Assembly (NCBI GenBank): GCA_947166275.1
Contig: CAMVDP010000016.1
Location: 1 to 48,091, forward strand
Length of the DNA: 48,091 nucleotides
Source: an uncultured Clostridia bacterium
GTDB taxonomy: Bacteria; Bacillota; Clostridia; Oscillospirales; Ruminococcaceae
Reading direction: 5' to 3'
The notes below the pieces were generated by a model, which made no database searches, was not told where the DNA came from, and was given only the letters and a program-made list of their open reading frames with translations. This document shows positions 1-48,091 of the stretch, piece by piece (the first letter of the stretch is position 1; the number at the start of each line of letters is the position of its first letter). Both the position numbers and the translations under genes were made by a program.

Positions 1-66
1 AACCGGACGAGCCTGACGAGCCTGATGAACCGGACGAGCCTGACGAGCCTGATGAGCCGGATGAAC
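1..66 (-). repeat. Gly-Ser-Ser coding repeat (9-bp period)
   Basis: Degenerate 9-bp units (gacgagcct / gatgaaccg on the plus strand) read on the minus strand as GSS GSS and so on, forming the low-complexity tail of the protein at the left edge. The repeat continues past position 1, so its full length is not visible. Confidence 0.85.
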
Positions 67-907
67 TGCTGTAGTCGTCGTCATCATCATCGTCGTCATC
101 ATCATCGTCGTCGTCATCATAACTGTAATTGTTGTTGTAATAATCGTCGTCGTCATCGTCGTAATCGTCGTCATCTTCCGAACAGTATGTCGTCACATAG
201 AATTCGGCAAGGTCGCCGCTCGGATAATACGCTCTGACAAGTCCTTTCTGGTCACTGATACATGCGAAGTCTGAATTAATAACGCCTTTGGAGGACACAC
301 TTATTTCCGTAAAGATCTCATTAATGTCCCATTCATCGTCGCCGCAATCATATGCCTCCCACAACGGAGTGCCGCTTATGCTTTTTACGTAAGGTGACAG
401 GTCCTTTTCGTCATACGCTTCAAGCCTGATATTCTTTTTGATCTTTTTTCCTTTATCTGACACATAAAGGTAGTAAAACTTCGACAGATCTTTGCCGGCT
501 TTAACGGTGAACTTGGCATATACGTTACCCGACGGCACATTTATCCAGTAATCGTCGATACTGCAATAAAGTCCTGCCTTAAGCTCAAAGTAGTCGTCGC
601 TGCATATAACTTTACCGTTCTTGTCATAAAGAGTAAGTATCGTATCATTCGAATAATAGAACTCATCCTGACGCAGTCTTATCTTGCCGGAATTCTTGAA
701 GTTCATCTTAAAATAAATGGTCTTGTCTTTATTCCCGGTATTATTTATACTCTTTTTCTTATTGGGCTGCCATAACGACGCATTCTTCATCTTCGATGTT
801 ATCGTTACCGTTTTCCCGGCGCTTGCTGCGCCCGCGGGTATCACGATCATGCCGAATACCATGCACACGCACAATAACACCGATACTACTTTTCTTAATG
901 ATCTCAT
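1..907 (-). CDS. Secreted Asp-rich / Gly-Ser-repeat protein, C-terminus cut by window edge
   Basis: Open from ATG at 907 to the left edge without a stop, so the 3' end is missing (about 302 codons visible). The start follows GGGAGGGAG. A signal peptide is clear: MRSLRKVV, a hydrophobic core, then a PAGAASA-type cleavage region. Residues about 30-240 look like a beta-sandwich (repeated segments such as KTIYFKMNFKNSGKIRL) comparable in pattern to PPC-like domains, but I cannot name a family. It then runs into two poly-Asp tracts separated by a Tyr/Asn patch, followed by Gly-Ser-Ser repeats that continue off the edge. Probably an exported, calcium- or wall-associated surface protein; function unknown. 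Its neighbour at 1438, transcribed the other way, has a similar N-terminal beta pattern. Confidence 0.8.
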   Translation of the reverse strand, partial: MRSLRKVVSVLLCVCMVFGMIVIPAGAASAGKTVTITSKMKNASLWQPNKKKSINNTGNKDKTIYFKMNFKNSGKIRLRQDEFYYSNDTILTLYDKNGKVICSDDYFELKAGLYCSIDDYWINVPSGNVYAKFTVKAGKDLSKFYYLYVSDKGKKIKKNIRLEAYDEKDLSPYVKSISGTPLWEAYDCGDDEWDINEIFTEISVSSKGVINSDFACISDQKGLVRAYYPSGDLAEFYVTTYCSEDDDDYDDDDDDYYNNNYSYDDDDDDDDDDDDDDDYSSSSGSSGSSGSSGSSGSSGSSG

Positions 908-956
908 ATATAACTCCCTCCCTGAAAATCATCAAATGTAACCGAACTGTAACCTT

Positions 957-985
957 ATTATACCATACAACGCAAACAATGTCAA
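957..985 (-). promoter_or_regulatory. Consensus sigma-A promoter for the left-edge secreted gene
   Basis: On the minus strand TTGACA (985-980), a 17-bp spacer and TATAAT (962-957), a perfect consensus promoter. It would start transcription about 40 bp upstream of the ATG at 907. Confidence 0.85.
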
Positions 986-1088
986 CAATAGATATTATTT
1001 TAACGATCAGGCTGTCTGCCGGTCGGCTGTGCTCTCGGTGTTGTTATTGCGCGCACTTTTCTCTTTTGCGGCGGAAATAAAAATATCG

Positions 1089-1121
1089 CCCGGATTTTAT
1101 AAAATATTACAAAAATCCGGG
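1089..1121. other. Intergenic perfect inverted repeat
   Basis: CCCGGATTTT at 1089-1098 and AAAATCCGGG at 1112-1121 form a perfect 10-bp hairpin with a 13-nt AT loop. It lies between two divergent genes, so it is not an obvious gene-end terminator. The rest of the 908-1437 gap holds the two promoters and an AT-rich stretch with no convincing gene. Confidence 0.5.
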
Positions 1122-1286
1122 TAATAATATGGTTGGTCAAAGGATATGGTGACAACAATACAAACAGAGACATAATTCCTGAAAAACGCTTGCATTTTAG
1201 GTTGAAATATGGTAAACTGATAATGCGACATAAATTTTAATAACACTGATATTATGACACAAGTTTATCATACTATTATGGTAAAC

Positions 1287-1317
1287 TTGCGGGCTCGTTC
1301 TTTTCTTGTGTTATAAT
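1287..1317 (+). promoter_or_regulatory. Probable promoter of the Big2 protein gene
   Basis: TATAAT at 1312-1317 is preceded by TTGCGG at 1287-1292 with a long 19-bp spacer, so the -10 is strong and the -35 is weak. A start near 1324 would give a leader of about 114 nt containing a terminator-like hairpin. Confidence 0.5.
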
Positions 1318-1340
1318 ACAGTGTTGAAAGAAATTTGTGT

Positions 1341-1405
1341 CGCAGCAAATGAGCTTTGCATTTTTACAGGTGCGCGGCTCTTTTGGCTGCGCACTTTTTT
1401 CTTTT
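1341..1405 (+). promoter_or_regulatory. Putative transcription attenuator in the 5' leader
   Basis: GTGCGC at 1370-1375 pairs with GCGCAC at 1389-1394, with further inner pairs, and is followed by TTTTTTCTTTT. This is an intrinsic terminator about 40 nt before the start codon of its own gene. CGCAGC at 1341-1346 can instead pair with GCTGCG at 1386-1391, which overlaps the 3' arm of the terminator, so the two structures exclude each other. I recognise no known riboswitch class. Confidence 0.5.
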
Positions 1406-1437
1406 ACAACATCAATGATTACGGAGGAAACACAAAC

Positions 1438-2103
1438 ATGACAAAGATCAGGAAGATTACAGCGGTACTGCTGTCGTTAGTTATTCTTGTTTGCAGCTTT
1501 TCGGTGATCGCCGATGCGCTTAGCGCCGACGATTTCGCCGAAGAGCTCGCGCCTATGGAATATGCGTCAGATAAGCTGAAAGACGGACATAATGAGGCTA
1601 TCTATAAGATAAAGCTCGGCAGCTCAGGAACAATAAAATTCCATTGCTCGGATTATTATCAGAGCTCGTGGACTCCTTCAAATCCGACAATGGAGCTTTT
1701 AGACTCCAATTTTAAAGTCATCTCGACTCCAAACAGCGTCGGCGGCGTAGCTATAGGTCATATGGTAGAACGCGGTTTTACCATACCGAAAAAAGGAACA
1801 TACTATCTTAAAATAACAAAGGGCAAGCACGAAGTATATTTCAACAATCTTTACTACACGTTCGTGCCCGATGAAGAAGCCTCTGTAAGTATAGGAATAT
1901 CCATGAAGGTCGGGACATCTATCGATCTTGTCGGACTGACAAGCAATTACAGCGGCAAGGTCGTATGGAAATCCACAAAGAAATCTGTTGCTACAGTAAA
2001 CAACGGAACAGTCAAGGCTAAAAAAGCCGGTACGACGATCATCAGGCTGTATATGAACGACGGAAGCTATGATGAAATAACCGTCAAAGTAACAAAGAAA
2101 TAA
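1438..2103 (+). CDS. Secreted protein with C-terminal Ig-like (Big2) domain
   Basis: 221 residues from the ATG at 1438, which follows ACGGAGGAAAC; the reading frame stays open further upstream but without a ribosome binding site and it crosses a terminator hairpin. Signal peptide MTKIRKITAVLLSLVILVC up to about residue 28. The middle (40-140) is a beta-rich segment resembling PPC-like domains. The last 80 residues fit a bacterial Ig-like group 2 domain (VVWKSTKKSVATV, then GTVKAKKAGTT). Such domains occur in surface adhesins and carbohydrate-active enzymes; no catalytic domain is present here, so it is probably a small surface or matrix protein. Function unknown. Confidence 0.85.
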   Translation: MTKIRKITAVLLSLVILVCSFSVIADALSADDFAEELAPMEYASDKLKDGHNEAIYKIKLGSSGTIKFHCSDYYQSSWTPSNPTMELLDSNFKVISTPNSVGGVAIGHMVERGFTIPKKGTYYLKITKGKHEVYFNNLYYTFVPDEEASVSIGISMKVGTSIDLVGLTSNYSGKVVWKSTKKSVATVNNGTVKAKKAGTTIIRLYMNDGSYDEITVKVTKK

Positions 2104-2158
2104 GCTTTTCGGTTTTCTATTTATGTCGCCCGCGTACCGCGCGGAAAAACACTTATGG

Positions 2159-2205
2159 TTATTCTCTGCTTCCCCGGTGGGCAGCAGAGAATAATTTGTT
2201 ATTAT
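2159..2205 (+). terminator. Intrinsic terminator after the Big2 gene
   Basis: TTATTCTCTGCT (2159-2170) and AGCAGAGAATAA (2183-2194) form a perfect 12-bp stem, followed by a T-rich stretch (TTTGTTATTATG). Confidence 0.8.
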
Positions 2206-2267
2206 GTATAAATTTTCTCGCTTATAATTGTAATATTTGTAAAATTTTATGGAATCGTTTACATATA

Positions 2268-2296
2268 TTGATATTTTTGCGGAAATAATATATAAT
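2268..2296 (+). promoter_or_regulatory. Promoter of the cellobiose phosphorylase gene
   Basis: TTGATA (2268-2273), a 17-bp spacer, TATAAT (2291-2296). Transcription would start about 65 nt before the ATG at 2368. Confidence 0.8.
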
Positions 2297-2367
2297 TGAA
2301 ATATCATGTACAGGTATGTCCCGTTCGACAACTCGGACACTCCTCAAAGAAAGGACTGGTAAAACCA

Positions 2368-4869
2368 ATGAAATTCGGTTACTTCGACGACGCCAACAAG
2401 GAGTACGTCATCACATCGCCCAAGACCCCCTATCCGTGGATCAACTATCTCGGAACACAAGGGTTCTTCTCGCTGATCTCCAACACCGCAGGCGGCTACA
2501 GCTTCTATAAGGACGCAAGACTTCGCCGTATCACGCGTTACCGCTACAACAACGTCCCCGTTGACATGGGCGGTCGCTATTTCTATATAAATGACGACGG
2601 TCATGTATGGAACCCCGGCTGGTCCCCCGTCAAGGCTGACCTCGACAGCTACGAGTGCCGCCACGGTATGGGCTACACCATTATAAAGGGCGAGTCCAAG
2701 GGCATCGAAGCCAAAGTCACCTTCTTCGTTCCCCAGAACTTCAACGGTGAGATACAGAAGGTAACGCTCACAAACAAGACCGGCGCTTTCAAGAAGATAA
2801 AGCTGTTCAGCTTCCTTGAATGGTGCCTCTGGGACGCACAGGACGACTCCACGAACTTCCAGCGTAACTTCAACACCGGCGAAGTCGAGATCGAAGGCAG
2901 CACTATCTATCATAAGACCGAGTACAAGGAAAGACGCGACCACTTCGCATTCTACTCCGTAAACGCGAAGATCAGCGGCTTCGACACCGACCGCGAGAGC
3001 TTCCTCGGTCTGTACAACGGCTTCGGCGAACCGCAGACCGTTATGCAGGGCTCGCCCAACAACTCCGTTGCTGACGGCTGGTCGCCTATCGCGTCGCACT
3101 ACATCGATGTGAGCCTCGAAGCAGGCGAAAGCAAGGACTTCGTATTCGTGCTCGGCTACGTTGAGATGCCTGTCGCAGAAAAGTTCGCTCCCGATCTCAC
3201 ACCCGATGACAAGATAATCACAACCGCAAACTCTAAGAAGAATATCATAAACAAGACAAAGGCTCACGAAATGATAGCTCTCTGCGATACCGCGGAGAAG
3301 GCTGACAAGCTGTTCGCTGACCTCAAGGCTTACTGGGATACCCTGCTTTGCCAGTACCATGTTGAGTCTCCCGATGAGAAGGTCAACAGAATGGTCAACA
3401 TCTGGAACCAGTACCAGTGTATGGTAACATTCAACATGTCCCGTTCCGCTTCCTACTTCGAGAGCGGCATAGGCAGAGGCATGGGCTTCCGCGATTCCAA
3501 CCAGGATCTGCTCGGTTTCGTTCATCAGATCCCCGAGCGCGCAAGAGAGCGTGTGCTTGACCTCGCAGCTACGATGCTTGAGGACGGCGGCGCTTACCAC
3601 CAGTACCAGCCGCTTACCAAGAAGGGCAACCACGAGCTCGGCTCGAACTTCAACGATGACCCGCTGTGGATGATACTCGCAGTCGCGGCGTACATCAAGG
3701 AGACCGGCGACAAGTCCATTCTTGATGAGGTAGTTCCCTATGAGAACGACGAAAGCAAGGCGGCATCCATGCTCGACCACATGAAGCGTGCTTTCGACCA
3801 CGTTGTACGCAAGCACGGACCTCACGGACTGCCGCTCAGCGGACGCGCTGACTGGAACGACTGCCTGAACCTGTCCTGCTTCTCCGACAAGCCCGGTGAG
3901 AGCTTCCAGACCTATAACAACAAGGAAATGTTCAAGGATCCGCCGTTCTACAGCCAGGTAGCAGAGTCCGTAATGATCGCCGGAATGTTCTGCTTCATAG
4001 GACCCGAGTACGCAGCTATGTGCAGACTTAAAGGCGATGAGGAAGAGGCAAAGCGCGCCGATGCCGAAGTCGCAAAGATGAAGGAAGCAACCATGAAGTA
4101 CGGCTTCGACGGCGAGTGGTTCCTGCGTGCATACGATCACAACGGCAACAAGGTCGGCTCACACGAGTGCGAGGAGGGCAAGATCTTCATCGAGCCCCAG
4201 GGCTTCTGCGTTCTCGCAGGTCTCGGCAAGGAGACAGGCGATGACATCAAGACCCTCAACAGCGTTGATAAGTACCTCAACTCCGACCACGGCCTAGTGC
4301 TCAACAACCCGGCATTCACCCATTATTATATACAGTACGGTGAGATCTCCACTTACCCCGGCGGTTACAAGGAGAATGCGGGCATCTTCTGCCACAACAA
4401 TGCGTGGATCATGTGCGCCGAGGCATTCGCCGGCAGAGGTGACAAGGCGTTCGAATATTATTCAAAGATCGCTCCCGCGTTCAGAGAAGAGCACTCCGAC
4501 CTCCACCGCACCGAGCCCTACGTTTACGCGCAGATGATCGCAGGCAAGGACGCTCCGAGACACGGTGAAGCAAAGAACAGCTGGCTCACCGGTACGGCGG
4601 CATGGAACTTTGTAGCGATCTCACAGTATATCCTCGGCGTAAAACCGAAGTATGACGGACTTGAGATAAGCCCCTCTATCCCGAAGGCATGGGACGGCTT
4701 CAAGATCTCCAGACTGTTCAGAGGCGCTACCTACAACATCACAGTCAAGAATCCCGACCACGTTTCAAGCGGCGTGAAGGCTATGACAGTTGACGGCAAG
4801 GCTGTTGACGGCTGCCTTATCCCCGCGTTCGCCAACGGCGTTCACGAGGTAGAAGTAGTTCTTGGCTGA
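2368..4869 (+). CDS. cbp: Cellobiose phosphorylase (GH94)
   Basis: 833 residues, near the usual length of about 810 for cytosolic cellobiose phosphorylases. The start [14 protein letters not shown] matches the family N-terminus and follows AAAGGAC; the frame is open upstream only without a ribosome site. The enzyme splits cellobiose with phosphate into alpha-glucose-1-phosphate and glucose, saving one ATP per disaccharide. Visible family blocks are [10 protein letters not shown], the stretch [24 protein letters not shown] with the general acid at about Asp495, and [13 protein letters not shown] motifs near the end ([12 protein letters not shown]). No signal peptide, as expected for an intracellular enzyme. 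It is monocistronic, with its own promoter and strong terminator, so no transporter or regulator is linked to it here. Cellodextrin phosphorylase is a less likely alternative, being longer (about 1000 residues). Confidence 0.96.
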
Positions 4870-4889
4870 TCACCGATCACAGTAAAAAA

Positions 4890-4925
4890 AGCAGACCCGT
4901 CCGACGGGTCTGCTCTTTTTGTTTC
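4890..4925 (+). terminator. Intrinsic terminator after cellobiose phosphorylase
   Basis: GCAGACCCGTC (4891-4901) and GACGGGTCTGC (4903-4913) form a near-perfect stem followed by TCTTTTTGTTT. Confidence 0.9.
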
Positions 4926-5102
4926 AGCCTTTGCCCGGAAAAAGCATTGACGGATACAAATTTTTACAGCAGTAACATGTCTGTTCTTCCAATCATGTCT
5001 GACTGCGACGGAATGGTTCACTCTTTGTAGAATTTCAGCCGGAAACGGCTTTATTATCAACAAAAAGTATAAAAACAATCAACCTTTTTTGTGCATTTTC
5101 CC

Positions 5103-5131
5103 TTGACATTTCTATAATAAATTGTTATAAT
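5103..5131 (+). promoter_or_regulatory. Perfect sigma-A promoter of the YegP gene
   Basis: TTGACA (5103-5108), 17-bp spacer, TATAAT (5126-5131). Expected start near 5138, giving a leader of about 90 nt. The stretch 4926-5102 before it shows no gene or clear signal. Confidence 0.92.
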
Positions 5132-5137
5132 ATTTAC

Positions 5138-5220
5138 ATAAGCCTTGAGAGGGTTTATCCCAAACTGTTTAGTTTGGGAATATAAGCAGTTACCACATAC
5201 CTCTCGGTATGGGAAAGGAG
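5138..5220 (+). promoter_or_regulatory. Structured 5' leader RNA, unknown class
   Basis: TCCCAAACT (5158-5166) pairs perfectly with AGTTTGGGA (5171-5179) across a GTTT loop. CATACC (5196-5201) pairs with GGTATG (5206-5211) across TCTC. TTGAGAGG (5145-5152) can alternatively pair with CCTCTCGG (5200-5207), enclosing the first hairpin and disrupting the second. The ribosome site AAAGGAG (5214-5220) directly follows. The layout suggests a two-state regulatory leader; it matches no riboswitch consensus that I know. Confidence 0.5.
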
Positions 5221-5228
5221 CATGCTGC

Positions 5229-5612
5229 ATGGGAAAATATGTGATCAACCACACAAAAAGCGGTTATACATTTGGCTTGAAAGCCGCAAACGGTGAGATG
5301 ATCGCGACCGGAGGCGAAGTTTATTCAAGTCTTGATTCGGTAAGAGCCGGCGTCAAGAGTGTGGAGACCAACGCGCCTGAAGCTGCGGTCGAAGATCATA
5401 CCGTCGAGGGGTATCAGACCGAAAAAAATCCGAAGTTTGAGATATACAGCGACAAAGCCGGCGAATTCCGTTTCCGTCTCAAAGCAAAGAACGGACAGAT
5501 AATCGCGGTAAGCGAGGGTTATACCTCAAAGGCGAACTGTAAGAACGGTATCGAAAGCGTTAAGAAAAATTCGGTAAACGCGGCAGTTATAGAGCCTGAT
5601 ACAAAAGCCTGA
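5229..5612 (+). CDS. YegP-family (DUF1508) protein with two repeats
   Basis: 127 residues starting MGKYVIN, eight bases after AAAGGAG; the upstream in-frame ATG at 5145 falls inside the structured leader and is rejected. It holds two copies of the DUF1508/YegP unit: residues about 6-48 (FGLKAANGEMIATGGEVYSS) and 65-112 (FRFRLKAKNGQIIAVSEGY). The family is widespread and its role is poorly defined; YegP is a small, soluble beta-rich protein. No signal peptide. The gene is alone between a consensus promoter and a downstream hairpin, implying strong independent expression controlled at the leader. Confidence 0.9.
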   Translation: MGKYVINHTKSGYTFGLKAANGEMIATGGEVYSSLDSVRAGVKSVETNAPEAAVEDHTVEGYQTEKNPKFEIYSDKAGEFRFRLKAKNGQIIAVSEGYTSKANCKNGIESVKKNSVNAAVIEPDTKA

Positions 5613-5629
5613 CCTCATATCCTACACCG

Positions 5630-5654
5630 ATCTCCCGCCGAACAGGCGGGAGAT
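5630..5654 (+). terminator. Hairpin after the YegP gene
   Basis: ATCTCCCGCC (5630-5639) and GGCGGGAGAT (5645-5654) form a perfect 10-bp stem with a 5-nt loop. The following T-tract is weak (ATTTGCATATATTG), so termination efficiency is uncertain. Confidence 0.65.
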
Positions 5655-5813
5655 ATTTGCATATATTGCATAATTTCAGCGGTGCTGCGGCGCAAAATTT
5701 GTGCATCGTGCCAAAAATCGTATTTTTCTAAAATTTATCAGTTTTTTGTGTCACCTTTTGCTTCTGTATTTCGTTTTATATTACAGAAGCACAAAATAAG
5801 CGCCCCCTACAAA

Positions 5814-5860
5814 CGGACACCCGACCGGACGGACACCCGTCCGGTCGGACAATGTCCGAG
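5814..5860 (+). promoter_or_regulatory. GC-rich hairpin upstream of the YcdB/SLH gene
   Basis: CCGACCGGACGG (5821-5832) pairs perfectly with CCGTCCGGTCGG (5837-5848) over a 4-nt loop, without a T-tract. The short word CGGACA recurs three times around it (CGGACACCC twice, then CGGACAATGTCCG, itself a palindrome). It stands about 60 bp before the start codon and could be an mRNA-leader structure or an operator. No convincing promoter could be fixed in 5655-5813. Confidence 0.45.
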
Positions 5861-5910
5861 GCAATGATCAAGTGCGTTCCCCAATATGGGAAAGAAAGGA
5901 AGTATGTATT

Positions 5911-8112
5911 ATGAAATTCAAGCGTGTAAGTGCGGCTGTGCTCGCAGCCGCATTATCCGCGACCTCTGTGAGCATCTGTGCATTTGCGGAGGAAGACGCG
6001 GCTATGAAAACAGCCATGACCTACGTAAAGCAGCGTATAGACATCCCCGAGACCTACAGCGATTTCTCGTATCGCACCTACACCGACAACAACAACACCC
6101 AGTATCGTTTTACATGGAAAGAAACGAACGAACAGGGTCAGACAAGCTCGATCAGCATCAGCATCACCGGTAAAGTCATCAAGAGCGTAAACATAAACAA
6201 ATCCGTAAACTATAACTATGATGATGACGACGTCTGGATAGAGGATGGCGGAACAGGCTTTGCAAAGCTTTCGGACTCGAAGATAAAGGCTGCCTGCTTA
6301 AAGTACATAAAGCAGATCAACCCCACGATCTACAAGGATATCAAGATAGACGAGGATTCTCTGAGCATCTCGCTCTGGGGCAACAACGCGACAATGTCGT
6401 TCTCGCGCTGCTACAAAGACATACCCGTGACCAACCAGTCCGGAAGCGTTACCGTCAACAAGGATACCGGCGATCTTATAAGCTATCGCATCAACTGGAT
6501 CAACGGCGCGGGCTTCTCCGACGCGAAGGACGCTATCTCGGTGGCGGACGCGCAGAAGGCATATAAGAAGCTTTTCCCGCTGGAAAAGGTGTACACTCTC
6601 GAATACGACTGGGAGAATGATTCATATACCCCGCACCTCATCTACCGCCAGACCACATCCGGACAGATAAACGCCTTCACCGGCGAGCTCTCAAAGTTTG
6701 AGGACTACGGCAACTATGACAACGGCTCTGATGATATGGTCGCTACCGAGGCGGCAGCTATGGCTGATGAAATTGGTGACGACGATGCGGACTCTGCAAT
6801 GGGCGGCAAGGTCGTGACCTTCACTGCCGAAGAGCTGGAAAAGCTTGAAAAGGAAGCCAAACTGATAAAGGCGGAGGACGCTCTGAAAATGCTTCAGGAT
6901 ATGGGTATATTCTATATCCCCACCGAATCTGAAGTAACATGGCAGAGCTGCAGCTACAACGAAAAGCTCGGCTATTACATCAGAAACGTATCGTTCAGCG
7001 GCAAGGACAAGAGATACATCGACCTGAACGGTGACGGCAAGGTGAGACCTCTGTCCGATGACGATTACGAGGATTACAATATCTGGGGCAACTTCTCGAT
7101 AAATGCCGAGACAGGCGAAGTAAGAAGCTTCTACTCAAGCTCCTTCGACAACGGCTCCAACATGGACAGCAGCTATGACAAGAAAGCGAACGATATCCTC
7201 GGAAAGCTGCTCGGCGACAAGTTCAAGGACGACTTCGGCGAGGTCGCGAACACCTACAGCAGCAAAGTATACAAGGAGTACGACTCCAAGACCGGCAAGC
7301 CCATAGGCGAACCGCGCATCACCTCAAAGACATACAACGCCAACAGAAAAGCATACGGCATCACCTGCATCGACGAGAGCGTAAACCTTGTTATCGGCAA
7401 CAACGGTTATGTGACATCGTTCAGCAGCAGCTACCGCCCCGACATCTCTTATCCGAAGCCCGACAATATAATCAGCGCAAACAAGGCATACAAGTCATTC
7501 TTCAACGCTGTCGGACTTGACCTCAAATACCGCTGCGCATACCGCACCGATACCAAGAAGGTCGTTACCGCTCTCGTATACTCCGCAAATGATACTCTGC
7601 GCATAGACGCGTTCACAGGCAAGCGTGTGTTCTGGAACGGCCGCCCCTACAGTGAAGCGGAAGAGACCAGCAATTATACCGACCTTGAGAACAGCAAATA
7701 CAAGAAGTACGCGGAAAAGCTCAGAAAGTACGGCATTACTCTCATGGACAAGGACAACAAGCTCAACGAGAATGAAGCAATAACCGCTTCCGACTTCCTC
7801 AATCTTCTCAACTGGCTCTCCGGCTACAACTCCTACAAGCCCGCACTGGCATTCAAGGAGGACGTACAGCTCGACCGCCAGAAAGCAGCGTTCATCATAG
7901 TAAGCGCTAAATACGGCGACGATGTTGCAAAGCTCAAGGATCTGTTCAAGGCTAAATTCAGCGATGTCAAGGAGGACAGCAAGTACTTCGGATACATCGC
8001 GATAGCCAATGCGTCCGGCGACCTCAAGGGCAGCGGCGATAAGTTCGATCCTACTAAGAAATTCACCAGAGGAGACGCGCTTATGTATGTCTATAACGCT
8101 CTCTCCAGATAA
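5911..8112 (+). CDS. Secreted YcdB/YcdC-repeat (PepSY-like) protein with SLH region
   Basis: 733 residues from the ATG at 5911, which follows GAAAGAAAGGAAG and opens a signal peptide (MKFKRVSAAVLAAALSATSV to about residue 26, AFA-EE cleavage). Residues about 30-590 carry several PepSY-like repeats of the YcdB/YcdC type, each with an NxxTGxLxxY-like turn (for example VNKDTGDLISYRINW and INAETGEVRSFYSSS). The C-terminal 125 residues resemble an S-layer homology region (VSAKYGDDV, FSDVKEDSKYFGYIAIANA, FDPTKKFTRGDALMYVYNAL), which binds pyruvylated wall polymer. Families with YcdB and SLH parts are common in spore-forming Clostridia and are thought to act at the envelope; the exact job is unknown. 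Confidence 0.85.
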   Translation: MKFKRVSAAVLAAALSATSVSICAFAEEDAAMKTAMTYVKQRIDIPETYSDFSYRTYTDNNNTQYRFTWKETNEQGQTSSISISITGKVIKSVNINKSVNYNYDDDDVWIEDGGTGFAKLSDSKIKAACLKYIKQINPTIYKDIKIDEDSLSISLWGNNATMSFSRCYKDIPVTNQSGSVTVNKDTGDLISYRINWINGAGFSDAKDAISVADAQKAYKKLFPLEKVYTLEYDWENDSYTPHLIYRQTTSGQINAFTGELSKFEDYGNYDNGSDDMVATEAAAMADEIGDDDADSAMGGKVVTFTAEELEKLEKEAKLIKAEDALKMLQDMGIFYIPTESEVTWQSCSYNEKLGYYIRNVSFSGKDKRYIDLNGDGKVRPLSDDDYEDYNIWGNFSINAETGEVRSFYSSSFDNGSNMDSSYDKKANDILGKLLGDKFKDDFGEVANTYSSKVYKEYDSKTGKPIGEPRITSKTYNANRKAYGITCIDESVNLVIGNNGYVTSFSSSYRPDISYPKPDNIISANKAYKSFFNAVGLDLKYRCAYRTDTKKVVTALVYSANDTLRIDAFTGKRVFWNGRPYSEAEETSNYTDLENSKYKKYAEKLRKYGITLMDKDNKLNENEAITASDFLNLLNWLSGYNSYKPALAFKEDVQLDRQKAAFIIVSAKYGDDVAKLKDLFKAKFSDVKEDSKYFGYIAIANASGDLKGSGDKFDPTKKFTRGDALMYVYNALSR

Positions 8113-8155
8113 CACTGACACCTCTCAATAAAATATCTCTATCTCAAACGGCGAG

Positions 8156-8182
8156 GCCGCGGAAGCACGATGCTCCCGCGGC
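8156..8182 (+). terminator. Hairpin after the YcdB/SLH gene
   Basis: GCCGCGGAAGCA (8156-8167) pairs with TGCTCCCGCGGC (8171-8182) with one mismatch. Weak downstream T content (TTCGCTGCGTTTG). Confidence 0.6.
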
Positions 8183-8214
8183 TTCGCTGCGTTTGTCCCG
8201 CGTGCGGAAAATGC

Positions 8215-8243
8215 TTGATTTGCGGAACTGAATGTGTTATAAT
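8215..8243 (+). promoter_or_regulatory. Promoter of the zinc-ribbon/LRR gene
   Basis: TTGATT (8215-8220), 17-bp spacer, TATAAT (8238-8243), about 30 bp before the ATG at 8276. Confidence 0.82.
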
Positions 8244-8275
8244 ATGATCAGACAAACCGAAAGGAGGACATAAAA

Positions 8276-9004
8276 ATGATTTGTCCGAACTGCAGCAAAG
8301 AAATATCCGATACATCGAAATTCTGCCGTTTCTGCGGAAAAAGAGTTGAAAACGGCATCTACTGCGAAAAATGCGGTGCCTCTCTCGAAACGGACAGCCT
8401 GTTCTGCTCCAAATGCGGAACTCCTGTCAGCAGTACGGGGGCATCCGGCGCACAGACTGGCGCGTCCGGCTTACGCTGGGAAGAAGACAGCAACGGGGAT
8501 ATTTTTATTACCGGTCAGCTTGGAAACAGAGAAAAAATCGTAATACCTCCGACCATAAACGACAAGCGCGTTACCGAGATAGGCGCGGGCGCGTTTTTTG
8601 AAGACCCGGTGATCAAAGAGGTCACTATCTCCAACAGCGTCAGCAGGATAGGCTACCGGGCGTTCCGGAAATGCCGCTCGCTGCAGAGTATAGTTCTGCC
8701 GCACGGTATAACCGAAATAGGAAAAGAAATGTTCTTTGGGTGCGTCTCGCTCACAAGCGTGACCATTCCCCTGACAGTCAGATCAATTGAGACAGCTGCG
8801 TTTTTTGACTGTTCTTCACTTACCGAGCTCACCCTTCCGGACAGCGTTGAACAGTTGGGCAGTAAGGCGTTCGAGCACTGCAAAAAGCTTAAAATAACGT
8901 ACAAAGGCAAGACTTACTCGGCTATTGATCCCAGCTATGACCCGACGAAGCTCTACAAGCCCGATTATTTCAAGCTGCTGTACGCCGATATCAACAGATC
9001 CTGA
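8276..9004 (+). CDS. Double zinc-ribbon protein with BspA-type leucine-rich repeats
   Basis: 242 residues; start after CGAAAGGAGGAC. Two zinc ribbons occupy the N-terminus: CPNC...CRFCG (3-22) and CEKCG...CSKCG (30-49). A short Ser/Gly/Thr linker leads to BspA-like LRR_5 repeats from about residue 85 (VTEIGAGAFFEDPVIKEVTI, then SRIGYRAFRKCRSLQSIVLP and two more copies). No signal peptide or membrane segment is visible, so the protein is predicted to be cytosolic, unlike typical secreted BspA proteins. Zinc ribbons plus LRRs suggest a scaffold or binding role. It is flanked by its own promoter and terminator. Confidence 0.88.
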   Translation: MICPNCSKEISDTSKFCRFCGKRVENGIYCEKCGASLETDSLFCSKCGTPVSSTGASGAQTGASGLRWEEDSNGDIFITGQLGNREKIVIPPTINDKRVTEIGAGAFFEDPVIKEVTISNSVSRIGYRAFRKCRSLQSIVLPHGITEIGKEMFFGCVSLTSVTIPLTVRSIETAAFFDCSSLTELTLPDSVEQLGSKAFEHCKKLKITYKGKTYSAIDPSYDPTKLYKPDYFKLLYADINRS

Positions 9005-9030
9005 ACAGCTGCTTGCCCGTATATAATAAC

Positions 9031-9060
9031 AGCTCCTTTCAGAGCACACTGAAAGGAGCT
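9031..9060. terminator. Bidirectional terminator between converging genes
   Basis: AGCTCCTTTCAG (9031-9042) and CTGAAAGGAGCT (9049-9060) form a perfect 12-bp stem with a 6-nt loop, with T-rich sequence on the plus side (GTATTATTTTAT). It separates the zinc-ribbon gene from the HD-GYP gene. Confidence 0.82.
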
Positions 9061-9103
9061 GTATTATTTTATCCCGGACTGCCGCAGACAGTTTCTGCGA
9101 GGA

Positions 9104-11695
9104 TCAGGCCTCGGGCGCTTTCTGCGATCCCGCGGCGGACTGATCGTCTTCCTTGTAAATATCGTCGTAAAGCGCCTCGAAATCCGCGCGATGAGCGATG
9201 AACAGCTCGCCGAGCTTCGGGTCGAAATGAGTACCGAGATCTTTCTTTATGATCTCGATAGCTCTGTCATAGTTGAACGCTTCCTTGTAGCAGCGCTTGC
9301 TCACGAGTGCGTCATAAACATCCGCGAGCGCCATGATACGCGCTTCGATCGGTATCTCTTCACCCTTGAGGCCTTCAGGATAGCCCGAGCCGTCCCATTT
9401 CTCGTGGTGGTAGTGCGCCACATTCTTCGCGATATCGATAAAGTCCTTATCGTCGATCTCTTCGAGCACCTTACCTACTATCTCGGCACCCTTCATAGCG
9501 TGGACCTTCATCTTTTCATATTCTTCGGGCGTAAATCTTGCCGGCTTTTTGAGTACAGCATCCTCAACGGCGATCTTTCCGAGGTCGTGCATAGGCGCTG
9601 CCTTCGCGACATCAAAAATAAATCTCTCGTCAAATCCGAATTCGTCCTTGTTTTCCATGAGCGCGCCGGCAAATTTGCTGATAACAAGGCTCGTACGTCT
9701 GATATGTCCGCCGGTGGAGTTGTCGCGGCTCTCGACCATAGTGGAGATACCGGTGATTATCGACTGCTGGGTCTTCTGTATCTGCTCAGCCATGTTGTTG
9801 ACACTGAGTGCGATATCACCAAGCTCGTCCTTTGTTATCTTCTTTATCCTGTTTTCATAATTGCCCTTACCGATATCCTTGATAGCAGCGCTCGTTCGGC
9901 GAAGGTTTTTGTTGATATAGATCGAAAGCAGGAAAAGCAGCACTGCAAGCACAGTTATCATTATCACGGCAGTTATTATAATGCTCTGCTTTGTCTTGTT
10001 TATGGTTTTTTCGAGTTTTTGCTGTTCGCCGGACACATCGAGAAGAGCGATGGGATTTCCGTCATCATCTTTTATCAGCGATATAACTGTAATGGTATCA
10101 AATTCATTGCGTTCCTTATGTACTACCGTTTTGGCAAACATGTCGGAATCACCGACCCTGTACGGCTCAAGCTCCTCCAGCGGCCAGAACGCGCTGTATG
10201 TAAGGTAATAGCTGCTGCAATTGCTTGCGATTTCGAGATGAATATTGGACGGCTCGTATGAGAACAACTCAACCTTGAGATTGTTGCACCAGCCTATACT
10301 GTCAGTTGCAAGGATCTCTTCGAGCTGATCGTTAAGTGCATCCCTGTTCCCGTTATGTCCGTCTTCGATGCCGTCTACCTCTTTTATAAGCCCGGTATCA
10401 AGTCTCTGCACTATGAAATCGGATATTGCTTCATATTCCTCTTTGACATTATCATAATACGAATCCTCGGTTTGTTTCAGGACAAACTGTGTTATAACAA
10501 TAAGGCATATTACAACAATAGGGATTATTATCACGAGCATTTTCGCGAAAACGTTGAGATGCCACTTAAGCAGGTTTCCGAGTAAAAGTATAACACCGAT
10601 GAGCGCAGCTGCTCCGCCGAGATACAATAATGCGACTTTGATAAGGTTTACTGCCGCTTCTCCGAAAGGAAGACCATAGCCGTCATCACCCGATATGATC
10701 TCGATGTCCGTACCATCTGTCAATACAATATTGTTTCCCGATACCAAAGAGAGTCTGTCTCCTTCGTTCCATATTGACTGGAATCCGTAATCGTACGACA
10801 GATCATAGTACTCACTGCTGTTTATATCTCCGTCAAATCCGTAAATGGTACTTATATCAATAAACGGGGTAAGTGTACCGTCGCTGTATTTGTATATTAC
10901 ATCCCAATAGACACCATCCCGGACTATCAGATCGTTGCCGTAAGATATCACCGTGGACATAAGCAGATTATCATCAGTACGCTCCTGTCTTAATTTAAAG
11001 TCAAAGCTGTCGATATTCTCATAGCTTCCGTCGGGATGAATAAATCCGAATTCTCCGTTATCCCAGGTGATGATGTAGGATCCGTCATCGGTCGGGGATA
11101 CGGCTGACATTACTCTATCCTCCTCATTGATAAACTCGGAGACAAATTCCACGCTGCCCGTTCCGGGATCTATTTCGATCAGGCTGAAAACCTCGTCTGC
11201 GTCATCCTGTACACAGCAGAGTTTACCTTCTCTGAAACAAAGTGCTTTGCAGGAATCCAGATAACCCTCCGAAGGTATCGGGATGTCTATTCTGCCGATA
11301 TAATCACCGTTTTTGCTATATCTGACGATATATTCGCAGATACTGTTTTCAAAATCTTCGTCATATTGCAGACAATCGAAAAACAGTTCATTGTCATCAT
11401 TGATTATAACTTCATTGATCACTGTGGTTTCTATTTCGGGAATAGTTACCGTATACCTGATCGCGTGTGTGTTATAATCAATAACATATACCCGCATCGT
11501 ATCGTCATTAATTGCTATGAGCGAACCGTCCGGAGATACATCGATATTTGTCGGGTACTTCAGATGTGCTGACCAGATGCCGCTATAATAACGCGTCGGC
11601 AAAAGCCACCAGACCAGAAGAAGTGCAACGCCGATAAGCAATATGATAAACGCCGTAAGAAAATTTATTCTTTTTATTCTTTTTATTCTTTTCAT
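9104..11695 (-). CDS. Membrane sensor HD-GYP phosphodiesterase (c-di-GMP)
   Basis: 863 residues from the ATG at 11695 (a GTG at 11698 is a possible alternative); GAGGAG lies 9 bases upstream. Order of parts: one N-terminal helix (about 11-31), an extracellular beta-propeller-like region (about 35-350, with SPDGSLIAINDD-type blades), two helices (about 354-408), a second extracellular Cache-like segment (about 410-560), another helix (about 570-592), a HAMP linker, then the HD-GYP domain with His703-Asp704 (MHDLGKI) and the GYP triad at about 771-773 (HHEKWDGSGYP). HD-GYP enzymes hydrolyse cyclic-di-GMP, usually to GMP. Two outside sensor regions imply dual signal input. Own consensus promoter; monocistronic. 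Confidence 0.92.
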   Translation of the reverse strand: MKRIKRIKRINFLTAFIILLIGVALLLVWWLLPTRYYSGIWSAHLKYPTNIDVSPDGSLIAINDDTMRVYVIDYNTHAIRYTVTIPEIETTVINEVIINDDNELFFDCLQYDEDFENSICEYIVRYSKNGDYIGRIDIPIPSEGYLDSCKALCFREGKLCCVQDDADEVFSLIEIDPGTGSVEFVSEFINEEDRVMSAVSPTDDGSYIITWDNGEFGFIHPDGSYENIDSFDFKLRQERTDDNLLMSTVISYGNDLIVRDGVYWDVIYKYSDGTLTPFIDISTIYGFDGDINSSEYYDLSYDYGFQSIWNEGDRLSLVSGNNIVLTDGTDIEIISGDDGYGLPFGEAAVNLIKVALLYLGGAAALIGVILLLGNLLKWHLNVFAKMLVIIIPIVVICLIVITQFVLKQTEDSYYDNVKEEYEAISDFIVQRLDTGLIKEVDGIEDGHNGNRDALNDQLEEILATDSIGWCNNLKVELFSYEPSNIHLEIASNCSSYYLTYSAFWPLEELEPYRVGDSDMFAKTVVHKERNEFDTITVISLIKDDDGNPIALLDVSGEQQKLEKTINKTKQSIIITAVIMITVLAVLLFLLSIYINKNLRRTSAAIKDIGKGNYENRIKKITKDELGDIALSVNNMAEQIQKTQQSIITGISTMVESRDNSTGGHIRRTSLVISKFAGALMENKDEFGFDERFIFDVAKAAPMHDLGKIAVEDAVLKKPARFTPEEYEKMKVHAMKGAEIVGKVLEEIDDKDFIDIAKNVAHYHHEKWDGSGYPEGLKGEEIPIEARIMALADVYDALVSKRCYKEAFNYDRAIEIIKKDLGTHFDPKLGELFIAHRADFEALYDDIYKEDDQSAAGSQKAPEA

Positions 11696-11743
11696 CACAT
11701 ATCACTCCTCAAATTCGGTTATACAGTATAAACAATAATGACA

Positions 11744-11772
11744 ATTATACCATTTTTTATATGTTTTGTCAA
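11744..11772 (-). promoter_or_regulatory. Perfect sigma-A promoter of the HD-GYP gene
   Basis: On the minus strand TTGACA (11772-11767), 17-bp spacer, TATAAT (11749-11744). Leader of about 40 nt. Confidence 0.92.
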
Positions 11773-11878
11773 TTACTAATTTATTAGGCTGAAGTCGGTT
11801 CAGGCATGTCTGTGCTGAATTGTCAGGATCGCGGTGACGGATATTTGCGGAGTATAGTTAATATCCACAATATGTAAC

Positions 11879-11908
11879 GGCTCCTCCCGGAATGATCCGA
11901 GGGGAGCC
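11879..11908. terminator. Hairpin downstream of the transglutaminase-like gene
   Basis: GGCTCCTCCCGGA (11879-11891) and TCCGAGGGGAGCC (11896-11908) pair over 13 positions with one mismatch and one wobble. It lies just past the stop of the minus-strand gene at 11935; the T-run is stronger on the plus side (GGTTTTGTT). Confidence 0.65.
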
Positions 11909-11934
11909 GGTTTTGTTATTATGCTTTCATGGCA

Positions 11935-13200
11935 TCACGCCGCTATATAATGCACATCATCTTTCGGGTCGTCGGGATCGCCGTACTGGAGGCTGTCGTT
12001 TATAACAACATCCTTCGGCATGGTTTTGGCGCTGTTCGGATATATGGTGAATGCGTATCTTCCGAGGTCGTAGTTCTCGTCCCAGATCCCGTACTTGTTG
12101 AGCGTGCGGACGTTCGCGGCTTCATTGTATGTCCCGTATTTGGCGTAAGCCGAAACATCGACCTCTATCCACCTGTCATTTATTCTGACAATGTTCCAGA
12201 CATGGTTTTCGGACTCGGAGCCTATCGACGCACAGGCTATGCCCTGCGCTCTGCACATGATAGCATATATGTTCGTGAAATCCCAGCAAACTCCCGTTCT
12301 GAGCTCCCACACCGACTGCTTGCCGGAATAATCTTTATTTGCGCTCATTCTGGATTTATGCAGGACTTTTGTCTTGTAGTAGTCATACGCTACGTGCTCT
12401 CTGAGCCACATCAGAAGCACATACGCCTTATGCTCGTCGGACCAGTTTTTATTCACCAGCGTGTCTGACAGGCCTGCCCACCTCTTGGTATCGCATCTGT
12501 ACAGATCGGGTCTGCCCCATTCCGCGTTGGGATAGTAGAAATTTTTAAGATCTATGGATTTAGAACCGTCCATCGCAAATCCGCCGTTCACCGTGCTCTT
12601 TTCAGCTTTTTCCACAGCTTTCGAGAGTGCCACGCGTCTTTCTAAAACAGCATCGAAGGATTCTTTTTCCACCGTGCACGGGCTTGCCGCATCTATGTTC
12701 ACATAGAAGTATATATCCAGCTGCTTGTTGTTTGAAAACGTCGCCGATATGTGATACAGGCCGGTTTTGAATTTGCTCGTGTCTATCGGTGTTCTGGAGT
12801 TCATTTTGATTTTAAGCTTATTGTTGCCGTCGGAGACTCCGACGATCTCTGCCGACCTTACGGTAATGTTCTTGCCCGTGTGGTCGTAACCGTTGACATA
12901 TATTATCATACCTTCAGAAGTCAGCGTAAGACCATAATCCGCTTCTATAGGCATCACTGTGCCTGTTTCCTCGCAATAGCCTTCGGAGTGTCTGCTCACA
13001 AAGCCGTATGCTGTTTTTCTTCCGAATTTTACACAATTACCTGCAACAAGCTTAATGTCTCTGGCGTTTCTGACGCCCTCATATCTCTCGATGACCGCAG
13101 GAGTGCAAGCGCCGGCAACGGAGACCGCATCCGACGCAGCAGGCATGACCGCGATCAGCAGGGCAACGATAAGGGAAGTAAGGGTCTTCAAAGTCTTCAT
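11935..13200 (-). CDS. Secreted transglutaminase-like protein
   Basis: 421 residues. The start at 13200 is chosen because it follows TTTGGAGGAAAAG and opens a signal peptide (MKTLKTLTSLIVALLIAVM to about residue 28); the frame is open for 59 codons further upstream through a likely RNA leader and is not used. The N-terminal half is beta-rich. The transglutaminase core spans about 265-365 with the Cys-His-Asp triad at Cys305 (GVCWDF), His333 (NHVWN) and Asp348 (EVDVS), spaced as in the family. Bacterial members act as proteases or cross-linking enzymes at the surface; the substrate here cannot be told. A long untranslated region precedes it. Confidence 0.87.
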   Translation of the reverse strand: MKTLKTLTSLIVALLIAVMPAASDAVSVAGACTPAVIERYEGVRNARDIKLVAGNCVKFGRKTAYGFVSRHSEGYCEETGTVMPIEADYGLTLTSEGMIIYVNGYDHTGKNITVRSAEIVGVSDGNNKLKIKMNSRTPIDTSKFKTGLYHISATFSNNKQLDIYFYVNIDAASPCTVEKESFDAVLERRVALSKAVEKAEKSTVNGGFAMDGSKSIDLKNFYYPNAEWGRPDLYRCDTKRWAGLSDTLVNKNWSDEHKAYVLLMWLREHVAYDYYKTKVLHKSRMSANKDYSGKQSVWELRTGVCWDFTNIYAIMCRAQGIACASIGSESENHVWNIVRINDRWIEVDVSAYAKYGTYNEAANVRTLNKYGIWDENYDLGRYAFTIYPNSAKTMPKDVVINDSLQYGDPDDPKDDVHYIAA

Positions 13201-13480
13201 ATCTTTTCCTCCAAAGTACAGATCTTCAACTAGCATTCGTGTCATATTCGGGATCCCAACCCCGTCAGTATTCAGCCGCTTCCGGTCGCTGCCGCGGAAC
13301 TCTACGCCCCCGCAGCCGGGCAATGATCGTATATATCGCTTTATTGAGCTATCAAATGACTGACCACCATTCTGCATCGGCTTTTATCAAAAGAACAGTT
13401 GTGGTGCTTAATATAGTAAAACAGATTCTTTCATGCTTCCCCGCACATTTTTTATTGTACCGACCACAGTTCTTTTACTC
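13201..13480 (-). promoter_or_regulatory. Long upstream region of the transglutaminase gene, possibly structured
   Basis: 484 bases separate this gene from the XRE gene. The minus-strand transcript would contain GC-rich inverted segments (around 13255-13325) in an otherwise AT-rich gap. An imperfect inverted repeat is visible: AAAAGAACAGTTGTGGT (13389-13405) against ACCACAGTTCTTTT (13464-13477), with a 3-base insertion. No promoter could be placed with confidence and no known riboswitch core is seen. Confidence 0.35.
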
Positions 13481-13646
13481 TCTATGTTGATAATATACCA
13501 CATAACTTGTTCAGGTCGTGCACAAGTGGAGATATTTCTGATTTTTTCTCTGTCAGAACAAACGGTCGGTATTAACATAAAACTCATATCGGGCTTACAA
13601 TTCATTTGCTGTCAACTATCAAATAATCTGCCAAAACCTTGAAAAC

Positions 13647-13671
13647 CCCGCGCCGATGTGTTCCGGGCGGG
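13647..13671 (-). terminator. Hairpin downstream of the XRE gene
   Basis: CCCGC (13647-13651) and GCGGG (13667-13671), with an inner CCG/CGG pair, form a stem that is followed by GGTTTTC on the minus strand. Confidence 0.5.
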
Positions 13672-13684
13672 ATCGATGTTAATA

Positions 13685-13981
13685 TTATTCAGTTTCTTTT
13701 GAGATAAGATGTTTCATATCAATGATCACAGCTCGGATGTGCATTATCTGTTCATTTGTCAGTCCTGACACATCTAAAGTCATAACATCGTTCAAACCAA
13801 GAAGGTAGTCTGTACTGACAGAAAAAGTATTCGCCAGACGAATAAGCATATCAATAGACGGTTGGATATTACCGTTTTCCCAATTGCTTACACACTGCTT
13901 GGAGACCCCTATTCTTTTTCCGAATTCGACTTGATTGATTCCTAAACTTAAACGCAGCTCCTTGATTCTTTCGTCAAACAT
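13685..13981 (-). CDS. XRE-family (Cro/C1-type) transcriptional regulator
   Basis: 98 residues; start at 13981 after TTGGAGGGGC. Residues 5-60 are a classic HTH_3 domain (FGKRIGVSKQCVSNWENGN followed by PSIDMLIRLANTFSVSTDYL). The C-terminal 35 residues are helical, possibly for dimer formation. It is divergent from a small gene at 14108 and the shared 127-bp region holds two near-identical 14-bp operator-like words, one over each promoter, which points to self-regulation plus control of the divergent gene. Such pairs are typical of phage or conjugative-element remnants; the surrounding DNA is AT-rich. Confidence 0.9.
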   Translation of the reverse strand: MFDERIKELRLSLGINQVEFGKRIGVSKQCVSNWENGNIQPSIDMLIRLANTFSVSTDYLLGLNDVMTLDVSGLTNEQIMHIRAVIIDMKHLISKETE

Positions 13982-14003
13982 AAAGCCCCTCCAAGTAAAA
14001 TAT

Positions 14004-14057
14004 TACAATACTATTGTATATAATTACTTGACATATTCAAAATACTATGGTATAGTA
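14004..14057. promoter_or_regulatory. Paired operators of the XRE regulator with divergent promoters
   Basis: AATACTATTGTATA (14007-14020) and AATACTATGGTATA (14041-14054) differ at one base. Each sits in a palindrome: TACAATACTATTGTA (14004-14018) and TACTATGGTATAGTA (14043-14057). The second overlaps the -10 of the rightward promoter TTGACA (14028-14033), 17 bp, TATAGT (14051-14056). The first overlaps a likely leftward -10 (TACAAT, 14018-14013, with TTGAAT at 14040-14035). Confidence 0.72.
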
Positions 14058-14060
14058 ATA

Positions 14061-14081
14061 TTTGACAGGATAAATGTCAAA
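14061..14081 (+). promoter_or_regulatory. Inverted repeat at the 5' end of the divergent transcript
   Basis: TTTGACA (14061-14067) and TGTCAAA (14075-14081) are perfect arms around a 7-nt loop, starting where the rightward transcript should begin. It may be an RNA hairpin or a further operator. Confidence 0.45.
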
Positions 14082-14107
14082 TATCACATAAAGGGGGTAG
14101 AGGATTT

Positions 14108-14263
14108 ATGGCAACACCAAAACTTGACGGGATTATAAGACAGCTTGACGCGGGCGAAACATTCAGTATGACTAACAGTCAATACAAAAAGTCAACAGGG
14201 CTTGATAGGAGCAGTTGTCGGTGCCGGTACTGCGCCTACTACAACCTCTACAAAAATAGATAA
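14108..14263 (+). pseudogene. Small ORF with an intact start and broken C-terminus
   Basis: A 51-codon frame with a good ribosome site (GGGGGTAGAGG). The first 31 residues (LDGIIRQLDAGETFSMTN, then QYKKSTG) look like a real conserved protein N-terminus of the kind seen on mobile elements of Firmicutes (recollection, not searched). After codon 31 the frame turns into an unlikely Cys/Tyr-rich tail and stops at 14263. At the same place a different frame (from 14202) becomes well formed. Best read as the front part of one gene joined by deletion or recombination to the back part of another. Confidence 0.5.
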
Positions 14264-14420
14264 TATGAATATTAACGTTTATTTTGCAAACGGGAACGTT
14301 GAAAGTTTTTTTTTGTGCGGACCCACAGAGAAGAGCAGTCAAAAATACAAAGATGTTCGAAGAGAAGCTGAACGTATTATTGCAATTCTTCTTTCTATAA
14401 ATCACAGTAATAGTAATTGA
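14202..14420 (+). pseudogene. C-terminal remnant of a glycine-zipper-like protein
   Basis: A frame without a good start (TTG at 14202, no ribosome site) that overlaps the preceding remnant. It encodes IGAVVGAGTAP, then a beta-hairpin-like segment (IDNMNINVYFANGNVESFFL) and a helical end (KYKDVRREAERIIAILLS). The Gly-rich start followed by a short beta/helix domain resembles the ends of small membrane-anchored proteins, but I cannot name the family. The T-run at 14308-14315 is a possible slippage site. Confidence 0.4.
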
Positions 14421-14464
14421 TAACAAGCCTGTAAGCTGTCTTATCCGCTTTCAAGCTTTTTCTC

Positions 14465-14493
14465 TTGCTTATTTCCGCGCGATGTGATATAAT
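14465..14493 (+). promoter_or_regulatory. Promoter of cwlD-radA
   Basis: TTGCTT (14465-14470), 17-bp spacer, TATAAT (14488-14493). About 72 bp upstream of the cwlD start. No sporulation-type (sigma-G/E) motif could be distinguished. Confidence 0.65.
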
Positions 14494-14565
14494 TATTCTT
14501 GTGAAGTAATATCCCGACAGCTTGTTTCATATCCTGTACAAAAAGATATGAAAGGACAGCTTATC

Positions 14566-15348
14566 ATGGGGATAAAGATTCTCAAAAACAAGATACCGTT
14601 CATCATAACTCTGTTCTGCTGCGTGACGGTGGCGGCACTCGCCGCAAGCGTGAGAGCATCGGACAGCGCCAAGGCTGCGCAGACCTCCGCTGCGGGCAGC
14701 CCGAAACAGGTCATCGTGCTCGATGCGGGGCACGGCGGCATGGACTCCGGCTGCGTGGCGATCAACGGCGCGTACGAGAAGGACATCAACCTTGACATCG
14801 TGAAGGACCTCGGAGCGCTGCTCACACTGAACGGCTACGAGGTCGTATACACCCGCACTGAAGATATCTCTATACATGATGACGGCGTTGAGGGTATACG
14901 CAACCAGAAGATCTCCGACATGAAAAATCGTCTCGCGATAGTAGAGACCTACCCGGACAGCGTTTTCATCTCGGTACATCAGAACCTGTTCACCGACCCC
15001 GCGTACTTCGGAGGGCAGATGTTCTACACGACGAACAACAGCGCAAATTTCAAGCTCGCACGAATAATGCAGGAGCTTTTCTCGGAGCTCCAGCCCGGAA
15101 ATGACCGTGAGGTAAAGCTGATAGACAACGGTCTGTATCTTTTCAAGAACACGAAGCAGCCGGCGCTGTTGATAGAATGCGGGTTCCTGTCAAATCCCGA
15201 TGACGCTGCGAACCTGAACACAGCCGAATACCGCAAAAAGGTCGCATTCACGATATTCAGCGGCCTTCAGAATTATTTCGGCGAGGAAGAAAAAAGCAAG
15301 GAGAACACGGAAATTGGCGAAGCAGAAAGTTTCCTTTATATGCAGTGA
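14566..15348 (+). CDS. cwlD: N-acetylmuramoyl-L-alanine amidase CwlD
   Basis: 260 residues from ATG 14566, which follows GAAAGGAC; the ATG at 14548 lacks a ribosome site. One N-terminal hydrophobic segment (about 9-28) serves as signal or anchor. The rest is an Amidase_3 domain with the zinc ligands His56 (DAGHGG), Glu71 (AYEKD) and His138 (SVHQN) and the catalytic Glu204 (LLIECGFLSN). CwlD removes peptide side chains from N-acetylmuramic acid during spore cortex synthesis, giving the substrate for muramic-delta-lactam formation, needed for germination. Length fits the family (about 240). Its end overlaps radA by 35 bases. A vegetative amidase of the same fold is the alternative. Confidence 0.87.
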   Translation: MGIKILKNKIPFIITLFCCVTVAALAASVRASDSAKAAQTSAAGSPKQVIVLDAGHGGMDSGCVAINGAYEKDINLDIVKDLGALLTLNGYEVVYTRTEDISIHDDGVEGIRNQKISDMKNRLAIVETYPDSVFISVHQNLFTDPAYFGGQMFYTTNNSANFKLARIMQELFSELQPGNDREVKLIDNGLYLFKNTKQPALLIECGFLSNPDDAANLNTAEYRKKVAFTIFSGLQNYFGEEEKSKENTEIGEAESFLYMQ

Positions 15349-16681
15349 GTGCGGACACGTTTACCCGAAGTGGGTCGGAAGATGCACCGAATGCGGTGAG
15401 TGGAACACGATATCCGAGCAGATGGAGCTGCCGCGTGCCGCGGTCAGGAGCGGACGCGCGCTCAAGCCCAAGACGCTCCGCGAGATAAACGCGGACGACG
15501 ACCCGAGATTCAATACCGGGTCGGGTGAGCTTGACAGAGTGCTCGGCGGCGGACTCGTTGCAGGCTCGTTGGTACTGCTCAGCGGCGACCCGGGCATCGG
15601 AAAGTCCACCCTGTTGCTCCAGATATGCAGCGAGCTCAACCGTTCCCGCAAGGTGCTGTATGTCTCGGGCGAGGAAAGCGAAAGGCAGATAAAACTGCGC
15701 GCCGACAGGCTCGGTGTAAGCGGAGACGGACTCTACCTGCTTTCCGATAACGACTGCGAGGCGATAAACGCGTCGATCATCGAGGAAAAGCCGGATGTGG
15801 TCATCATCGACTCGATACAGACAATGCAGATAACCGAGCTGTCCTCGGCGCAGGGCAGCATCACGCAGGTGCGCGAATGTACTGCGCTGTTCATGCAGAC
15901 CGCGAAGCGCTATGGCATACCGATGATAATCGTCGGACATGTCAACAAGGACGGCGGTATTGCGGGCCCGAAGGTCCTCGAACACATCGTGGACACGGTG
16001 CTCACCTTTGAGGGCGACAAGCAGCTCTCATACCGCATACTTCGCGCGGTGAAAAACCGCTTCGGCTCTACCAACGAGATAGGCGTGTTCCGCATGACTG
16101 ACAAGGGGCTTGAGGAAGTTCCCAACCCGTCAGAGATGCTGCTGTCCGGCAGACCGACTGACAAAAGCGGCATAAGCGTGCTGTGTACTCTGGAGGGCTC
16201 GCGGCCGCTGCTGTCAGAAGTACAGGCGCTTGTAACGAAGACGGGCTTCGGAAACCCGCGGCGCTCGTCGGACGGATTCGACTACAACCGGCTGTGCCTT
16301 ATCCTCGCGGTGCTTGAGAAGCGCACGGGATACCTGTTCGGGCAGTTCGACGTATATGTGAACATCACCGGCGGTATGCGGCTCACGGAGCCTGCTGCCG
16401 ATGCGGCGATAGCGCTGGCACTGTTCTCGGGGCTGTGCGACATAGTGCTTCCCGAGGACATAGCAGTGTTCGGAGAGATAGGACTGGGCGGTGAGCTTCG
16501 TGCGGTGTCTCACGCTTCAGAACGCATACGTGAGTGTGCACGGCTCGGCTTCAAGACCTGCATCGTGCCAAAAGCATCGCTCAGTTCGCTGGACAAGCGA
16601 GACTGCACCGGAATACGTGTCATAGGCGCGTCCAACCTGACACAGCTGTTCAAGGCTGCGGAGACTGTCGTAAATGCGTAA
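15314..16681 (+). CDS. radA: DNA repair protein RadA (Sms)
   Basis: 455 residues, the family length. It starts at TTG 15314, preceded by AAGGAG at a spacing of 10, inside the end of cwlD, so the two genes are translationally linked. Zinc finger Cys10-Cys13-Cys24-Cys27, Walker A GDPGIGKST at 91-99, the RadA signature KNRFGSTNEIG, and a C-terminal Lon-protease-like domain with no proteolytic function in this family. RadA is a hexameric DnaB-like helicase that helps branch migration during homologous recombination and repair of stalled forks. Followed by a hairpin shared with the converging methylase gene. Confidence 0.97.
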   Translation: MAKQKVSFICSECGHVYPKWVGRCTECGEWNTISEQMELPRAAVRSGRALKPKTLREINADDDPRFNTGSGELDRVLGGGLVAGSLVLLSGDPGIGKSTLLLQICSELNRSRKVLYVSGEESERQIKLRADRLGVSGDGLYLLSDNDCEAINASIIEEKPDVVIIDSIQTMQITELSSAQGSITQVRECTALFMQTAKRYGIPMIIVGHVNKDGGIAGPKVLEHIVDTVLTFEGDKQLSYRILRAVKNRFGSTNEIGVFRMTDKGLEEVPNPSEMLLSGRPTDKSGISVLCTLEGSRPLLSEVQALVTKTGFGNPRRSSDGFDYNRLCLILAVLEKRTGYLFGQFDVYVNITGGMRLTEPAADAAIALALFSGLCDIVLPEDIAVFGEIGLGGELRAVSHASERIRECARLGFKTCIVPKASLSSLDKRDCTGIRVIGASNLTQLFKAAETVVNA

Positions 16682-16687
16682 AAAAGG

Positions 16688-16718
16688 GCGTACCGTTATT
16701 TCCGAAACAGCGGTACGC
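16688..16718. terminator. Shared terminator between radA and the flagellin methylase gene
   Basis: GCGTACCG (16688-16695) and CGGTACGC (16711-16718) form the stem; T-rich flank on the plus side (TCTTATTATTATTTC). Confidence 0.75.
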
Positions 16719-16726
16719 TCTTATTA

Positions 16727-17941
16727 TTATTTCAGGAATGTTGCGATAAATTCAGCCGAATCGGAACCGTGTTTTTCAAGGAAATCAATAGCGGCTTTAA
16801 CATAATTATTGTTGTGAGATACCGGCCTGATAAATCTTGAAAGACTTACGATCAGATCTTCTTCTTTGTTTTCATCGGAATAACCCGCTGCATACGCTAT
16901 AAGAGAAACAGCGGTCATACATACACAGAAATACAGATAGAATCCGGAAAAACCATATTCCGAAAAGTCTGCAAATAAAAATCGGTCAAGGAATAAGTTA
17001 AATGCAACATTTTTTAGTGCACTGTCTCCGTTAGGATACTTCTCATAGAACTTTTTCTTTCCCTGCATCAACTTTTCAACATCAATATCTTCGCCTTCAA
17101 GCAGCTTAAAGATAGATATCGGAATATGATCCGGGTTCTTTTGGGGCAATATATAGATCATATATCGAGCGATACTGTATTTTAATTTGTAATTTGGCTC
17201 GACCTTATCAATGACCCTGTGCACATCGCTTTCTTTTATTTCCTTTTTGATTATATCCACACACATGGGTATATCATTCTGATTTCGAGGCTCGGAATAA
17301 CTGTATGCGGCGATTACACCCATCAGCATAGCGTCCTCAAAAGAAAGCTCACTGCTGAAAACCCAGTTGTAATAATCTATCAGCTCCCTGCGGAATTTGA
17401 GAAAAGGAAGCGCAGCAAGCGTTTCACGGCTATCCATATCCGCTAACACTGTAGTTCTCTTGTTTATTGGTATGGTTTCCATTTTTATCGCGTGCTTGTC
17501 ATGGATCAAACGCTTTATTACGGCGGGACAGCTTAAACTGCATTCGCGAACGACACCCTTGTCCGGCATAATAAAAAGACGTCTGGGATAACTGCTGCAC
17601 GTATTGCCGAAATACTCTTCTCCCACCTCGCGCTGTATGAGGCACAAACCGGTCTTATTATCATGGAAAGGACATTCCTGGTCTTTCTCATTCAGAATGA
17701 CCTTATATTTGATTTTTTCTTTTTCTTGGTTCGAATCGGATGCATTGTTGTCGTAAAGAATAAAACTTTTATCTATCAATTGCCTTAATTTGTCCGACAT
17801 CTCTGCGCTTTTTAATCGATCAAGCTCCTTTTTTGTCCAAATAATGTTCCAATCATAGCAACAGGATTCGGGACAATCCCCGCCCATACATCTGAACTTC
17901 TGATAATACTCCGGTTGATAATAATAGAAACTATCGCTCAT
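16727..17941 (-). CDS. fliB: Flagellin lysine-N-methylase (FliB family)
   Basis: 404 residues starting MSDSFYYYQPEYYQKF; the start at 17941 follows GAAAGGATTTT, and the longer frame lacks a site. The family cysteine pattern is present: CMGGDCPESCC near residue 20, then CPFHDNKTGLCLIQREVG and CSSYPRR around 105-135, probably binding an iron-sulfur cluster. FliB methylates surface lysines of flagellin, which alters surface properties of the filament. Placed 102 bp after fliJ on the same strand, it may be the last gene of the flagellar operon or have its own promoter. No flagellin gene is in the window. Codon use is more AT-rich than in the adjacent flagellar genes, a hint of separate origin. 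Confidence 0.85.
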   Translation of the reverse strand: MSDSFYYYQPEYYQKFRCMGGDCPESCCYDWNIIWTKKELDRLKSAEMSDKLRQLIDKSFILYDNNASDSNQEKEKIKYKVILNEKDQECPFHDNKTGLCLIQREVGEEYFGNTCSSYPRRLFIMPDKGVVRECSLSCPAVIKRLIHDKHAIKMETIPINKRTTVLADMDSRETLAALPFLKFRRELIDYYNWVFSSELSFEDAMLMGVIAAYSYSEPRNQNDIPMCVDIIKKEIKESDVHRVIDKVEPNYKLKYSIARYMIYILPQKNPDHIPISIFKLLEGEDIDVEKLMQGKKKFYEKYPNGDSALKNVAFNLFLDRFLFADFSEYGFSGFYLYFCVCMTAVSLIAYAAGYSDENKEEDLIVSLSRFIRPVSHNNNYVKAAIDFLEKHGSDSAEFIATFLK

Positions 17942-18043
17942 TTTTAAAATCCTTTCAAAATAATATATTATCATGCTTCCGACCGCACAATATCGGCAAG
18001 TACTAAATAAGCATGATTAACCTATAATAATTTGCGCTTCTCA

Positions 18044-18499
18044 TCACCCCGAATTATGCGACTTCCTCCAATCCGCGTTGGAAACGAACTCCTCGATGAA
18101 AAGCTCGTTCTCCTTCTGCTCGGCGGCCTTATAGTCGTCCAGCTGGTGCTCCTCAAGTCGTTCGAGCTTCGAGACCTCTTTGGTCGCCTCGATCACGTTC
18201 TGCAGCTGCATCTCGATCTTGCGGTTCTGCATCAGTATCTGGTGGCGCTTCATGTGGAGCTCCTGCTGCTTATTGTTGATGTAGCGCTTATGCAGGGCTA
18301 TCTCCTGCGCAGTGGTGCCTCGTGTGTACAGCTCCATAAGATCGCGGTTCAGCTTCGCAAGCTCTTCGAGTATCTGCTCAAGCTCGGCTTCAAGCTGCCG
18401 CAGCTCCGCACGCAGCTCAGATAAAGTTGTCTTCTCGGTATCGAGCGACTGCTCGCGGTATTCTTTCAGCCTTTGGAGCGTAAATACGAACTTTTTCAC
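18044..18499 (-). CDS. fliJ: Flagellar export chaperone FliJ
   Basis: 151 residues, starting at GTG 18499 (MKKFVFTLQRLKEYREQSL, the usual FliJ opening) with GGGGG upstream. Nearly the whole protein is one long coiled coil, as in FliJ, which folds like the gamma stalk of F1-ATPase, inserts into the FliI hexamer and helps load export cargo. The gene starts 23 bp after the fliI stop, so the two are co-translated. Sequence conservation in FliJ is low; position after fliI supports the call. Confidence 0.88.
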   Translation of the reverse strand: MKKFVFTLQRLKEYREQSLDTEKTTLSELRAELRQLEAELEQILEELAKLNRDLMELYTRGTTAQEIALHKRYINNKQQELHMKRHQILMQNRKIEMQLQNVIEATKEVSKLERLEEHQLDDYKAAEQKENELFIEEFVSNADWRKSHNSG

Positions 18500-18522
18500 G
18501 CGGGCAGCCCCCTTTCATCGTA

Positions 18523-19830
18523 TCAGCTTACCGCTTCCTTCAGCAGCCGTATCGTCTCGTCCAGCGAGAAGCTCTCGTCCGTGCGCTGACACAGGAAGCC
18601 GTTTATCTTGTCTATCTTGCTTACCGCCTCATCAAGCTTCGGGTTGGTGCCCGCTTTGTACGCGCCTATGGAAATAAGGTCGAGGTTCGCGTTATAAAGC
18701 GCCTGCAGATTTCGCAGCTTGCTCGCGGCAGCCTTGTGGTCTTCGTTACATATTATCGCCATGAGTCGCGATACGCTCACGGATATATCTATCGCGGGAT
18801 AGTGATTCTGCGCCGCGATCTTTCGTGAAAGCACGATATGTCCGTCGATGATACCTCGCACGGTATCGGCTATCGGCTCGTTGGTATCGTCACCCTCGAC
18901 GAGCACAGCATATATGCCGGTGATGCTGCCCTTTTCAAAGCAGCCCGCACGCTCAAGGAGCTTCGGCATCTGCGCGTATATCGACGGTGTGTAGCCGCGC
19001 GCGATAGGCGGCTCGCCTATTGACAGTCCTACTTCACGGTTCGCCATCGCAAAACGCGTCAGGTTATCCATCATCAACAGCACATCCTTGCCCTGCGACA
19101 TGAAGTACTCCGCTACCGCGGTCGCGGTCATCGGGCATTTGTAGCGCATCATCGCAGGCTGGTCGGAGGTAGCTACCACGACCACCGAACGTGCCATGCC
19201 CTCGTCTCCGAGGTCATTCTCGATAAACTCTCTTACCTCTCTTCCACGCTCTCCAACAAGCGCTATCACGTTGATATCCGCCTTGACCTTGCGGGCGATC
19301 ATGCCCATGAGAGTACTCTTACCAACGCCGGAGCCTGCGAAAATACCGATACGCTGACCTTTACCGAGGGTGAGTATCCCGTCTATCGCCTTGACTCCGA
19401 GCTCAATGGGCTCCGCTATCTTCGGTCGTGTGAGCGGGTTTACAGGCATACCGGATATAGACACGCTTCCGGTATAGTTTATCTCGCCCTTGCCGTCGAT
19501 AGGCTCACCGATAGCGTTGATTATGCGCCCGATCATGGCGTCGCCGGTCTTGACGCGAAGCTTGTCACCCGTATTGTCCACAATACTTCCGGGACCTACG
19601 CCCTCAATGTCCGTGTAGGGCATGAGCAGCACCTTTTCGGACTGAAATCCCACGACCTCGGCGTATATGTACTTCTCACGGTCCTCCTTCGAGTAAATAC
19701 GACAGATATCGCCGATATTGCACTCGGGACCCGAGCTTTCGATAGTCATGCCGACTATTTTCTCGATCTTTCCCATGTAGCGGTACATATCGAGTCCGCC
19801 TATCTCGGAGCGGAATCCCCGAAGGTCCAT
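18523..19830 (-). CDS. fliI: Flagellum-specific ATPase FliI
   Basis: 435 residues, normal length; start at 19830 after AAGGAGAAC. F1-like ATPase with Walker A GSGVGKST (166-173), the LVGERGREVREF motif, and the FliI/SctN block GEPPIARGYTPS. It energises unfolding and delivery of export substrates to the flagellar type III gate, with FliH as regulator and FliJ as stalk. The N-terminal 15 residues (MDLRGFRSEIGGLDM) may not all be translated; Met15 is a possible alternative start, but the ribosome site favours Met1. Confidence 0.96.
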   Translation of the reverse strand: MDLRGFRSEIGGLDMYRYMGKIEKIVGMTIESSGPECNIGDICRIYSKEDREKYIYAEVVGFQSEKVLLMPYTDIEGVGPGSIVDNTGDKLRVKTGDAMIGRIINAIGEPIDGKGEINYTGSVSISGMPVNPLTRPKIAEPIELGVKAIDGILTLGKGQRIGIFAGSGVGKSTLMGMIARKVKADINVIALVGERGREVREFIENDLGDEGMARSVVVVATSDQPAMMRYKCPMTATAVAEYFMSQGKDVLLMMDNLTRFAMANREVGLSIGEPPIARGYTPSIYAQMPKLLERAGCFEKGSITGIYAVLVEGDDTNEPIADTVRGIIDGHIVLSRKIAAQNHYPAIDISVSVSRLMAIICNEDHKAAASKLRNLQALYNANLDLISIGAYKAGTNPKLDEAVSKIDKINGFLCQRTDESFSLDETIRLLKEAVS

Positions 19831-19902
19831 ACAGTTGTTCTCCTTATATAATAGTATAACTTATCCCGCCGTTTGCGTCATGCTTCGCGGCGGGAGCCTG
19901 TT

Positions 19903-21132
19903 TTATGCGTTTTCTATCGCCTTTTCGATGTCGTCATCGTCATCATCATCGTCAGTGTCGTCGATCTCGGGCTTCGGCTTGCCGGAAGTATATACCACAT
20001 CGGGTATTGCAGGCTCCGGTTCAGCTTCGGTCTCGTCAACGGTGATCTGCTCCGGCTGGGGCTCTTCCTCCTCTTTGGCAGCGGCTTTCTTACGACCGCC
20101 ACCGCGCTTCGGCTTTGCGGCAGCCTGGCTCTCCTGGAGCATATCCGTGAGGTTTTTGTCACGGTACTTGCCCTTTCCGAGCTGTTCCACCATTTTGAGC
20201 TGGGTCATGACGCTCGCGTCGGTGATCTCCGAGCCGTCATCGATCAGCAGAGTGCCTGCCGGTGCATCATCGAGTATCTCGATCTCGACATTCTCACAGC
20301 TTCGGAACACATCTTTGAGCAGATCCTCATCGATATCGGCTTCCTCGCTCACATCGAGCTTTGAGAGCGTGAGCTTGACATTCTTGCTTGTTTTGAACTT
20401 ACGCCCCGCCTCATGTATCATTCGTGTGATTATGCCTTTTTCCTTCTGACCGAGAGCGCCGAGAGTAACACGCTGAGCGATATCGAATATGGTATCGAAC
20501 AGCTGACGCTCATACTGCATCATTATCTCGGTCTTGTCCGCTGTGACCTGCTCTGACAGCGACTTGAGCTCGAGCAGCGTTTCCTTGCACTTTTTCAGCG
20601 CTTTTACGTAGCCCTCGTCATATCCCTGCTTTGAGCCCTCGTCGTAGCCGTCCTTTTTCGCCTGTTCGGTGAGCTTTTCGGCCTCGGACTTTGCGCTTCT
20701 TATGATCTGTTCAGCTTCGCTTCTCGCGTCGAGAATGGTCTGCTGAGCGATCTCCTTTGTTTTTTCGTATATTTCGGTAGCTTTGGAACGCGCACGAAGA
20801 ACGAATTCTTCGGACTCGTGCTCGTACTTGCTTCTTATCGATTCATACTCCGCGATGAGCTTTTCACGCTCGATACGCGCTTCCTCGGCAGGTACGGTCT
20901 TATCGTCCGAGGGAGCTGTCTCGCTGTTACCGGCGCTATCCTTACTGTCCCCAAGGAGTTTTTCTACCGCTGCCATAGCCTTTGAATCGCGGTCATTGCG
21001 GTGCTGTATCTCGGCTATCTTCTGCGCGTTGGGATTTTTGCCGTAGACGGTCTTCATTACAGGCTCGTCGGTATCAAAGTTATTGACATATACATAACCG
21101 ATGCCGATACCGCCCTTGATGACTTCTGCCAT
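19903..21132 (-). CDS. fliH: Flagellar assembly protein FliH, extended
   Basis: 409 residues, much longer than typical FliH (about 210-280). Residues about 85-190 form a long coiled coil (ARSEAEQIIRSAKSEAEKL), 190-320 hold the conserved FliH/V-ATPase-E-like domain (FDTIFDIAQRVTLGALG, then DDAPAGTLLIDDGS). FliH dimers hold FliI inactive and dock it to the export gate and C-ring. Unusual additions: an N-terminal 60-residue stretch and a C-terminal tail of about 70 residues with a basic patch (KPKRGGGRKKAAAK) followed by Glu/Pro-rich sequence and eight consecutive Asp residues. The tail is likely disordered. Start after AAAGGAGGGG at a spacing of about 11. Confidence 0.9.
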   Translation of the reverse strand: MAEVIKGGIGIGYVYVNNFDTDEPVMKTVYGKNPNAQKIAEIQHRNDRDSKAMAAVEKLLGDSKDSAGNSETAPSDDKTVPAEEARIEREKLIAEYESIRSKYEHESEEFVLRARSKATEIYEKTKEIAQQTILDARSEAEQIIRSAKSEAEKLTEQAKKDGYDEGSKQGYDEGYVKALKKCKETLLELKSLSEQVTADKTEIMMQYERQLFDTIFDIAQRVTLGALGQKEKGIITRMIHEAGRKFKTSKNVKLTLSKLDVSEEADIDEDLLKDVFRSCENVEIEILDDAPAGTLLIDDGSEITDASVMTQLKMVEQLGKGKYRDKNLTDMLQESQAAAKPKRGGGRKKAAAKEEEEPQPEQITVDETEAEPEPAIPDVVYTSGKPKPEIDDTDDDDDDDDIEKAIENA

Positions 21133-21178
21133 TGCGACATATCCCCTCCTTTGATTTTCTCACGCTGCGATGTACGTA

Positions 21179-22210
21179 TTACGCGATGATCTCGTCCTCT
21201 CCGCCCTTGGAGATGGTGAGCTTGCCCTCGTCCTCGAGACGACGTATGATAGCGACGATACGCTGCTGCGCTTCTTCAACGTCACGCATACGAACATTGT
21301 GCAGATACTCGACGTCGGTCTGGGTGGACTCTTTGTTTCTCGAGGACATATTCGCGTAGATAACGTCCGCGACTTCGGCGGTAGAGCCCTTGATAGCCAC
21401 CGCGAGGTCTTTCGGATCGACTTCGGTGATGAATGCCTGGATAGACATGGAATCGAGTCCCACGATATCCTCGAATACGAACATTCGGGAGCGGATATCG
21501 TCCGCAAGCTTCGGATCGCGGAGATTGAGCTCGTCGAATATATATTTCTCGGTCGAACGGTCGACCTTGTTGAGTACGTCTGCGATATAGTTTACACCGC
21601 CGACCTCCATGTTCTCGGTGGTGACGATATTTGCGAACTTCTTTTCAAGCGTGGTCTCAAGGCTCTTAACGACGTCAGGTGACGCGGACTCCATCTTCGC
21701 GATACGCTCAACGACCTCGATACGCATCTCTTTGGGAAGCTCGGCGATGATAGCCGATGCCTGGTCACTTCTCGCATACGAAAGTATCAGCGCGATAGTC
21801 TGCGGGTGCTCATTCTGCACAATAGCGAGCAGGTTTTTATAGTCCGCCTTACGCACGAACGCGAAGGACTTGGTCTTGAGCTGTTTGGTTATCTTGTCGA
21901 ACAGTGAGGAAGCCGCCTGCGGGCCGAACGCCTTTTCGAGTATCTCACGTGCGTACTCGACACCGCCCTCGGATATTACCTTCTGGGTGAGGCAGACCTC
22001 ATAGAAATCATTGAGGACATCGGTCACGACTTCAACGGGCCAGTAATCCATCTTTGCGACTTCAAGCGTGAGCCGCTCTATCTCATCGTCCGAAAAGAAC
22101 TTGAACACTCTCGACGCGTTTTCCGAGCCGATAGCCGAAATGACCATAGCCGCCTTCTGCATCATATTCATATCGCCGGCGTTCTGAGGCGCCTGCTGCT
22201 GTTCAGCCAT
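21179..22210 (-). CDS. fliG: Flagellar motor switch protein FliG
   Basis: 343 residues, the family length; start at 22210 after AAAGGGG. N-domain (FliF-binding) about 15-105, middle domain with the EHPQTIALIL signature near 133-142, C-domain with the charged torque helix (about 280-305, VDPKDLAVAIKGS region). FliG forms the rotor ring between the MS-ring and FliM/FliN and contacts the stator. It lies directly after a small gene that repeats the FliG-binding tail of FliF, which matters for how its N-domain is occupied. Confidence 0.97.
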   Translation of the reverse strand: MAEQQQAPQNAGDMNMMQKAAMVISAIGSENASRVFKFFSDDEIERLTLEVAKMDYWPVEVVTDVLNDFYEVCLTQKVISEGGVEYAREILEKAFGPQAASSLFDKITKQLKTKSFAFVRKADYKNLLAIVQNEHPQTIALILSYARSDQASAIIAELPKEMRIEVVERIAKMESASPDVVKSLETTLEKKFANIVTTENMEVGGVNYIADVLNKVDRSTEKYIFDELNLRDPKLADDIRSRMFVFEDIVGLDSMSIQAFITEVDPKDLAVAIKGSTAEVADVIYANMSSRNKESTQTDVEYLHNVRMRDVEEAQQRIVAIIRRLEDEGKLTISKGGEDEIIA

Positions 22211-22252
22211 TCGTATGATCCCCTTTCGTTTGATATACCCGTTCCGGGCGTA

Positions 22253-22432
22253 TTATTCCTCGCTGTTGAGCCAGCCGCGGAGCAGCTTTGCTACCTGCTC
22301 CGGCTCCATAGCCGAGAAATCCCCCAGCTCCTTACGGAGAAGCTCTGTCTTGATCTCGTTGTTTGTCTTGTCCGAAAGGCTCTTGAGCATTTCGGACATA
22401 TCCTTGCGATCCCTGTCATTTCTGTCTGTCAT
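22253..22432 (-). CDS. 59-residue protein duplicating the FliF C-terminal (FliG-binding) tail
   Basis: A complete small gene between fliF and fliG: ATG at 22432 with GAGG eight bases before, TAA at 22253-22255; 31 bp after the fliF stop and 42 bp before the fliG start. Its last 44 residues align without gaps to the last 44 of FliF and end at the same residue; I count 18 identities, 13 of them in the last 28 (LRKELGDFSAMEPEQVAKLL against LKKEIREFSQTNPEIVAQLI, then RGWLNSEE against RTWMKGDE). In FliF this tail binds the FliG N-domain. The small protein has no membrane segment. It probably arose by duplication of the fliF 3' end and may bind FliG in solution or fill FliG sites. Function is inferred only. 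Confidence 0.85.
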   Translation of the reverse strand: MTDRNDRDRKDMSEMLKSLSDKTNNEIKTELLRKELGDFSAMEPEQVAKLLRGWLNSEE

Positions 22433-22463
22433 GGTGATCCTCGCTTATCTTACGCGGCATACT

Positions 22464-24134
22464 TTATTCGTCGCCCTTCATCCAGGTACGGATAAGCTGT
22501 GCAACGATCTCGGGGTTGGTCTGCGAGAATTCGCGGATCTCCTTCTTGAGCATTGCGTCTCTCGAAGCCTCGTTCTCGTCGCCGGAAAGGCTCTGGAGCT
22601 CGAAGTCGATGTCTGCTGCGCCATCCTCCGCACGCCTGCGTATCTCGTCCTCGTCATAGGACATATTCACAGCCGCAGGAGCGCCGTTGGACGATGCCGC
22701 CAGCGCTGCCGCGCGTCTTGCCTTGAGTCTCTTCTTGCTCGAGCCCGCAGCCACAAGTGCCGTTACGAGCAGCACTATCAGCAGTATACCGAGCGCGATA
22801 ATGATGAATACGAGTGTATTTCTGCCGCCCTGTACGATAACTCCGCCGTCGCCTGGGCCTTCGCCGGTTCTGTCGAGCGTGAAGTTGGTGGGAATGAATG
22901 TTACCTTGTCGGATGTTGTGCCTATCGCGTCCGCGATGAGCTTCTCCCAATCGGCGATGTTCGCCTGTGTGAAGTTCTCGGGGTCATCGTCGACTATGAC
23001 GGATGCCGAAATGTTATCGTAGCTGTAGCCATCCTTTTCGATCTGCTTGATAGCCTCGTTTACGAGGTAGTGTATCTCGTGCTGTGTCTCATAATAGAAC
23101 TCGTCGCCCTCGCCGATGCGGAGTGTCGGGTAATCCGGCGAGATATCCGAGTTGACTGTCGTGCCGACGAGTCCGCCTTCTTCGGCATTCCCTCCGCCGG
23201 CAGATACGATCTTCTCATCCTGGACCATACCGCCGTGGTTGCCGTCCTCGCTTACCGAGGGGGTGTACTCTTTTATCTGCGACACGAGCGAATCATAGTT
23301 AAGACGCACATCCACGCCTATCCTGTAATCCGGGAACACCTTTTTGAGCAGTGCGCCCAGCTTGTCATCAAGTATCTTGGATATTTCCTTCTGGAATTCC
23401 AATCGTCTGTAGTAAAGTTGAGTTTCGTCCTCGCTGTCGAGCTTCTTCTCGACCTCCTCTGTCGAGAGCAGCTCACCCTTGTTGTCCGTTACGGTTATGT
23501 TTTCCTCTTTGAGTCCCGGTACAGCCGTTCTTACGAGGTTGTAGATACCCTTGATCGTGTTGGTGGTGAGCGTGTGTCCGAGGTTGAGCACAACAGATGC
23601 TCCGGCCTCCTCACGGGAATTGGATATAACGTAGTCGTTTGAGTCCGGTATAGAGAGAATAACTATCGCGGAATCGACTCCGTCGTATGTAGCGAGTGTC
23701 GCGCGCAGATTTTCCTGGAGCTGCTGTTTTTCCTTGACTCGCTTGTCGGACTCGGTGGAGAACATTCCCACGCCGTTGTCCCATATATTATAGTTGAAGG
23801 TCGATTTCGGGTAACCCTTGACGCTCAGCTGTGCACGCAGCGTTTCGACCTTGTTTGCGGGTACGAGTATATCTCCGTTCGCGTCGAACTTTACGTCCGT
23901 TTCACCGAGCTCGCTCTGAAGGAGCGAGATGACCTCCGCGGTCTCCTCGTTTGACGCTCCGCTGTAAAGCACAGCGTACCGCGTTATGGAATTAAGGACG
24001 ATAAGGATTATCAGTGATAGTATCACGACTGACGCGACGGATATTACCACGATCTTTATCTTCTTGTCGAGAGAAGTCCAGCGCGTTTTGATCGTGCCGT
24101 ATATCTTCACGAACGTTTCTTTAGCTTTATCCAT
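22464..24134 (-). CDS. fliF: Flagellar MS-ring protein FliF
   Basis: 556 residues, normal length. First membrane helix about 28-48, YscJ/FliF ring-building domains about 50-230 (YAVLYSGASNEETAEVISLL; KEKQQLQENLRATLATYDGV), FliF C-terminal periplasmic region to about 430, second helix about 441-464 (NTLVFIIIALGILLIVLLV), then a cytosolic tail ending in the FliG-binding helices. FliF builds the MS-ring that houses the export gate and anchors the rotor. The start at 24134 has AGGGG at a spacing of about 10. The next gene downstream repeats its tail. Confidence 0.97.
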   Translation of the reverse strand: MDKAKETFVKIYGTIKTRWTSLDKKIKIVVISVASVVILSLIILIVLNSITRYAVLYSGASNEETAEVISLLQSELGETDVKFDANGDILVPANKVETLRAQLSVKGYPKSTFNYNIWDNGVGMFSTESDKRVKEKQQLQENLRATLATYDGVDSAIVILSIPDSNDYVISNSREEAGASVVLNLGHTLTTNTIKGIYNLVRTAVPGLKEENITVTDNKGELLSTEEVEKKLDSEDETQLYYRRLEFQKEISKILDDKLGALLKKVFPDYRIGVDVRLNYDSLVSQIKEYTPSVSEDGNHGGMVQDEKIVSAGGGNAEEGGLVGTTVNSDISPDYPTLRIGEGDEFYYETQHEIHYLVNEAIKQIEKDGYSYDNISASVIVDDDPENFTQANIADWEKLIADAIGTTSDKVTFIPTNFTLDRTGEGPGDGGVIVQGGRNTLVFIIIALGILLIVLLVTALVAAGSSKKRLKARRAAALAASSNGAPAAVNMSYDEDEIRRRAEDGAADIDFELQSLSGDENEASRDAMLKKEIREFSQTNPEIVAQLIRTWMKGDE

Positions 24135-24196
24135 ACTTCAAATGCCCCTGTCGGGACGTCACTCCTTCACTTCCGGACGATTTTCTGTCTTATCCG

Positions 24197-24526
24197 TTAA
24201 ATGCTCATTCTCATTATCTCGTTATATGCGTCAACAGCGGCGTTCTTGATATTCACGAAGAGCTCCGTTGCTATTTCCGCCTTTGCTATGTTCATCTGTA
24301 TCTGTTCAAGGTTGTCCGTATCGCCGAGCATCAGGTTTATCATATCTGCGCTTTTCTGCGCCTGCGCATCGGCAGCCTGATCCCAAAGTCCTATGAGTGC
24401 GTCAAGGAACGTGCCGGTCTTCTGTCCGTCCTCGCTGACGACGGCGGTCTTCTGCGCCGAGACGTTGGAAACGAGCCTGTCGACGGCGGGAAGGGTATGT
24501 ATTGCGGGTGACATCGGTATTATCAT
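24197..24526 (-). CDS. fliE: Flagellar hook-basal body protein FliE
   Basis: 109 residues with the conserved FliE C-terminus (IQMNIAKAEIATELFVNIKN and AYNEIMRM). FliE joins the MS-ring/export gate to the proximal rod. Start at 24526 after AAAGGAAC; 21 bp after the flgC stop. Confidence 0.95.
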   Translation of the reverse strand: MIIPMSPAIHTLPAVDRLVSNVSAQKTAVVSEDGQKTGTFLDALIGLWDQAADAQAQKSADMINLMLGDTDNLEQIQMNIAKAEIATELFVNIKNAAVDAYNEIMRMSI

Positions 24527-24547
24527 TTTACTGTTCCTTTCGGGTCA

Positions 24548-25051
24548 TTACGATTTTCCGATAGTGAGCGCCTTGTTCGCTATCGCTTTGAGGCTGTTGA
24601 ATATCGTGAGGTTCGCGGAGTACGACTGAGTAGCCGCGAGCATATCTATTTCCTCCTCTGCCACATCGACGTTCGGGCGGTAATAGTAGCCGTCCTCGTC
24701 AGCGTCGGGGTGAGTCGGGTCATATACCGGGGTCGGGGGCGTCTGATCCTCGACTATCTGTGTGAGCAGCACGCCTTCAAGGGTCTGTGTCCTGTTGCGT
24801 CCCGCGAGTCCGCGGAGCTCCTCAAGGTGCTTACCGAGCACGGTCATGAACTCGATCCTGCTTGAGCTGTCATCGGAAACGCGCTGATAGGTCTTGTTCT
24901 CGGTGAACACCACGTTCTGTCTCACATAGGGGCCGCCCTTGGCGGTACGGGTCGTATCGGCGTTCGCGACATTCTGCGCGATAACGTCCATACGCGCGCG
25001 CTCGGCGATCATGCCGGACACGGCTATATCAAGGTTACTCATGAATGCCAT
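24548..25051 (-). CDS. flgC: Flagellar basal-body rod protein FlgC
   Basis: 167 residues. N-terminal rod motif (SNLDIAVSGMIAERARMDVI, then AQNVANADTT) and the C-terminal heptad region (AATQSYSANLTIFNSLKAIA). FlgC is a proximal rod subunit exported by the flagellar secretion system. Start after AAAGGAGATAATTGAT; 23 bp after flgB. Confidence 0.96.
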   Translation of the reverse strand: MAFMSNLDIAVSGMIAERARMDVIAQNVANADTTRTAKGGPYVRQNVVFTENKTYQRVSDDSSSRIEFMTVLGKHLEELRGLAGRNRTQTLEGVLLTQIVEDQTPPTPVYDPTHPDADEDGYYYRPNVDVAEEEIDMLAATQSYSANLTIFNSLKAIANKALTIGKS

Positions 25052-25074
25052 ATCAATTATCTCCTTTCAGAGGC

Positions 25075-25539
25075 TTACGACTTGCGCATCGCGGTACGCA
25101 TCATCGTAAACTCGGAGTTTATCTGATTTATCAGAGCCTCGTACTGCAGCGCGTTCTTCGCGAAGAGCGCTTCCTGGGTATCGGCATCAACGTTGTTTCC
25201 GTCGGGCTGATCAGCGGTCACCTCGTCGGTGTGCAGCGCCGTTGCGAGTTCTATCTTCCTGCCTTTGAGCTCTACTATGGGCTTCGCGTCAAAATCATAG
25301 TGCGGCTCGTCCGAATTTCTCTCAAAGCCGACATCTTTTTCAAAGCCTGTGCTGAAAGTCGTCTCCTTTGACATCTCTTCGAGCTTCTCACGAAGCACCG
25401 CCGAGAAATACAGGTATTTGCACTTATAGTCCGGGGTATCCTGGTTAGCGATGTTCTGCGCTATGACCTGCTGCTGCTTTGTAAGCAGCTGGAGCCCCTG
25501 CGAAGCTATACGGAATGCGGTTGTGTCGAATAATGCCAT
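25075..25539 (-). CDS. flgB: Flagellar basal-body rod protein FlgB
   Basis: 154 residues, somewhat longer than many FlgB (about 130-140). N-terminal rod motif with QQQVIAQNIANQDTPDYK, and a C-terminal helical segment (LQYEALINQINSEFTMMRTA). First gene of the flagellar operon; start at 25539 after CGGAGG. Followed in order by flgC, fliE, fliF, the FliF-tail gene, fliG, fliH, fliI and fliJ, all on the same strand with short gaps. Confidence 0.94.
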   Translation of the reverse strand: MALFDTTAFRIASQGLQLLTKQQQVIAQNIANQDTPDYKCKYLYFSAVLREKLEEMSKETTFSTGFEKDVGFERNSDEPHYDFDAKPIVELKGRKIELATALHTDEVTADQPDGNNVDADTQEALFAKNALQYEALINQINSEFTMMRTAMRKS

Positions 25540-25553
25540 AAAGACCTCCGTTC

Positions 25554-25600
25554 ATACAACATTGCCACGCGATCCTTGCGCGACATACAGCCTGTTGTAT
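25554..25600 (-). promoter_or_regulatory. Hairpin in the flagellar operon leader
   Basis: On the minus strand ATACAACA and TGTTGTAT (25600-25593 and 25561-25554) are perfect 8-bp arms enclosing a second CGCG/CGCG stem, ending 4 bases before the flgB ribosome site CGGAGG. It may tune translation or stabilise the message. Confidence 0.45.
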
Positions 25601-25613
25601 TACATATATTTTT

Positions 25614-25642
25614 ATTATACTACATATCGTGATAATTTTCAA
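25614..25642 (-). promoter_or_regulatory. Sigma-A-type promoter of the flgB-fliJ operon
   Basis: On the minus strand TTGAAA (25642-25637), 17-bp spacer, TATAAT (25619-25614). This is a housekeeping-type promoter rather than a sigma-28 one. Confidence 0.85.
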
Positions 25643-25680
25643 CATTTTTGTGAAAATTTTTTCAAAGATTTTCAAAGAAA

Positions 25681-26412
25681 TTATTTCCAGCGCCTGCTGA
25701 AATCGGGATCATCGGGCAAAAGGCGCTTTATCGGGCGTCTTCTGATGAAGTCCGCCTCGCGGAAAACGTGCTTTTTCGGTTTAGGCGTCTCATCGAAGCG
25801 CTTTTTCGCATTCATCAGAGCCTCGGATATTTTGACCGGGTCGCCGAACGGGCATGGTATCACAGCGCCGGAAAGCTGTTCGAACGCTCCGACGTTCAGC
25901 CATGGTCTGTCAAAGTCGATGCTGCCGTTCTTTATGTGATAGCCGAGAAAATCGCTCTCCATGCCGTAGCGGCGGATGTTACCTATGACGACGAGCTTTC
26001 TGCGGCTGGGGTGCGGCGTGACCGACTCAAGCTCGCTGAACGATATCACATACAGCTCGCGGAAAACCGCGTTCTTACCGAGCACCTTCATCTCGCCGGA
26101 GTAGATGCTGACGACCGCGGATTTCTGCTGGATATCGAGGAATGTGTACCTGCTGTGACGCGCTTGCTTTTTCTCCGCGCCGGCAGCTGCGGCGAAACAT
26201 ACCGCGAGCCCTGCGACTGTGAGCAGCGCCGCCGCGGCGGTCATTATCCCGGTGAGCGTATAGTTTCTTGCGCCCTCCGCGCCGAACAGTCCGAAGAACA
26301 TGACAATGAACGCGATGACAGCAGTCTCCGCGCAGACAGAACCGACGAGAACGAGTATAACGTTCCTGTGCCGCATGAAATGCGCGGTCGAGCAGTGGAA
26401 ATATGAACGCAT
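25681..26412 (-). CDS. Membrane protein of unknown function upstream of the flagellar operon
   Basis: 243 residues with two strong membrane helices (about 17-41 and 52-77, the second Ala-rich) and a cytosolic C-terminal domain of about 165 residues. The latter has a beta-rich pattern (VSIYSGEMKVLGKNAVFREL, then YVISFSELESVTPHP) recalling membrane-protein PH-like folds that follow two helices, and ends in a basic, Pro/Arg-rich tail. I do not recognise a family. Start at 26412 after GGGGGAAAGG. It has its own promoter and lies on the same strand before flgB, but the flgB promoter sits in between, so co-transcription is optional. Confidence 0.75.
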   Translation of the reverse strand: MRSYFHCSTAHFMRHRNVILVLVGSVCAETAVIAFIVMFFGLFGAEGARNYTLTGIMTAAAALLTVAGLAVCFAAAAGAEKKQARHSRYTFLDIQQKSAVVSIYSGEMKVLGKNAVFRELYVISFSELESVTPHPSRRKLVVIGNIRRYGMESDFLGYHIKNGSIDFDRPWLNVGAFEQLSGAVIPCPFGDPVKISEALMNAKKRFDETPKPKKHVFREADFIRRRPIKRLLPDDPDFSRRWK

Positions 26413-26451
26413 ACCTTTCCCCCGTTCCGGATATACTTATATATAATATAC

Positions 26452-26480
26452 ATTATACAGGTTTTTTCTACGTTTGTACA
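26452..26480 (-). promoter_or_regulatory. Promoter of the membrane protein gene
   Basis: On the minus strand TGTACA (26480-26475), 17-bp spacer, TATAAT (26457-26452). Confidence 0.65.
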
Positions 26481-26632
26481 GCATTTTTTAAAAGTTTTGT
26501 CATCTTTAGGCGATTTAAACAATAATAGTGTGCCCGCGTGACCGCTTTTCGTTGTTTATTTGGCTAATTTGCCGAATATTATGTATGATATGACGGTTTT
26601 TTGATTTTGCGCGAAAAAATCTCGCTTCGCTC

Positions 26633-26662
26633 TTGACTTTTTTGTGCATTTTAATGTATAAT
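26633..26662 (+). promoter_or_regulatory. Promoter of the PilZ-GGDEF-ParA-ComFB gene row
   Basis: TTGACT (26633-26638), 18-bp spacer, TATAAT (26657-26662), about 80 bp before the PilZ start. Together with the leftward promoter this accounts for the 328-bp divergent gap; nothing else is seen there. Confidence 0.75.
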
Positions 26663-26740
26663 TATTAATAAGCGAGTACGCCCGGAGTGCATCTCTTGGT
26701 GTAATGTTATGTATGTGTCTTTGGAAAGGAGGGAGTCTGT

Positions 26741-27451
26741 ATGCGCGACAGAAGCGGTATAATGAGCGTTCGTGTCACCGGTATGGACGGATCGCTGCTG
26801 TTCGAAGCAGACAGCGAGCACTTCTCTTTCCCGAGGATGTTCATACATAATATGCCAGTCAACAACATCATAATGATAAAGCAGAAGTCTCTCCCACAGT
26901 TCGAGGCAGACAGCGCGGTCTACGTCATCGCCCACATGAAAAACGGCGACCGTATCAAGTATACAGGAAGAGTCAAGCTGTCCCTCGAAAACCAGATAAA
27001 TATCCAGATCCGCGATGAGTACGGTACCCTTATGGAGGAACGGCGCAGATACTTCAAGGTGCAATCCTCGCTGCGATGCGTCATAAGCGGATATGAGCGC
27101 GATGATACGGTATATGAGTTCGAGACCCCTCTCATATCGACGATCAAAAACGTGAGTATCGGCGGCGTGTTCATCGAAGGAACAGACCCGCCCTTCCGTA
27201 AAGGCGACATACTCCTGCTCAACTTCAAGGTCGAGCGTGAAGTCGTCGGAGCCGTTGTGGAAGTGCTTCGCCTACAGCTTTTCAGCGACGGTACGCTGGA
27301 GGGCTATGGATGCGAGTTCACCAACGTTGACAAGAAAATGGAAGGCCTTCTCGCAAAGCTCGTCTACGGCATTCAGATGAAGCAGCGTCAAGAGAAGCTC
27401 GAAAACGACCTCCGCAAGGAGGAAGCCCAAAAACGTATCAAAGGCTCTTAG
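26741..27451 (+). CDS. PilZ-domain c-di-GMP receptor (YcgR-like)
   Basis: 236 residues; start after GGAAAGGAGGGAG. An N-terminal YcgR-type domain (about 1-95) is followed by PilZ (about 100-215). The c-di-GMP motifs are RRRYFK at 101-106, where the last Arg of RxxxR is Lys, and NVSIGG at 137-142 (consensus D/NxSxxG). Proteins of this layout bind c-di-GMP and slow or stop flagellar rotation by touching the motor (YcgR, or MotI/DgrA in Bacillus). Location next to the flagellar operon and directly upstream of a GGDEF gene supports a motility role. The C-terminus is a Lys/Glu-rich helix. Confidence 0.88.
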   Translation: MRDRSGIMSVRVTGMDGSLLFEADSEHFSFPRMFIHNMPVNNIIMIKQKSLPQFEADSAVYVIAHMKNGDRIKYTGRVKLSLENQINIQIRDEYGTLMEERRRYFKVQSSLRCVISGYERDDTVYEFETPLISTIKNVSIGGVFIEGTDPPFRKGDILLLNFKVEREVVGAVVEVLRLQLFSDGTLEGYGCEFTNVDKKMEGLLAKLVYGIQMKQRQEKLENDLRKEEAQKRIKGS

Positions 27452-27521
27452 CGCACCGCGCTGACAGTTTTTGCGCGGTCATGCGGCCGCCGTATATTAC
27501 ACGATAGGAATGGTACAGTTT

Positions 27522-29492
27522 ATGAATATCAAGGTAAAAACCGCCCTCAGGGCAATACTTATCGGCGCGACTGTCTTACCCCTTATAGTAGTTGCAGTCG
27601 TCGCGGCGATACAGATATTCGGATTTTCACAGAGTATGATAAACGAAGAAGCCGCAACCTCGGGCTCGGCATTGAGCTCAAGCGTCTCGAATGTGGTTGA
27701 AATCTATTCGGAGACCGTTAAAGCCTTCTCGGGAATGGATTTCGTTAATCGTTCGATAAACGACCTGAATAAAGTCAAGAGTGATCTCGATACATTGTCA
27801 CAGGCGCTCAAGGCAGACGGAAAAGTGCATGACCTCGTTGTTACCGACGGTGCAGGCGGCATCATCTACAGCTCGAAAGGCATCAGCGTCGGTAATCACT
27901 TCTTCGCAATAGATGACAATACCGCATCAAAATCCGGCGTTATCGTATCAAACTTCTTCCCCGGCGAAACAACATACGGCGCAAACGTGTTCGCAGTCAC
28001 CGCTCCCCTTACCGGTACAGGCAACGGCTATGTTTCCATAGTCGCAGATATCTCCTCGATAACAAGCTGCATCGCTGACAAGCATTTCCTCGAAGTAGGT
28101 TCGCTCGTTATATCCGATGAGATCAACGCAATAAATTACAACGGCGAAGCTATCGGCGCTAACAGCGAGCTTTCGGCTGTTTTACAGCCCGATATTCCGT
28201 CCATGATCCGCTCCAACGTACAGGACGCGGGTGAAAAGTTCACAAGCAGCCAGTACCTCGGCGCTTACGGCAAGATCAAAGGCGCAGACTGGGTATGGAT
28301 CTCGGTTTACCCGGCTTCCTCCGCTTCCGGCTCCGTGATGCTCGTATTCATCGTCGGTATGGCTATCATCGCCGCGCTTATCCTTATATGTGTGCTTATA
28401 ATGGTTCTTGCTACACAGAAGGTCATCGACCCGATGCTCGGCATGCTCAAGACCATGAAGGAGATCAACTCCGGCAACCATACCGAGCGTATCGATACCG
28501 CCGGCATGGGCAAAGAGTTCGCGGGTATGTCCAACGTATTCAACGAGATGATGGATGAGTCGCTGATGAGCGAGGAACTTCACAAGACAATATCCGATAT
28601 TTCCGATAACATGCTGTTTGAGTGGGATTTCTCCAAGGAAAGCATGTTCGTATCCGAAAACTTCAAGACTAAGATCGGTCTCAATATTTCAGGCGCAACG
28701 CTCAACAACGGTAAGTTCCTCGATTCACTCATGGACGAGGACGACTCCGAAAAGTACAAGCGCGACATGAATACCCTCTTCAAGGAGAAGGGCGATGTCG
28801 GCGGCGAATACAAGATAAAGACACCGAACGGCCAGGAATTGTGGTTGGCAATGAGAGCTCGCTGCGTTACAGACCGTCTCGGCGAAGTGCTCCGCGTTAT
28901 CGGAGTCCTTTCCGATATCACAAGCGAGAAGAACGCTACACTCAAGCTCGCCGAGCGCGCAAGCTTCGACTTCCTCTCGCAGCTGTACAACAGAAATACC
29001 TTCGAGCGTGAGTTTGCCGCTGAACTTGAAAGAAATGTCGGCAAGAAGGTCGCTGCTCTGTTCATAGACGTCGATGACTTCAAGTTTATCAATGACCGCT
29101 ACAGCCACGCTGTCGGTGATGAGGTCATCAAGTTCGTCGCTGATATCATCAAGGGCAAGACCGGTGAGACCGGCTTCGCGGGACGTTTCGGCGGTGATGA
29201 GTTCGTACTCTGTATCTCCGACCCCGACCTTGTAGAGAACGTCGAAGTCCTCTCCATGGACATCATCGATGACCTGTACGCGGGTTATACCTCACCGTCC
29301 ATCAATACCACACTCAACATCAAGGCAAGTATCGGTATCGCGATCTACCCGGATCACAGCACCGACGGAAAAGAGCTTGTCGGCTGCGCTGATGCCGCTA
29401 TGTACTTCGTTAAGAAGAACGGTAAGGCGAACTATCATATCTTCGTTCCCGAGGATAATCAGCTTGAGGGTAACCACTCTTATTCCATGTAA
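27522..29492 (+). CDS. Membrane diguanylate cyclase (Cache-like, HAMP, PAS, GGDEF)
   Basis: 656 residues from ATG 27522 (AGGA 12 bases upstream); the longer frame starts inside the gap without a site. First helix about 10-32, an extracellular dCache-like sensor about 35-265, second helix about 272-297, HAMP about 300-345, PAS about 352-475 (SDNMLFEWDFSKESMFVSEN) and GGDEF from about 485 with GGDEF at 557-561. Intact active-site motif, so it should make c-di-GMP from GTP. The feedback site RxxD before the motif is KTGE, so product inhibition is probably lost. 70 bp after the PilZ receptor gene, the likely effector of its product. Confidence 0.92.
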   Translation: MNIKVKTALRAILIGATVLPLIVVAVVAAIQIFGFSQSMINEEAATSGSALSSSVSNVVEIYSETVKAFSGMDFVNRSINDLNKVKSDLDTLSQALKADGKVHDLVVTDGAGGIIYSSKGISVGNHFFAIDDNTASKSGVIVSNFFPGETTYGANVFAVTAPLTGTGNGYVSIVADISSITSCIADKHFLEVGSLVISDEINAINYNGEAIGANSELSAVLQPDIPSMIRSNVQDAGEKFTSSQYLGAYGKIKGADWVWISVYPASSASGSVMLVFIVGMAIIAALILICVLIMVLATQKVIDPMLGMLKTMKEINSGNHTERIDTAGMGKEFAGMSNVFNEMMDESLMSEELHKTISDISDNMLFEWDFSKESMFVSENFKTKIGLNISGATLNNGKFLDSLMDEDDSEKYKRDMNTLFKEKGDVGGEYKIKTPNGQELWLAMRARCVTDRLGEVLRVIGVLSDITSEKNATLKLAERASFDFLSQLYNRNTFEREFAAELERNVGKKVAALFIDVDDFKFINDRYSHAVGDEVIKFVADIIKGKTGETGFAGRFGGDEFVLCISDPDLVENVEVLSMDIIDDLYAGYTSPSINTTLNIKASIGIAIYPDHSTDGKELVGCADAAMYFVKKNGKANYHIFVPEDNQLEGNHSYSM

Positions 29493-29560
29493 ATATCAAA
29501 ACTCCGCATTCGCGGCTGTGCTGTGCGCAGCCGCTTGTGTTTTAGAATGGTGAAGGATAT

Positions 29561-30385
29561 ATGGCAAAAGTCATTACGTTTACAAATCAGAAGGGCGGCG
29601 TCGGTAAGACGACCACCTGCTCGGCTCTGTGCGGCTGTCTGTCAAAGCTCGGCAGAAAGGTGCTCGCGCTCGACCTCGACCCACAGGGAAACTTGAGCTT
29701 CAGTCTCGGTGCCAACGCAGACAGCTCATACACGATCTATGATGTGTTCAAGAGCCGCGCAGATATCTACGACACGGTGCAGCACTGCGACGCTTGTGAT
29801 GTGATACCCGCAAACATACTGCTGTCGGGCGTTGAGCTTGAGCTCACATCCGTGGGCAGAGAGTATATACTGCGTGAGCATCTTTCGACTATCTCCGACG
29901 AGTACGACTATGTGCTGATCGATACACCTCCGGCGCTGTCGATACTGACGATCAACGCCTATGCGACCTCCGACCAGCTTATAATACCCATGGTGCCGGA
30001 GATCCTGTCGCTCCAGGGTATCGCCCAACTGAAAGAGACGATCTTCGCAGTCAAGCGCTTCTACAACCAGAACCTTGAGATCCGCGGGATAGTGCTGAAC
30101 AAGTACTCTCCGCGCCTTGTCCTTACCAAGGAGGTCGAGGAGCTCGCAAATATCATCGCCGACCAGCTCGACACAGACGTTTTTGAGCAGAAGATAAGCG
30201 GAAGCGTCATCATCGCTGAGGCTCCCGCCCATGCGAAGACTATCGTGGACTATGCTCCGCGCTCAAAGTCCGCGCATGAATATATGGATCTCACCTATGA
30301 AATACTCGGGCTTGAAAAGCCGAAGCGCAATCCCCAGAAGCTCGGACGCGGCAGACCTCCCAAGAACCGCCCGGTCGATTATTAA
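29561..30385 (+). CDS. ParA-family ATPase with AT-hook-like tail
   Basis: 274 residues. Deviant Walker A KGGVGKTT at 11-18, Walker A-prime LDLDPQGN near 38-45, and DTPPALS. The family (ParA/Soj/MinD) forms ATP-dependent dimers that bind DNA or membrane and position chromosomes, plasmids, chemoreceptors or flagella. No parB is nearby; the next gene, 11 bp on, encodes a ComFB-like protein. No membrane-targeting amphipathic helix is seen. Instead the C-terminus is basic and contains GRGRPPKNRP, an AT-hook-like RGRP core, which would favour DNA binding. It is unlikely to be the main Soj, which usually sits beside spo0J near the origin. Confidence 0.88.
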   Translation: MAKVITFTNQKGGVGKTTTCSALCGCLSKLGRKVLALDLDPQGNLSFSLGANADSSYTIYDVFKSRADIYDTVQHCDACDVIPANILLSGVELELTSVGREYILREHLSTISDEYDYVLIDTPPALSILTINAYATSDQLIIPMVPEILSLQGIAQLKETIFAVKRFYNQNLEIRGIVLNKYSPRLVLTKEVEELANIIADQLDTDVFEQKISGSVIIAEAPAHAKTIVDYAPRSKSAHEYMDLTYEILGLEKPKRNPQKLGRGRPPKNRPVDY

Positions 30386-30396
30386 GGAGTGACAGC

Positions 30397-30792
30397 ATGG
30401 CACATACCGCCAAGACCGACAAGGTGCTCAATCTGTTCGGTGACACCGCCGCACCCGCACCGTTCAACCCAGCTATCAAGCCTCCGGAAAAGGAAGCTGT
30501 GCCCCCGGTCTTCATTAAAGCCGACAACGGCACACAGTTTGTTAATATACCGTTTATACTCATAAACGAGCAGCTCGGAAGCATCATGGAGCGTTTTCAC
30601 TGCTGCACCTGCGACATCTGCGCCACTGCCGTAACTGACGAGGCGCTTCGCAATATGCCTCGGAACATCGTACGTATCAAACGCAAGGCGGATACCGATT
30701 CGGTTAATCGTGCGGCAGCCGATGCGCGCAGTGACGCTATCCGCATCATCACCAAGGCAGTAATGCTCGTAAAGTCAAATCCCCCGCATTGA
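30397..30792 (+). CDS. ComFB-like protein (possible cyclic-dinucleotide receptor)
   Basis: 131 residues; the start follows AAGGAG and the gene is 11 bp after parA, so it is co-translated. Residues 1-47 are Pro-rich and probably disordered. Residues 48-128 match the ComFB pattern: IPFILINEQLGSIM, then the cysteine cluster Cys69-Cys70-Cys72-Cys75 (HCCTCDICATAVTDEALRNM) and a closing helix. ComFB is named from the Bacillus competence operon; members elsewhere have been reported to bind cyclic dinucleotides (from memory). With GGDEF and PilZ genes just upstream, a c-di-GMP-reading partner of the ParA ATPase is a reasonable hypothesis. Confidence 0.78.
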   Translation: MAHTAKTDKVLNLFGDTAAPAPFNPAIKPPEKEAVPPVFIKADNGTQFVNIPFILINEQLGSIMERFHCCTCDICATAVTDEALRNMPRNIVRIKRKADTDSVNRAAADARSDAIRIITKAVMLVKSNPPH

Positions 30793-30801
30793 GAACAAAA
30801 C

Positions 30802-30836
30802 AAGGCAGGCACCGTAAAGATGCCTGCCTTTCCGTT
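30802..30836 (+). terminator. Intrinsic terminator after the ComFB-like gene
   Basis: AAGGCAGGCA (30802-30811) and TGCCTGCCTT (30821-30830), perfect 10-bp stem, then TCCGTTTCCC. Confidence 0.8.
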
Positions 30837-30866
30837 TCCCGCACATCTGTACAGGGTAGGGTATAT

Positions 30867-30961
30867 AAAAAGCGGAAAAGCCGGACTTTGCGTCCCGGGA
30901 CAAGGCCGCACCGGAGCTGTTCGCGAGCGCAGGGCGCTACTCCGGTGTTCTCCGCTTTTTT
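30867..30961. ncRNA. Structured 95-bp intergenic element (candidate RNA or palindromic repeat)
   Basis: AAAAAGCGGA (30867-30876) pairs with TCCGCTTTTT (30951-30960), CACCGGAG (30909-30916) pairs with CTCCGGTG (30940-30947), and CCGGAC (30881-30886) pairs with GTCCCGG (30892-30898, one bulge). The outer stem ends in a T-run on both strands, so it could end transcripts either way. It is far more GC-rich than its flanks. It may be a structured RNA, an elaborate bidirectional terminator or a dispersed palindromic element. The rest of 30962-31130 shows no gene. Confidence 0.5.
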
Positions 30962-31157
30962 ACAGTATATGCCGCACACCTCGTTCGTGATGTTGTCCGC
31001 CAACCCGCCTTAAAGAGCATTTTTTTGCTTCTTTGCCGTCACCGACACACCGATCGGTATCATGGTTATGACTTTTTTCGCGAAAAGCCTTTATTTTTGA
31101 CGAGATCTGTGATATAATAAATATAATTATGTAATGACTCTGTATGGAGATGAGAAG

Positions 31158-34100
31158 ATGACCTTTGAGGAAAAGCTCGAACGAGCTAAAAGCGGCAGCC
31201 GTGCGACCTATGAGGCAATGTGCCTGGGTTCTGTCGATAAGCTGTACACCGCCGCTCTTATATCTCTCAAAAGTGAAAAAGAGGCCGCCGCTGCAGTCGT
31301 ATCGGCTGTGAACGACGGATTTTCCGGTATATCAAGGATCAAGGACGAGCGTCACCTACGCTCGTGGCTTATCCATGAGCTCACAAAGAATACCGTTGAC
31401 AGGCTCAAGGAGCTCAAAGCCGACGGTACGGTATATACCCCTTCCGGTGTGTTCGCGGAAACAGGCAGACTCCCCGATGTGGAGAGACTGATATTCGCAG
31501 TGTCCTCGGTCTTTGGCTGCGGCGGGCGTGAGATATCGGTGCTCACGGGCATGTCCGGTGAGACCGTGGAAGAAAAGCTTACCTCTGCGAAAAAACGACT
31601 CGGCACTGCTTACAGCAGTATATGCGAAGCTGCGATAGCGTACAGAGCTCCCGACTCGCTGCGTGAACGTTATTCGGGGTTCGACGAGGTAGTGGAAAGT
31701 ATCGAGAAGTCGCTTTCCGAGCCTTCTCCGGAAGAAGCGCCCGCCCCAGAGGGGACAAACGTCCCCAAGGAGACAAACTCCCCCAAGGAGACAAACGTCC
31801 CCGAGGAGACAAACGTCCCCGAGGAGACAAACTCCCCCAAGGAGACAAATGTCCCCGAGGAAACACCCGTCTCCGAAGATACATCTGACAGCGAAGAACC
31901 TGACGACGCAGTGTTTACCGACGATGACGAGCAGGTATTCGATGACGAATACGAGGAAGATGACGAGCCCTCCGAAAATGAGGAAATGCCGCTCAACGCC
32001 GAGACGTTCATGGCGGTGGTCTCCGCCGAAAGAATGAAGGGCAGCGAGTTCCTGCGCCTTATTGGCAACACCCGAATAAGCAACAGCGCTTTCCGCGAGA
32101 TCGAACAAAATCCCCGTCTCACGAAGAAACGCCTTATTGAGCTGCTTGAACAGTCACAGCTCACCGAGAACGACTATTACAAGATGCTGACCGCGATAAA
32201 GGATCGCCGCGATGTACTGGACGCGAAGGAGGAGAACCGCCTTGTACTGGAGCGCGCCGGACTTTATGACGGCTCCCGCCGTGCACGCGGCAGAAGAAAG
32301 CACCGTGAAAAGCCCAAGACCGAGCTTGAACTCGCTATCGGCCTCAGCGATAAGAAGCCCGAGCGCTCTCTCACATTCGAGAAAAACACGATGCCGGAGA
32401 ACGACCTTGACTATCAGCTGTGCAATTCCAAGGGCGTTTTCTCCTACCCCGGATACTTCCACGACCATAAAAAGCCTGACGCAGAGGACAGAAACAAGCT
32501 TGAAGCGGCAGTAATGGCAAACAGCATCTCCTCCGCAGAGGATAACCCCATGAGCCATGCAGCGCTTCACGACCTGTTTGACGATCAGAACAGCGAGCCG
32601 ATAGACCCCTTCGCCGCGATAGCTGCCAACGAAACAGGCGAACCGGTAAAGCCCGACAGGATAGACAACCTGCATGAAGAGTGGAACAGAAGAAGCATAG
32701 AGCAGACCGAAGAGAAACCGAAAAATGATCCCGTACCGGATACGGCTACCGCAGAGTTCGAAATAGCAAAGACAAACGAGATAACCGCTGACACCAGACC
32801 GTTCGATGCCGTAACTCCGGAACAACAGCCGGAGCCTGTTATGGGGTACGACCCGTTCGCACACGCCGACGAGTTATACGGTGCCGCCGACGAAGACGAG
32901 ACTGAAATAGTCACTACACCGATACAGGACGGTATATCGGTCACGCAGATAATCCGCGAGCACGCGACAGGTGAGGACGTTACCGACGCGCAGGCCGAAC
33001 TCGCGATCGGCAGTAACGACCTGATATTCAGCGAATATAACGATGCCGGAACAGATGACGCACCGGCAGTTCCGCCTGCAGAGAGCAGCGGCAGCGATGA
33101 CGACGACGATTCCGCGTATACGCCGGAGATATCGAGCGACGGATCCGATGACGAGATATTTGATGACCCCTCGGAGGACGATGAGGACGAGGTATCCCCC
33201 GTTTCGCCTATCGCACAGGGCGCAGTTCCGGTGAACCTCGATAAAGGAACTGACCTGCCCGGCGATGACGATGAAGAGGAAGAGGACGATGAAGACGATG
33301 ACGCGGGCTCTTTCGACGAATCTCCGAGACGGCGCTATAAGGGCAACGAGTTCTTCTACGATGACAACAAGTTCTATGAGGGCGTGAACCGCGGCAAGAT
33401 AGCGGCGTGCGCAGTATTCGCGGCGCTGTTGATAGCGGGAAGCGTAGGAATGAGGTTCCTGCCGGGAATACAGGAAACGCCTGCCGAAGAGCCCGAACAG
33501 ACGACAGTAAGCGAGAACGAGCCTGACGAGACTACCGCGCAGCCCGAAGATATACCTGTCGACGATTTCACGGAGACGGTCACACTCACCAAGCTGTCAT
33601 CGCTTTCCGAGCTTACATCGGGTCATCCGACTGACACTGCTGCCGCTCCCGCGAAGACGGAATATCTTTGCGCGTCAGGTACGCCGTTCGATACTGACCT
33701 TGTAACGGATCCTGTGAGCTGCGGCGCGGTATTCACTGACAGTACCGCGTACCTTTACTCCCGGAACGAGAAGCTCTTCCGCGCTGTAAAGCTTGACGCT
33801 GCCGATGCCGCGGAGACCGATACTGGCGCGGAGACCGAGAGTGAACAGGCTCCTTCCGATGCACAGCTTCCCATTTCACCGGACAGAGTCTACGCGTTCA
33901 CAGCCATTGACGGCGACCTGTATATCGTCTGCGCGCCTGAAGTCGGAGGCAACACCTGTGTGATCGTCTGCGGTCCGGATATGGCGCAGAAAGCAGAGTA
34001 CTCCTTGAGCGGCAAGTACTGCGGAGCAGGAAAAGTGAACGGAAGGCTCGTGATATCCACCTGTGAATACAGCGGACAGCCGTACTATACCGAGAACGGT

Positions 34101-35048
34101 GAACGACATGACCTCGCCGCATCGGACATATACTCGATAGAGGGTACGAAGTACGGCGCCGTACATCAGATCTGGACAGTCGGAAGCGGAAAGCCGCTGG
34201 CGATCGTCGGCGGACAGGCGTCCGACAGCATCCCGAACCCGCATGTAAAGTTCACCGCCGACGGCATCACACTTGTGAGCGTGGACGGCGATGTGACATA
34301 TACCGTAGATATTTCAGGCTCGCTTGAGCCCGGCGAAGCTCGCGCCTACAAGGGCTGTGCGTTCAGCGCTGACTGCGCGGGAGCCGGCGGCATGATAGGC
34401 GCTGACGCGGAGCGCGGACTTACCGCGTATAAGAACGGACATCTCGTTACTGTGTCCGATGTTACCGTTCTTTCAGTGGCATGGTCAGACAGCGGGATCG
34501 CATACGTCGTCGCACGGCAGAACTCTGACAACCAGAAAATGCTGTACGGCTTTGACATGAGCGGTGACGAACCTGTGAACGCGAACATCACCGCCGATGA
34601 CATACACACAACGCTGCTGCGCTCTGTGGGTGACAGCCTGGCGGGTGTTAAAGCAGAACCTGCGCCCGACGGTGAGCGTACAGGACTGCGGCTTTCGCTG
34701 TACACCTACGACGGTAAGCTCACAGAGACCGCGTACTCGATAATCGAGCTTGACAAGGCTACCTCACGTGAAAATCTCAAATACCTGAGCAGCCCCGCGG
34801 AAACGGATATCGGGATGCTCGCCGCAAATGAAAGCGGAACGCTGTTTGCGGTACCGACAGTTTATTTTGACGGGTTCTCCGAGGTGGAGCGGGTAGTAGT
34901 GCTCCGCTTTGACGGCACCACCTTTACCCAGACCGGTGAGCTTATCACCTACGATGAAAAGTCTCCGATGCTATGCCCGTTCATACGCGACGATAAAGTG
35001 TACGTTATAGCCGGCGGCAAAATTGCCGAAATACCTTTTACAGATTAA
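31158..35048 (+). CDS. ECF-sigma-like domain fused to acidic linker, membrane helix and beta-propeller-like region
   Basis: 1296 residues; the start at 31158 follows GGAG at spacing 8 (ATG 31134 lacks a site). Residues about 1-90 resemble sigma-70 region 2 (DKLYTAALISLKSEKEAAAA, then HLRSWLIHELTKNTVDRLKE) and about 105-160 region 4 (GREISVLTGMSGETVEEKLT). A six-unit hexapeptide repeat follows (about 199-235), a helical segment (about 275-370), long Asp/Glu-rich linkers, then one membrane helix at about 746-766 (KIAACAVFAALLIAGSVGM). The outer 530 residues have beta-propeller-like strands (SGKYCGAGKVNGRLVISTCE). This would place a sigma-like domain inside and a sensor outside. Key sigma residues are degenerate, so DNA binding is uncertain. 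No anti-sigma gene is adjacent. Confidence 0.75.
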   Translation: MTFEEKLERAKSGSRATYEAMCLGSVDKLYTAALISLKSEKEAAAAVVSAVNDGFSGISRIKDERHLRSWLIHELTKNTVDRLKELKADGTVYTPSGVFAETGRLPDVERLIFAVSSVFGCGGREISVLTGMSGETVEEKLTSAKKRLGTAYSSICEAAIAYRAPDSLRERYSGFDEVVESIEKSLSEPSPEEAPAPEGTNVPKETNSPKETNVPEETNVPEETNSPKETNVPEETPVSEDTSDSEEPDDAVFTDDDEQVFDDEYEEDDEPSENEEMPLNAETFMAVVSAERMKGSEFLRLIGNTRISNSAFREIEQNPRLTKKRLIELLEQSQLTENDYYKMLTAIKDRRDVLDAKEENRLVLERAGLYDGSRRARGRRKHREKPKTELELAIGLSDKKPERSLTFEKNTMPENDLDYQLCNSKGVFSYPGYFHDHKKPDAEDRNKLEAAVMANSISSAEDNPMSHAALHDLFDDQNSEPIDPFAAIAANETGEPVKPDRIDNLHEEWNRRSIEQTEEKPKNDPVPDTATAEFEIAKTNEITADTRPFDAVTPEQQPEPVMGYDPFAHADELYGAADEDETEIVTTPIQDGISVTQIIREHATGEDVTDAQAELAIGSNDLIFSEYNDAGTDDAPAVPPAESSGSDDDDDSAYTPEISSDGSDDEIFDDPSEDDEDEVSPVSPIAQGAVPVNLDKGTDLPGDDDEEEEDDEDDDAGSFDESPRRRYKGNEFFYDDNKFYEGVNRGKIAACAVFAALLIAGSVGMRFLPGIQETPAEEPEQTTVSENEPDETTAQPEDIPVDDFTETVTLTKLSSLSELTSGHPTDTAAAPAKTEYLCASGTPFDTDLVTDPVSCGAVFTDSTAYLYSRNEKLFRAVKLDAADAAETDTGAETESEQAPSDAQLPISPDRVYAFTAIDGDLYIVCAPEVGGNTCVIVCGPDMAQKAEYSLSGKYCGAGKVNGRLVISTCEYSGQPYYTENGERHDLAASDIYSIEGTKYGAVHQIWTVGSGKPLAIVGGQASDSIPNPHVKFTADGITLVSVDGDVTYTVDISGSLEPGEARAYKGCAFSADCAGAGGMIGADAERGLTAYKNGHLVTVSDVTVLSVAWSDSGIAYVVARQNSDNQKMLYGFDMSGDEPVNANITADDIHTTLLRSVGDSLAGVKAEPAPDGERTGLRLSLYTYDGKLTETAYSIIELDKATSRENLKYLSSPAETDIGMLAANESGTLFAVPTVYFDGFSEVERVVVLRFDGTTFTQTGELITYDEKSPMLCPFIRDDKVYVIAGGKIAEIPFTD
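31754..31861 (+). repeat. 18-bp tandem repeat coding for (T-N-x-P-x-E)n
   Basis: GACAAAC recurs at 31754, 31772, 31790, 31808, 31826 and 31844, exactly 18 bp apart, encoding six copies of a hexapeptide such as TNVPKE, TNSPKE or TNVPEE. It lies in the linker after the sigma-like domain. Copy number could change by slippage without shifting the frame. Confidence 0.9.
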
Positions 35049-35057
35049 ACAAACTCC

Positions 35058-35095
35058 CGCAGGATATTACGTTGCGTAATATCCTGCGTTTTTTT
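35058..35095. terminator. Strong terminator between converging genes
   Basis: CGCAGGATATTACG (35058-35071) and CGTAATATCCTGCG (35075-35088) form a perfect 14-bp stem, followed by TTTTTTT on the plus side and overlapping the end of the minus-strand gene. Confidence 0.92.
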
Positions 35096-36266
35096 ATTTC
35101 ACCGACTCCTGCGGGTCTGAATCCGATGAGGAGTCTTTTTCAAAGCTTTCCATTTCCGACTCATCGGGGATCACGGGAATGTCCTCGCCTTCCGTGACCG
35201 GCTGGGATTGTATCTGCGGGAGAGGGATCTCCGCAGGTTCGGCGTAAGTGTCGCCGGCACCGTAGTGCTCCGCAGCGTAAACCAGAACGAGGTAGCAGTC
35301 GGTAAGCTCTTCGTATGTCGCCTCACGCACAGCGTACAGCTCCCGTTCATTCAGGAACGACTTGATCTTGTCTACGAGTCCAACTCTACCCACACTTGAC
35401 AAATCGTATATTTCCTGGAGCGTGAGATTGACCCTCATCTTCTCAAACGCGGAGTCAAGCGCGGCATTCGCATCACTGTACACCACGGGCAGCACCGTCT
35501 GTACCGTGCGATGCTGAACGCCCTTTTCATCGATAGTGAAGTTGTCGGAGTATACGAGCTCCTCCGCACGTACGAACTCAAAGCCCTTCTGCTTCAGCTC
35601 CGTGAGCAGCTCCGGCAGTGCCTCGACTGCCGCCGGGCTGTCATTATGGAATAGGAGGATCGACCCCGACGCGGTGCCGTCAAGCACACGCTTTTTTACG
35701 GAGAACGCGTCGGGATCGTCAAGATCTCTGCTGTCAAGTGACCACTGCACCGGCATCACACCCATGCCCTCAAGAGTGGTGAGCGCCTTGTCGTCATAGT
35801 CCGCGAACGGTGCACGGTGAAGCTTCGGCTCGGTGCCGATGAGCGTGCATATCTTCTGCGACGCAGCATTTGTATCGGCTATCAGGTCATTGATGTTCAT
35901 GCCTCTTATGTGTATGTTCGTATTCGTGAGGTTCTGCACCGAATGCCCCGCGGAACTCATTGCACGCACGGAATCGGGATGGTCGTCACAGAACTCTCCC
36001 GTCACGAAGAATGTAGCTTTCGCTCCGGCAGCGGAAAGAATATCCAGCAGCCTTCCGGTGTCCCCGTCGCCCCATGCGCAGTTGAATGTGAGCGCTATCC
36101 TGTTGTCTCCGCGTTCAACACTGCACACGGGCTTCTTACCCGTGTCCGCCGAGGCTGTCACCGAGCCGAATACAGCGAATACTATAAGCAGAACCACCGT
36201 GATCGCTCCGAGCACTGCCGCGATGATACGAAGTATCTGCTTTCTTGTCATAGTGTATATTACCAT
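35094..36266 (-). CDS. PdaB-like NodB-fold (polysaccharide deacetylase family) protein
   Basis: 390 residues; start at 36266 after GAAAGGG. One N-terminal membrane helix (about 11-35), then a NodB domain (about 48-245) and a C-terminal extension of 145 residues ending in Pro/Glu/Ser-rich sequence. Family blocks can be traced: TFNCAWGDGD (60-69) for motif 1, GHSVQNLTNTN (107-117) for motif 2, RAPFADYD for motif 3, and ILLFHND for motif 5. The usual metal-binding histidines of motif 2 are Leu113 and Asn117, and the catalytic Asp of motif 1 is Asn62. Sporulation proteins of the PdaB type are also divergent at motif 2. Catalysis is therefore doubtful; a structural role in spore or wall biology is possible. 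Confidence 0.82.
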   Translation of the reverse strand: MVIYTMTRKQILRIIAAVLGAITVVLLIVFAVFGSVTASADTGKKPVCSVERGDNRIALTFNCAWGDGDTGRLLDILSAAGAKATFFVTGEFCDDHPDSVRAMSSAGHSVQNLTNTNIHIRGMNINDLIADTNAASQKICTLIGTEPKLHRAPFADYDDKALTTLEGMGVMPVQWSLDSRDLDDPDAFSVKKRVLDGTASGSILLFHNDSPAAVEALPELLTELKQKGFEFVRAEELVYSDNFTIDEKGVQHRTVQTVLPVVYSDANAALDSAFEKMRVNLTLQEIYDLSSVGRVGLVDKIKSFLNERELYAVREATYEELTDCYLVLVYAAEHYGAGDTYAEPAEIPLPQIQSQPVTEGEDIPVIPDESEMESFEKDSSSDSDPQESVK

Positions 36267-36380
36267 ATCGTTTATACCCTTTCGTAGGTTTTCCTCTGCT
36301 TAATAGTATTCGGGTATTGTCCGGGATATGCCTGACGAGTCCGGATGTTTCACATTTTGGAAGAATATGAATGAATGCTA

Positions 36381-36409
36381 TTGAAAAAACTACGGAAGTA
36401 TGGTATAAT
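36381..36409 (+). promoter_or_regulatory. Promoter of the EamA-like gene
   Basis: TTGAAA (36381-36386), 17-bp spacer, TATAAT (36404-36409), about 42 bp before the ATG at 36451. Confidence 0.82.
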
Positions 36410-36450
36410 GATTTGGTTTTTCAGTATTTTTATGTCAGGGAGATAAATAA

Positions 36451-37308
36451 ATGCTTCTTATGCTCGCTGTGGTCGGACTCTATACGATCACCTCACTGAA
36501 TGACAAATATGCCGTAAGCAAGGCAAAATACAACGGTGCACAGCTCACGTTCCTGATGGCAGCGGGAACAGCGCCGTTCCTCGCTATGCTGCTGCCGTGG
36601 GCGGACAGGACGCTTACGTTCTGCTGGCAGGCCGGAGCCTGTATACTGCTTATCGCGCTGTCAAAATACCTCGAATTCGATATGAGCGCGAAGATACTCG
36701 AAACGATGTCCGCGTTCGAGCTGAAAGCGTGGGTGGGGATACTGCTGTTTGTGTCGTATTTCACCGACGCGGTGATGTACAGTTTTACGCCCGACCCGCT
36801 GAAGATCGTGTTCATCGTGCTTACGACGGCAGGGCTCGCTATGATAGCGATATCTGGGCGCGGCAAGGTGGAGTACGGAAAGATCGCAGTGCCGCTGCTG
36901 CTGTATCTCGCAGCGCGCTTTGGCTACGGATTTGTGATGAAATGGGCGGAGCCGTACATATCATCGACGCTGACGCTGCTTTTCGCGCTGATCGTGCTTG
37001 CGGCAGTCATGCTTCCCGCCGCAAAGCCCTGGGTGATACCAAAAGAAAGCCCCGAGCATTTCAAGGGGCTTCTGATAGTTGTTCTGTGCAAGATACCCAA
37101 CGCCTTCGGGCTTATGGGAGAGAACGCTGTCGCAGCCGAGAGCCTCACAAACTTCTCATTTATCCCGCCGATGATACTGATAGTTATTTTCTTCGTCAGT
37201 CTGTTCAGCAAGAGCACGCGCCCAACAGGGCTCAACCTCGCGGGGAGCGTCGTTTGCATCGTCGGTATACTCGGCTTCCAGCTTGCCGACCTGATCATCT
37301 CGGCATAA
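36451..37308 (+). CDS. EamA/DMT-type membrane transporter
   Basis: 285 residues, mostly hydrophobic, with about nine or ten predicted helices and two similar halves, as in drug/metabolite transporters of the EamA/RhaT kind (usual length 280-310). Start after CAGGGAG. Such proteins exchange small metabolites or amino acids; the substrate cannot be told from sequence. The first helix is short, so one helix may be missing compared with the ten-helix model. Monocistronic with a good promoter; it converges on the MBL hydrolase gene with a 31-bp gap. Confidence 0.75.
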   Translation: MLLMLAVVGLYTITSLNDKYAVSKAKYNGAQLTFLMAAGTAPFLAMLLPWADRTLTFCWQAGACILLIALSKYLEFDMSAKILETMSAFELKAWVGILLFVSYFTDAVMYSFTPDPLKIVFIVLTTAGLAMIAISGRGKVEYGKIAVPLLLYLAARFGYGFVMKWAEPYISSTLTLLFALIVLAAVMLPAAKPWVIPKESPEHFKGLLIVVLCKIPNAFGLMGENAVAAESLTNFSFIPPMILIVIFFVSLFSKSTRPTGLNLAGSVVCIVGILGFQLADLIISA

Positions 37309-37339
37309 CGCTGCACGGAATGGAGCCCGATGTCCCCGC

Positions 37340-38005
37340 TCACTCAAGAAACGGGTTATATTCGCGCTCTGTGTCAAGCGTTGTGCTCTCACCGTGACCG
37401 GGGTACACGGCGTAATTGCCGGTGAGCGCTTTCAGCTTTTCGAGCGACTCGTAAAGAACGGCGGTACTGCCCGAATAGCCGTCGCTTCTGCCGATGCTGT
37501 CCTTGAACAGCGTATCACCGCTGAACATAATGGGGGCGCCGTTCTCGTCCTCACATAGTATGCAGACGCTGCCGGCGGTGTGACCGGGAGTCTCAATGAC
37601 CGTGAAAGTTACATTGCCCTGCTTGACTGTGGCTTTTCCGGTGCTCTCGTCGAATTCGTAAAATCCATCGGGAACGCACTCCACATACGGAACGCCCGGC
37701 GCGAAGAATGAGAGCGACTTCATGGCACTGTCTGCGCCATGCATGAGCTCATCATCCCTGCGGTCCACGATTATTGGCGGGGGAGCATCTTTATAGGCGG
37801 CTTTAAGGCTCACTGCACCGCCGGTATGGTCGAAATGGCCGTGGGTGAGCAGTATCTTCTTTATGACAAGTCCGGCTTCGTCCGCGGCTTTTTTTATTGC
37901 GGGTCCGTTCGAAGCAGGGTCGATGCAGACAGCCTCGCCCTCTCCGGTCTGTACGATGTAACAGTTCGTTCCGAGCGGCGGAAGCTCCAAAGGTATTATC
38001 AGCAT
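37340..38005 (-). CDS. MBL-fold metallo-hydrolase (glyoxalase II-like)
   Basis: 221 residues; start after GGAGGAC. Metal-binding motifs are all present: THGHFDHTGG (about 54-63), PGHTAG (about 141-146), SGDTLF and YPGHGES. The size and pattern match the short YcbL/glyoxalase-II-like hydrolases of Firmicutes, cytosolic zinc enzymes acting on thioesters or related small molecules. The true substrate is unknown. It has its own near-consensus promoter and diverges from galT. Confidence 0.92.
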   Translation of the reverse strand: MLIIPLELPPLGTNCYIVQTGEGEAVCIDPASNGPAIKKAADEAGLVIKKILLTHGHFDHTGGAVSLKAAYKDAPPPIIVDRRDDELMHGADSAMKSLSFFAPGVPYVECVPDGFYEFDESTGKATVKQGNVTFTVIETPGHTAGSVCILCEDENGAPIMFSGDTLFKDSIGRSDGYSGSTAVLYESLEKLKALTGNYAVYPGHGESTTLDTEREYNPFLE

Positions 38006-38035
38006 AATTGTCCTCCGTAACGTGATATTTACTTT

Positions 38036-38065
38036 ATTATATAACTTTCGGAAGCGTCATGTCAA
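38036..38065 (-). promoter_or_regulatory. Promoter of the MBL hydrolase gene
   Basis: On the minus strand TTGACA (38065-38060), 18-bp spacer, TATAAT (38041-38036). Confidence 0.82.
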
Positions 38066-38092
38066 GTATACAGTGTAAATTCAACAAAACTC

Positions 38093-38121
38093 TTTACAAA
38101 AGCGGCAGAAAATGCTATAAT
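38093..38121 (+). promoter_or_regulatory. Promoter of galT-malQ
   Basis: TTTACA (38093-38098), 17-bp spacer, TATAAT (38116-38121). Confidence 0.8.
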
Positions 38122-38156
38122 ATGATAGTATAATGTTTTTTACGGGGGGAACCACC

Positions 38157-39671
38157 ATGATCTGCAATCTTATCCAGACTCTTATAGAGTACGGTAAAAA
38201 TAAAGGTCTTATCGAAAATGTCGATGAAATATATATCCGCAACCGCCTGATGGAAGCACTGAAGGCGGACGCCTGGCAGGAGCCCTCACCGATCGGCGGG
38301 CTCACCATTGACGAGCTTCTTGCGAAAATAGAAGACTACGCCTGCGAAAACGGCATAATAGAGGATTCCGGCGCATATCGTGACATCTTCGGCACCGAGC
38401 TCATGGGCATCCTCACGCCCATGCCCCGCGAAGTAAACGCGCGGTTTTGGAGCGAGTACAAGCATCACCCTTACAGCGCCACCGACTGGTACTATAAGTT
38501 CAGCGCGGATACCAACTACTACCGCGCCGGTGTCATTTCCCGCGATATCCGTTGGAAGTACCACTGCGAGTACGGTGAGCTGGATATCACGATAAACCGC
38601 TCAAAGCCCGAGAAGGATCCCCGAGATATCGCTGCGGCGCGCAATATGCCCAAAACCGCATATCCCGCGTGCCAGCTGTGCATAGAGAACATGGGATTTC
38701 ATGGCACGCTCACCCACCCTGCGAGACAGAACCTGCGCCCCATACAGATGAAGGTCGCCGGCGGTGACTGGTGGTTCCAGTATTCTCCATACGGCTATTA
38801 CAACGAGCACAGTATATTCTTCAACAACGAGCACATACCTATGAAGATAGACCGCTCGGTATTCGACAAGCTGTTCGGCATAGTAGAGACGCTTCCGCAT
38901 TACTTTGTCGGCTCGAACGCCGATCTTCCCATAGTCGGCGGATCGATACTCAGCCATGAGCACTTCCAGGGCGGACGGTATATCTTCGCCATGAATAAGG
39001 CACAGCATGAAACAGAGTTTGACCTGCCGCGCTTCCCTAATGTCAAGGCATGCACCGTAAAGTGGCCGATGTCTGTGATACGGCTCATCAGCCCGGACAA
39101 GCAGCAGCTCGGCGATGCGTGCGACGCAATACTGCGCTGCTGGAGAGGGTACTCCGACCCGAGCGTCGGGATATTTGCCGAGACCGACGGTGTCCCGCAT
39201 AACACTATAACCCCGATAGCGGACTGCTTTGACACCGAAGATGCCGAGACATGGTATGAATGCAGCCTTGTGCTGCGCAACAACATCACATCGGAGGAGC
39301 GCCCGCTCGGCATATTCCACCCGAACCCGAAGCTCCACCATATAAAGAAGGAGAACATCGGACTTATCGAGGTAATGGGGCTTGCTGTGCTTCCCGCGCG
39401 TCTTGCCGACGAGCTCACGCTGCTTGAAAAGGCACTGGTGGATAAAACGGATATATCCGGTGACGAGAAGCTTTCCGGTCACGCGGAATGGCTGAATGAC
39501 GTCATCACCCGTCACCCCGAAGCAAACGCGGATAACGCGGAGACTATACTGAAAGCCGAAATAGGCGCAGTATTCGAGCAGGTACTGCTCGATGCCGGCG
39601 TTTACAAGCGCGATGAAGCGGGAAAAGCCGCTTTCGCGAGGTTCATAGATAAGGCAAGGGAGTTTGTATGA
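38157..39671 (+). CDS. galT: UDP-glucose--hexose-1-phosphate uridylyltransferase (class II GalT)
   Basis: 504 residues starting MICNLIQTLIEYG after GGGGGGAA; ATG 38133 is too close to the promoter to be used. It is the long Firmicutes/actinobacterial GalT class (about 490-510), unlike the 350-residue E. coli type. Visible blocks are WSEYKHHPYSATDWYYKFS, GGSILSHEHFQGG (nucleotide-transfer His region) and FHPNPKLHHIKKENIGLIEV. It moves UMP from UDP-glucose to galactose-1-phosphate in the Leloir pathway. galK and galE are not in the window. Stop and malQ start overlap by four bases (ATGA), so the two are co-translated. Confidence 0.95.
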   Translation: MICNLIQTLIEYGKNKGLIENVDEIYIRNRLMEALKADAWQEPSPIGGLTIDELLAKIEDYACENGIIEDSGAYRDIFGTELMGILTPMPREVNARFWSEYKHHPYSATDWYYKFSADTNYYRAGVISRDIRWKYHCEYGELDITINRSKPEKDPRDIAAARNMPKTAYPACQLCIENMGFHGTLTHPARQNLRPIQMKVAGGDWWFQYSPYGYYNEHSIFFNNEHIPMKIDRSVFDKLFGIVETLPHYFVGSNADLPIVGGSILSHEHFQGGRYIFAMNKAQHETEFDLPRFPNVKACTVKWPMSVIRLISPDKQQLGDACDAILRCWRGYSDPSVGIFAETDGVPHNTITPIADCFDTEDAETWYECSLVLRNNITSEERPLGIFHPNPKLHHIKKENIGLIEVMGLAVLPARLADELTLLEKALVDKTDISGDEKLSGHAEWLNDVITRHPEANADNAETILKAEIGAVFEQVLLDAGVYKRDEAGKAAFARFIDKAREFV

Positions 39672-41146
39672 GAAGCTGCGGTGTATTGATGCACATAACA
39701 AGCCTGCCGTCGCCGTACGGTATCGGTACTTTCGGTGAGCAGGCAGAAAAGTTCGTGGACTGGCTCGTGTCCGCGGGTCAGGAGTACTGGCAGGTGCTTC
39801 CGATAGGCCCCACAGGCTATGGTGACTCGCCGTACCAGTCATTCTCGACGTTCGCGGGAAACCCTCTGTTGATCGACCTTGACGACCTTGTGCGCTCGGG
39901 GCTGCTGACCCACACAGAATGTGAGAACGCTGACTACGGCGCTGACCCGTCATACGTGGACTACGAAAAGGTGACGCGCACAAAAATGGAGCTGCTTCGC
40001 CGGGCGTACTCGAATTTCGAAGAAAACGTCGGGTATCTCGCGTTCGTGAAGAATGAGGAGTACTGGCTCGAAGACTATGCTCTGTTTATGGCGATAAAGG
40101 AAGAGAACAACCTCGTCTCGTGGTTCGAGTGGAGCGATGAGCTCCGCCTGCGCAAGCCCGACGCGATCTCCGGCGCAAAAGAGCGCCTTAAAGAGCGCGT
40201 GGGATTCTGGAAGTTCATACAATTCACGTTCTATTCTCAATGGGAGCGCCTCAAAGGCTACGCAAACCGCGCCGGTATCAAGCTGATCGGCGATATCCCG
40301 ATATATGTGTCCCCCGACAGCTCGGACATCTGGGCAAATACGGGGTTCTACGAAATGGACGCTACCATGCACCCGAAGCGGGTCGCAGGCGTTCCTCCGG
40401 ATTACTTCTCCGCCACCGGACAGCTGTGGGGCAACCCGCTGTACGACTGGAGCGCCATGAAGAAGGACGGCTATGCGTGGTGGATAAAGCGCATCGAGAA
40501 GGCTGAAAGCCTCTACGATATCGTGCGCATCGACCATTTCCGCGCGTTCGATACCTACTGGGCGATCCCCGCAGGCGAGCTTACAGCCGTAAACGGAAAG
40601 TGGGAGCAGGGTCCCGGTATGGATCTGTGGAATGCCGTCAAAGAAAAGCTCGGAAGCGTGCCGATAATCGCTGAAGACCTCGGAGATATTTTCGACAGTG
40701 TCAAGGAACTCCTGAAACAGTCGGGATTTCCGGGAATGAGAGTGCTGCAGTTCGGCTTCAATCCCGACTCCACCGACAATGACCACCTGCCGCACCGCTA
40801 TCCGCGTAACAGCGTCTGCTACACCGGCACCCATGACAATTCCACCGTCATAGGCTGGTACAAGGCTGCCGATAAGCGGTCACAGGCTATGTGCAGAAAA
40901 TACCTCAAGCCTTTCCCGTTCGAGAAGATCAACCGTACCATGATACGTGAGCTGTACAAAAGCACGTGCGGTCTCGCCATAGTGCCGATACAGGATATCA
41001 TCGGGCTCGATGACAGCGCAAGAATGAATATCCCCTCGACCCTCGGAGGTAACTGGAAGTGGAGAGCACAAAAAAAGCACTTAACCGAGAAGAACGCGCA
41101 ATTCATGCGTGATCTCGCCAAAACATACTACCGCATCCAGAAATAG
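39668..41146 (+). CDS. malQ: 4-alpha-glucanotransferase (GH77, amylomaltase)
   Basis: 492 residues, typical bacterial type without extra N-domain. Catalytic residues in GH77 context: nucleophile Asp289 (VRIDHF), acid/base Glu336 (IIAEDLG) and Asp390 (GTHDNST). Opening block GVLMHITSLPSPYGIG and the DSPYQSFSTFAGNP loop are diagnostic. Transfers alpha-1,4-glucan segments during maltodextrin and glycogen metabolism in the cytosol. Overlaps galT by ATGA, linking galactose and starch-derived sugar use in one transcript. Confidence 0.97.
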   Translation: MRSCGVLMHITSLPSPYGIGTFGEQAEKFVDWLVSAGQEYWQVLPIGPTGYGDSPYQSFSTFAGNPLLIDLDDLVRSGLLTHTECENADYGADPSYVDYEKVTRTKMELLRRAYSNFEENVGYLAFVKNEEYWLEDYALFMAIKEENNLVSWFEWSDELRLRKPDAISGAKERLKERVGFWKFIQFTFYSQWERLKGYANRAGIKLIGDIPIYVSPDSSDIWANTGFYEMDATMHPKRVAGVPPDYFSATGQLWGNPLYDWSAMKKDGYAWWIKRIEKAESLYDIVRIDHFRAFDTYWAIPAGELTAVNGKWEQGPGMDLWNAVKEKLGSVPIIAEDLGDIFDSVKELLKQSGFPGMRVLQFGFNPDSTDNDHLPHRYPRNSVCYTGTHDNSTVIGWYKAADKRSQAMCRKYLKPFPFEKINRTMIRELYKSTCGLAIVPIQDIIGLDDSARMNIPSTLGGNWKWRAQKKHLTEKNAQFMRDLAKTYYRIQK

Positions 41147-41193
41147 TGATCAGGCGCGTTCGCGCGCAAATATAAACAAAGGAGAATAAAATA

Positions 41194-41412
41194 ATGGATA
41201 TCAAGGCAAAAATCGACGAAGTAGTCAGCAAAGTTCAAAGCGACCCCTCTATCGCAGAGCTGTTCAAGACCAACCCTGTAGGCGCTGTTGAAAAGATCCT
41301 CGGCGTTGACCTCCCCGATGACGTTATCAATAACATCATCGACGGCGTTAAAGCCAAGATCGGTATCGACGGCATCGCCGGCGCTCTCGGCGGTCTGTTC
41401 GGGAATAAGTAA
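41194..41412 (+). CDS. Small 72-residue protein, unknown function
   Basis: Good start after AAAGGAGA, 47 bp after malQ. Helical protein: about 1-20 amphipathic helix, then FKTNPVGAVEKILGVDLPDD, a pattern reminiscent of the leader region of some NHLP/Nif11-type peptides (DPxxALxxLLGxxLPDD), then INNIIDGVKAKIGIDG and a Gly-rich end (GALGGLFGNK). No modification enzyme or transporter gene is close by, so a peptide natural product is only a weak possibility. The codon choice is strongly biased, suggesting high expression. Confidence 0.75.
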   Translation: MDIKAKIDEVVSKVQSDPSIAELFKTNPVGAVEKILGVDLPDDVINNIIDGVKAKIGIDGIAGALGGLFGNK

Positions 41413-41430
41413 GTTTTTTTAAGACAGAGT

Positions 41431-41464
41431 GGGGGAGCCTTTTCATGAAAGGAAAGGCTCCCCC
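41431..41464. terminator. Hairpin between converging genes
   Basis: GGGGGAGCCTT (41431-41441) and AAGGCTCCCCC (41454-41464) form a perfect 11-bp stem between the small gene and the XRE gene. T-runs are weak on both sides. Confidence 0.7.
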
Positions 41465-41489
41465 AAATCTATCTATGTTTTTGCGTTAT

Positions 41490-42017
41490 TCAGAGTTTTT
41501 CTGACAGCTCGTCATACAGGAGCACGGCGGAAGCTTTGACTTCACGCTTGGCGAAAATGCCTTTATCAGCGAAGGACTGGGCTTTGTTTGCGTGTGACAT
41601 ACCGGTCCTGGGGTCGGGAGACGCTTTGGCGAGCTCCAGGTGAGACATGGCAAGAACTGCGCATGCTTCATCGTAGACGATACTTGAAGGGTCGGTCAGG
41701 GGCATAGCAAGCTCTGCCGCCTCGGCGTAATCGCCGCGCTTGAATGCGCTTTTCATTTTCACGAGCTGTTCGATATCCTTATCTGCGGCATTCTCGCTGT
41801 CATCGAAGGTCTCAAGCTCATCCGGGAGCAGATAATTGACCGGAAGCTGGAGCACCTTGGCAAGATACGTGAGCGTTTTGACAGACGGGTTCGCGGTACC
41901 GCTTTCGATCTGGCTGAGCATATTACGGGTGATGAAATCTCCCACCACATCGGACTGCGTCATTTTTCTCGCGAGTCGTGCTTCTTTAATTCTTTTTCCG
42001 AGTTCGACAGGATCCAT
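41490..42017 (-). CDS. XRE-family regulator with TPR-like C-terminus
   Basis: 175 residues; start at 42017 after GGGGGAGGGG. HTH_3 domain at about 8-65 (MTQSDVVGDFITRNMLSQIE, then GTANPSVKTLTYLAKVLQLP). The C-terminal 100 residues are helical with a TPR-like pattern (FKRGDYAEAAELAMPL; AVLAMSHLELAKA), recalling Rgg/PlcR-like regulators that read peptides, though shorter. Co-directional with the ybjQ-like gene upstream (32-bp gap), so both are probably made from one transcript. Confidence 0.87.
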   Translation of the reverse strand: MDPVELGKRIKEARLARKMTQSDVVGDFITRNMLSQIESGTANPSVKTLTYLAKVLQLPVNYLLPDELETFDDSENAADKDIEQLVKMKSAFKRGDYAEAAELAMPLTDPSSIVYDEACAVLAMSHLELAKASPDPRTGMSHANKAQSFADKGIFAKREVKASAVLLYDELSEKL

Positions 42018-42049
42018 AGCCCCTCCCCCTTTCGTTTTGTATTACTGTT

Positions 42050-42376
42050 CTACCGTGCCTGCTTGTTCCTGATCTTTACGGCGGTGCCGTAAGCCATGAC
42101 TTCCGCGGCGTTCTGCATTACTGCGGAGGTAGCGTAACGCACACCTACTATCGCATCCGCGCCGTATCTTCCAGCCTCCTGCACCATGCGATCAGTTGCT
42201 ATCGCACGCGCGTTATCCATCATTTCGGTATAGTTCTTGAGCTCGCCGCCGACAAGAGTCTTCAGGCTCGCGCCGAAATCACGGACAAAGTTGACAGTCT
42301 GGATAGTGCTTCCCTTGACGAGTCCGACAACTTCTATTTCCGCGCCGGGTATGAATTCGGTTGTAACAAGTAACAT
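42050..42376 (-). CDS. YbjQ/UPF0145 family protein
   Basis: 108 residues, standard family length; start after AAGGAGTG. Conserved pattern: IEVVGLVKGSTI, a long middle helix (ATDRMVQEAGRYGADAIVGV) and a closing strand (EVMAYGTAVKI). YbjQ proteins form pentamers; the annotation as heavy-metal binding is not experimentally firm. First gene of a pair with the XRE regulator. Confidence 0.93.
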   Translation of the reverse strand: MLLVTTEFIPGAEIEVVGLVKGSTIQTVNFVRDFGASLKTLVGGELKNYTEMMDNARAIATDRMVQEAGRYGADAIVGVRYATSAVMQNAAEVMAYGTAVKIRNKQAR

Positions 42377-42443
42377 AATATCACTCCTTTATAAAAACTC
42401 GTACAACGATGTATCAGCTCGTACGTAAATCTTATTTACTTTG

Positions 42444-42472
42444 ATTTTAACACATCCCTTCAAAAAAAGCAA
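42444..42472 (-). promoter_or_regulatory. Probable promoter of the ybjQ-like gene
   Basis: On the minus strand TTGCTT (42472-42467), 17-bp spacer, TAAAAT (42449-42444). The leader carries a 7-bp direct repeat, CTCGTAC, at 42397 and 42417 (plus-strand reading). Confidence 0.6.
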
Positions 42473-42569
42473 TAGCAATATCGCGTTTTTTATATTTTCG
42501 TCACTTTGCTTAAAATGAAATGCGGCGATTGTGCAGTATCACGATTTTGAAAAATCGCTCACTCGGTTA

Positions 42570-42597
42570 TTGACAATGGCAGAAAATGTGGTATAAT
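42570..42597 (+). promoter_or_regulatory. Promoter of the NfeD-flotillin operon
   Basis: TTGACA (42570-42575), 16-bp spacer, TATAAT (42592-42597), about 60 bp before the ATG at 42657. Confidence 0.85.
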
Positions 42598-42656
42598 TTA
42601 AGTAAATAGAATTTACATAACCGGCATATGTATTCTTCTGAAAGGGGAGTGTAAAT

Positions 42657-43346
42657 ATGTTTACGGAATGGTGGAACAGCCTTGAAGCCATAGAGCAGGT
42701 GCTCTGGTGTGTGGCAATACCCGCAACAGGAATACTTATAATACAGATCTTAATGATATTTCTGGGATTCGGACACGACGGCACGGGCGTGAACCCCAGC
42801 GATACATCCGGTTTCGACGGAAGCACTGATATCGATGTAAGCACTGATGTAGACATAAGCACAGATATCGATACCGGAAACGGCAACGGAGACGTACCCG
42901 ATATGAACTACAGCGACGGAAGCTCGCTGCATGATGTCGGAACACTCAACTTCTTCACCCTGCAGGGAATAATCACATTCTTCTGTGTATTCGGCTGGGC
43001 GGGCATCGTTACATATAAACTGACGAAGCTTGCGATACTCGCGGTCGCGGTCGGTATAGTACTCGGCCTCGCGTCGATGTACGGCGTGGCGAAGATCATG
43101 CAGCTCTCAAAGAAACTCGCACAGAACGGTACGCTCAATGTCAAGAACCTGCTCGGAGCCAGCGGCACGGTATACCTTGTGATACCCGGTGACGGCGAGG
43201 GCAAGGGCAAAGTCAATGTTACCAGCGGTGAAAGACTCGTAGAGTTTGACGCTATCACAGACGGCGGCGAAACGCTTCCCGACGGTACATCGGTGAGAGT
43301 GATAGATATACGCGGCGGGAATGTGCTGGTTGTCGAGAAAGTGTGA
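42657..43346 (+). CDS. NfeD/YuaF-like membrane protein
   Basis: 229 residues; start after AAAGGGGAG. Three membrane helices: about 16-38, 103-122 and 124-142, then a C-terminal OB-fold-like domain (about 155-229: LGASGTVYLVIPGDGEG, FDAITDGGETLPDGTSVRVI). A loop between helix 1 and 2 carries a short Ser-Thr-Asp repeat (STDIDVSTDVDISTDIDTG). NfeD/YuaF proteins are encoded with flotillins and act in membrane microdomains and fluidity control. First gene of a three-gene operon. Confidence 0.87.
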   Translation: MFTEWWNSLEAIEQVLWCVAIPATGILIIQILMIFLGFGHDGTGVNPSDTSGFDGSTDIDVSTDVDISTDIDTGNGNGDVPDMNYSDGSSLHDVGTLNFFTLQGIITFFCVFGWAGIVTYKLTKLAILAVAVGIVLGLASMYGVAKIMQLSKKLAQNGTLNVKNLLGASGTVYLVIPGDGEGKGKVNVTSGERLVEFDAITDGGETLPDGTSVRVIDIRGGNVLVVEKV

Positions 43347-43355
43347 CGGTGGTAT

Positions 43356-43916
43356 ATGGAGTTCAATACGGTAGATCTTTTATTCTGGGGGTTTATCACA
43401 CTTGTCGTGCTTGGAGGCATCGTGTGCCTGCTGATATTCCTCCCCCGTGAGCATGATTATGAAGACAAGTTCAAAAACTGTTACCGTATACAATACCGCG
43501 ACGGTTCGTATGCGATAACTGAAAAAAAAGCAACTTACGGCGAGAACGGCGTGTCGCTCCGCTCGAAGTACTTCTATATAATGAGAGCTCCGTTCGACTG
43601 CGACGCATATTGTGATGAAGTGACAGCTTCCGACGGTAAGAGCTACCGGGCTGTGGCTTCGTTCAAGGTTTGCTTTCCCGAGGATAAGCTGCAGGTGTTC
43701 GCGCCGACATTCCAGAATGTCCAGCATGAATCGGTGGTCGAAACACTTGAGGAAGCGCTGTCGTCAGCTCTCACCGAAGCTTTGGGAGCGTATGATCCTG
43801 CCGCGGGCGAGGAAGCCTTAAACACCGCTCTCACGGAAATCACAAAGCAGAAGCTCGATATTTTCGGCGCTTATCTCATGCGCATAAACGGCCTGAAGAT
43901 AAGTGAGAACAAATAA
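43356..43916 (+). CDS. Single-pass membrane protein with divergent SPFH-like domain
   Basis: 186 residues, start 9 bp after the NfeD stop (GGTGG upstream). One N-terminal helix (about 8-29) is followed by a domain whose pattern recalls the SPFH/Band 7 fold: YRAVASFKVCFPEDKLQVFA, then a paired helix region (SALTEALGAYDPAAG, NTALTEITKQKLDIFGAYLM) and a closing strand (RINGLKI), as in flotillin where the helix leads to RLINVNVTDI. No flotillin coiled coil. It lies between NfeD and flotillin, so it may be a partner or modulator of the flotillin assembly. I know no named family; the assignment is tentative. Confidence 0.7.
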   Translation: MEFNTVDLLFWGFITLVVLGGIVCLLIFLPREHDYEDKFKNCYRIQYRDGSYAITEKKATYGENGVSLRSKYFYIMRAPFDCDAYCDEVTASDGKSYRAVASFKVCFPEDKLQVFAPTFQNVQHESVVETLEEALSSALTEALGAYDPAAGEEALNTALTEITKQKLDIFGAYLMRINGLKISENK

Positions 43917-43967
43917 CATGTATATTTGCAGCCGGGCTGCACTATATAAATAAAAGGAGGAATCTAT

Positions 43968-45617
43968 ATGGATCCCATTATCATTGCTGCGATCGCGGTC
44001 GGAGTGATCGTCGTGTTCGCACTTTTCGCGGGAATACTCTCGCGTTACCGCAAATGCCCCTCCGATAAGATACTCGTTATCTACGGTAAAGTCGGAAGCG
44101 ACAAGAGCGGCCAGGCAAGAAGCGCACGCTGCATCCACGGCGGCGCGGCATTCATCGTGCCTATCATCCAGTCCTATCAGTATATGGATCTGACACCTAT
44201 CTCCATCAACGTCGATTTGCGTAACGCGCTGTCAAAGCAGAACATCCGTGTTGACGTTCCGTCAAGCTTCACAGTCGGTATATCCACCGAACCCGGAGTT
44301 ATGCAGAACGCCGCAGAAAGACTTCTCGGACTCAAGATGCAGCAGGTCCAGGAGCTCGCCAAAGATATCATCTTCGGTCAGCTTCGTCTCGTCATCGCTA
44401 CCATGGAGATCGAGGAGATCAATACCGACCGTGATAAGTTCCTTATCGCAGTCTCCAACAACGTTGAGATCGAGCTCCGCAAGATCGGTCTTCGCCTTAT
44501 AAACGTAAACGTCACCGATATACGCGATGAGTCCGGATATATCGAGGCTCTCGGTAAGGAAGCTGCTGCAAAGGCTATCAACGACGCGAAGAAATCCGTT
44601 GCAGAAAAGAACCGTGACGGTGCTATCGGTGAAGCTAACGCAAACCGTGACCAGCGTATCCAGGTCGCTGCAGCAAACGCAAGCGCTATCGACGGTGAGA
44701 ACGCCGCAAAGGTAGAGATCGCACAGTCCGAGGCTTCAAGACGCTTCCGTGAAGCTGAAGCTGACGCAAAGGCACAGAACAACGCAAAGATCGCTATCGC
44801 ACAGACCGGAAGAGACGGTGAGATCGGTCAGGCCAACGCTCTGCGCGAACAGCGTGTCGAGGTCGCAGCTGCCAACGCGAAGGCTGTCGAGGGTGAGAAC
44901 GCCGCAAAGATAGCTGTCGCACAGTCCGACGCGAACAGACGCGAAAAGGAAGCGGAAGCCCTGAAGCTCGCTACCGCTGCCGAGGCTGTACAGGCCGCAA
45001 AAGCACGCGAGGAAGCATACGCTGCCCAGAAGCTCGCAGAGCAGGAGCGTGCACAGCTCGAAATGGCTACCCAGCAGGCTGATATCATCGTAAAGGCACA
45101 GATCGCCAAGGAACAGGCACAGATCGCCGCAGAAGCGGAAGCAGAAGTCATCCGCCGCAAGGCAAAGGGTGAGGCTGACGCTATCTACGCAAAAATGGAA
45201 GCACAGGCAAACGGTATGCGTGAGATCCTGCAGAAGCAGGCGGAAGGTATGCGTGAACTCGTTGACACTGCCGGCACCGCTGACGACGCTGTAAAGCTGA
45301 TACTCGCAGACAAGATGGAAGACCTGCTCCGCATTCAGGTGGACGCTATCAAGAATATCAAGATCGACAAGGTCACTGTATGGGACGGCGGCTCCAACGG
45401 CAAGGACGGCAAGAGCTCCACAGCCGATTTCATAAGCGGATTGTTCAGATCGGTACCGCCTCTCGGAGAGATGTTCGATCAGGCAGGCATGAAGCTCCCG
45501 GATTACCTCGGTACGCCGGTCGAGGCTGCTCCGGATATCCCCGAAGCAAAGCCCGCAGCTCCGAAGCCCGCGGCTCCGAAGCCCGCGACTCCACCCGCTC
45601 CCCCCACGGCACAGTAA
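43968..45617 (+). CDS. floT: Flotillin (SPFH/Band 7 family, YuaG/FloT-like)
   Basis: 549 residues; start after AAAAGGAGG. N-terminal hairpin membrane segment (about 4-25), SPFH domain (about 30-200; FTVGISTEPGVMQNAAERLL, LINVNVTDIRDESGYIEALG), a long Ala/Glu coiled coil (about 200-430) and a Pro/Ala-rich tail. The coiled coil contains a tandem duplication with a 66-residue period: RDGAIGEANANRDQR and RDGEIGQANALREQR, each followed by VAAANA and GENAAK. Flotillins scaffold functional membrane microdomains, and B. subtilis YuaF-YuaG has the same gene pairing. Last gene of the operon, closed by a strong terminator. Confidence 0.93.
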   Translation: MDPIIIAAIAVGVIVVFALFAGILSRYRKCPSDKILVIYGKVGSDKSGQARSARCIHGGAAFIVPIIQSYQYMDLTPISINVDLRNALSKQNIRVDVPSSFTVGISTEPGVMQNAAERLLGLKMQQVQELAKDIIFGQLRLVIATMEIEEINTDRDKFLIAVSNNVEIELRKIGLRLINVNVTDIRDESGYIEALGKEAAAKAINDAKKSVAEKNRDGAIGEANANRDQRIQVAAANASAIDGENAAKVEIAQSEASRRFREAEADAKAQNNAKIAIAQTGRDGEIGQANALREQRVEVAAANAKAVEGENAAKIAVAQSDANRREKEAEALKLATAAEAVQAAKAREEAYAAQKLAEQERAQLEMATQQADIIVKAQIAKEQAQIAAEAEAEVIRRKAKGEADAIYAKMEAQANGMREILQKQAEGMRELVDTAGTADDAVKLILADKMEDLLRIQVDAIKNIKIDKVTVWDGGSNGKDGKSSTADFISGLFRSVPPLGEMFDQAGMKLPDYLGTPVEAAPDIPEAKPAAPKPAAPKPATPPAPPTAQ

Positions 45618-45622
45618 TATTT

Positions 45623-45657
45623 ATCCCCTCCGCACACAAAACGGAGGGGATTTTTTT
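45623..45657 (+). terminator. Intrinsic terminator after the flotillin gene
   Basis: ATCCCCTCCG (45623-45632) and CGGAGGGGAT (45642-45651), perfect 10-bp stem, then TTTTTTT. Confidence 0.92.
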
Positions 45658-45759
45658 GCCGTTTTCAGCGGGTTTTCCGCAATTAGATATACAAACAAAC
45701 CATTTTCAAAAATGCCGATTTTTGTTCATGCACCGCTTCTGCATTTTTAAATTTTTGCC

Positions 45760-45774
45760 CGCTCTATGAGCGGC
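45760..45774 (+). promoter_or_regulatory. Small hairpin just upstream of the last gene
   Basis: CCGCTC (around 45759-45764) pairs with GAGCGG (around 45768-45773) over a TAT loop, about 16 bases before ATG 45790, where a ribosome site would be expected. No good promoter could be fixed between 45658 and 45760; a weak candidate is TTGTTC (45722-45727) with TTTTAA (45745-45750). Confidence 0.35.
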
Positions 45775-45789
45775 TTGATAAATTTAATC

Positions 45790-48091
45790 ATGAAGATTAA
45801 CAAGATCCTTGCAGCAGGCGTTGCTGCAACACTCGCTGTTACTTCTCTCTCCGCTGTTGTATGCGCTGAGAAGGAAACAAGATCCTACGATCTCTACTAC
45901 ACAACCGGTACATCAAAGAATACAGTAACTGTTAAGGCTGATGTAAACCGCGAGATCGCAGACAAACTTAACCAGGTTGACGTACAGACTGTTATTTTCA
46001 AAGACCTTCAGAAGAACATAGGTCTTCTCACAAACAAGAAGGGTGATATCAACTGGTATCAGACAATCACAGGTGTTGAGCTCACAGTTTCCGGTTTCAC
46101 AGGTAACCAGAGCGTAACAAAGACATTCAAGCTCGCTAACACATATCCGTCATGGGATGGCGACTACTACAAGGATGGCACATGGTACATCGTAGTTCTC
46201 GACAAGAAGACTCCTATTTACCACGATGGCGAATTCGCTTCGTTCTACTTCGACAGAATCACAGATATGACCCTCACAGCTACTGTTGAAGGTAAGACCA
46301 CAGTAGAGAGCGTTTACAACGAGTGGCTCGACAGCCAGGACAGCGCTAACAAGAGAGCTTTCCAGATCGGCCAGATCGACATCAGAGATGACGTTTCTAT
46401 CGCAAAGTGCGACAAGGATGGCACACTTAACGCAAACGGTAACTACAAGAAGATAGTTACTACTAACGATCTTGATTACACATACGGCACATACGCTACC
46501 AACGAAAATGACCTTCTCAAGATCATCTCCGAGCAGGCTCAGACAGAGGCTATTACGATCGACAACATGTATGCAGCAGGTACTCTGCCGACACTCCAGG
46601 CTACAAGCAAGTATGAGAACATTCCTTCGACAACACAGCTCTTCCAGGCTGAATGGAATGCGACTGCAGGTGCGCAGGCAACTATCCCCGGTGATAAGAC
46701 GGTCGCAAAGGCAGCAGTAGTTACAGTTGCAGGCGATAAGGTCCTCAGAACTGCAAAAGAAGCTACATTTATCATGACTTCAGAAGGCACCAAGAAGCTG
46801 TATAAGATCACAACCGCCGGTGTAACGGGTGCTTTGGCTGTTGCTACGACCTACATTGATGTATGCGTAGACGAAGAGGCAAAAGCTCTTGGCGCAGGCG
46901 TTACAGTAAACGCTTATCCGGCAGCAGCACTTACGACACCTGTATTCTCGAAGTTTGACACAGAAGATTATGATGCTGTTACATTCGACACAGACTTCGG
47001 CAATGCTGTTAAGCTTGGCAAGGATGAATATGTAATCCTTAACCAGGATGGATCATACGTTGCAGGTACAAATAACATAGCTGGTAAAGCTGCTGAAGCT
47101 CCTAATACAAACCCGCCCACTGCAAATACTGTTTCCGTTTCTTATATCGGCGACGCTAACAGCACAGCACACCTCCTCGCTTACGCATTCGCTAAGAACG
47201 GTTGGTGGACATCTCTCAAGCAGTACGGTTATGTAGACTTCGCTCCCGAGGGAACAGCTACATCCAAGGAGAACGCTTGGCTGCCTGTAACATGCGTAAA
47301 GGGCAAGCACAACAGAACAGCTGATGACTACAAGGGCGAAACAACTATCTACAGAGACGATGTATGGGTACTCTCTCAGACAGGTGCTCACGCATCTTGG
47401 GGTCAGACAGGTACAAACGCAGAAGGCTGGACAGCTGACGAATCTACACAGTCCTACAACGAGCAGATGATCAACGGTACAGGTCCTATGGGCTTTGCAG
47501 GTCTTGCTACTCAGGTCGCTGAATTCTTCAACCACAAGACCAACGGTGAGATCACATTCACATTCACATCCGCTGCTGCTTCTACAGCTTCCAGTGCTTG
47601 GAACAGCGGTATCCCGTCCACAGAGGTTGGTCTTATCGGTTCCGGCGCAGGCACGATCACATCCAACTTCGCACTCTTCTTCAACTACAACACCACAAAC
47701 GGTATGATGTATGCTCCTGTTAAGGCAGACATTACAGCTGGTACAGTTACATTCGATATCAGCAAGTACCTTGAGCAGTGCGGCGGCCTCACAATGTCTA
47801 CACTGCACGACATCTACTACGGTCTGAACGTAGGTTACAAGAAGAACGCTTGGACAGCTGCTTGGGGTATGTATGTATCCAAGGTAGACCTCTCTTATGA
47901 CGATGCTGCTGCTGTTGCTGACGCTGCAACAGACGACGCTGGTGCTGCTGCTGCTGATGCTGACGCTGACGTTGACGTTACAGTAGATGATGACGACGAT
48001 GACGATACAGCTGCTGTTGTTGACGACGACGACGATGACGATGACGACGATACAGGCGTGATCGCTGACGACGACGACGATGACGACGATG
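45790..48091 (+). CDS. Large secreted protein with poly-Asp tail, C-terminus cut by window edge
   Basis: At least 767 residues, open to the right edge. Signal peptide MKINKILAAGVAATLAVTSL up to VVCA-E. Two main parts: residues about 25-440, beta-rich with WDGDYYKDGTWYIVVLD-like strands, and about 440-710, a Gly/Trp-rich region (SLKQYGYVDFAPEGT; NAWTAAWGMYVSKVDLSYDD) resembling a carbohydrate-binding or jelly-roll fold, but no family is recognised. It ends in Ala/Asp repeats and poly-Asp tracts. Codon use is strongly biased (Thr mostly ACA, Ala mostly GCT), unlike its neighbours, which suggests very high expression, as for a main surface protein. No Shine-Dalgarno is visible before ATG 45790 or the in-frame ATG 45766, so the start is uncertain. 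Confidence 0.8.
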   Translation, partial: MKINKILAAGVAATLAVTSLSAVVCAEKETRSYDLYYTTGTSKNTVTVKADVNREIADKLNQVDVQTVIFKDLQKNIGLLTNKKGDINWYQTITGVELTVSGFTGNQSVTKTFKLANTYPSWDGDYYKDGTWYIVVLDKKTPIYHDGEFASFYFDRITDMTLTATVEGKTTVESVYNEWLDSQDSANKRAFQIGQIDIRDDVSIAKCDKDGTLNANGNYKKIVTTNDLDYTYGTYATNENDLLKIISEQAQTEAITIDNMYAAGTLPTLQATSKYENIPSTTQLFQAEWNATAGAQATIPGDKTVAKAAVVTVAGDKVLRTAKEATFIMTSEGTKKLYKITTAGVTGALAVATTYIDVCVDEEAKALGAGVTVNAYPAAALTTPVFSKFDTEDYDAVTFDTDFGNAVKLGKDEYVILNQDGSYVAGTNNIAGKAAEAPNTNPPTANTVSVSYIGDANSTAHLLAYAFAKNGWWTSLKQYGYVDFAPEGTATSKENAWLPVTCVKGKHNRTADDYKGETTIYRDDVWVLSQTGAHASWGQTGTNAEGWTADESTQSYNEQMINGTGPMGFAGLATQVAEFFNHKTNGEITFTFTSAAASTASSAWNSGIPSTEVGLIGSGAGTITSNFALFFNYNTTNGMMYAPVKADITAGTVTFDISKYLEQCGGLTMSTLHDIYYGLNVGYKKNAWTAAWGMYVSKVDLSYDDAAAVADAATDDAGAAAADADADVDVTVDDDDDDDTAAVVDDDDDDDDDDTGVIADDDDDDDD
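47940..48091 (+). repeat. Ala/Asp then poly-Asp coding repeat at the right edge
   Basis: GCT/GAY-rich triplets give Ala-Asp repeats, followed by three runs of consecutive GAC/GAT codons separated by short hydrophobic words (TAAVV, TGVIA). The last run reaches the edge of the window. Confidence 0.88.

Follow-up and report, generated by a model that had tools for sequence, protein, structure and literature searches.

The joint between the C-terminal tail of the MS-ring protein FliF and the N-terminal domain of FliG (FliG-N) transmits motor torque and is thought to template the size of the C ring. Why would a bacterium encode this tail a second time, as a free protein, between the genes of both partners? 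The question is raised by a 59-codon open reading frame (ORF) in a 48,091-nucleotide stretch of DNA, hereafter the window, from an uncultured Clostridia bacterium of the Ruminococcaceae (GenBank assembly GCA_947166275.1, contig CAMVDP010000016.1). A preliminary description made from the sequence had placed the ORF between fliF and fliG without naming its strand; it is real and lies on the minus strand (Table 1). We read it as a lineage-restricted small gene, kept by selection, that encodes a free copy of the FliG-binding tail of FliF, with FliG-N as its likely partner.

A small gene between fliF and fliG

A spacer of 31 nt separates the fliF stop from the ORF, and another of 42 nt lies between the ORF and the fliG start. 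Neither a sigma-70 promoter pattern nor a terminator pattern was found on the minus strand at 21900-22900, and co-transcription with the flanking genes is therefore plausible. The genome of the window, which is 81% complete, contains a single fliG, with two PF14842 matches that both fall inside that gene. The 409-aa ORF at the place of fliH has no Pfam match at E 0.001.

Table 1 Flagellar features in the window, by window position
Feature	Position	Strand	Description
Stand-alone FliF-tail gene	22253..22432	minus	59 codons, 59 aa; ATG at 22432, TAA at 22253-22255
Shine-Dalgarno-like GAGGA of the small ORF	22438..22442	minus	5 nt upstream of the ATG
fliF, MS-ring protein, parent gene	22464..24134	minus	556 aa; Pfam PF01514 and PF08345 match
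FliG-binding C-tail of fliF, last 59 codons	22467..22643	minus	End-to-end homology with the stand-alone gene
fliG	21179..22210	minus	343 aa
FliG_N domain PF14842, presumed partner	21863..22171	minus	Putative partner, from published FliF-tail:FliG-N structures
Two rod genes, Flg_bb_rod	25075-25539, 24548-25051	minus	Probably flgB and flgC, by gene order
fliE	24197-24526	minus	Flagellar cluster of the window
ORF at the place of fliH	19903-21132	minus	409 aa, acidic C-terminal stretch
fliI	18523-19830	minus	Flagellar cluster of the window
fliJ	18044-18499	minus	Flagellar cluster of the window

The small gene descends from the tail of fliF

The last 44 residues of the small protein align without gaps to the last 44 of FliF, with 18 identities and both sequences ending at their stop codon, which reproduces the alignment of the preliminary description. 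The best local BLOSUM62 score between the two proteins is 94, compared with a mean of 32 (s.d. 4.8, maximum 55) for 2000 shuffles of the ORF, and residues 15-58 match positions 512-554 of the 555 in the fliF model TIGR00206 (E = 0.0036); the score of 16.3 bits comes from the last 43 positions only and does not reach the curated cut-off of 129.75 bits. Together, the shuffle scores and the TIGR00206 match rule out chance similarity. No Pfam family, including the ring domains PF01514 and PF08345, matches the 59-aa protein.

Homology covers the whole ORF. In the window, 20 of 59 residues are identical in an ungapped alignment, and the copy in a second genome (G011) shares 30 of 58 residues with the end of its own FliF, again without a gap and with Met opposite Met. 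In global alignments, the first residue of all five copies that we recognised (see below) falls opposite one fixed site in FliF, the x of DEEExRR, about 58 residues before the end, the start in G077 being the first of two in-frame ATGs by assumption. Searches of the PDB with the copies alone gave nothing significant (the FliF chains had E-values of 0.35 and 1), and with 11 FliF tails added to the copies the search returned the solved FliF 6scn, which we take to be the Salmonella protein, at E 0.02. Judged from these alignments, the ancestry of the small gene is secure: it can be regarded as a stand-alone paralogue, a duplicated FliF C-tail, and by sequence it is assigned to the FliF C-tail module up to the C-terminus.

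Two other origins were considered and rejected. For a phage source, the best PHROG match had an E-value of 0.023 and came from one of the five copies, and two scans of viral contigs gave no confirmed relative. For a readthrough fusion to FliG, fliG is read in the same frame as the ORF in the window and G076, but in a different one in G002, G011 and G077.

The copies are under selection

The closest pair of copies, those of the window (G000) and G076, has a dN of 0.21 and a dS of 1.39 (NG86), with 12, 7 and 28 differences at the three codon positions; equal synonymous and non-synonymous rates, which the preliminary description had named as counter-evidence, are thus not what is seen. Across the seven of ten pairs with a defined dS, which is saturated in several, dN/dS ranges from 0.15 to 0.79 (the latter for G076/G011); NG86 values are quoted because YN00 yielded none for all ten pairs. 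When the same substitutions were placed at random in four of the ten pairs, results as conserved as the real pair arose in 0, 6, 2 and 3 of 5000 trials. In the closest pair 39 residues stay identical, where the simulations reached at most 37 in 5000 trials; across the four pairs, 3682 to 4175 of 5000 simulations acquired an internal stop. Codon-position bias alone gives p-values of 0.0005 and 0.008 in two of the four pairs and 0.08 and 0.11 in the others. A plain pseudogene was rejected on the grounds that the tested pairs are more conserved than under simulated substitution.

Translation signals point the same way in most carriers. Upstream of the copy, the anti-SD duplex has -8.4, -8.9, -5.9, -8.2 and -4.3 kcal/mol in G000, G076, G002, G011 and G077, and before fliF, in the same order, -5.7, -6.8, -7.5, -4.0 and -4.0 kcal/mol, such that the copy scores at least as well as fliF in four of five genomes. 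The duplex before fliG in the window has -7.8 kcal/mol. Measured against the 10th percentile of start contexts (-5.9 for 1499 ATGs of the window, about -6 across genomes), three of five copies reach the mark, G002 falls narrowly short and G077 is weak. We are close to certain that the small gene is a real, selected gene. The copies are 42-67% identical to one another, compared with 84-96% for the tails of FliF in these genomes; the copy evolves faster than the FliF tail, though under purifying selection.

Distribution and history

Conservation in related genomes, whose absence the preliminary description had named as counter-evidence, holds within a narrow group. The copy lies between fliF and fliG in all five of its carriers (G000, G076, G002, G011 and G077), but these are five of 71 genomes of one genus, and none was recognised outside it. 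A frame of at least 385 aa that matches the FliF tail with an E-value no higher than 2.5e-8 occurs in 56 of the 71. FliF-tail matches occur in 79 of 396 genomes of the family sample, 69 of 394 of the order sample and at least 177 of 398 of the phylum sample. Besides the window's own, no stand-alone copy was recognised in the family and order samples, nor in the phylum sample among the matches listed.

Several short frames with a FliF tail were set aside in this survey. Those in G291, G576 and G555, as well as frames of 216 aa (G115) and 278 aa (G734), are cut by contig ends, and those in G235 and G473 stand at contig starts by their coordinates. The family sample added two such frames, one of 215 aa in G1135 and one of 243 aa in G853. 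A scan of genome contigs with short patterns from three copies returned three loci and missed the copy of G077, and its silence elsewhere is therefore weak evidence. Long fliF-fliG gaps in G022, G061, G069 and G092 contain no FliF-tail-like frame by eye.

Three separate observations came from these surveys. In G598 (L095, G598:C44:78900-83000), the FliF tail is out of frame with the rest of fliF, in a 95-aa open frame before fliG; this could come from a frameshift or from faulty assembly, or FliF could be split in this genome. G948, of the family sample, has two long-frame FliF-tail matches, of 480 and 564 aa on contigs C48 and C72, which would reflect either a second flagellar system or a bin of mixed origin. 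An inexact tandem repeat of about 100 nt is seen by eye in the 440-nt gap of G022 (L089), with no FliF-tail likeness.

In a tree of FliF and FliG proteins, the five carriers fall in a clade of eight genomes (support 88) together with the non-carriers G034, G060 and G071, which group with the carrier G077 (support 82). The tree covers 32 genomes of the genus plus an outgroup (33 in total), with other FliF-bearing genomes left out; G014 was omitted because of an in-frame stop in its fliG. The simplest reading is one gain and one loss of the small gene. In the three non-carriers, at most 57 nt separate the fliF stop from fliG, and there is therefore no room for it. Near relatives whose FliG is 90-96% identical also lack the gene, and since they and the three clade members manage without, it is dispensable and its function auxiliary.

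How might the gene have arisen? In the history that we propose, the last ~58 codons of fliF were duplicated in tandem in the ancestor of this small Clostridia clade. An internal Met codon of fliF would, in the simplest course of events, have become the start of the copy, and the copy its own gene, encoding a FliF C-tail that is soluble and has neither membrane helices nor ring domains. Among the 19 nearest relatives, a Met stands at or one residue past the end of the acidic run of FliF (DEEEM), about 57-62 residues before the FliF end, in 12 of 14 non-carriers and two of five carriers (by eye); the FliF of the window has Ile at this site (22641-22643, minus strand). It is possible, if improbable, that an internal start at this Met yields a free tail in the relatives, and that the clade moved the product to a gene of its own. 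The acidic codons before the Met resemble a ribosome-binding site, no stronger than synonymous coding predicts in 17 genomes, and selection for an internal start beyond the amino-acid sequence was rejected by this comparison.

A proposed provisional partner for FliG

Residues 514-560 of Salmonella FliF are described in the C ring with FliG, wrapping FliG D1 (PMC11087270), and FliG_N is reported to shift its conformation in order to co-fold with the FliF tail, their coevolution falling mainly within the final 20 residues of the tail (PMC6079021). The small protein corresponds to the same sequence module, with the same end point, as the FliF tail of this co-folded domain; in contrast to FliF, it is separate and lacks the membrane helices, ring-building motifs and beta-collar. 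On the strength of the known co-fold, the free tail probably binds FliG-N.

What such binding would achieve can be said only tentatively. The possibility that we favour is that the free tail, made beside FliG, would serve FliG-N as a provisional co-folding partner, stabilising FliG or preventing premature stacking, until the FliF tails of the MS ring displace it, winning by avidity. This reading is preferred because FliG-N changes conformation on binding FliF, as PMC6079021 reports, and the gene adjoins fliG, and because a free tail of full strength, present at levels like those of FliF, would otherwise disturb assembly. At such levels, a provisional partner could itself impede assembly.

The free tail might also stay in the finished C ring and complete those FliG-N domains that lack a FliF tail, a suggestion we consider unlikely. 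It has a real basis in published FliF33:FliG34 particles, in which FliF and FliG are not strictly 1:1 (PMC11087270), and in the minority of C rings that differ by one subunit from a 34-fold MS ring, although most rings match in the same account (PMC8270960). The gene covers the whole tail module and is kept, yet each motor would offer it just one or two sites, which fits poorly with a gene whose anti-SD score is mostly no weaker than that of fliF. More doubtful still is the stronger form of the idea, in which the free tail would be a rotor subunit at FliF-less FliG-N positions that uncouples C-ring size from MS-ring size.

Microproteins are single-domain competitors derived from larger proteins. 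The small gene resembles them as a binding domain that duplication separated from its parent; its target would be a motor ring, and competition is hypothetical. As such a competitor, the free tail would vie with FliF for FliG and limit the number or timing of motors. A binding module without effector parts, encoded between both partners and plausibly co-transcribed with them, would suit this role. However, a competitor that is invariably produced together with its target regulates nothing if both are translated alike, and a FliF ring of about 34 subunits should beat a monomer by avidity; this role, too, seems to us improbable.

A new partner or job, for which FliF would be ancestry only, gains some plausibility from the divergence of the copies relative to the FliF tails and from residues peculiar to them. 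We aligned the five copies with 11 hand-chosen FliF tails. All copies have M or L at position 42 and N at 56, neither of which occurs in any of the 11 tails, and never N at 43, where nine of the 11 tails have it. Because the copy departs from FliF at 42, 43 and 56, its affinity may be low or its partner different. The shared residues fit a single origin and, we infer, a changed, perhaps weaker, grip.

Against a new partner stands the conservation of the docking half. Residues 31-57 have a mean identity of 67% among the copies and residues 1-30 of 31%, and the matching parts of the FliF tails 90% and 85%; constraint falls mostly on the half that matches the FliG-docking part, to which published work assigns the contact with FliG. 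Nine positions are invariant or nearly so across the 16 sequences (35, 36 (I/L), 39 (F/Y), 44, 47, 48, 50, 52 and 54), and all five copies keep them, with the I/L and F/Y swaps; Q49 is K in the window copy. We consequently hold a wholly new partner to be a rather remote prospect. A co-adapted FliG was also considered and dropped, as no gap-free FliG column separates the five carriers from 13 non-carriers.

That the gene is a decaying, functionless remnant of a tandem duplication is hardly credible: its fast evolution (the highest dN/dS of any pair), the small clade with at least one loss and the weak ribosome-binding score in G077 would fit, but the frame is open with start and stop in five genomes and all four tested pairs beat random placement of substitutions.

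Relation to known systems

Among the matches listed in the open-access literature, judged by title and abstract opening, no counterpart of a free FliF-tail protein was found, in agreement with the preliminary description, which knew of no described protein of this kind. SwrB, which has a link to FliG and FliF, is an accessory protein of basal-body assembly. In Bacillus subtilis it is described as a monotopic protein that activates the export apparatus during assembly of the basal body (PMC4526659), and the small protein may resemble it as an accessory protein of that assembly. In Salmonella, FliF-FliG fusions and C-terminally truncated FliF are reported to alter ring size, symmetry or switching (PMC6445934, PMC8270960); these laboratory constructs modify the FliF-tail:FliG-N link itself, whereas the small gene adds a further tail in nature and leaves fliF and fliG intact.

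A natural free half of the FliF-tail:FliG-N joint, kept by selection beside both partners, would be a ready reagent. With it one could ask genetically if FliG requires a FliF tail earlier than the MS ring or independently of it, and how closely FliF and FliG must match 1:1. It also illustrates how duplicating part of a core motor gene can give rise to a small gene.

Neighbouring genes

Divergent from the flagellar cluster, on the plus strand at 26741-29492, the window encodes a PilZ protein followed by a PAS-GGDEF protein, and control of motility by c-di-GMP is possible. Further along the same strand (31134-35048) lies a 1304-aa ORF without a Pfam match at E 0.001.
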